DNA from: Sphingomonadaceae bacterium
Lineage (GTDB): Bacteria > Pseudomonadota > Alphaproteobacteria > Sphingomonadales > Sphingomonadaceae
Direction: 5' to 3'
Length of the DNA stretch: 35,230 nt
NCBI GenBank assembly: GCA_021300355.1
Contig: JAJTEF010000034.1
Location: 2,501 to 37,730 of the forward strand
Shown in pieces: positions 1 to 35,230 of this stretch. A program made the translations under genes and the position numbers. The notes under the pieces were generated by a model. It ran no database searches, was not told the DNA's origin, and saw only the letters and a list, made by a program, of their open reading frames with translations. The number at the start of each line of letters is the position of its first letter. The stretch's first letter is position 1.

Positions 1-2398
<2,398 letters not shown>

Positions 2399-2567
2399 GT
2401 CCCACCATCAATGACAGTGCTGACTTGTTCAGCAACGTCGATGGCGGATGATTAAGTCGCAACTAGATAAAATATTCCCTGCACGGGCATCGATTATAAC
2501 CCAACTGACACTTATAAGGGTCGTTCTGTCTTCGGATATTACGACCTGTTATGAGCGCCTGCTTCAT

Positions 2568-2686
2568 TGCTTGGTGACCATAGCGTTTGTGACCCACCCG
2601 ATCCCATCCCGAACTCGGCCGTGAAACCAAACTGCGCCGATGGTACTACCGCTTAAGCGTTGGAAGAGTAGGGCGTCGCCAGGCAT
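2568..2686 (+). rRNA. rrf: 5S ribosomal RNA
   Basis: Complete 5S rRNA. The terminal helix TGCTTGG/CCAGGCA closes a molecule of about 118 nt containing the conserved CCCGATCCCATCCCGAACTC segment and GGAAGAGTAGG. It lies about 170 bp after 23S, in the usual operon order, and is followed by an intrinsic terminator. Confidence 0.96.
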
Positions 2687-2737
2687 TGCAGCCGGCGCTC
2701 ATGATATAAGTGCATTGGAAGAACCCATTCATAATTC

Positions 2738-2784
2738 AAAAGGCGGACCGCTGTCGTTCATTCGACGGATGTCCGCCTTTTTTC
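2738..2784 (+). terminator. Intrinsic terminator after 5S rRNA
   Basis: An arm AAAGGCGGAC near 2739 pairs with GTCCGCCTTT ending near 2780, followed by a run of T residues. It stands between 5S rRNA and tRNA-fMet, so the tRNA may depend on readthrough or on its own promoter. Confidence 0.85.
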
Positions 2785-2820
2785 GTTTTTGCCCCGTTGA
2801 AATACAGGGCATTTTGGTGG

Positions 2821-2897
<77 letters not shown>

Positions 2898-2903
2898 ACA
2901 AAC

Positions 2904-2930
2904 AAGGCCCCCCTCGCGGGGCCTTTTTTG
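2904..2930 (+). terminator. Intrinsic terminator after tRNA-fMet
   Basis: AAGGCCCC pairs with GGGGCCTT across a short C/T/G loop and is followed by TTTTTTG. It ends the rRNA-tRNA transcript 7 nt beyond the encoded CCA. Confidence 0.9.
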
Positions 2931-2972
2931 TTGGCTGTGGTGGATTGTGGATTTTCACCTCGTTCAGCCGGA

Positions 2973-3013
2973 GCAATGGCAAAGCCATTGCGGAGACCAT
3001 GCGCAAAGCGCAT
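2973..3013. repeat. Two adjacent perfect hairpins with AAA loops
   Basis: GCAATGGC-AAA-GCCATTGC (2973-2991, 8-bp stem) is followed 7 bp later by ATGCGC-AAA-GCGCAT (2999-3013, 6-bp stem). No T-run follows, so they do not look like terminators. They abut a copy of the tRNA-fMet 3' end. The function is not recognisable. Confidence 0.7.
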
Positions 3014-3029
3014 AAATCCTACTCCCGCA
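3014..3029 (+). repeat. 16-bp duplicate of the tRNA-fMet 3' end (possible att scar)
   Basis: AAATCCTACTCCCGCA is identical to 2878-2893, the T-loop/acceptor 3' end of the initiator tRNA, in direct orientation 136 bp downstream. Duplication of a tRNA 3' end is what integrases leave at attachment sites. Here no island or integrase lies between the copies, so at most this is a scar. The remaining sequence to 3180 shows no gene. Confidence 0.6.
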
Positions 3030-3180
3030 CACAACGCATAAGCACCGCGCCAAAGTCGCTTAGCCCCGCGTTGCCGCGGTCGGCTTTTCGGTGGTCGAGC
3101 ATCAGATCGTCCAGATCGGTGATCAGCTATTCCAACGCGCGATGATGGAAAAGCCGCTCGTTACGCCATTATAAGGGCGT

Positions 3181-3206
3181 CCCTCTGCGGCCTCTGCGCC
3201 TCTGTG
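3181..3206. repeat. Short degenerate tandem repeat (CAGAGGC-type)
   Basis: On the minus strand the sequence reads three imperfect copies of an 8-9 nt CAGAGG(C)CG unit, directly after the lipoprotein stop codon. A partial sequence of the same kind (CACGCAGAGGCGG) occurs in the ruvC-ruvA intergenic region near 25165. Confidence 0.5.
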
Positions 3207-3212
3207 TGCCCG

Positions 3213-3683
3213 TTATGATGCGGGTTTGTCAGAGCTCCATCCGTCAATCGCCACGCGCCATTTGCCGTCGGTACCGCGCCGGAAAACGTTGATCCCTTTG
3301 CCGATGTCGGTCGTGACCGCGCCGGTTTTCTTGTCGGTGTCGGTGGCTTTGTACGTGTAACGCTCAACGGCCAAATCGCCGGTGACGGTGAAGCCAAGCG
3401 AGGTCTTTTCCCACTTCGTCTCATAAGCGCCGAAATATCCCCCGACCCATTCGCGCACCTCGGCCTTACCGATGATTTCTGGCGCGCCGGGTGCCTGAAG
3501 AACGACATCATCGGTCAGGCCCTCCATCAGCGTGTCGACATTGTTGCTGTTAATGGCCGCAACATAGCCACCGTGCGCTGCCGCCTCGATGGCTTTGGCA
3601 TCTACCGGAGCAGCGGGCGTTTCACCGCCGGAACAACCGGAAACGAGAAGCAACAGGGCTGGGATCGTGTACAAAGCTTTCAT
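3213..3683 (-). CDS. NTF2-like (SnoaL/DUF4440-type) lipoprotein
   Basis: A small predicted lipoprotein of about 156 residues. The N-terminus MKALYTIPALLLLVSGC is a type II signal peptide with lipobox LVSG-C, so the mature protein should be anchored to a membrane by the Cys. The remainder has the pattern of SnoaL-like/DUF4440 proteins of the NTF2 fold: a helical start with a variable tally of Asn/Asp, a central IIGKAEVREW segment and a final strand DGKWRVAIDGWSS. No catalytic role can be inferred; this fold often serves as a small-ligand cup. Two start codons are possible: ATG at 3683 sits 9 nt from AAGGAGG, and ATG at 3689 only 3 nt from it, so 3683 is preferred. It is divergent from the amidohydrolase gene. 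Confidence 0.82.
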   Translation of the reverse strand: MKALYTIPALLLLVSGCSGGETPAAPVDAKAIEAAAHGGYVAAINSNNVDTLMEGLTDDVVLQAPGAPEIIGKAEVREWVGGYFGAYETKWEKTSLGFTVTGDLAVERYTYKATDTDKKTGAVTTDIGKGINVFRRGTDGKWRVAIDGWSSDKPAS

Positions 3684-3689
3684 CTTCAT

Positions 3690-3999
3690 TCTCCTCCTTT
3701 GGCCGTCGACAGCGCCCATGTTCCTGTGGGCGAAGACGTCGCGGCGCACTCAAATATCCGCATTGTTTGGCCAGCTTGACCGCGCACATGCGTCATAAAA
3801 ACGATGTTTAACAGTCGCCTCAATCCCCCATTCGGTAAAGTGAACAATTGTAACGATGGGCCCCTCTGCGGCCTACCGCAGCGGAAACCGCCCTGTCGTT
3901 CGTAGAAAATAACCCGTTCCCCATCGAAGCTGCGGCTTCCCACTTGCCCTTGCCCGCTAGGCATGACAGCAAGGACAAAATGGCAGGGGAGCCCCACAC
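3690..3999. other. Divergent intergenic region with no gene
   Basis: About 310 bp between two divergent genes. It presumably carries both promoters, but no convincing -35/-10 pair was found. A small hairpin CTGCGG-CCTA-CCGCAG is at 3866-3881. AGGGGAG at about 3984-3990 is the ribosome binding site of the plus-strand gene. Confidence 0.5.
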
Positions 4000-6900
4000 A
4001 TGACACATTATCTGAAGACCATCTTGCTGCTGGGTGCAGCGACCATTCCGGCATCGGTATTTGCGCAAGCTGCTGCTCCGGCCGCTGCGCCTGCCGCTGC
4101 GCCTGCCGCCGCTGAAGAAAAGGCGCCCAAATGGGATGTCGCGGCGCCCCCCGGCTTGACCCTCCGTCAGATCGCGATCGACACCGACGAAGGTTCGTGG
4201 ATGAACCTCGACGTCAGCCCCGATGGCCGGACCATCGCGTTCGATCTGCTGGGTGACATCTACACCATGCCCGTCACCGGCGGCACGCCGACCCGCATTG
4301 CCGAAGGCTTGCCCTTCGAAACCCAGCCGCGCTTTTCCCCCGATGGAACCCGCATTGCCTTTACCTCTGACCGGGGCGGCGGCGACAATATCTGGATCAT
4401 GAACCGCGATGGTTCCGACAAACGGCAGATGAGCAAAGAGGATTTCCGCTTGCTCAATCAACCAAGCTGGAGCCCCGATGGCCGCTTCATCGCCGCCAAG
4501 AAGCATTTCACCACGGGCCGTTCGCTGGGTACCGGCGAAGTCTGGCTCTACCATGTGTCGGGCGGCGCAGGGGTTCAGCTCGTCAAGAAGCCCAATGACC
4601 AACATCAGAAGGAATTGGGCGAGCCCATCTTCGCGCCCGATGGCAAGCATATCTATTACACGCGCAACATCACGCCCGGGCCCATCTTCCAATATGCGCA
4701 GGATTCCAACGGCCAGCTTTTCGACATTGAAAGCTATGAGATTGAAACCGGCAAAACCGAAACCGCCGTGTCCGGTGTCGGTGGTTCGGTGCGTCCAACG
4801 CCCTCACCCGATGGCACAAAAATCGCCTTCGTTCGCCGCGAACGGACCCAGTCCAAACTCTATGTGAAAGATTTGGACACCGGCGAAGAGCGCAAGATTT
4901 ATGATGCGCTCGACCAAGATGTGCAGGAAACATGGGCCGTGACCGGCGTTTATCCAAATATGGATTGGTCACCCGACAGCAAAACTATTTACTTCTGGGC
5001 AGGCGGCAAGATGCGCAAGGTCGATTGGCCGAGCGGTGCATCGAGCGAAATTCCGTTCCGCATTTCCGACACACGCGATGTCATTGACCCGCCGCGCCCG
5101 CCGATTGAAGTGGCGCCGGCGGAGTTCCAGACGCATATGCCGCGCGGCGTGGTTACCTCGCCCGATGGCCGGACCGTCTTGTTTGAAACCATGGGTAAGC
5201 TGTGGGTCAAGCCTGCGGTAGGCGGGGTGGCAAAACGCTTGACCGCATCCGACACCGCGATGGAAGCATATCCCACATGGTCGCGCGACGGGAAGACCAT
5301 CGCCTTTGTGAACTGGACCGATAAGGGCCTTGGCCACATTCGGACCGTGGGCGCATCGGGTGGCAGGGCGAAAAATGTGACGGCGCAATCCGGCCATTAT
5401 GCGCGTCCGCGCTTTTCGCCAGACGGCAAGACGATTGTGTTTGAAAAGCAGGAAGGCGGCGGCTTGACCTCGCCCTTGCGTTCGGATCAGCCGGGCATTT
5501 ACCGCATTGCCACGACAGGCGGCAATGCTGTTCGCGTTACCGAAAGTGGAACGACGCCGCATTTCGCCGCCAGCAACGACCGGATTTTCTATACCGAATC
5601 TGGTGCCAACAAACGCCTGCTCGTCAGTGTCGACCTGAATGGCGAAGCCAAGCGCAGCCATGCCAGCGGCGAGCTGACGACCATTTATGAAGTATCGCCA
5701 GACGGGAACAATTTTGCGTTCCGTCAGAACTATGAAGCATTTGTGATGCCGCTGATGCCCGGCACGCAGGAAGTCACTGCGTCGTCGTCGGGCAGCGCGC
5801 TTCCTGTGGTGAAGGTCAGCAAGGGCGGCGCCGATTATATGCATTGGAGCCGCAATGGCGATGCATTGCATTGGGCACTTGGGCCTACGCTCTACACCGC
5901 ACAAACCAGCACATTCTACCCCAATGGCCCGCTTGCGAAAGACGCCAAGCCCGTAAAGTTTGTGTCACCAAAAGACGGCATTTCGCTTTCGATGACGGTG
6001 AAGTCGGATCGTCCAACGGGCCTCGTCGCCTTCACCGGCGCGCGGGTCGTGACCATGGCGGACAAGGATGGCGGGATCATCGACAATGCCGTCATCTTGG
6101 TGGAAAATGACCGGATCAAAGCCGTCGGCAAGGCGGGAGACTTCCCGATCCCTGCGGGCGCAAAGACCGTGGATGTTACTGGCAAGACCATCATTCCGGG
6201 TCTTGTCGATGCGCACGCCCATGGTCCGCATGGTGTCGATGAAATGACACCGCAGCAAAACTGGGTGAATATGCTCAACCTCGCCATGGGTATCACCACG
6301 CGGCATGATCCATCCAGCAGCGCCGCGACGGTTTTCCCGGCGGTGGAAATGCAGCGCGCGGGCCTCATTGTCGGGCCGCGTTCTTTCTCCACGGGTGAGA
6401 TTGTCTACGGCGCAAAGGCCGCCGACGTGTATGCCGAAATCAATGGCCTTGATGATGCCCTTGCGCATGTCCAGCGGTTGAAGGCGCAAGGTGCGCACAG
6501 CGTCAAAAACTACAACCAGCCGCGCCGTGAGCAGCGTCAGCAAGTTGTTGCCGCCGCGCTTCAGGAAAATATGCGTTCGGTGGCGGAAGGCGGTTCGCTG
6601 TTCGGCATGGACATGAACCTGATTGCCGATGGCAACACCACCGTTGAACACAATGTCCCGCTCGACATTTTCTACGGCGACGTGCTGCAGTTCTTCTCGA
6701 AGTCGAAGGTGGGTTACACCCCGACCCTTGTCGTGACCTATGGCGGCCCAGCTGGTGATCCGTATTGGCGTGCACATACCGATGTGTTCCGTCATCCGTT
6801 GATGGCCAAGCATTATCCGCCGACCGCGCTTGCGGCGAACAATGCACGCCGCGAAATCGCGCCTGAGGAAGACTATGTCGACGATAACAGCGCGCGTGAG

Positions 6901-7257
6901 GCACATAAGCTTGCCAAACTTGGCGTACCGGTGGCGATCGGTGCGCATGGCCAAGAAGCGGGCATCGCCGCGCATTGGGAACTCTGGTCCTTCGTGCGCG
7001 GTGGCATGTCGCCAATCGAGGCATTGGCCGCAGGCACAATCGAGTCCGCCCGTTCGCTGGGTTATGACAAGGATGTAGGCTCCATCGCCGCAGGCAAGCT
7101 TGCCGATCTCGTCGTTCTCGACGCTGACCCAAGCGCGGATATCCGCAATTCGGACAAGGTCGCCAAGGTTATGATCGGTGGCCGCTTATATGATGCGGCC
7201 ACGCTGAACGAAGAAGTCACCGGCACACGCAAACGCATGCCTTATTATTGGGAATGA
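4000..7257 (+). CDS. Exported TolB-propeller/amidohydrolase fusion protein
   Basis: A 1085-residue secreted protein. Residues 1-22 are a signal peptide (ending VFA-QA), followed by an Ala/Pro-rich linker. Residues about 60-660 contain roughly ten PD40/TolB-type beta-propeller motifs (SPDGRTIAFD, FSPDGTRIAF, WSPDGRFIAA and so on). From about 675 an imidazolonepropionase-like amidohydrolase domain begins (GARVVT, then PGLVDAHAHG). Visible metal-site candidates are H739 and H741 (HAH), K836 (SVKNY) and H884 (VEHN); the position where many amidohydrolases have the last Asp reads GAHGQ (H983). The C-terminus GKLADLVVLDADP is typical of the superfamily. The substrate is unknown; a periplasmic peptidase or cyclic amidase role is plausible for propeller-amidohydrolase fusions. 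The start is set by AGGGGAG about 9 nt upstream and by the signal peptide. Confidence 0.93.
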   Translation: MTHYLKTILLLGAATIPASVFAQAAAPAAAPAAAPAAAEEKAPKWDVAAPPGLTLRQIAIDTDEGSWMNLDVSPDGRTIAFDLLGDIYTMPVTGGTPTRIAEGLPFETQPRFSPDGTRIAFTSDRGGGDNIWIMNRDGSDKRQMSKEDFRLLNQPSWSPDGRFIAAKKHFTTGRSLGTGEVWLYHVSGGAGVQLVKKPNDQHQKELGEPIFAPDGKHIYYTRNITPGPIFQYAQDSNGQLFDIESYEIETGKTETAVSGVGGSVRPTPSPDGTKIAFVRRERTQSKLYVKDLDTGEERKIYDALDQDVQETWAVTGVYPNMDWSPDSKTIYFWAGGKMRKVDWPSGASSEIPFRISDTRDVIDPPRPPIEVAPAEFQTHMPRGVVTSPDGRTVLFETMGKLWVKPAVGGVAKRLTASDTAMEAYPTWSRDGKTIAFVNWTDKGLGHIRTVGASGGRAKNVTAQSGHYARPRFSPDGKTIVFEKQEGGGLTSPLRSDQPGIYRIATTGGNAVRVTESGTTPHFAASNDRIFYTESGANKRLLVSVDLNGEAKRSHASGELTTIYEVSPDGNNFAFRQNYEAFVMPLMPGTQEVTASSSGSALPVVKVSKGGADYMHWSRNGDALHWALGPTLYTAQTSTFYPNGPLAKDAKPVKFVSPKDGISLSMTVKSDRPTGLVAFTGARVVTMADKDGGIIDNAVILVENDRIKAVGKAGDFPIPAGAKTVDVTGKTIIPGLVDAHAHGPHGVDEMTPQQNWVNMLNLAMGITTRHDPSSSAATVFPAVEMQRAGLIVGPRSFSTGEIVYGAKAADVYAEINGLDDALAHVQRLKAQGAHSVKNYNQPRREQRQQVVAAALQENMRSVAEGGSLFGMDMNLIADGNTTVEHNVPLDIFYGDVLQFFSKSKVGYTPTLVVTYGGPAGDPYWRAHTDVFRHPLMAKHYPPTALAANNARREIAPEEDYVDDNSAREAHKLAKLGVPVAIGAHGQEAGIAAHWELWSFVRGGMSPIEALAAGTIESARSLGYDKDVGSIAAGKLADLVVLDADPSADIRNSDKVAKVMIGGRLYDAATLNEEVTGTRKRMPYYWE

Positions 7258-7278
7258 GGTCAGCCTGGTGAACGCAAT

Positions 7279-7313
7279 TTTCTGGCCCGGGCAAATAGGC
7301 CCGGGCTGGAAAA
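7279..7313. terminator. Candidate hairpin terminator after the amidohydrolase gene
   Basis: GCCCGGGC-AAATAG-GCCCGGGC (7285-7306) is a strong 8-bp stem, flanked by TTTTC on the left and GAAAA on the right, which can pair after a 2-nt mismatch. It lies 27 bp past the stop codon. The T-run typical of an intrinsic terminator is absent on the plus strand, so this is uncertain. Confidence 0.5.
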
Positions 7314-7442
7314 TGGTTCAACCATGCCGCCCGCGCTTTCGGGATCATCTGCGCGCATAGGCCCGCCGGTTGCCGGCCTATATTATCCCAAATCACTTCA
7401 GAACAAAAAAGCTGACTCCACATCCATGAAAAATGGAGTATG

Positions 7443-7457
7443 GAACAAATCATGAAC
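7443..7457. promoter_or_regulatory. LexA (SOS) box at the imuA start
   Basis: GAAC-AAATCAT-GAAC is an exact match to the alphaproteobacterial LexA operator (GTTC-N7-GTTC read on the other strand). It overlaps the second candidate imuA start codon (7452-7454). The imuA-imuB-dnaE2 operon is a classical LexA target in this class, so the site is likely functional. Confidence 0.85.
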
Positions 7458-8252
7458 AAAAAGCCGACTCACATACAGCCGACTTTACCGGCTGGTGCGT
7501 TTCCATCTGTGCAAGGAATGTGGAAGCAACACCAGCCGGATGCCGCGCAATCATTGCTACCCACAGGGGCGCCTTATGTCGACGAACGGCTGCGCGGTGG
7601 CATAACGCAGGCAGGGCTGCATGAATTTTTTGGTGGCGCAAAAGCCGACTCACATGCCGCCGCTGCCTTTGCGCTTTTGCTGGCATGGCGGCTGCCGGAA
7701 AGCGATGCGGGTATCTTCTGGATATCAGGGGACAAGGAACGCCAGACATCGGGTCGTCTCTACCCTTATGGGCTATCGGCAATGGGCGGTGACCCCGCGT
7801 GCATGTTGCTGGTCCAGACAGCCGATTTGCGCGACGCCTTGCGGGCTGCAGCGGATGCCATCCGGTCGAAAGCCGCGAGCGCGGTCATATTGGAAACGCA
7901 CGGCAATGCCCGGTTGGTGGATTTGACATCGACCCGTCGGCTGGCGCTTGCTGCGGCGGAGACAGGGGTGCTGGCCCTGCTGGTGCGCGGGGATGCGGTG
8001 CCGATGCCCAGCGCGGCGCGCACACGCTGGCGGATATGTTCTGCGCCCTCTGCGCCATTGCCGGGAAATGCCCCGGGCCTTCCGACTTTTGACATCAGCC
8101 TGCTGCGCCATCGCGGCGGCACGGCTCCTTTTGAGGCAAGAGTGACTTGGGATCATGCAACACGAAGCTTTTTTGACGCGCCGCTATCTGGCGGTCTTTC
8201 TGCCATTGTTACCGACACAAAGACTGGTCCGGCATCGCGGCAGCGCGCCTGA
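7452..8252 (+). CDS. imuA: ImuA, SOS-induced mutagenesis accessory protein
   Basis: First gene of the imuA-imuB-dnaE2 cassette, which carries out error-prone translesion synthesis after DNA damage. ImuA is a RecA/SulA-like protein that helps assemble the ImuB-DnaE2 complex. This copy (about 266 residues) shows the family pattern GLHEFFGG...AAFALLLAWRL followed by FWISGDKERQTSGRLYPYGL, and lacks a Walker A motif, as expected. Two starts are possible: ATG 7452 (MNKKPTHIQP), with a weak GGA 7 nt upstream, or ATG 7440, with GGAG only 1 nt upstream. The LexA box overlaps both, so transcription may begin very near the start codon. The 3' end overlaps imuB by about 98 bp in another frame. The 5' coding region contains a 16-bp direct repeat (7459-7474 and 7640-7655). 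Confidence 0.85.
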   Translation: MNKKPTHIQPTLPAGAFPSVQGMWKQHQPDAAQSLLPTGAPYVDERLRGGITQAGLHEFFGGAKADSHAAAAFALLLAWRLPESDAGIFWISGDKERQTSGRLYPYGLSAMGGDPACMLLVQTADLRDALRAAADAIRSKAASAVILETHGNARLVDLTSTRRLALAAAETGVLALLVRGDAVPMPSAARTRWRICSAPSAPLPGNAPGLPTFDISLLRHRGGTAPFEARVTWDHATRSFFDAPLSGGLSAIVTDTKTGPASRQRA

Positions 8253-9687
8253 TGCGCCTTTTGCCATGGTCGAAAAACAACGCGGGGCCATGCGGCTGGC
8301 GGCATGTGATCCGGCGGCGCATGCACTTGGCCTGACGGCAGGCATGGCGTTGGCCGATGCCCGCGCCCGCGTGCCCGATCTGGCGGTCTTTGACCATGAT
8401 CCTGTGGCGGACCTCAACTTGCTCGGCTGGCTCGCCGATGGGTGTGAGCGTTATACGCCTGCTTGCATGTTAGACCCGCCGCAAGGGTTGTTGCTCGACA
8501 TTACGGGGTGCGAACATGTGTTTGGTGATGCGGCGCGGCTGGCGAAGGATGTGCACGCGCGGTTCAGCCGTCATGGCCTCAGTTGCCGGATTGCCTTGGG
8601 CGGCACCCCCGACAGCGCGCAGGCCAAGGCGAGATATGCGGCGCGCGCCATTTCCGACGTGCCTGTGGAGGCGCTTGATGGCGGTGACAAGGTGCACAAG
8701 GCGCTTCGCCGGGCTGGCCTGAGAAGCATTGGCGATCTGGCTATCCGCCCGCGTAAGCCGCTGGCGGCGCGATTTGGCAAGGCAGTTGTGGTGCGACTGG
8801 CGCGCCTTTTGGAAGAGGAAGACCCGCGCATCACCCCGCGCCGTAGCCTGCCAATCATCCATGTTACCCAGAATTTTGCCGAACCGATTTCGCGCACCAA
8901 TGATGTGTTGGCGACCATCGGAATGCTGGCAGGCGGCGCGGCGCTTCAGTTGCAAGAACGCGGGCAGGGCGGGCGACGGTTCGAGATATGTCTATTCCGC
9001 AGCGATGGCCATGTCGCCCGGCTGGCGGTGGATACCGGCACGCCAACCCGCGACGCTGCTCTGCTCATGCGCTTGATACGGGAGCGTATCGACGCGCTGT
9101 CCGACCCGCTTGACCCCGGCTTTGGCTATGACCTCATCCGGTTGGAAGTCCCGCTTGCTGAGGTGCTGGCCAATGTCCAGGTTGGGCTGGAGACAAAGAT
9201 TGACACAGATGCGGCCGCGGCCGCACTCATCGACCGGCTCAGCGTTCGGTTGGGGGCAGAGCGTGTGCGGCAATTCCACGCGCGGCAAAGCCACATCCCC
9301 GAACGCGCAGCGCTTGAGCGTGTCGCGCAATCTGACGCTTCAAAAGCGGACTGGCCAAAGCCTGTGCTGGGCGAACCGGCGATGCGGCCTTTTCGCCTGT
9401 TTGAAACCCCACAGCCGATTGAGGTCACCGCCGGATTTCCAGAGGGCGAGCCGCGCAGCTTTCGCTGGCGGCGGCACGTGCACCGCGTCACGCGGGTGGA
9501 GGGCCCTGAACGCATCAGCCCGGAATGGTGGCGACACCCGCGCGGCTACACACCGGGCAATGGCAGCCTGACGCGCGATTATTACCGTGTTGAGGACAAT
9601 GAGGGGCGCCGTTTTTGGCTGTTCCGGCGCGGGCTTTATGATGAAATCGAACGACCGCTTTGGTATCTCCACGGCATCTTTGCATGA
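8155..9687 (+). CDS. imuB: ImuB, catalytically inactive Y-family polymerase homologue
   Basis: A 510-residue Y-family DNA polymerase-like protein that acts as the hub of the mutasome, linking DnaE2 to the beta clamp and ImuA. The N-terminal strand reads YLAVFLPLLPTQRL where DinB/UmuC polymerases have a metal-binding Asp, and the second catalytic motif is LLLDITGCEHVFG rather than the Ser-x-Asp-Glu form, so the catalytic acidic residues appear absent, as is usual for ImuB. A helix-hairpin-helix-like part follows (ALRRAGLRSIGDLA), then the little-finger and C-terminal regions (RPFRLFETPQPIEV). The chosen ATG lies inside the end of imuA; a TTG at 8173 is an alternative. The stop codon overlaps the dnaE2 start as ATGA. 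Confidence 0.92.
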   Translation: MQHEAFLTRRYLAVFLPLLPTQRLVRHRGSAPDAPFAMVEKQRGAMRLAACDPAAHALGLTAGMALADARARVPDLAVFDHDPVADLNLLGWLADGCERYTPACMLDPPQGLLLDITGCEHVFGDAARLAKDVHARFSRHGLSCRIALGGTPDSAQAKARYAARAISDVPVEALDGGDKVHKALRRAGLRSIGDLAIRPRKPLAARFGKAVVVRLARLLEEEDPRITPRRSLPIIHVTQNFAEPISRTNDVLATIGMLAGGAALQLQERGQGGRRFEICLFRSDGHVARLAVDTGTPTRDAALLMRLIRERIDALSDPLDPGFGYDLIRLEVPLAEVLANVQVGLETKIDTDAAAAALIDRLSVRLGAERVRQFHARQSHIPERAALERVAQSDASKADWPKPVLGEPAMRPFRLFETPQPIEVTAGFPEGEPRSFRWRRHVHRVTRVEGPERISPEWWRHPRGYTPGNGSLTRDYYRVEDNEGRRFWLFRRGLYDEIERPLWYLHGIFA

Positions 9688-12600
9688 GCTATGCCGAGCT
9701 TGCCTGCACCAGCAGCTACTCTTTCTTGCGCGGCGCATCGCCGCCATCGGATTATGTGGCGGAGGGTATCCGGCGCGGGCTGACGGCCATCGGCATTGCT
9801 GATCGCAACACCGTCTCTGGCGTTGTGCGCGCGTGGAAGGCGTTGGCCGATGCGCCCGATGAAGCGCGTAGTGCATTGCTGGCGGCCAAGCGCGATGCTG
9901 GCGAACCCGAACAACTGACCGAAGCCGAAGAGGCCGCGTGTGAACCGAATATCCGCTTTTTGGCAGGATCACGGCTGGTGTTTTCGGACGGCACGCCGGA
10001 CATCATTGCCTATCCCGCCACGCGGCAGGGGTGGGGTAATCTCACCCGCTTGCTGACCGTCGGAAATATGCGCGCCACCAAAGGCAGCTGCATCCTGAAG
10101 TTCGATGATTTGTCCGACCATCTGGGTGATTTGCTGCTCATCGTCATGCCATATGCGACCGCGGACGCGGAGGAGGCACATAAGAACCCGCCTTTATATT
10201 CGTTCAAAGAAAGCGCGAAGTCCATAGCCGCGCCATCGCATCTCAAGCTGGTGTCGACCGCGCCGCAAGATTGGGAAAGCGTGCTGCGCCGCCTTGCGCC
10301 TGTGCATGCGGGCAAGCTTTGGCTTGGCGTATCAACGCATCACCGAGGTAAGGATAAAAGGCAGCTGGCGCTTTATCGGAACGTGGCGAGTGCTTTTGAC
10401 GTGCCGCTGCTCGCGACGAACGATCCGCTTTACGCGACCCGCGATCAGCGCCCGCTTCACGATATTGTCACGTGCATCCGCATGGGGACGACCATCCAGA
10501 AAGCAGGCTTTGCACTGGAGGCAAATGCCGAGCGATACATCAAGCCAGCGCATGACATGGCGCATTTATTCCATGCCTGTCCCGAAGCTGTGGCCGAAAC
10601 CGAACGCTTTGCTGCACATATTCATTTCGACCTTGAACAGTTGAAATATGAATATCCGCACGAGCCGGTGCCGGGTGGCTGGACCCCCGACGACTGGCTG
10701 GCGCATCTGGTGTGGACGGCGGCGCATGAACGGTACGGGGCGGAGCTTCCGGAGAAAATCCGTAAGTCGATTGAAACCGAGCTTGCGTTTATCCGCACCG
10801 AGAAATTCGCTTATTATTTCCTCACGGTCCACGATCTGGTCAAATTTGCGCGTGATCAAAAGCCGCCGATCTTATGCCAAGGGCGCGGCTCGGCGGCGAA
10901 CTCTACGGTGTGTTTCCTGCTTGGCGTGACGTCTGTTGATCCGCTTGTAAACACGCTGTTATTTTCGCGCTTCATTTCGTCCGACCGAAAAGAGCCGCCC
11001 GATATCGACGTTGATTTCGAACATGAGCGGCGTGAGGAAGTCATTCAATATGTCTATCGGCGCTATGGCCGCCACCGGGCCGCGATTGCCGGAACGATCA
11101 TCCATTACCGCCCGCGCAGCGCGGTGCGCGAAGTGGGAAAGGCTTTGGGCCTGACAGAGGATGTCACCACGCGCATGGTCAGCACCGTCTGGGGCAGTTT
11201 CGGCAGCGGCCCTGACGAACGGCGGCTGGTCGAGGCAGGGTTTGATCCGGACAATCCCGAAATTGCCCGGCTGAAGGCGCTGTCAGAACAGTTGATAAAA
11301 TTCCCGCGCCATCTGTCGCAGCATGTCGGCGGGTTTATCCTGACCGAAAACAGGCTCGACGAAACCGTGCCCATTCACAATGGTGCGATGAAAGACCGCA
11401 ATTTCATTGAGTGGGACAAAGACGATATCGACGCATTGGGGCTGATGAAGGTCGATGTGCTGGCGCTGGGTATGCTGACCTGCATACGCAAGGCCTATGA
11501 CATGATGCGCGAACAGGGGATTGGCGATTATGATCTGAAGGTCGACATCGATTCCGATGATCCCAATGTCTATGACATGTTGTGCAGAGGTGAGAGCCTG
11601 GGCGTGTTTCAGGTCGAAAGCCGGGCGCAGATGAACATGCTGCCGCGCATGAAACCGCGCAGCCTATATGATCTCACTATTCAAGTCGCGATTGTCCGCC
11701 CCGGCCCCATCCAGGGCGATATGGTGCATCCTTATTTGCGGCGACGTAATGGGGAGGAAAAGGTTGAATATCCCTCGCCCGCCCCGCCATATCCTCAGGA
11801 CGAGCTGAAAAATGTGCTTGGCAAAACATTGGGTGTGCCATTGTTTCAGGAGCAGGCGATGAACCTTGCGATCACCGCCGCCGAATTCAGCGAAGCCGAT
11901 GCCAACCGCTTGCGCAAGGCGATGGCGACGTTTCGCAATGTCGGCGGTATGGAGCATTTCGAAACGATGATGGTCGAAGGCATGGTGCGGCGTGGCTATG
12001 AACGTGACTTTGCCCAGCGCTGCTTTGGCCAAATTCAGGGCTTCGGATCATATGGCTTCCCCGAAAGCCATGCGCTGTCTTTTGCGCGGCTGGTCTATGT
12101 GTCGTCGTGGATCAAACATTATCATCCGGCCATTTTCGCCGCCGCCTTACTCAATTCGCAGCCCATGGGCTTTTACGCCCCGGCGCAGATTGTCCGCGAT
12201 GCCCAGGAAAATGGGGTGGAGGTCAGGCCGATAGACGTCAATGCGAGCCATTGGGATAATGGAATCGAGCAAGGCGCGTTGCGATTAGGGATGCGACAGA
12301 TAGACGGATTTCGGGCGGTGTGGGCGCACGCCATTGCCCGGCATCGGCCATTTGCATCTATCGAAGATTTGGCGCGCCGTGCCGCGCTGCCACCGGCTGC
12401 TGTACACTTGCTTGCCGATGCCGACGCCGTGCGATCATTGGGTTTTGACCGGCGCGAGGGCGCGTGGGAAGCGCGGCGGACGCCTTCGGACGAACTGCCG
12501 TTGTTCGCTTCGGCCAACGCGCGCGAGCTTGGCGCGGAGGCCGATGCGATGTTGCCAGCGATGCCGGCCAGCGAACATGTCGCGGCGGATTATCAGATGA

Positions 12601-13079
12601 CCCGGCTGTCGCTAAAGGGGCATCCGATGCAGTTCCTGCGCGGGATGTTCGCACGCGAGGGTGTGCTGAGCTGCGCTGAGGCGAATGTCGTCAAGAACGG
12701 CAAGTGCGTGCGCGTGGCCGGCGTCGTGCTGGTTCGGCAGCGTCCCGGCAAAGGCAATGCGATTTTCATCACGATTGAGGATGAAAGTGGCGTGACCAAC
12801 ATCTTATTATGGGCGCGGTTGTTCGACCGGCAACGCCGCGCCGTCATGGCGTCACGGCTGATTATTGCCGAGGGCGAAATTCAGCGCAGCAAAGAAGGTG
12901 TGGTGCACCTGATGGCGACGAATATTATCGACCGCACCGACGATTTGGCGCAGCTGTCCGAAACGCATCAGGCCAATGTCGGGAAACCCAAAATCGACGA
13001 ATTTGCACGGCCACATCCCCCGCGCGGAAGCCATCCGCGCGATTTGCGGATCTTGCCCAAGTCACGCGACTTCCACTAA
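9684..13079 (+). CDS. dnaE2: DnaE2, error-prone DNA polymerase III alpha subunit
   Basis: A C-family polymerase of 1131 residues that performs the synthesis step of ImuA/ImuB-dependent damage-induced mutagenesis. An N-terminal PHP domain starts at once (MSYAELACTSSYSFLRGASP). The polymerase core has the PDIDVDF motif (D440, D442, D444) and the later acidic strand LMKVDVLALG (D591), so the catalytic triad is intact. The finger/HhH region contains GFGSYGFPESHA. An OB fold lies near the C-terminus (RVAGVVLVRQRPGKGNAIF). The start at 9684 is chosen because it overlaps the imuB stop (ATGA) and matches the family start; eight upstream codons in frame have no support. The stop codon is only 3 bp from the convergent gloB stop. 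Confidence 0.95.
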   Translation: MSYAELACTSSYSFLRGASPPSDYVAEGIRRGLTAIGIADRNTVSGVVRAWKALADAPDEARSALLAAKRDAGEPEQLTEAEEAACEPNIRFLAGSRLVFSDGTPDIIAYPATRQGWGNLTRLLTVGNMRATKGSCILKFDDLSDHLGDLLLIVMPYATADAEEAHKNPPLYSFKESAKSIAAPSHLKLVSTAPQDWESVLRRLAPVHAGKLWLGVSTHHRGKDKRQLALYRNVASAFDVPLLATNDPLYATRDQRPLHDIVTCIRMGTTIQKAGFALEANAERYIKPAHDMAHLFHACPEAVAETERFAAHIHFDLEQLKYEYPHEPVPGGWTPDDWLAHLVWTAAHERYGAELPEKIRKSIETELAFIRTEKFAYYFLTVHDLVKFARDQKPPILCQGRGSAANSTVCFLLGVTSVDPLVNTLLFSRFISSDRKEPPDIDVDFEHERREEVIQYVYRRYGRHRAAIAGTIIHYRPRSAVREVGKALGLTEDVTTRMVSTVWGSFGSGPDERRLVEAGFDPDNPEIARLKALSEQLIKFPRHLSQHVGGFILTENRLDETVPIHNGAMKDRNFIEWDKDDIDALGLMKVDVLALGMLTCIRKAYDMMREQGIGDYDLKVDIDSDDPNVYDMLCRGESLGVFQVESRAQMNMLPRMKPRSLYDLTIQVAIVRPGPIQGDMVHPYLRRRNGEEKVEYPSPAPPYPQDELKNVLGKTLGVPLFQEQAMNLAITAAEFSEADANRLRKAMATFRNVGGMEHFETMMVEGMVRRGYERDFAQRCFGQIQGFGSYGFPESHALSFARLVYVSSWIKHYHPAIFAAALLNSQPMGFYAPAQIVRDAQENGVEVRPIDVNASHWDNGIEQGALRLGMRQIDGFRAVWAHAIARHRPFASIEDLARRAALPPAAVHLLADADAVRSLGFDRREGAWEARRTPSDELPLFASANARELGAEADAMLPAMPASEHVAADYQMTRLSLKGHPMQFLRGMFAREGVLSCAEANVVKNGKCVRVAGVVLVRQRPGKGNAIFITIEDESGVTNILLWARLFDRQRRAVMASRLIIAEGEIQRSKEGVVHLMATNIIDRTDDLAQLSETHQANVGKPKIDEFARPHPPRGSHPRDLRILPKSRDFH

Positions 13080-13082
13080 TTT

Positions 13083-13808
13083 TTAGGCTGCGTCCTTCGC
13101 CGCCCGGCGTGCCGCCAATTCCTCCACGGAGCGAGCGCGCATGAACGGGTTGGTCGCGCGTTCCAGTGCAATCGTCGTGGGCACTGTTGCCTCGCCGCGT
13201 TCGCGCGCGGCGACAACATCCAAAACACGCTGCTGAAGCGCGGCATTGTCAGGCTCCACGGTCACCGCAAAGCGCGCGTTGCTTAACGTATATTCGTGCG
13301 CGCAATAGATGGCCGTATCATCGCCCAACGCCTCAAGCTTACGCATATTGTCGTACATCTGCGCAGCGGTCCCTTCGAACAAGCGGCCACAGCCCATCGC
13401 GAACAAGGTGTCGCCGACAAAAGCGACCTGCTCGGTTTCAAAATGATAAGCGATGTGCCCCGCCGTATGCGCGGGAACGTCCAGAACCATCGCCCGCACG
13501 CCACCCAGTTGCACGACGTCTCCGCCGCGGACCTGCACGTCAAGCGTAGAAATCCGTTCCGCCTCTGCCGCTGGTCCCGTGATGATGCAGCCCGTCGCCG
13601 CCTTAATCTCGGCATTGCCGCCGACATGATCGGGGTGCCAATGGGTATTCCAGATTTGCGTAATCTTCCATCCGCGCGCCTCTGCCGCCGCGAGCACCGG
13701 TTCTGCCACGGCAGGGTCGATCACGAGGGTCTCGCCACTTGATGCGTCATGCACCAGCCAGACATAATTGTCGGACAGGACCGGAACGCGGACAATTTCA
13801 ATCGCCAT
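13083..13808 (-). CDS. gloB: Hydroxyacylglutathione hydrolase (glyoxalase II)
   Basis: A metallo-beta-lactamase-fold hydrolase of 241 residues that cleaves S-lactoylglutathione to lactate and glutathione, the second step of methylglyoxal detoxification. The binuclear metal motif is H56-W-H58-P-D60-H61. Further ligands are in the HTAGHIAYH segment and in the Asp of FVGDTLFAMGCGRLFEG. A C-terminal glutathione-binding part (CAHEYTLSNARFA, then ERATNPFMR) is present. The start ATG overlaps by one base the stop of the upstream gloA (TAATG), pointing to translational coupling. Eleven extra upstream codons in frame lie inside gloA and are not used. Confidence 0.95.
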   Translation of the reverse strand: MAIEIVRVPVLSDNYVWLVHDASSGETLVIDPAVAEPVLAAAEARGWKITQIWNTHWHPDHVGGNAEIKAATGCIITGPAAEAERISTLDVQVRGGDVVQLGGVRAMVLDVPAHTAGHIAYHFETEQVAFVGDTLFAMGCGRLFEGTAAQMYDNMRKLEALGDDTAIYCAHEYTLSNARFAVTVEPDNAALQQRVLDVVAARERGEATVPTTIALERATNPFMRARSVEELAARRAAKDAA

Positions 13809-14248
13809 TACCAGACGCCTACATTGGGCATGCTGACCCAAGGTTCTGCCGGCGGAAGATTGCCCTCTTGCAACAGTTCAATCGAAATGCCGTCGGGGGT
13901 CCGCACAAACGCCATATGGCCGTCGCGGGGCGGCCGGTTGATCGTGACGCCTGCGTCCATCAGCGTTTGGCACGTCGCGTAAATATCATCGACCCGGTAC
14001 GCCAAATGGCCAAAGTTGCGTCCGCCATCATAAGCTTCGGCTGCGCTGCCGTCGGCGGGCGGCCAATTGTGCGTCAATTCCACTTCCGCCACGCCATCTT
14101 GTCCGGGCGCCGCGAGGAAAATGAGCGTGAAGCGGCCACCTTCGCTGTCGAAACGGCGGACTTCTTCAAGCCCAATCAATTTGAAAAACGCGACCGTCGC
14201 GTCAGGGTCCGTCACGCGGATCATCGTGTGGAGATATTTCGTCGGCAT
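13808..14248 (-). CDS. gloA: Lactoylglutathione lyase (glyoxalase I)
   Basis: A VOC-superfamily metalloenzyme of 146 residues that converts the methylglyoxal-glutathione hemithioacetal to S-lactoylglutathione. Metal ligands fit the glyoxalase I pattern: H7 (KYLHTMIRV), E57 (AEVELTHNW), H81 (FGHLAYRV) and E124 (ISIELLQ). The start at 14248 is preferred over 14263 because GGAG stands 5 nt upstream and the family begins just before the first His ligand. It is directly coupled to gloB, so the two enzymes of the pathway are made together. Confidence 0.94.
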   Translation of the reverse strand: MPTKYLHTMIRVTDPDATVAFFKLIGLEEVRRFDSEGGRFTLIFLAAPGQDGVAEVELTHNWPPADGSAAEAYDGGRNFGHLAYRVDDIYATCQTLMDAGVTINRPPRDGHMAFVRTPDGISIELLQEGNLPPAEPWVSMPNVGVW

Positions 14249-14348
14249 ATTCGCTCCGTTCATGGCGCTGTCTGTATTTGCCCCCAGTGGCTTCGCATTG
14301 ACAATGGACCGCGACAGCTACAGGCGCAAGGGGCGTACAGGCGGAATA

Positions 14349-15131
14349 TTATCTCGATTGCGGTTCGGTCGGCGGCGGTGCGCTGGCGGCCAATGCGGCC
14401 AGCTGCGCCGTCGCTGTCGCCGCCTGACGGCTGTTGGGGGCGATCGCGATGCATTGTTCCCATTGCTTGCGCGCAGCACCCTCATCACCCGCGGCAATGG
14501 CAATATTGCCCGCCTCCAATGCGACGGCGGCATCACGCGGCAGAAGCGCGGCTGTCGTCTGGATATAGCTTAGCGCGTCAGGCAGCTTGTTCATCCGCCG
14601 CGCCAAAGTCGCCGATAACAACCATGCCGTGCCATTTTCGGGCGACAGCTTTCGTGCGGTTGTCAGCGCAGCTTCGGCATCGGCCGGTCTGCGCAACGCA
14701 ACCAAAGCGCGCGCGCGATCAACCTCGCTATCCGCACGTTCGGCGCTTTCCAGTGTTTGGGCGGCAAGCGCTTTGTCTAATGCCGCCAACGCCGCGTCGG
14801 GCGTATCGGCTGCGAGCGCAGCATTGCCCGCCTGCGCCCAGAAACGCGCCGCGCGGGCATCGCCCTTGTCCTCGGCCAATTTAGCCGCCTCGGTCAGCAT
14901 GGGTATGGCAAGGTCGAATTTAAAATCGGTCGCAAGCGCATAGCCATGGCAAGCGCGCGCAAGATAACCGCCGCCTTGCTGCGTCCACAGGCTTGCCTCG
15001 GTGACCGCAGATGCAGGGTCAGTACCGGCCAGCTTGATGCATTCGTCAAACTGGACTTCGTTCAGCGTGGACAAGGGTTGCGCGGACGCGGGCGCCGCGA
15101 TGAACAGCAAACTCGATAAAAGCTTTAGCAC
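14349..15131 (-). CDS. Exported tetratricopeptide-repeat protein
   Basis: A 260-residue protein with a signal peptide (residues 1-17, cleavage after PASA) and several TPR helical pairs between about residues 35 and 245. Typical TPR positions appear in the units around LARACHGYALATDFKFDLAI, AAALDKALAA, AEAALTTARKLSPENGTAWL and AGDEGAARKQWEQCIAIAPN. Such proteins are periplasmic protein-interaction scaffolds; no partner is visible. It lies 19 bp after the alpha/beta hydrolase gene and about 100 bp before gloA, and is probably in the same transcript as its neighbours. Confidence 0.85.
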   Translation of the reverse strand: MLKLLSSLLFIAAPASAQPLSTLNEVQFDECIKLAGTDPASAVTEASLWTQQGGGYLARACHGYALATDFKFDLAIPMLTEAAKLAEDKGDARAARFWAQAGNAALAADTPDAALAALDKALAAQTLESAERADSEVDRARALVALRRPADAEAALTTARKLSPENGTAWLLSATLARRMNKLPDALSYIQTTAALLPRDAAVALEAGNIAIAAGDEGAARKQWEQCIAIAPNSRQAATATAQLAALAASAPPPTEPQSR

Positions 15132-15150
15132 GGGCGCTCCGTTAAATAGG

Positions 15151-15888
15151 TCAGACCAGCTTCGCCACGCTGTCGATCAACAAGGCAATGTCCTCGTCAC
15201 GCGAAAGCCGGTGGTCGCCGTCCTTTACCAAGATCGTCTGCACGTCGGATGAACGAAGCCGGGCAGCAAGTTTTATCGAAGTTTGCCAAGGCACGTCAGG
15301 GTCGCACTGCCCGTGGATCAGGCGCACCGGGCAGTCGATGCCGATTTTGCCATTCAGCCGCAGATTATCCTGCCCAGATTGCCAAAAGGCGCGGGTGATG
15401 ACCATCGGATCATAGCCATAATCGCTTGGGCGCTCGATGCGTCCGTCGGCGGCCATCGTCGCGCGGTCGGCGTCGTTGAAATCCCAGTCGGTGAAATCGG
15501 GTGCTGCGGCGATGCCCACCATCGCCATGACCTGCGCGCCAAGCGCTTCGGCCACCAGCAGCATGAGCCATCCACCCATGGACGAGCCAACCAAGATTAA
15601 GGGCCCAATTTGCGCATGGGCAATGACCGCCAGAACGTCATCACGCCAGATATCCAGCGTGCCGTCGTCAAATGCACCTTCGCTCTCGCCGCAACCCGAA
15701 TAATCGAGCCGCAACATGCCGATGCCTTGCGCCTCTGCCCAAGCGCACAGCGCCGTTGCCTTGCCACCCTGCATATCGGACATATAGCCCGGCAGGAAAA
15801 CAAGCGTTGGCCCGCCGCCTTTGCTCAGACGATAGGCGAGCTTGACGCCATCATGACGCGTGGCAAAATGTGGAGCTGTTTTTGTCAA
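15151..15888 (-). CDS. Alpha/beta hydrolase
   Basis: A cytoplasmic alpha/beta-hydrolase-fold protein of 245 residues without a signal peptide. The nucleophile elbow is G101-S-S103-M-G105, the likely acid is D196 in HGQCDPDVPW, and the likely base is H226 in KDGDHRLS. The oxyanion-hole strand is LVFLPGYMSDM, and the LDYSGCGESEG motif resembles ABHD10/serine-aminopeptidase-like esterases. The substrate is unknown: thioesterase or carboxylesterase activity is possible. It lies 13 bp after the DUF6356 gene in a compact gene string. Confidence 0.9.
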   Translation of the reverse strand: MTKTAPHFATRHDGVKLAYRLSKGGGPTLVFLPGYMSDMQGGKATALCAWAEAQGIGMLRLDYSGCGESEGAFDDGTLDIWRDDVLAVIAHAQIGPLILVGSSMGGWLMLLVAEALGAQVMAMVGIAAAPDFTDWDFNDADRATMAADGRIERPSDYGYDPMVITRAFWQSGQDNLRLNGKIGIDCPVRLIHGQCDPDVPWQTSIKLAARLRSSDVQTILVKDGDHRLSRDEDIALLIDSVAKLV

Positions 15889-15901
15889 AACGGGGCCTGG
15901 G

Positions 15902-16156
15902 TCAAATCACCCAATCGACGGTCAGCATTTGGGCCACATCCTGCCCCTTTGCGCGGCGCTGCTCGACCATGATATGGTTCAACCGCTTCACGGTATCGCT
16001 GCCGGACGTGATGCAGAGACCGGGAACGAACGCATGCACCAGCGCCTTCATCCCACCCCAGATCATCGCAAAACCAAATCGGCTGGCGACGCCAAAATGT
16101 TTGGCATAATTTTCATCGACACTTTTGGGATGTTCGACAAAGAGGCGGTTGAACAT
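15902..16156 (-). CDS. Small DUF6356-type protein
   Basis: An 84-residue protein starting MFNRLFVEHPKSVDENYAKH. The central stretch FGFAMIWGGMKALVHAFVPGLC is hydrophobic and probably one membrane segment or amphipathic hairpin. It resembles the DUF6356 family (assignment from memory) of alphaproteobacteria, whose function is not known. AGGAAAGG about 4 nt upstream supports the start. Placed between the M48 protease and the alpha/beta hydrolase. Confidence 0.8.
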   Translation of the reverse strand: MFNRLFVEHPKSVDENYAKHFGVASRFGFAMIWGGMKALVHAFVPGLCITSGSDTVKRLNHIMVEQRRAKGQDVAQMLTVDWVI

Positions 16157-16197
16157 GGGAACCTTTCCTTCAAAACTACCGCAGCTTAACCAATCGC

Positions 16198-17286
16198 TCA
16201 GTTAAAATCAAAGCCGAAGCCCGATTTCGCTTTGCGATCCTGCGTGCACATGGTTTTCAGCTCGGTCCACTCGGCAGGGGTTAGGGCGGGCTTGTAGTTT
16301 TTGCCTTTAACGATGCTCTTCTCAAACGCGTCTTTGCGGGACCGCGACAGCGGGTGGCTCGACATATATCCGGCTATGCCATTGTCCGATGTGCTGGAAT
16401 TTGCGCTGCCATCCATTTCGGAAAGACGGTCAAAAAATGACGCGGTGCCGATGGGCGAGATATTGGCACCGCCAAGCGCTTTCATCGAATGGGCATCGGC
16501 TTCCGCTTCGGACTCGCGGCTGTAGCTCATGGACAGCATGTTATTGACCAGCGCGCCGCTATTGCCATCAATGCCACCCAGAACGACCGCAAGGCCCATT
16601 TGTCGCAGCAAGGCCTGCATGACATGCTTTTCGCGGACATGGCCGATTTCATGCGCCAATACGCCAGCAACCTCATCGGGCGAGCGCGCCTGTTTGACGA
16701 GGCCATCGAACAAAATGACCTTGCCACCGGGCAGTGCCACCGCATTTACCATGTCAATTTTGGCGACCTCCACTTGCAAGTCGTCCGGATTGGCATCGAG
16801 CGACGCGACCAGCTTTTTCAACGCTGCGTCTCCGGCAGGCGTGCTGCAAAACCGGCCGCCAAAATCACCCACAAGCGCATCGCCAAGTTTCTCGTCGACG
16901 CTGGAGGGGATCAGCGGTGCCAGCCATTGCGGGCTCAAAAGAACGACGGCGACCGCTGCCGCGCTGGCCACGGTGAAGGCGACTGCCGCTTTGCCAAAGC
17001 CAAGCCGGTCAACCCAGCCACCATAATTGCGCCGTGCGGGCAGCATAGCGTTTAGGTCCGTCGGCACTGGGCCGGACAGCATTAACCGCCATCCGTCCGC
17101 TCCCTTTAATCCATAGACGTCGGCATCATCCTTGTGCGTGACATATTCGACATCGGAAAATGCGAACGGGCCATGTCGCCGTTCGGTTTCCAACAAAAAG
17201 AATTGCGTACCAATGACCTGCACCTCGACCTTGCGGCGGACGGCGCTTTTGCCGTCATAATGCCACGCGTCGAAAAAGGCAGACAT
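16198..17286 (-). CDS. M48-family membrane metalloprotease
   Basis: A 362-residue protease. The N-terminal ~90 residues form a beta-rich cytoplasmic region (EVQVIGTQFFLLETERRHGP), followed by one membrane segment at about 99-118 and then the peptidase domain. The zinc motif is H212-E213-I-G-H216 and the third ligand is E260 in SRESEAEAD, so the active site looks complete. This architecture resembles BepA/LoiP-like and Oma1-like zinc proteases of the envelope. The gene starts 3 bp after the YjgN/DUF898 gene, so the two are almost certainly cotranscribed and probably work together. Substrate unknown. Confidence 0.92.
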   Translation of the reverse strand: MSAFFDAWHYDGKSAVRRKVEVQVIGTQFFLLETERRHGPFAFSDVEYVTHKDDADVYGLKGADGWRLMLSGPVPTDLNAMLPARRNYGGWVDRLGFGKAAVAFTVASAAAVAVVLLSPQWLAPLIPSSVDEKLGDALVGDFGGRFCSTPAGDAALKKLVASLDANPDDLQVEVAKIDMVNAVALPGGKVILFDGLVKQARSPDEVAGVLAHEIGHVREKHVMQALLRQMGLAVVLGGIDGNSGALVNNMLSMSYSRESEAEADAHSMKALGGANISPIGTASFFDRLSEMDGSANSSTSDNGIAGYMSSHPLSRSRKDAFEKSIVKGKNYKPALTPAEWTELKTMCTQDRKAKSGFGFDFN

Positions 17287-17289
17287 CGG

Positions 17290-18378
17290 CTAAATCGCCC
17301 CCACATCAAATGCGTCGAGCAAGCCTTCGCCATGCTTTGCAACCACGGTTTCGGACTGGGTCAGATCTTCGATATTGATTTCGCCATAGGCTTCCATATG
17401 GTCGACGAAAAATTTCCAGTTGCGGTACGGCATGAAGATATAGCCAATGCCCAAGGTGCAGATGACAATCGCCATGTTGGCGAGGAAGAACAGGATCCAG
17501 TCTGGTGCCCGTGCGCGGAAGTCAAATTCCAGATTGTGTAAACGCAAGCCGCCCACCGCGAGGCGGAAATATTTGCTGTAATAGGCCAGCGCCGCGAGCG
17601 GGAGAACGATGTATAATGAGAGGACGACGATGATGGCCAAGATCGCGCCAATCGCAATGCCCGTGCTTCCAAGTGTGTCGGGTGTCGCTCCAGAGGCTGC
17701 CATGCTGATGCCGAAAACTATGCCGCCGACGAAAACCAAAAACGGTACGAGGTAGAATAGCAAATAACGCTTCATCAGCGGTTTCCACTCGGCCGTTGCT
17801 GAAAAGCGATGTGGCCCGAAGCTCATGGCGTTCCAGCGGTCATTCCAAAGCGAAATCATCGACCATGGCACGCCCAAGAAAATGGGCAGCCAACCCACGA
17901 CGCTTTTCCACATATAGGCCAGGCCATATTGAAAACCGGGGTCGTCGCTGCCCCCTCTGATACCGCGCCAATAGGTCCGGCTCAGCCGGTACCGGAGCGC
18001 GCGGAAATATGCGACGCCCGTCAGGTAAAACAGCAGCAGGAACATCATCAGGGTCATGGCTGCCGCGAGGATTGCTTCGCCGCGGAAAATCAGACCCTGC
18101 GATATCAACTGAATGACGATGAGGGGTAGGCCGATCAGCAGGAACGCCATGATGAAGCCGACAAAAAGCTCCATGCCCTTGCCGGTCCATTCCAGACGCT
18201 CATCAATGAAGTCCGTCTTGCTCCACAGATATTCGCGTTCGCGGGTGGTTGCCCAAAACCGATATATGCCCAGCGTGACAATGGTCAGCAACAGGTTGGG
18301 AAAGGCGATGCGGGCAAATTCCAGCCAACTGCCATGGAATCGAAATGCGCTATGCCGTTGAGATAGATCGTCGTGCAT
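17290..18378 (-). CDS. YjgN/DUF898 family integral membrane protein
   Basis: A 362-residue polytopic membrane protein. The N-terminus FRFHGSWLEFARIAFPNLLL and the IYRFWATTREREYLW segment are characteristic of the DUF898 (YjgN) family, and a second, similar half recurs later (GLAYMWKSVVGW, LALAYYSKYFRLAVGG). About six or more hydrophobic segments are visible. Function is unknown. It is the first gene of a tight minus-strand string with the M48 protease 3 bp downstream. The start has only a weak GGGGG upstream, 11 nt away. Confidence 0.9.
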   Translation of the reverse strand: MHDDLSQRHSAFRFHGSWLEFARIAFPNLLLTIVTLGIYRFWATTREREYLWSKTDFIDERLEWTGKGMELFVGFIMAFLLIGLPLIVIQLISQGLIFRGEAILAAAMTLMMFLLLFYLTGVAYFRALRYRLSRTYWRGIRGGSDDPGFQYGLAYMWKSVVGWLPIFLGVPWSMISLWNDRWNAMSFGPHRFSATAEWKPLMKRYLLFYLVPFLVFVGGIVFGISMAASGATPDTLGSTGIAIGAILAIIVVLSLYIVLPLAALAYYSKYFRLAVGGLRLHNLEFDFRARAPDWILFFLANMAIVICTLGIGYIFMPYRNWKFFVDHMEAYGEINIEDLTQSETVVAKHGEGLLDAFDVGAI

Positions 18379-18474
18379 GAAATTGCGGCCCCCAAAATGT
18401 CACACAAGATGTGCGAAAGTGAAAAGCCTTGTCAAGAAACGCCATGTAAAAAGGCTATGCGTTTCGATGAAAGC

Positions 18475-18505
18475 ATCCTCCCCATCGCACGTCGACGGGG
18501 AGGAT
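18475..18505 (-). terminator. Hairpin after pal
   Basis: ATCCTCCCC pairs with GGGGAGGAT around an inner TCG/CGA, with one mismatch, directly after the pal stop codon. On the minus strand it is followed by GCTTTC, so the U-run is weak. A likely transcription end of the tol-pal operon. Confidence 0.55.
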
Positions 18506-18512
18506 TTGATAT

Positions 18513-19043
18513 TTACTGAACGGTAACCGTCACCGCACGGCGATTTTGTGCCCAGGCTTGTTCGTCCGAACCCAAAGCCGACGGGCGTTCTTTGCCATAG
18601 CTGACGGTTTCGATGCGGCTTGCGTCGACACCGATTGAGGTCAGGTAATTTTTGGCAGAATTGGCACGGCGTTCGCCAAGCGCGAGGTTGTAGTCGCGTG
18701 TTCCGCGTTCGTCGGCATGGCCTTCCACGATGATGCGGGCGTTGGGATGAAGGGCCAGCCATTGCGCCTGACGCTGCAACGTCGCCTGATCTTCGGCATC
18801 CACATTGAAGCGGTCGGTTTCAAACAAGATGCGGTCGCCAAATTGGCCAACTTGTTGCAGGAAATCTTCCTGGCTGCCCGGAACGATCTGGTTAACAGGG
18901 GCGGGCGGGGCCGGTTCGGGCTGGGCATATTCGGTGCCCTCGGCCGCAGGTGGCAGTGCTTCGACCTTTTTCTTACCGCAGCCTGCAACCAGTGCGGTCG
19001 ATGCCAACAATATGGCGGCCATCTTAATTGTGTTTGTCTTCAT
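18513..19043 (-). CDS. pal: Pal, peptidoglycan-associated outer-membrane lipoprotein
   Basis: A 176-residue lipoprotein that ties the outer membrane to peptidoglycan and partners with TolB in the Tol-Pal system during cell constriction. It has a lipobox LVAG-C22, then a Pro-rich linker (PEPAPPAPVN), then an OmpA-like domain with the peptidoglycan-binding pattern IIVEGHADERGTRDYNLALG and ERRANSAKNYL. Length and order fit the family. It is the last gene of the tol cluster; the next gene on this strand (YjgN) is about 130 bp away beyond a hairpin. Confidence 0.97.
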   Translation of the reverse strand: MKTNTIKMAAILLASTALVAGCGKKKVEALPPAAEGTEYAQPEPAPPAPVNQIVPGSQEDFLQQVGQFGDRILFETDRFNVDAEDQATLQRQAQWLALHPNARIIVEGHADERGTRDYNLALGERRANSAKNYLTSIGVDASRIETVSYGKERPSALGSDEQAWAQNRRAVTVTVQ

Positions 19044-19111
19044 GGTCTTCTCCTTCGGCTTGCCCGCATGTGTGTCGCGGAATTTGTATCAGAAATAATA
19101 TCTAAACGCAC

Positions 19112-20348
19112 TCACGGCAATACCGGTCCCCATGCGGGGTCCGATCCGTCAACCGGCGTCGGCAATTGGCGCTCGTTCGATCCTGTGAGGTCAACTTGCC
19201 AGATACTGGTTTTGCCGCTGCCCTTTGCCGTGCGGAAGAACTGGATGACGCGGCCATTTGGCGCCCATGTGGGGGCCTCGTCCTGCCAGCTGTCGGTCAG
19301 CAGCCGTTCGCCCGAACCATCGGGGCGCATGGTGCCAACGCGGAAGTCGCCCGCAATGCGGGTATAGGCAATAAGGTCAGCTCGCGGGCTCCATTCAGGG
19401 GTCGCGTACCGCCCCGAACCAAAGCTGATCCGCCGTTGGTTGGACCCGTCTGCGTTCATGACCCGAAATCTTGTAGATGTCCGTGTTACCCGCAACCGCC
19501 ATGGAATATAATATGGTTTGCCCATCCGGCGACCAGCGCGGGGCAAAGGTCGGGTTGCGCGATTGCGTAATCAACCGCTGCCGACCGGCATCAATATCAT
19601 AGACATAGATGCGCGGATTGCCGTCGACATAGGACAGATACAGGATCGATTTATAGTTGGGCGAGAAACGCGGCGTCAGCGCCGTGGACTGGCCATTGGT
19701 AATGAAACGGTGGTTTGCGCCATCTGAATCCATGATCGCCAGGCGTTTGACGCGTTTGCCCTTGGGACCGGTTTCGGCAATATAGGCAATGCGGCTGTCA
19801 AAGAATGGCAGTTCGCCCGTCAGCTTCGCATAGATTGCATCAGCACATTTGTGCGCGGCCCTGCGCCATTCGCGCGGCGGCACGTTGAAGCCAAGGCGTG
19901 TGGTTTCATTGCCAAAGCCGACGTCATACAGATAGCAACCAACCGTCAAATTGCCGTCGCCGCCTACCCGCACAAAACCTTGCACAAGCTGTTCAACTGG
20001 ACGGCCTTTCCAATAATCGAATTGCGGTGCCGTAACCTCGGGCAGCGCGATCGCACGCAGGCCATTGGGGCCTTGGGTTTCAAACACGCCCGATGCGCGC
20101 AAGTCGGATGAAATGACTTCAGCGATTTGACGGCCAAGTGCGGCGCTGTTCCCGGCGGGCGTATCGGCCGGAGCGGGAGCCACAAGTGCGGGCACGGCAA
20201 TGGAGCGCGTCTTGGACGTGTCAAACTCGACCAGTTCGGGCTCATCCGTGGCAGGCGCAGGCGGAGGGGTTTGCGCCATGACGCTGTGACTGCCGACAAT
20301 CAGAAGCAGGAAAGAAGCGAGCTTCCGGTAAAATGAGAAGGAGGTCAT
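19112..20348 (-). pseudogene. tolB: tolB, interrupted by a +1 frameshift
   Basis: TolB is the periplasmic beta-propeller that shuttles between Pal and TolA. The N-terminal part (from 20348; signal peptide ending VMA-QT, D1/D2 domain, propeller blades up to WSPDGQTILYSMAVAGNTDI) is in one frame. The rest (VMNADGSNQRRISFG to the C-terminus WGPVLP, stop at 19112) is in another. The switch is at the CCC triplet 19462-19464 (GGG on the coding strand): removing one G would restore YKISVMNADGSN. The total length of 1237 nt equals 412 codons plus one base. Since tolB is normally needed for envelope integrity and the rest of the cluster is intact, a sequencing or assembly error is at least as likely as a real mutation. 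ATG 20357 is an alternative start; 20348 has AAGGA 9 nt upstream. Confidence 0.85.
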
Positions 20349-20361
20349 ATGTTTCATTCCT

Positions 20362-21138
20362 TTATCCCGTGGCGCGCAAACGAAGTGCGTGGGTTTTCCA
20401 GACGTCATAATATTCGGGGTCAAGCCCGTCATAGGGGGATGCCGCGCGCACGGCTTGCAAGATGCAGTCCTTTAACGGCCCAGCCTGTGGTTGGTTGCTA
20501 TCGGTCACGCCGACCTGCTTGTCAAAGCGCACGGATGTAAGCTTGCCCGATGGTTCGAGGCTGAGCGTGACGAATGTCTCGATTTTGTTGATGTCGATAC
20601 CCGATGGCGCACATGCCCGAACGCGGCTGCGGATTTGGCCAGCGATGCTGATGCCAACTGACCGGCGCACTTCGGCTGCAGTCTTTGCAGCAGGCGTGCC
20701 AACGGCTTTGCCAGCGCCAGGGGCCTTGCCGATATTGTTGATGCTGTCTTCGAAATTGCGGCTAAGCCCGCCGGGTTTGGCTGGCGTTGCCGCTTTGGCT
20801 GGCGGCTGCTTAACCGGCGCGTTCTTGGCCGCCACCTTCGCAGCGGGCTTCTGCACTGGCTTGGCCACCGGCTTTTCGATTTGCATCACCGGGGTTGGGG
20901 CAGGTCGCGGTTCGCTTGGCGCGGTGTCGCCAGCGGCTGGCGGCGCGGATTCTTCCTGAATGGCATCGGGCGCAGTCGAGACATCGGCAATTTCGCCCAC
21001 CAGCGAAACCGAAATCGATTCCTGCTTTTTAACGGTGTCCGTGGATGCCAAAAGACCCAGGCCAAACGCGCCCAGCAATATGACATGGCCGCCAATCGCA
21101 GCGCCAAGTCCGACTTTCTCGACCCGATCCATCACCAT
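20362..21138 (-). CDS. tolA: TolA-like cell envelope protein (TonB-type C-terminus)
   Basis: A 258-residue inner-membrane protein that spans the periplasm and transmits the TolQR energy to the outer membrane. It has a single transmembrane helix at about residues 10-30 (GLGAAIGGHVILLGAFGLGLL). A Pro/Ala/Lys-rich extended region follows at about 55-125 (KPVAKPVQKPAAKVAAKNAP), then a compact C-terminal domain with RSRVRACAPSGIDI and VTLSLEPSGKLTSVRFDKQ, typical of TolA/TonB-C domains. Position between tolR and tolB fixes the role. The start may be M1 or M3 (21138 or 21132). Confidence 0.9.
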   Translation of the reverse strand: MVMDRVEKVGLGAAIGGHVILLGAFGLGLLASTDTVKKQESISVSLVGEIADVSTAPDAIQEESAPPAAGDTAPSEPRPAPTPVMQIEKPVAKPVQKPAAKVAAKNAPVKQPPAKAATPAKPGGLSRNFEDSINNIGKAPGAGKAVGTPAAKTAAEVRRSVGISIAGQIRSRVRACAPSGIDINKIETFVTLSLEPSGKLTSVRFDKQVGVTDSNQPQAGPLKDCILQAVRAASPYDGLDPEYYDVWKTHALRLRATG

Positions 21139-21142
21139 ATCG

Positions 21143-21604
21143 TTAGTTTTCGCCAGATGAACCAGTGGTGACCAAGCTCACGCTATTCAGCCCTGCACGG
21201 TTCAGTTCGCCCATCACGCGCATCATCTGCCCGTAGCTGATCGACGTATCGCCGCGCAGCATGATCTGGCGTGGCTTTGCCGCGTCTTGCGCGCCGGCGA
21301 TTTCTTCAAGCCGCGCGGGCAGTTCACTGGGTGCCACTTGCGTGCCATCGATAAAGGTTGTGCCGGATTGATCGATGGCAATTTCGATGGGCTCCTGCGG
21401 CTGCTCAAGCGCATTGGCGCGGCTTTCGGGAAGCTCAACCGGAACGCCGGTGACGAGCAAGGGCGCAGTGACCATGAAGATGATCAACAGAACGAGCATG
21501 ACATCGACAAAGGGCGTGACGTTGATGTCGGCCATGGGCGTGCGTTGTCCGCCGCGACGCCTGCCGCGGCCACCACTGCGACCCGAAGACGTGTTAATGG
21601 CCAT
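21143..21604 (-). CDS. tolR: TolR, ExbD-family proton channel subunit
   Basis: A 153-residue ExbD/TolR protein. It has an Arg/Gly-rich cytoplasmic start and then PMADINVTPFVDVMLVLLII, in which D34 is the conserved membrane Asp of the proton path. The periplasmic domain contains the LPARLEEI and IMLRGDTSISYGQMMRVM segments. It forms the proton-motive-force motor with TolQ. It lies 2 bp after tolQ and 4 bp before tolA. Confidence 0.96.
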   Translation of the reverse strand: MAINTSSGRSGGRGRRRGGQRTPMADINVTPFVDVMLVLLIIFMVTAPLLVTGVPVELPESRANALEQPQEPIEIAIDQSGTTFIDGTQVAPSELPARLEEIAGAQDAAKPRQIMLRGDTSISYGQMMRVMGELNRAGLNSVSLVTTGSSGEN

Positions 21605-21606
21605 CG

Positions 21607-22299
21607 TTAAACCTCATGCTCCAACTCACGCGACAGCGTGCCGTGGAAACCATCGGCAAAGCGTCCCATGCGGGCCTCATATTGGTTCAACCGGTGCGAA
21701 AATCGGTTATAGGCAATAACCGCCGGAATGGCCGCGAACAGGCCAATGGCGGTCGCGAAAAGCGCCTCTGCAATACCCGGCGCGACGACGGCCAGGCTTG
21801 AATTCTGTTCAGCGGCAATCGCGGCAAAGCTGCGCATAATGCCCCATACGGTTCCGAACAGGCCGACGAAGGGCGCGACCGATCCTGTGGTCGCAAGGAA
21901 GTTCAAACGGTTGGCCAAACGGTCGGTCTCTGCCGCGATCATTGCGTCCATCGCGGTCGACAGCCGCTCGCGCGTTCCGGCACGGTCAATTGTTTTGCCG
22001 TTGGTCGAACGCCGCCATTCCGTCATGCCTGCGGCAAATACCTTGGCGACGGGCAACGCGCTTTGGCTGTGTGTTTTGGCGAAAGCAGCGATATCATTGC
22101 TTTCCCAAAATTCACGTTCAAACGTCTCGCTTTGGCGGTTGATACCCGACATTTTGATCGTGAAGCTGACGATGATTGTCCACGCCCAAATGCTGGCCAG
22201 CGCAAGGCCGATGATGACGGCCTTGACCACAAGATCAGCGTCGAGGAACAATTTAATCGGTGAAAAACCCACATTTTGGGTCGCGATGAGCAGGTCCAT
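21607..22299 (-). CDS. tolQ: TolQ, MotA/ExbB-family proton channel subunit
   Basis: A 230-residue inner-membrane protein with three transmembrane segments: near the N-terminus (AVIIGLALASIWAWTIIVSF), then ATTGSVAPFVGLFGTVWGIM and GIAEALFATAIGLFAAIPAV, the conserved ExbB/TolQ signature. The start ATG at 22299 (MDLLIATQNVGF) is chosen for AGGAAG 3 nt upstream and the family's usual beginning; a longer frame to 22392 lies inside ybgC. The gene begins 7 bp after the ybgC stop. Confidence 0.96.
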   Translation of the reverse strand: MDLLIATQNVGFSPIKLFLDADLVVKAVIIGLALASIWAWTIIVSFTIKMSGINRQSETFEREFWESNDIAAFAKTHSQSALPVAKVFAAGMTEWRRSTNGKTIDRAGTRERLSTAMDAMIAAETDRLANRLNFLATTGSVAPFVGLFGTVWGIMRSFAAIAAEQNSSLAVVAPGIAEALFATAIGLFAAIPAVIAYNRFSHRLNQYEARMGRFADGFHGTLSRELEHEV

Positions 22300-22306
22300 T
22301 ATCTTC

Positions 22307-22759
22307 CTATTCTGCGTGTCGGTGTATGATGGGCTGAAACGCCGCAACCCAATGCGCGGGTTGTCGGCGGGGCTTGCCGTCGGGTGAAACAAAGGCAGCG
22401 GTCACCCGCGCCTCGGTGAGTATTTCGTCGCCGCGCATGACTGTTTGATGAATGTCGCAACTGGCCGCGCGCACAGCCTCAACGGTGCTGATAACAACTA
22501 ACGCATCGTCAAAATGGGCGGGGCGTCGATATTTGATGTTCATTTCGGTGACTGCATAGGCGCCTTGACCGTCCGCATGCACACTACGCTGGTCAATACC
22601 GACACAGGCCAGCATGTCCGAACGGGCGCGCTCCATGAAATGCAGATAGCGCGCATGATAGACCACACCCGAAAAATCGGTGTCCTCAAAATAGACCCGT
22701 ACGGCAAACAGGTGCTGTGTGCCGTCGAAATGGCCTTGATAGGGGGTTGGCATGGGCAT
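22307..22759 (-). CDS. ybgC: YbgC, tol-pal-associated acyl-CoA thioesterase
   Basis: A 4-hydroxybenzoyl-CoA thioesterase (hot-dog fold) protein of about 150 residues. The signature VYFEDTDFSGVVYHARYLHF contains the catalytic Asp and the HA..Y helix start, and the MNIKYRRPAHFDD strand is typical. YbgC hydrolyses short or medium acyl-CoA and is the standard first gene of tol-pal operons. ATG 22759 and ATG 22753 are both possible starts; neither has a strong ribosome binding site. Confidence 0.93.
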   Translation of the reverse strand: MPMPTPYQGHFDGTQHLFAVRVYFEDTDFSGVVYHARYLHFMERARSDMLACVGIDQRSVHADGQGAYAVTEMNIKYRRPAHFDDALVVISTVEAVRAASCDIHQTVMRGDEILTEARVTAAFVSPDGKPRRQPAHWVAAFQPIIHRHAE

Positions 22760-22849
22760 TGAGAAATTTGTTAACCACTTTGGAGTCCGGCGGGAAGGCT
22801 TTTTAAAAGACGTCCGCACAATTGGTCGCCTTAGGGACTCGGCACATCG

Positions 22850-23875
22850 CTATGTATCAAACAATCCGTCCTGCGATCCTGCGGGCGGGTTGAGGCCAAG
22901 ATGCTTCCAACCAGGGGCGTTGAGGCAACGGCCACGCGCCGTGCGCGCGATAAGGCCGAGTTGCAGCAAATAAGGTTCAACGACATCCTCAATGGTGTCG
23001 CGCGGCTCAGACAGGCCAGCGGCCAGCGCTTCGACACCTACGGGCCCGCCGCGATAAATGTCGGCGATCATGTGCAGATATCGCCGGTCCATTGCGTCGA
23101 GGCCGAGAGCATCAACCTCCAACCGGTTGAGCGCGCTATCGGCGATTTTTGCGGTGACGACGGGCTCGCCTGCGACATTGGCAAAGTCGCGGACGCGGCG
23201 CAGCAAACGACCGGCGATCCGCGGCGTGCCACGTGCGCGCTTCGCAATCTCGTTCGCGCCATCGGGGGCAATGCCAAGGTCAAGCAAGCGTGCGGCGCGG
23301 GTTACCACCAGCTCAAGCTCGCTATGCGTGTAGAAATTGAGCCGCACCGGAATGCCAAAGCGGTCACGCAAGGGCGTGGTCAGCAAACCCTGCCGCGTGG
23401 TTGCACCGACCAGCGTAAACGCGGGCAAATCAATCCGCACGGACCGCGCCGATGGCCCTTCGCCAATCATGATATCCAGCGCACGGTCTTCCATCGCGGG
23501 GTAGAGGATTTCCTCAACCACGGGGCTGAGCCGGTGGATTTCGTCAATGAACAGGACGTCGCCATCTTCCAAATTGGTGAGCAACGCCGCCAGATCGCCC
23601 GATTTGGCGATGACCGGGCCCGATGTGGCACGGAAACCGACGCCCATTTCCTTGGCCACAATCTGCGCCAATGTCGTCTTGCCAAGCCCAGGCGGGCCAA
23701 AGAACAACACATGGTCCAACGGCTGCCCGCGACCCTTCGCCGCCTCAATAAACACGCGCAAATTGTCCCGCGCGGCCGCTTGCCCGATGAACTCGGCAAG
23801 CGTTTTGGGCCGCAGCGCGGCGTCAATATCTTCCGGCCGCTTGTCCGGCGTGGTGAGGCGGTCGTCGTCAGTCAT
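22850..23875 (-). CDS. ruvB: RuvB, Holliday junction branch-migration ATPase
   Basis: A AAA+ motor of 341 residues that drives branch migration with RuvA. Walker A is GPPGLGKT (60-67) and Walker B is VLFIDEIH (111-114). Sensor and arginine-finger regions are present ([18 protein letters not shown]), followed by the winged-helix C-terminal domain ([20 protein letters not shown]). Length is normal. It points away from ruvA across about 610 bp holding a plus-strand GIY-YIG gene with inverted repeats. No LexA box was found immediately upstream. The ybgC gene follows about 90 bp downstream. Confidence 0.97.
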
Positions 23876-24033
23876 AATGTTCGATACCGTCGCCCTTGAT
23901 GGTCACCCAAGGGTGCTTGCGCCCTTCCCATACCTAATAATGCGGCTGCGAAGTCCGTGTCTGCAAACGCGCTGGTGGGAATGGCGGAAAGCGGACCGCA
24001 GCGACAGGTGACGGCATGGGGGTTTGAATTCCT

Positions 24034-24423
24034 GTGAAACATTTTACCAAAATTTACGTCACCCTGAACTTGTTTCAGGGTCCATTTTGCAGCACTTTCC
24101 AGCGCGTGAGAGATGAAAAAACGCCTTGCGTATATATACTCGCGAGCAAGCATTATGGATCGCTGTACATTGGCGTCACGTCCGACCTGCTGAAGCGGCT
24201 TTCGCATCATCGCGGTGGTATGACGCCGGGACATGCTTCCAAATATGCCATTTACCGGCTGGTGCATTTTGAAGTTTTTGGCACGATGGAGACCGCGATT
24301 GCGCGCGAGAAGCAGCTGAAGAATTGGCACCGCGCTTGGAAGATTAACCTGATTAATGACGGGAATCCGCATTGGGTGGATCTGGCGGTGGGGTTGGGTT
24401 TGCCGCCGATAGCGCAGGAATAG
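24034..24423 (+). CDS. GIY-YIG nuclease-domain protein
   Basis: A small GIY-YIG endonuclease-like protein of the stand-alone COG2827/UPF0213 kind. The domain runs from about residue 31 to 110: PCVYILAS (GIY-like, V33-Y-I35), then SLYIGVTSDLLKRLSHHR (Y45-I-G47 and R55), and AREKQLKNW with E92 as the likely metal ligand, so the active site looks complete. The reading frame from ATG 24034 runs through the left inverted repeat (encoding VTLNLFQGP), a non-domain tail; GTG 24106, inside the repeats, may be the true start. The stop is 7 bp before the right repeat. It lies antisense to, and between, ruvA and ruvB, whose neighbours are otherwise all on the minus strand. Confidence 0.85.
   Translation: MKHFTKIYVTLNLFQGPFCSTFQRVRDEKTPCVYILASKHYGSLYIGVTSDLLKRLSHHRGGMTPGHASKYAIYRLVHFEVFGTMETAIAREKQLKNWHRAWKINLINDGNPHWVDLAVGLGLPPIAQE
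24057..24085 (+). repeat. Left 29-bp inverted repeat of the GIY-YIG unit
   Basis: Perfect inverted match to 24431-24459. The core CCCTGAACTTGTTTCAGGG is itself a hairpin: ACCCTGAA/TTCAGGGT, 8 bp, with a 5-nt loop. This REP-like shape is the left border of the unit carrying the GIY-YIG gene. Confidence 0.9.
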
Positions 24424-24430
24424 TTGCCCG

Positions 24431-24459
24431 ATGGACCCTGAAACAAGTTCAGGGTGACG
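24431..24459 (-). repeat. Right 29-bp inverted repeat of the GIY-YIG unit
   Basis: Exact reverse complement of 24057-24085; its own hairpin is at 24435-24455. It begins 7 bp after the GIY-YIG stop codon and ends 26 bp before the ruvA stop. No target-site duplication is evident outside the two repeats. Confidence 0.9.
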
Positions 24460-24485
24460 GAAAAAGGGGGCGATAGGGACGAGCC

Positions 24486-25094
24486 TCACCGCGAAGCCCG
24501 CTTCAATGCGAGCCGGACCAGTGCATCGAGCGTTGCGTCGGGGCCGAGTTCTTCGACCGCCTGCGCCACGGCATTTCCGGCCTCGCCAGGCTTGAAGCCC
24601 AGATTGGCAAGTGCGGACATCGCGTCTTGTGCATGGTTGCCGGCGGCTGCACCCGTGGCCATCAGTTTCGCTCCGCCGCCGATGCCGGCGAGCGCGCCGA
24701 CCTTGTCCTTCAATTCATTGACGATGCGGCTAGCCAACTTTGGTCCGACGCCGTTTGCCCGCGCCACCATAGCCGCGTCGCCGCTGCCGATGGCAAGCGC
24801 GAGGTCGGCGGGCTCGATGGCCGAAAGGATGGCCAAGCCAACCTTGCCGCCAACGCCTTGTACGCCCGTCAGCAACCGGAACCAGTCGCGTTCTTCGCGC
24901 GTGGCAAAGCCGATGAGGCGCATGTCATTTTCCGACACCTGCATTTCGGTGAATACGGTGGCAAAATCATCCGTCTTGCCCAAGGCGGCAAGCGTCCGCG
25001 CGCTCGCCTGCACCAGATAGCCGACGCCGTTGACGTCGATCACCAGATGGTCGACGCCCGTTTCATCAATGCGGCCATATAGCTTTGCAATCAT
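24486..25094 (-). CDS. ruvA: RuvA, Holliday junction-binding subunit
   Basis: A 202-residue protein that binds four-way junctions as a tetramer and loads RuvB. It has an N-terminal OB fold ([20 protein letters not shown]), two helix-hairpin-helix motifs ([17 protein letters not shown] and [21 protein letters not shown]), a flexible Gly/Ala linker at about 135-150, and domain III ([21 protein letters not shown]) for RuvB contact. A LexA box lies 44 bp upstream, so it probably starts its own SOS-induced transcript separate from yebC-ruvC. Confidence 0.97.
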
Positions 25095-25137
25095 TATCGC
25101 GGGTTAGCTGTTCATTGCAAAATCGGCAAGCAAAAGA

Positions 25138-25152
25138 GAACATCGTGGGAAC
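25138..25152. promoter_or_regulatory. LexA (SOS) box upstream of ruvA
   Basis: GAAC-ATCGTGG-GAAC, i.e. GTTC-N7-GTTC on the ruvA strand, 44 bp before the ruvA start. It is an exact match to the alphaproteobacterial LexA consensus and of the same form as the box at imuA. Confidence 0.82.
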
Positions 25153-25185
25153 AGAAAGTTTGCTTCACGCAGAGGCGGGAACCCC

Positions 25186-25656
25186 TCAACTCCTAAAGTG
25201 ATGCGCGTGGGTGATTGCAACCGCGAGCGCATCGGCGGCGTCGGGCCCTGCAAGTTTTAAACCGGGCAAAAGAATACGCAGCATGGCCTGCACCTGCTCC
25301 TTTTCTGCTTTGCCGGTGCCCACAACGGATTTTTTTACGAGCCGCGTGGCATATTCCGTCACGGGCGTACGGTTGCGCGCCGCACCCAGCAGCACGACAC
25401 CGCGTGCTTGCCCAAGCTTCAGCGTCGATTGCGGGTTTTTGTTAACGAACACTTCTTCGACCGCTGCATAATCGGGCCGGAAGTGATCGAGTACGGCGCT
25501 CAGTTTCTCGTCCAAAATTACGAGACGGTTCGCCAAGGGCAGCTTGGCATCGGTTGTAATCTCGCCATTGTCGATATGCGAAAGACGGTTGCCTTCCTTG
25601 CGGATGACGCCCCAGCCGGTCGTGCCCAAGCCGGGGTCGAGACCGAGAATGATCAT
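25186..25656 (-). CDS. ruvC: RuvC, Holliday junction resolvase
   Basis: An RNase H-fold endonuclease of 156 residues that cuts junctions symmetrically. Catalytic acids are visible: D7 ([13 protein letters not shown]), E67/E68 (AAVEEVFV), and D139 and D142 ([16 protein letters not shown]). Length is slightly below the E. coli enzyme, with a normal end. The start overlaps the yebC stop as ATGA, implying coupled translation. About 90 bp, containing the SOS box, separate its stop from ruvA. Confidence 0.97.
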
Positions 25657-26396
25657 CCCAGCTTCGCCATCACCTCGTCGGAAACGTCATAATTGCCCCA
25701 GACGGTCTGGACGTCGTCATCATCTTCCAAGGCATCGATCATCTTAAGCAAGGTCGCGGCATTGGCTTCGTCGACTTCGACCAAAACCTGTGGTTTCCAT
25801 GCGAGCTTGGCGCTTTCTGCTTCACCAAGTGTCGCCTCGAGCGCCTTGGCAACTTCATGCAGGCTGTCCATTGAGGTCCAGATGCTGTGTTCGTCTTCGC
25901 TCGACTCCACATCTTCTGCGCCTGCTTCCAATGCCGCTTCAAAGACGCTGTCGGCGTCGCCTGCGCTGATGGGGTAAGTGATCAGGCCCATGCGATCGAA
26001 CCCGTGGCTCACCGCGCCGGATGCGCCAAGGTTGCCGCCATTTTTGCTGAATGCCGTGCGCACATTGGTTGCGGTGCGGTTGCGGTTGTCGGTCAATGCC
26101 TCAACGATGATCGCAACGCCGCCGGGGCCATAGCCTTCATAGCGCATTTCATCATAGCTTTCCGCGTCGCCGCCGGCTGCCTTATCGATGGCGCGCTGGA
26201 TATTATCCTTGGGCATCGATTGTGCCTTAGCCGCGTTCACCGCAAGGCGAAGGCGCGGGTTCATGTCGGGATCAGGCATGCCCATCTTCGCCGCCACGGT
26301 AATTTCGCGCGACAGCTTCGAAAATTGCGCCGAACGCTTCTTGTCCTGCGCGCCCTTACGATGTTGGATATTCTTGAATTTGCTATGGCCTGCCAT
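25653..26396 (-). CDS. yebC: YebC/PmpR family protein
   Basis: A 247-residue YebC/PmpR/TACO1 protein. It starts with the diagnostic [18 protein letters not shown] and contains the [19 protein letters not shown] and [19 protein letters not shown] motifs. Members are described both as DNA-binding regulators and as ribosome-associated factors that relieve stalling at proline stretches. It commonly sits upstream of ruvC, as here, with a 4-nt overlap. Confidence 0.96.
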
Positions 26397-26442
26397 GGCT
26401 CTGCTCTTCTCTGGCTAAAGGATATGAAGCCGCGCCCTTACA

Positions 26443-26631
26443 TCAGGGACGCGCGCTCATTTTGCGCAAGCGTACGATCTGACGCATGATTTTTGCGTCA
26501 TAGCCTTGGCTCTTGGCTTCGCTGTAAACGTCACGAATGTCGTCGGCGATGCCCTTTTTCTCTTCTTCCAGACGCTCAATGCGTTCAATGAAAAGACGCA
26601 GTTGATCGGCGGCGATATTGCCTTCGGCCAT
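26443..26631 (-). CDS. gapR: GapR-like (DUF2312) nucleoid-associated protein, short C-terminus
   Basis: A 62-residue protein with the DUF2312 core: [40 protein letters not shown] and QIVRLRKM. GapR of Caulobacter binds overtwisted AT-rich DNA ahead of replication forks and is about 89 residues. Here the frame stops right after RLRKMSARP, about 20 residues short of the usual final helix. No continuation was found in the other two frames, so it looks like a real shortening and not a simple frameshift. The start is followed by the conserved coiled-coil. It lies 46 bp before yebC. Confidence 0.85.
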
Positions 26632-26689
26632 GATATTCTCCCTGTGGTGTTGGTTGGTGCCTGCGCACCCGAATCAAGATGACAGCGCC

Positions 26690-26992
26690 TTAATGCGAAG
26701 GGGCGTTTTTCGCCACGCTTTCCTGCATGCGTTGCAATTGTTCGGGCGTGGCTTCGCTTTGATGCTTCGCTTTCCACTCCGCCGCTGGCATGCCGTGGAT
26801 GAGGGTGCGTGCTTCATCTTTGGTTAGCGCGCCATCCGCCTCCATCACCCAATCGGCGAGGCAATTGCGGCAAAAACCGGCAAGGCCCATCAGGTCGATA
26901 TTCTGCGCATCGTGGCGGTGCTGCAAATGGGTCACGAGGCGACGAAATGCGGCTGCGGCCGCCGCGTCTGATATTTGGATGTCCTGTTGCAT
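26690..26992 (-). CDS. DUF1244 domain protein
   Basis: A cytosolic protein of 100 residues. The DUF1244 hallmark is present: AAFRRLVTHLQHRHDAQNIDLMGLAGFCRNCLADW, with a CRNC Cys pair that could bind a metal, then a short YRQ-less tail (AEWKAKHQSEATPEQLQRM). Function unknown. The start at 26992 (MQQDIQISD) is chosen because the family begins here; a much longer upstream frame overlaps the pyruvate kinase gene antisense and has no family support. Confidence 0.88.
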   Translation of the reverse strand: MQQDIQISDAAAAAAFRRLVTHLQHRHDAQNIDLMGLAGFCRNCLADWVMEADGALTKDEARTLIHGMPAAEWKAKHQSEATPEQLQRMQESVAKNAPSH

Positions 26993-27072
26993 AGCTATGC
27001 GCCCTTTCCGTTGGTGAGATGCCGCGTTATGGGGAGTGCGAACGTCAAAATCCATATCGCGGAGCCATTTAT

Positions 27073-28521
27073 ATGCAATATCACAAGCCACGTATGCGCA
27101 AGGTCCGCATATTGGCGACATTGGGCCCCGCCAGCGACACGCCCGAAATGATCGAAAAGCTGTTCCGCGCTGGTGCCGATGCCTTCCGCGTGAACATGAG
27201 CCATGGCGAGCAAGCCGACAAGGCGCAGCTGATCGCCAATATCCGCGCGCTTGAAAAAGCCTATAACCGGCCCACGACAATCTTGGTGGATTTGCAAGGG
27301 CCCAAGCTGCGCGTCGGCACCTTTGCCGAGGGCAAGGTGGAATTGCACACCGGCGATACTTTCCGGCTGGATACCGACCACACGCCGGGGGACGCGCATC
27401 GCGTCTATTTGCCGCACCCCGAAATCTTTGCCGCATTGGAAGTCGGCGCACGGCTGTTGCTCGACGATGGTAAGCTTGTTCTGCGGGTCACCGAAATCGG
27501 GCTGGAATATATCAATACAATGGTGGAAGTTGGCGGCGCATTGTCGAACCGCAAGGGGCTGAACGTCCCTGACGTCGTCATTCCCATTGCCGCGCTGACC
27601 GAAAAGGACCGTTCGGACCTTGCCTTTGCGCTGGAGCAGGGCGTGGATTGGATCGCGATGTCCTTTGTCCAACGGCCAGAGGATGTTGCCGAGGGCAAGA
27701 AGCTTATCGGTAATAAGGCTGCGTTGCTGGCGAAGATTGAAAAGCCAGCGGCGATCGGACGGTTGGAAGAAATTCTGGAACTCGCCGACGGCGTGATGGT
27801 CGCGCGCGGTGATTTGGGTGTTGAAATGCTGCCCGAACAAGTGCCGCCTTTGCAGAAGAAGATTGTGTCGACCGCACGGCGCATGGGCAAGCCGGTGGTC
27901 GTTGCGACGCAAATGTTGGAATCGATGATCGTATCGCCATCGCCCACCCGCGCCGAGGTGTCGGACGTGGCGACTGCGATTTATGATGGTGCCGACGCGG
28001 TTATGTTGTCTGCCGAAACGGCGGCGGGCGCTTGGCCGATTGAAGCGGTGTCGATCATGGACCGCATTGCGCAACAGGTCGAAAGCGACCCCGATTTCTA
28101 CAAGCGTATCCACTTTACCGAGACCCCAGCCGATTCCACGACGGCCGATGCGCTGGCCGAGGCGAGCGGACGCATTGTCGACACCATAGAAACCAGCGCC
28201 ATTGTCTGCTTCACCTCATCGGGATCGACCGCGCGGCGGATTTCGCGCGAACGGCCATCCGTGCCGCTCTTGGTGCTGACCGCCAGCCAATCGACCGCGC
28301 GCCGCCTTGGGCTCCTTTGGGGCGCATTTGCTGTGCGGACCAAGGATATTGGATCGTTCGAAGAAATGGTCGCCAAGGGCAAGCGCATGGCGCTGCGCTA
28401 TCATTTGGGGCAGGCGGGCGGACGCATTGTCATCATGGCTGGCGTACCATTTGGCACACCGGGTTCCACAAATGTGCTGCACATCGTCCGGCTGACCGGC
28501 GACGAGCTGAAGGGCCATTAA
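27073..28521 (+). CDS. pyk: Pyruvate kinase
   Basis: A 482-residue glycolytic enzyme that makes ATP and pyruvate from phosphoenolpyruvate and ADP. Family motifs in order: RILATLGPAS, RVNMSHG, LVDLQGPKLRVG, the catalytic Lys/Mg-binding stretch LLAKIEKPAAIGRLEEIL, then MVARGDLGVEM, ATQMLESMI and the DGADAVMLSAETAAG strand. The C-terminal regulatory domain is complete. The start at 27073 has GGAG 8 nt upstream; ATG 27019 has no ribosome binding site and ATG 27094 is a weaker alternative. Divergent from DUF1244 and convergent with queA (15 bp apart). Confidence 0.96.
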   Translation: MQYHKPRMRKVRILATLGPASDTPEMIEKLFRAGADAFRVNMSHGEQADKAQLIANIRALEKAYNRPTTILVDLQGPKLRVGTFAEGKVELHTGDTFRLDTDHTPGDAHRVYLPHPEIFAALEVGARLLLDDGKLVLRVTEIGLEYINTMVEVGGALSNRKGLNVPDVVIPIAALTEKDRSDLAFALEQGVDWIAMSFVQRPEDVAEGKKLIGNKAALLAKIEKPAAIGRLEEILELADGVMVARGDLGVEMLPEQVPPLQKKIVSTARRMGKPVVVATQMLESMIVSPSPTRAEVSDVATAIYDGADAVMLSAETAAGAWPIEAVSIMDRIAQQVESDPDFYKRIHFTETPADSTTADALAEASGRIVDTIETSAIVCFTSSGSTARRISRERPSVPLLVLTASQSTARRLGLLWGAFAVRTKDIGSFEEMVAKGKRMALRYHLGQAGGRIVIMAGVPFGTPGSTNVLHIVRLTGDELKGH

Positions 28522-28536
28522 CGGCCGTTTGCGTGA

Positions 28537-29565
28537 TTAGGGCAGTAAAAGACTGCTGTCGCCATAGCTGTAAAACCGGTACTCTGTGGCGATTGCATGG
28601 GCATAGGCTGCCTGCATCGTCTCACGGCCCATCAACGCGCTCACCAGCATGAACAGCGTCGATTTCGGCAAGTGAAAGTTGGTCATGAGGCCGCTGATGG
28701 CCTTAAACCGATAGCCCGGCGTGATGAAGATATCGGTGTCGCCTTCAAACGGATGCACGATACCATTTTGGTCGGCGGCGCTCTCGACGAGGCGCAGCGA
28801 GGTGGTGCCAACCGCGATCAAGCGACCACCATTTTCACGAATGCTGTTGAGCCTGCCTGCTGTCTCGGCATCAATGCTGCCCCACTCGCTGTGCATGCGG
28901 TGGCTTGTCGTGTCATCGACCTTTACCGGCAGGAACGTGCCCGCGCCGACGTGCAGGGTCAGCGTCGCGGTTTCTATGCCGGCATCGTCTACCGCCTGCA
29001 TGAGCTCGGGTGTGAAATGCAGTGACGCAGTGGGGGCGGCGACGGCGCCATCCTTTTGCGCGAACATCGTCTGATAATCTTCGGCATCGCGGGCGTCGGT
29101 TGGCCGCTTGCCGGCGATATAAGGCGGCAATGGCATAGTGCCCGCGCGATGTAGCAAAACTTCGACCGGTTCATCACCTTCAAAGAACAATGTAAAGCTG
29201 CCGTCGTCATGGCGTTCTTCTGCGTTCGCCAAGACGCCTTGGCCAAAATCAATGCAGTCACCAATATGCAGGCGCTTCGCATTGCGGATAAAGGCCTGCC
29301 AGCAGCGCAGATCGATGCGTTTATGCATTGTCGCGCCAATCGTCGCGTCGCCCCTGCGGCCGGTAAGCTGTGCAGGAATAACCCGGGTGTCGTTGAAGAT
29401 CAGGCAGTCGCCCTTGCGCAGCTTTTGCGGGAGGTCGCTGACTGAAGCATCGACCATGTTGCCGTCGCCACCGACGCATAGCATGCGCGCGGAATCCCGC
29501 GGGCTAACAGGCCGCAGCGCGATCCGCTCGGGCGGAAGCTCGAAATCAAACAGGTCTACGCGCAT
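28537..29565 (-). CDS. queA: QueA, S-adenosylmethionine:tRNA ribosyltransferase-isomerase
   Basis: A 342-residue enzyme that transfers the ribosyl part of SAM onto preQ1 in tRNA to give epoxyqueuosine. Motifs: [19 protein letters not shown] at the start, [47 protein letters not shown] and [17 protein letters not shown], ending [14 protein letters not shown]. Length and ends are normal. The gene follows the cyclophilin gene by 16 bp. No preQ1 riboswitch was recognised upstream. Confidence 0.96.
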
Positions 29566-29581
29566 GCTATTGCCGCAGCGG

Positions 29582-30220
29582 TTAGCTACCGCTTGGTTGG
29601 CCTACGGCAACGGGCTGCGCGGGAAATGCGGGCGGTGGGACATTGTCTGCCGCAATTGATGCCTGAAGCACTTTGCTTGGGCTTGCGGGTGGTTCGCCCC
29701 GTTCAATGGCGTCGACAAACTGCATGCCCGATGTCACGCGGCCAAAGACGGTATATTTGTTGTCGAGGCTGAAGCGCGGTTGAAAGCAGATGAAGAACTG
29801 GCTGTTGGCCGTGTCGGGTTCATTCGTGCGTGCCATCGACACTGTTCCGCGCAAATGCGGCATTTTGTTAAACTCGGCCTTCAGATCGGGAAGCTCCGAC
29901 CCACCTTGGCCAGTGCCCGTAGGGTCCCCGGTTTGCGCCATGAAGCCCTCAATCACGCGGTGGAAGATAACGCCATTGTAAAAGCCCTGACGCGTCAGCG
30001 TCTTGATCCGCTCAACATGCGAAGGTGCAACGGCGGGGAACATCTGAATAGTAACGCGGCCGCCCGTCGATAAATCGAGGACCAGCATATTTTCAAGGTC
30101 AGGCGCAACGGGCGTAAGCGCAGTCGCTGGCGTTTGCGCGAGTGCGGGAGCGCCCGCAAGGAACAGCCCGCCTAAAATGAGCGCAGTCAACTTCGACAAA
30201 AATATGCGTGATAACATCAA
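29582..30220 (-). CDS. Exported cyclophilin-type peptidyl-prolyl isomerase
   Basis: A 212-residue periplasmic cyclophilin. The signal peptide covers residues 1-28 ([20 protein letters not shown]). The catalytic domain has [39 protein letters not shown] and [11 protein letters not shown], with the active-site Arg in FHRV and the FFIC segment. It accelerates Xaa-Pro isomerisation in exported proteins. First gene of a probable operon with queA. ATG 30217 is an alternative start. Confidence 0.94.
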
Positions 30221-30558
30221 AAAAGGCCGCCTTTATAATAGAAGTGCTATTCTCATAACGAACGACGCTGTCGCTGTCATGAACGATTTTCGGCCTGCGC
30301 CGAGTTAGCCCCGCAGAGGCGAAGTCTGTGGATAAGTCACTGTTGCATAAAAGTGACAGCCCCGAAATATTATTGTCATATCTGCCCAATTTGTTGCGTA
30401 AACCTAGGAAATTCGCCAAAGCGCAGCCAACCCGGAGAGATTTCATTTTAATCCGTTCGTGCTTTGCATGTGCGATTTGAGTGAAAAAGCTGGGGAGTTT
30501 AACAGCCACCAGGACGCGATAAGTCGTTGGAATGGGGCGCTATTATAGGGGCTATATC
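30221..30558. other. Divergent intergenic region upstream of the TonB-dependent receptor
   Basis: About 340 bp, richer in A/T than its surroundings, between divergent genes. GTCACT at 30336-30341 and AGTGAC at 30352-30357 form an inverted repeat that might be an operator. The last part (AGGGGCTATATC) is the receptor's ribosome binding region. No gene was found. Confidence 0.5.
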
Positions 30559-33500
30559 GTGAAAAACACACGTATCAGCAATTTGAAATATGCAGCGGCA
30601 CCGCTCGCACTGGGTCTGGCGTTGATCTCAACGCCATCATTCGCTCAGGATGCGGCAGCCGAAGAAGAAACCGTTGAAGCAATCGTCGTCACGGGTTCGC
30701 TCATCACCAACCCGAACCTTGAGCGTTCGGCTCCGGTCAACGTAACTTCCGCCGAAGAAATGGAACTGCTTCAGTCCAACCTGGCCGAAGAAGTTCTTCG
30801 TGAAATCCCAGGCGTTGTCGCTTCGATCGGTTCCGCGGTCAATAACGGCAACGGTGGTGCATCGTACGTTAACTTGCGCGGCATTGGTTCAAACCGTAAC
30901 GTCGTATTGCTTGACGGTGATCGTATCGTTCCCGCCGGTTTTGGTGGTCAGGTCGATTTGAACAACATTCCGCTCGCTTTGGTTGAGCGCGTTGACGTTC
31001 TTACCGGTGGCGCATCGACCACTTATGGCGCTGACGCCGTTGGTGGTGTTGTTAACTTCATTCTGAAGAATGATTTCTCCGGTCTGGAAGCCCAGTCTTC
31101 GTACCAGCTTACCGATAAAAGTGACGGTGACGTTTACCGCGCTGATGTCACAATCGGTGCGAACTTCGACGATGGCCGCGGTAACGCCGTATTTGGCGTT
31201 GGTTACCAGAAATCTGAAGCAGTGTATCAAGGTGCACGTGATGTATCTCTAGACACGCTTGAAACCTACAGCGGTACGGCGCTTGGTTCAGGTACGTCAA
31301 ACCCCTCGCGTTTCTCGGGCGGTCGTCTGGTTAGCGGTACGGGCAATGGCGGTACAAACCAGATCAACGATGCGGGTCAGCTCGTTCCGACCTTCAAGAC
31401 GTTTAACTTCAACCCATATAACGTCTTCCAGACACCGTTCGAACGTTTCAACATGTTCGGTCAAGCGCGTTACGAAGTCAGCGATGCGATTGAAGTATAT
31501 TCGCGCGGTCTGTTCTCAAAGAACACTGTAAACACGATCATCGCACCATCAGGCGCGTTCGGCATCAGCGTGAACATTCCTTTGAACAACCCGTTCTTGC
31601 CTGCTGCCATGCGTAACCAGTTCTGCGCATTCGACGTTAACCCAAGCGCTGCGGTTTATACCCCACGCTTTTCACAAGCTCAGTGCGATGCCGCGGCTAA
31701 CCCAAGCTTGCGTCCTGGACAGGCTGGTTATCTTGAAATCGGTACAGGTGGCGCGTCTGCAACTGCAACGACGTCGGGCAACGGTCTTGCTGTATTGCAA
31801 GCATGGCAGCCATTCGACCTTAACGGCAATGGCGTGATCGAAGCTGGTGAAGGTTACAACCCTAACCCGCAGACACTTTTTGCCCGTCGCGCAACCGAAG
31901 CTGGTCCACGTATTTCGGAATATGTCACGACCGTATTCGATTACCGTTTGGGTGCCCGCGGTTCGATCACTGACTCAATCGACTGGGATATCTCGGGTGC
32001 CTATGGCCAAAGCGAGAACATTCAGACGATTAAGGGTTATACCTTGAACTCGCGTTTCCGTCAGTCGCTTCGTGCGGGCGGAACTGCTTCGGCTCCAGTT
32101 TGCTTCGACACATCAAATGGATGCGTTGCAGCAAATGTCTTTGGCACCATTCAGCCGGAAGCAATTCCGTTCTTGGTCCAGGAAAGCACCAGCTTTACGA
32201 AAACCTCGCTTGCGCAAGTCAAAGGAACCATCAACGGCGATGCCGGCTTTACCAGCCCATTTGCTGAAGACTCCGTGGCATTTGCAGTCGGCGGTGAATA
32301 TCGTAAATATACTGCTCGTCAGGGCGCTGACGCGCTTGCCAAGGGCGGCGATCTCGGCGGTGCCGGCGGTGCAACGCCAGATATTTCTGGTGGCTTCGAC
32401 GTGTATGAAGGCTTTGGCGAACTTGTTGTGCCACTGGTTAGCGACAAGCCATTCGTGAACAGCCTGACTGTTGAAGGCGGCCTTCGCTATTCGTCGTACA
32501 CCGTCGACACACCAGGTAACCCATCGTACAACACAACAACCTTTAAGGCTGGTGGTACTTGGGAGCCAACCGAAGGTCTCGCAATTCGTGGTAACTTTGC
32601 ACGTGCCGTTCGCGCACCGAACATTGGCGAACTGTTCTCACCAGTGAACACTGGATTGACCAACCTTGGCACCGATCCATGCGCGACGTTGACGACGGCT
32701 GGCGCTGTTTTGCCAGGACGTCCGGCAACTGGCCCAACCGGAGAGCTTCGTGCCGTCTGCTTAGCGCAAGGTGCGAATGTGGGCAACATCAACTCGATTC
32801 CACAGCCTAACGCAGGCCAGGTGAACTCGACTGGTGGTGGTAACGTAAACGTTAAGCCTGAAAAGTCGGACAGCTTCACCATTGGTGCGATCTTCCAGCC
32901 AGCGAGAATCCCTGGTTTCACTGCGTCGATCGATTATTACAACATCAAGGTAACGGGTGCGATTTCGTCCCCGACCCCTGGCGACGTAATTGCGGCGTGC
33001 TTTGGTACGAGCGTATTCAGCCCGCCAGCAGGCGCATCGACATCTGCTGCTTGTACCAGCATTCGTCGTAGCCCAGCCGATGGCGGTCTGAGCGGCGATC
33101 CAAGCACTTTCACTGGTCTACCTTCGGTTCTGTCGAACGCGGGTGCCATTGAAACTGACGGCATCGACTTGATCATGAACTACAAGACTGATCTGACCGA
33201 CAAAATCGCTTTGGCTTTGTCGTTCAACGGTAACTACACGTTCAAATCGACGTTCAATGCGTTCGTGCTCAACCCTGAATCGGTCAATCGTGATTGCACC
33301 GGCTATTTCAGCTCGAACTGTGGTTCACTGCAGCCAGACTTCTCATGGTCGCAGCGTACAACATTGTCGTACGGCAAGATCGATGTGTCGTTGTTGTGGC
33401 GTCACCTGTCGGCGATGGAGCAAGAACCACTTGACGTGATTGACGGTGGTGCGTTCTTCAACGGAACGATCGGTGCGTCGATCCCGGGCGTTGGCGGCCG

Positions 33501-33732
33501 GACGGTTAACTTCGGCAAGATCAAGGCATATGATTATTTTGATCTGTCGGCACGTCTCAATGCCACCGAAAATCTGACGATTACCGCTTCGGTGCAAAAC
33601 TTGCTGGACAAGGATCCACCATTGACCGGTAACAACGCTGGTTCGACATCGTACAACAGCGGTAACACCTTCCCGTCGACATATGACGCGCTGGGTCGTC
33701 GCTATGCTGTAACAGCAAAGCTGCGCTTCTAA
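30559..33732 (+). CDS. TonB-dependent outer-membrane receptor
   Basis: A 1057-residue TonB-dependent transporter. The GTG start at 30559 gives a clean signal peptide (residues 1-30, ending PSFA-QD) with AGGGG 8 nt upstream; ATG 30532 has no support. A TonB-box-like EAIVVTGS follows. The plug domain shows EEVLREIPGV, YVNLRGIGSNRNVVLLDGDR and VERVDVLTGGASTTYGADAVGG. The long barrel ends in the typical outer-membrane Phe (RYAVTAKLRF). Ligand unknown; this subfamily is abundant in sphingomonads. Codons favour GGT, CGT and GTT far more than the neighbours, as in highly expressed genes. Nearby are a sulfotransferase-like gene and a TPR gene. Confidence 0.95.
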   Translation: MKNTRISNLKYAAAPLALGLALISTPSFAQDAAAEEETVEAIVVTGSLITNPNLERSAPVNVTSAEEMELLQSNLAEEVLREIPGVVASIGSAVNNGNGGASYVNLRGIGSNRNVVLLDGDRIVPAGFGGQVDLNNIPLALVERVDVLTGGASTTYGADAVGGVVNFILKNDFSGLEAQSSYQLTDKSDGDVYRADVTIGANFDDGRGNAVFGVGYQKSEAVYQGARDVSLDTLETYSGTALGSGTSNPSRFSGGRLVSGTGNGGTNQINDAGQLVPTFKTFNFNPYNVFQTPFERFNMFGQARYEVSDAIEVYSRGLFSKNTVNTIIAPSGAFGISVNIPLNNPFLPAAMRNQFCAFDVNPSAAVYTPRFSQAQCDAAANPSLRPGQAGYLEIGTGGASATATTSGNGLAVLQAWQPFDLNGNGVIEAGEGYNPNPQTLFARRATEAGPRISEYVTTVFDYRLGARGSITDSIDWDISGAYGQSENIQTIKGYTLNSRFRQSLRAGGTASAPVCFDTSNGCVAANVFGTIQPEAIPFLVQESTSFTKTSLAQVKGTINGDAGFTSPFAEDSVAFAVGGEYRKYTARQGADALAKGGDLGGAGGATPDISGGFDVYEGFGELVVPLVSDKPFVNSLTVEGGLRYSSYTVDTPGNPSYNTTTFKAGGTWEPTEGLAIRGNFARAVRAPNIGELFSPVNTGLTNLGTDPCATLTTAGAVLPGRPATGPTGELRAVCLAQGANVGNINSIPQPNAGQVNSTGGGNVNVKPEKSDSFTIGAIFQPARIPGFTASIDYYNIKVTGAISSPTPGDVIAACFGTSVFSPPAGASTSAACTSIRRSPADGGLSGDPSTFTGLPSVLSNAGAIETDGIDLIMNYKTDLTDKIALALSFNGNYTFKSTFNAFVLNPESVNRDCTGYFSSNCGSLQPDFSWSQRTTLSYGKIDVSLLWRHLSAMEQEPLDVIDGGAFFNGTIGASIPGVGGRTVNFGKIKAYDYFDLSARLNATENLTITASVQNLLDKDPPLTGNNAGSTSYNSGNTFPSTYDALGRRYAVTAKLRF

Positions 33733-33753
33733 TTTGAAGAGCATATAATGAAA

Positions 33754-33786
33754 CAAGGGGGCGGGCAGCAATGTCCGCCCCTTTTG
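33754..33786 (+). terminator. Intrinsic terminator after the TonB-dependent receptor
   Basis: AAGGGGGCGG pairs with CCGCCCCTT (one bulged G) around a short loop and is followed by TTTTG, about 22 bp after the stop codon. Confidence 0.8.
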
Positions 33787-33888
33787 TATTGTGACGGCAC
33801 GCTAAGCCATGCGGCCAGGCCAAGACCTGCAAGACTGCGTTATGTTGGTTTAGGTCATGTCCTGCCCTAATAGGCGAGGCCGAGCACT

Positions 33889-34905
33889 TCAAAAGCGAAG
33901 CGCATGTTCCAACGTCAGTGGGATGTTGGCAGATTGGGCAACGGCTTTGGCCCAAATCAGGACCTTTTCAATTTCGTCGCCATGCGCCGTTTGCGCCAAT
34001 GCATATTCCGCGTGCCGGTCCTCTGTCCGGAAACTGCCACCGAACTTGCTATGCGTGCCAAACGCAGGATGCGCATCATTCGCAGCGGCATGTTCGCCCA
34101 GCCCAAAGTGGGACAATGCAGCGGAAAGAGCTTTACCTGGATTGGCAGTCAGCCGTTCACTGTCCAGCGTTGCGATGCGTTCAGCTCCGAACTTTTGCGC
34201 CATGCTATGAAACAACTTTTGCTGTGCCAGCCAACCCACCGCGGCGACTTGCAAATCGGTCTGCCGGAAAAAATCGCCCGGCTCAAAACCAAGATCAACG
34301 ATGCCGTCGGCAATTTGCCCTTCCAATAATTCGCGGCACCATAGCCGGCACCACAGCCCCTTGCGGGCCACCGACAAAAGAAACACCGAAAGGGGCGCAT
34401 ACAGAATGATGGCTTTGCTTGTCGGCCGCATGGCAAGCGATGCCGGGGCAAGGGCATTAAACACATTGGATGGCTTCACAATAACCGCCAAATCGTCGCC
34501 AAATGGACGTGCGAGCATGCCCAGTGCATCGCGCAACCGTTCGCCGACCGAAGTGGGTGGCGCGCCGCGACGGCGAAAGCCGACAATGTCGTTCAACAAC
34601 ACGGGTTCCTTCAGACCCATAGATAGGCCCGGCAGATCAAACCCGTTGGCGAACATGGTCGATGCACAAAAGGCGGAATGCAAAATAAAATGCAGGCTGG
34701 CGTCGTCCGTGCGGCCCGTTGTCGCTTCGCGGCGCGATAGGACAATCGGGCGTGGCTCCACGCCAAGATATTCATCGGTAAGGAAAGTGGCAGCATTGTG
34801 CGCTGAACGGCTGACATGCCGCATATGAAATGCGTCGGCAGACGCATCATAGCGGTGCGCAAGCCATGCGCCGTCGTTCAATATCTCGCCATTATTATGC
34901 GTCAT
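33889..34905 (-). CDS. Sulfotransferase-like P-loop protein
   Basis: A 338-residue cytoplasmic protein. Residues 71-85 (LHFILHSAFCASTMF) resemble the 5'-phosphosulfate loop of sulfotransferases, and ILYAPLSVFLLSVARKG (about 167-183) resembles the 3'-phosphate strand/helix; VIVKPSN precedes it. The match is distant: the sequence lacks the most canonical PAPS-binding form, so it may be a P-loop relative with another donor. It is convergent with the TonB-dependent receptor gene and divergent from a TPR gene. The start at 34905 has only a weak AAGG 11 nt upstream; a much longer upstream frame overlaps the TPR gene antisense and is not supported. Confidence 0.65.
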   Translation of the reverse strand: MTHNNGEILNDGAWLAHRYDASADAFHMRHVSRSAHNAATFLTDEYLGVEPRPIVLSRREATTGRTDDASLHFILHSAFCASTMFANGFDLPGLSMGLKEPVLLNDIVGFRRRGAPPTSVGERLRDALGMLARPFGDDLAVIVKPSNVFNALAPASLAMRPTSKAIILYAPLSVFLLSVARKGLWCRLWCRELLEGQIADGIVDLGFEPGDFFRQTDLQVAAVGWLAQQKLFHSMAQKFGAERIATLDSERLTANPGKALSAALSHFGLGEHAAANDAHPAFGTHSKFGGSFRTEDRHAEYALAQTAHGDEIEKVLIWAKAVAQSANIPLTLEHALRF

Positions 34906-34955
34906 AACTTCATGGACCTTGCCGTTTCTCACGGTAAATGGCAAGCATTCGCCAT

Positions 34956-35230
34956 ATGAACGAGACCGCACCACCGGCCGAAGCGGCCAGACTGAACAGC
35001 GAAGGCATGCTTGCACTGCGGGCCGGAAGCTATGCCGAGGCGGAGCGCCTGTTCGTGGCCGCAACGACGCATGACACGATGTCGAGCGCGCTTTGGAGAA
35101 ATGTTGCCACTGCACGGCGCGCGCAGGGCGATGACACAGGGGAAATGCAGGCGCTGGACGCGGCAATCAGCATCGATCGCCGGGACTTCATGGGCTGGCT
35201 CCGCAAGGCCGAATTGCATGAACGTACGGG
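34956..35230 (+). CDS. TPR protein, 3' end beyond the window (probable aspartyl/asparaginyl beta-hydroxylase family)
   Basis: Reads MNETAPPAEAARLNSEGMLA and continues in frame to the window edge (91 codons). Three TPR-like helical pairs are visible: EGMLALRAGSYAEAERLFVA, ALWRNVATARRAQGDDTGEM and MGWLRKAELHERTG. The N-terminus resembles TPR-linked aspartyl/asparaginyl beta-hydroxylase proteins of sphingomonads (recognition from memory; the oxygenase domain itself is out of view). It starts 50 bp from the divergent sulfotransferase-like gene. Confidence 0.65.
   Translation, partial: MNETAPPAEAARLNSEGMLALRAGSYAEAERLFVAATTHDTMSSALWRNVATARRAQGDDTGEMQALDAAISIDRRDFMGWLRKAELHERT

Follow-up and report, generated by a model that had tools for sequence, protein, structure and literature searches.

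A stand-alone GIY-YIG nuclease gene framed by CGTC-tagged REPs between ruvA and ruvB: a candidate palindrome-enzyme system parallel to RAYT-REPIN

Why should a small nuclease gene lie between two inverted palindromes at the junction of ruvA and ruvB, and what is the relationship between the enzyme and the repeats that enclose it? The locus belongs to a Sphingomonadaceae bacterium (GenBank assembly GCA_021300355.1) and was analyzed within a stretch of 35,230 nucleotides, hereafter the window (contig JAJTEF010000034.1, positions 2,501 to 37,730). A first-pass annotation, prepared from the letters of the window, described perfect 29-bp inverted arms, each containing an 8-bp hairpin, that enclose a GIY-YIG gene opposite in strand to ruvA and ruvB. 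The repeat search and folding bear out the former part of this description, and the Pfam matches the latter. The features of the locus are:

24057..24085, + strand: left arm, a CGTC-tagged REP by sequence, tag outward and tail toward the gene
24057-24060, tag; 24061-24068, stem; 24069-24073, loop CTTGT; 24074-24081, stem; 24082-24085, tail CCAT (parts of the left arm)
24431..24459, - strand: right arm, an inverted copy of this REP, with its tag facing outward
24106..24423, + strand: stand-alone small GIY-YIG nuclease gene, probable GTG start, 105 aa, Pfam PF01541 with E 5.7e-16
24034..24105, + strand: continuation of the GIY-YIG frame upstream of the likely start, across the left arm; probably outside the translated protein
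24486..25094, - strand: ruvA, neighbor (Pfam RuvA_N, RuvA_C)
22850..23875, - strand: ruvB, neighbor (Pfam RuvB_N, RuvB_C)

The repeat search identified a single inverted pair, 24053-24085 and 24431-24463, which spans 33 nt at 97% complementarity and includes 29 nt of perfect match. In both arms, the 8-bp stem, ACCCTGAA/TTCAGGGT, closes a CTTGT loop and is followed by a CCA tail; the arms fold at -7.1 and -7.5 kcal/mol, corresponding to z of -3.6 and -4.0 against shuffled sequences. At up to 3 mismatches, the 19-nt core is found in the window only in the two arms (0 in 100 shuffles), and a scan of the window for tagged hairpins with a stem of at least 7 bp returned the two arms and one unrelated match at 13215. 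The reading frame of the GIY-YIG gene is open from 24034 and passes through the left arm, where it reads VTLNLFQGP. The suspicion, voiced in the first-pass annotation, that the annotated start may be wrong is justified by the alignment with a homolog (L013, MRQERNPCVYIL), the ATG of which lines up with the GTG at 24106; this GTG is likely to be the start codon of a 105 aa protein (stop codon at 24421-24423), and the VTLNLFQGP stretch probably lies outside the protein.

A search of the complete source genome with the 19-nt core, a check put forward together with the first description of the locus, yielded 35 copies at up to 2 mismatches, dispersed as inverted doublets, compared to none for the reversed control pattern. 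The 22 gene-less doublets listed, from 20 fetched stretches, have offsets of 31-83 bp, versus 374 bp for the window pair; this list leaves out L163 and the place C56:15799, and one of the stretches, L169, shows a single copy. The doublets of the genome comprise three subtypes, distinguished by the inner flank; the AACTTG stem of the window arms recurs in subtype B, with TCTTACTT as the inner flank, and in subtype C, with ATAACA (loci L151-L170), and neither subtype is accompanied by a GIY-YIG gene of its own in the source genome. Apart from the window gene, this genome contains a single GIY-YIG match, located in a 658-codon frame that is presumably uvrC, whereas the Y1 transposase domain (PF01797) has no match there.

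With their CGTC tag, 8-bp stem, CTTGT loop and CCA tail, and with the repetitive, head-to-head dimeric occurrence of their copies, the window arms are, on sequence criteria, CGTC-tagged REPs, a known super-family that was described in 2013 in five phyla and includes dRS3 of Neisseria as well as RPE-4 and RPE-6 of Rickettsia conorii (PMC3733652, available excerpts). CGTC REPs are described in Wolbachia as well. In the same excerpts, these repeats are characterized by the CGTC tag, a stem of 8-9 bp, a loop of 4-5 nt and the CCA tail, which the window arms fit, and by occurrence mostly as head-to-head dimers, with copies within genes, among them tRNA synthetase genes, which the copies in the source genome fit as well. 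The excerpted text of Di Nocera, De Gregorio and Rocco presents the CGTC REPs as lacking a dedicated transposase, with only fortuitous links to transposase genes, and poses what mobilizes them as an explicit open question (PMC3733652); the letters GIY are absent from that paper. In the open-licence literature searched, no paper that links GIY-YIG genes with CGTC REPs was found, and an earlier description elsewhere is possible. Among the matches listed in one search, the lone GIY-YIG paper deals with a fungal mitochondrial genome; a Moraxella paper, in the portion available, has a table that contains both a RAYT gene and one for a GIY-YIG protein, unlinked; the accessible part of the RepRanger paper (PMC12306157) contains nothing on an enzyme, and that of PMC5082802 mentions REPs and no endonuclease.

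The framing of the GIY-YIG gene by the repeats extends far beyond the window. A homolog of the window protein is present in 105 of the 149 genomes of the family, and a bracketing inverted repeat (SW of at least 16) was detected at 85 of 108 testable loci (110 were fetched, a few being the same locus twice) compared to 3 of 578 shifted windows. In the wider sample of 202 unique loci, 198 encode proteins of 80 aa or more, and 171 of these have an inverted repeat with a score of at least 14. Tagged hairpins with a perfect stem occur on both sides of the gene at 127 of 200 loci, on one side at 52 and on neither at 21, and in 0 of 518 shifted windows, which are of fixed length and also cover coding DNA; because of this property of the shifted windows, other isolated ORFs from the same loci were used as an additional control, and only 1 of 59 is framed. 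The association of the palindromes with GIY-YIG genes that the initial description suggested is thus confirmed, and the converse that it had entertained, palindromes scattered at random with respect to these genes, clearly does not hold. The tag of the nearest hairpin faces outward on 248 of the 400 sides of these loci and inward on 69, the remaining 83 sides having no hairpin; of the 306 hairpins next to the 200 loci, 269 read CGTCA or TGTCA. When the GIY-YIG frames are extended to the stop codon, 26 of 64 are framed, given that several of them continue into the right arm; if the position of the hairpin is instead taken relative to where the homologous core ends, the count is 47 of 70.

Framing by tagged hairpins is also found at 13 of 24 loci that, going by the titles of their records, lie outside the sphingomonads. 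Among the named plasmid-collection records (12 of 33 matches were fetched, including Novosphingobium aromaticivorans, which is itself a sphingomonad), 8 of 12 are framed and one, from Aeromonas, is framed on one side; in the remaining three, from R. tumorigenes, Photobacterium and Planktothrix, there is no hairpin on either side of the GIY-YIG gene. The GIY-YIG gene in the record of N. gonorrhoeae, of the genus that harbors dRS3, has CGTC hairpins on both sides, but, unlike in the window unit, a distance of about 190-225 bp separates these arms from the homologous core.

The palindromes beside GIY-YIG genes fall into stem/loop classes that include AACTTG, GACTTG, GGCTTG, CCCGCG, CCTGCG, CAGCG and TGCGAG, as assigned by hand-made regular expressions applied to the left arm. 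For the 110 class-labeled loci out of 130 from the family search (68 genomes; the other 20 loci were left out), the nearest protein in another genome is accompanied by the same class in 94 cases. Shuffling of the classes within genomes gave 38.5 such cases on average and 66 at most, so that none of the 5000 trials reached 94; the respective values for free shuffles are 19.1 and 38. Among the genomes with more than one labeled locus, 23 of 25 hold more than one class. Because the agreement exceeds that in the within-genome shuffles, it is the clade of the protein rather than the host that predicts the class of the palindrome. Joint inheritance of the arms and the gene could, by linkage alone, produce this match in cis.

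The comparison in trans addresses copies across the genome. Of the 31 genomes that encode the matching GIY-YIG subfamily, 28 contain more than two AACTTG-class copies, versus 31 of the 118 genomes without it (p 7e-11), and for the GGCTTG class the respective values are 10 of 18 and 10 of 131 (p 4e-6); the matching subfamily was defined at an E value of 1e-35, a threshold of our own choosing, and looser ones from 1e-18 to 1e-30 give the same direction for AACTTG. No association was detected when each class was compared with the subfamily of the other class (p 0.20 and 0.37). Contrasts within genera are 14 to 3 for the AACTTG class (p 0.013) and null, 6 to 5, for the GGCTTG class. Of the 44 genomes without any GIY-YIG match, five hold at least two AACTTG-class copies, with 22 and 23 copies in G070 and G136, respectively. 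In the genus of the window, the median is 28 copies in the 10 genomes with the unit between ruvA and ruvB versus 4 in the 19 without it (p 0.031, or 0.059 once the two arms are subtracted); presence was scored at ruvA-ruvB only, and four congeners without the unit at this site hold 39-100 copies. Mobilization of the repeats by a RAYT was considered as well and rejected, given that the source genome lacks the Y1 domain and that, in the family, this domain is found in 24 of 149 genomes versus 70 of 149 for the repeat; a weak association of AACTTG-class copies with Y1_Tnp genes remains (15 of 24 versus 48 of 125, p 0.041).

The most economical reading of these observations is a trans-acting nuclease with its own population of palindromes, in parallel to RAYT-REPIN and with an unrelated enzyme; the GIY-YIG nuclease is a good candidate for the spreader of the CGTC-REP family. 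That the window unit is a gene-bearing member of such a RAYT-REPIN-like system, with the nuclease acting in trans, we consider fairly probable. The likeness to RAYT-REPIN, or the REPtron, includes the framing of an enzyme gene by its own class of repeats (PMC3116915 and PMC3733652, excerpts), the dispersal of gene-less inverted doublets over the genome, and the existence of several enzyme-repeat pairs per genome with largely vertical inheritance of the enzyme genes. The differences, as far as the excerpts of these papers go, are that RAYT-REPIN combines an HUH Y1 transposase with a GTAG tag, as opposed to GIY-YIG with a CGTC tag here, and that RAYTs are described as single-copy, whereas some genomes, such as G071, carry several copies of one GIY-YIG unit. 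Given that the framed gene encodes a GIY-YIG protein and that PF01797 is missing from the genome, the window unit falls outside RAYT-REPIN and may nevertheless work in a similar manner. The analogy with RAYT and REP under a different enzyme, as drawn in the first-pass annotation, thus stands with respect to the dispersed doublets, the framing, the match between palindrome class and protein clade, and the greater copy number alongside the matching gene; the accompanying notion of a recent mobile insertion does not.

Under the proposed mechanism, an Slx1-type GIY-YIG nuclease would stand in for the HUH transposase. The small nuclease gene would be mostly fixed in place and vertically inherited, located in the spacer of one doublet, and its product would act in trans on the hairpins of its own class of CGTC palindromes, the gene-less doublets being the putative non-autonomous part of the system. 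Nicking or cutting of the hairpins would then drive the spread, replacement or upkeep of these short inverted doublets. We infer the binding and cleavage of the palindrome by the protein, as well as the bond that is cut; the spread itself could proceed via insertion into new sites or via homing-like conversion between doublets. A broader proposition, on which we are evenly divided, is that the enzymes missing for the CGTC REPs are GIY-YIG nucleases and that these constitute a second, independently evolved palindrome-enzyme system, which spans several phyla, operates by hairpin-cutting cut-and-convert as opposed to HUH strand transfer, and is tuned, clade by clade, to stem and loop. A class-matched, framed GIY-YIG gene provides the CGTC REPs with a named candidate enzyme and substrate. 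If the proposition is true, two unrelated classes of bacterial enzymes keep populations of palindromes, REP systems represent convergent colonization of genomes and not an offshoot of IS200/IS605, and a widespread family of small nucleases that is usually annotated by domain alone acquires a function.

Traces of mobility and turnover come from relatives and from other doublets. On one chromosome of G071, a GGCTTG unit occurs in nine dispersed places: five copies contain the gene, which is frameshifted in one of them, and the other four have internal deletions, of either 137 or 47 bp. These copies are alike beyond the arms, for about 20-25 bp on the left and at least 40 bp on the right, so that the moved piece is larger than the arms; the tested flank has a weak match (67%) in the one other genome of that genus. 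The same copies (L271-L279) adjoin GCGGACAT / GTCCGC pieces that resemble another dispersed repeat. At least four unit copies were also found in G135, a 77% complete MAG.

In the source genome, a CGTC-REP doublet lies in frame within cysS (TIGR00435 above the cut-off; L158:164-1771, contig C40). At this site, the element or its remains are present in 17 of 21 aligned genomes, the source genome included, and missing in 4, and two quite different interiors are found between the same arms, as judged from 14 chosen genomes of the 21, with degenerate copies left out. This swap of the interior favors conversion as at least part of the spread. A second doublet of the window's genus is present in 2 of 10 aligned genomes.

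The interior swap at cysS is also what would be expected if the doublets were moved by something else and the GIY-YIG genes were homing-type parasites that settle in the spacers, the repeat being their target rather than their product. GIY-YIG domains are indeed found in homing endonucleases (PMC1564403, excerpts), and the gene-bearing and gene-less doublets of the source genome share arms and polarity and differ in offset, as given above. By itself, however, such parasitism makes no prediction that the number of gene-less copies of a given class depends on the matching gene, and the gene has persisted for long at fixed sites, subject to purifying selection. We regard this explanation as unlikely, although it fares best among the alternatives to a trans-acting nuclease that spreads its own palindromes.

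The features of the protein itself bear on another alternative. The framed protein is a minimal GIY-YIG domain in which the catalytic Tyr, Tyr, Arg and Glu (Y10, Y21, R31 and E68) are kept in about 99% of 199 proteins; no NCBIfam family is assigned to it. Its best sequence match among solved structures is 1zg2, the UPF0213 protein BH0048 (E 3.4e-4), and in the Foldseek comparison the Slx1 structure 6seh and 1zg2 rank as the first two, ahead of UvrC, with all E values above 0.001 for a model with mean pLDDT of 79. The prokaryotic Slx1-like stand-alone GIY-YIG proteins (UPF0213; 1zg2, 1ywl) likewise consist of a minimal GIY-YIG domain. We take COG2827/YhbQ to be the name for this group. Unlike what is seen for the window unit, the superfamily survey draws, in its available excerpts, no link between Slx1-like proteins and repeats (PMC1564403); the same survey characterizes Slx1 as a structure-specific nuclease, which fits a hairpin as the substrate. 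Comparisons with congeners yield dN/dS ratios of 0.05-0.19 for the GIY-YIG gene in 13 comparisons, of which about nine are distinct, four pairs of rows having identical values and probably representing the same loci; judging by these ratios, the gene is subject to purifying selection.

UPF0213 and Slx1 proteins as the nearest neighbors in sequence and fold, the conserved synteny and the purifying selection are all compatible with a caretaker role, whereby the nuclease resolves the hairpins or cruciforms of the repeats, akin to Slx1-like repair, and is retained in repeat-rich genomes without any part in spreading. Such a role predicts the same correlation between the gene and the copy number, but it leaves unexplained both why a copy of its own palindrome class lies on either side of the gene and why the gene is amplified together with the arms; we deem it somewhat less likely still than parasitism in the spacers.

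We now turn to the age of the window unit. The unit is present at the ruvA-ruvB junction in 10 of 30 congeners and lacking in 19, one contig ending too early, and in the wider sample it occupies this junction in 35 of the 202 unique loci. Given this shared position, the unit looks old and ancestral at ruvA-ruvB, with repeated loss. The view of the unit as a recent insertion that interrupts a normally contiguous gene pair is rejected on the basis of the comparison within the genus and the wider synteny; the comparison with relatives lacking the unit, proposed in the first-pass annotation, thus yields a gene that looks ancestral in this position and is nonetheless not found there in all congeners. 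No clean empty site of the gene-bearing unit was found, either at ruvA-ruvB or for the G071 flank tested: ruvA-ruvB junctions without the unit are shorter or hold other inserts. Among the AACTTG-class loci, 35 of 65 are not found at ruvA-ruvB and keep the class, which means that units of this class occupy other sites, too. It is very improbable that the hairpins are merely terminators or mRNA stabilizers around a small repair gene, with class sharing due to inheritance of the locus: conserved gene positions such as ruvA-ruvB and the frequent location of REPs near the 3' ends of ORFs (PMC3733652, excerpts) would agree with regulation, but one of the arms precedes the gene, framing is almost never seen for other isolated ORFs, the class persists at those 35 loci, and the arms belong to a dispersed class that is associated with the gene in trans.

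Several minor observations pertain to the sites of the units. Positions 23876-24056 of the window, between ruvB and the left arm, resemble part of a longer Pfam-GFA gene in a congener (L141) and appear to be a remnant. In congeners without the unit (L136, L145, L146, L148 and L149), the ruvA-ruvB junction often contains other, unrelated inserts, and it may therefore be a tolerant site. A phage origin was considered and set aside, there being no match in the phage collection. In Azospirillum lipoferum 4B p3 (L329), a framed GIY-YIG gene splits the suf cluster between sufB and sufC. Finally, units are found in either direction relative to shared flanks (L187, L200, L203, L237 and L259; L188, L248 and L267), as if they had been inverted between their own arms at these sites.
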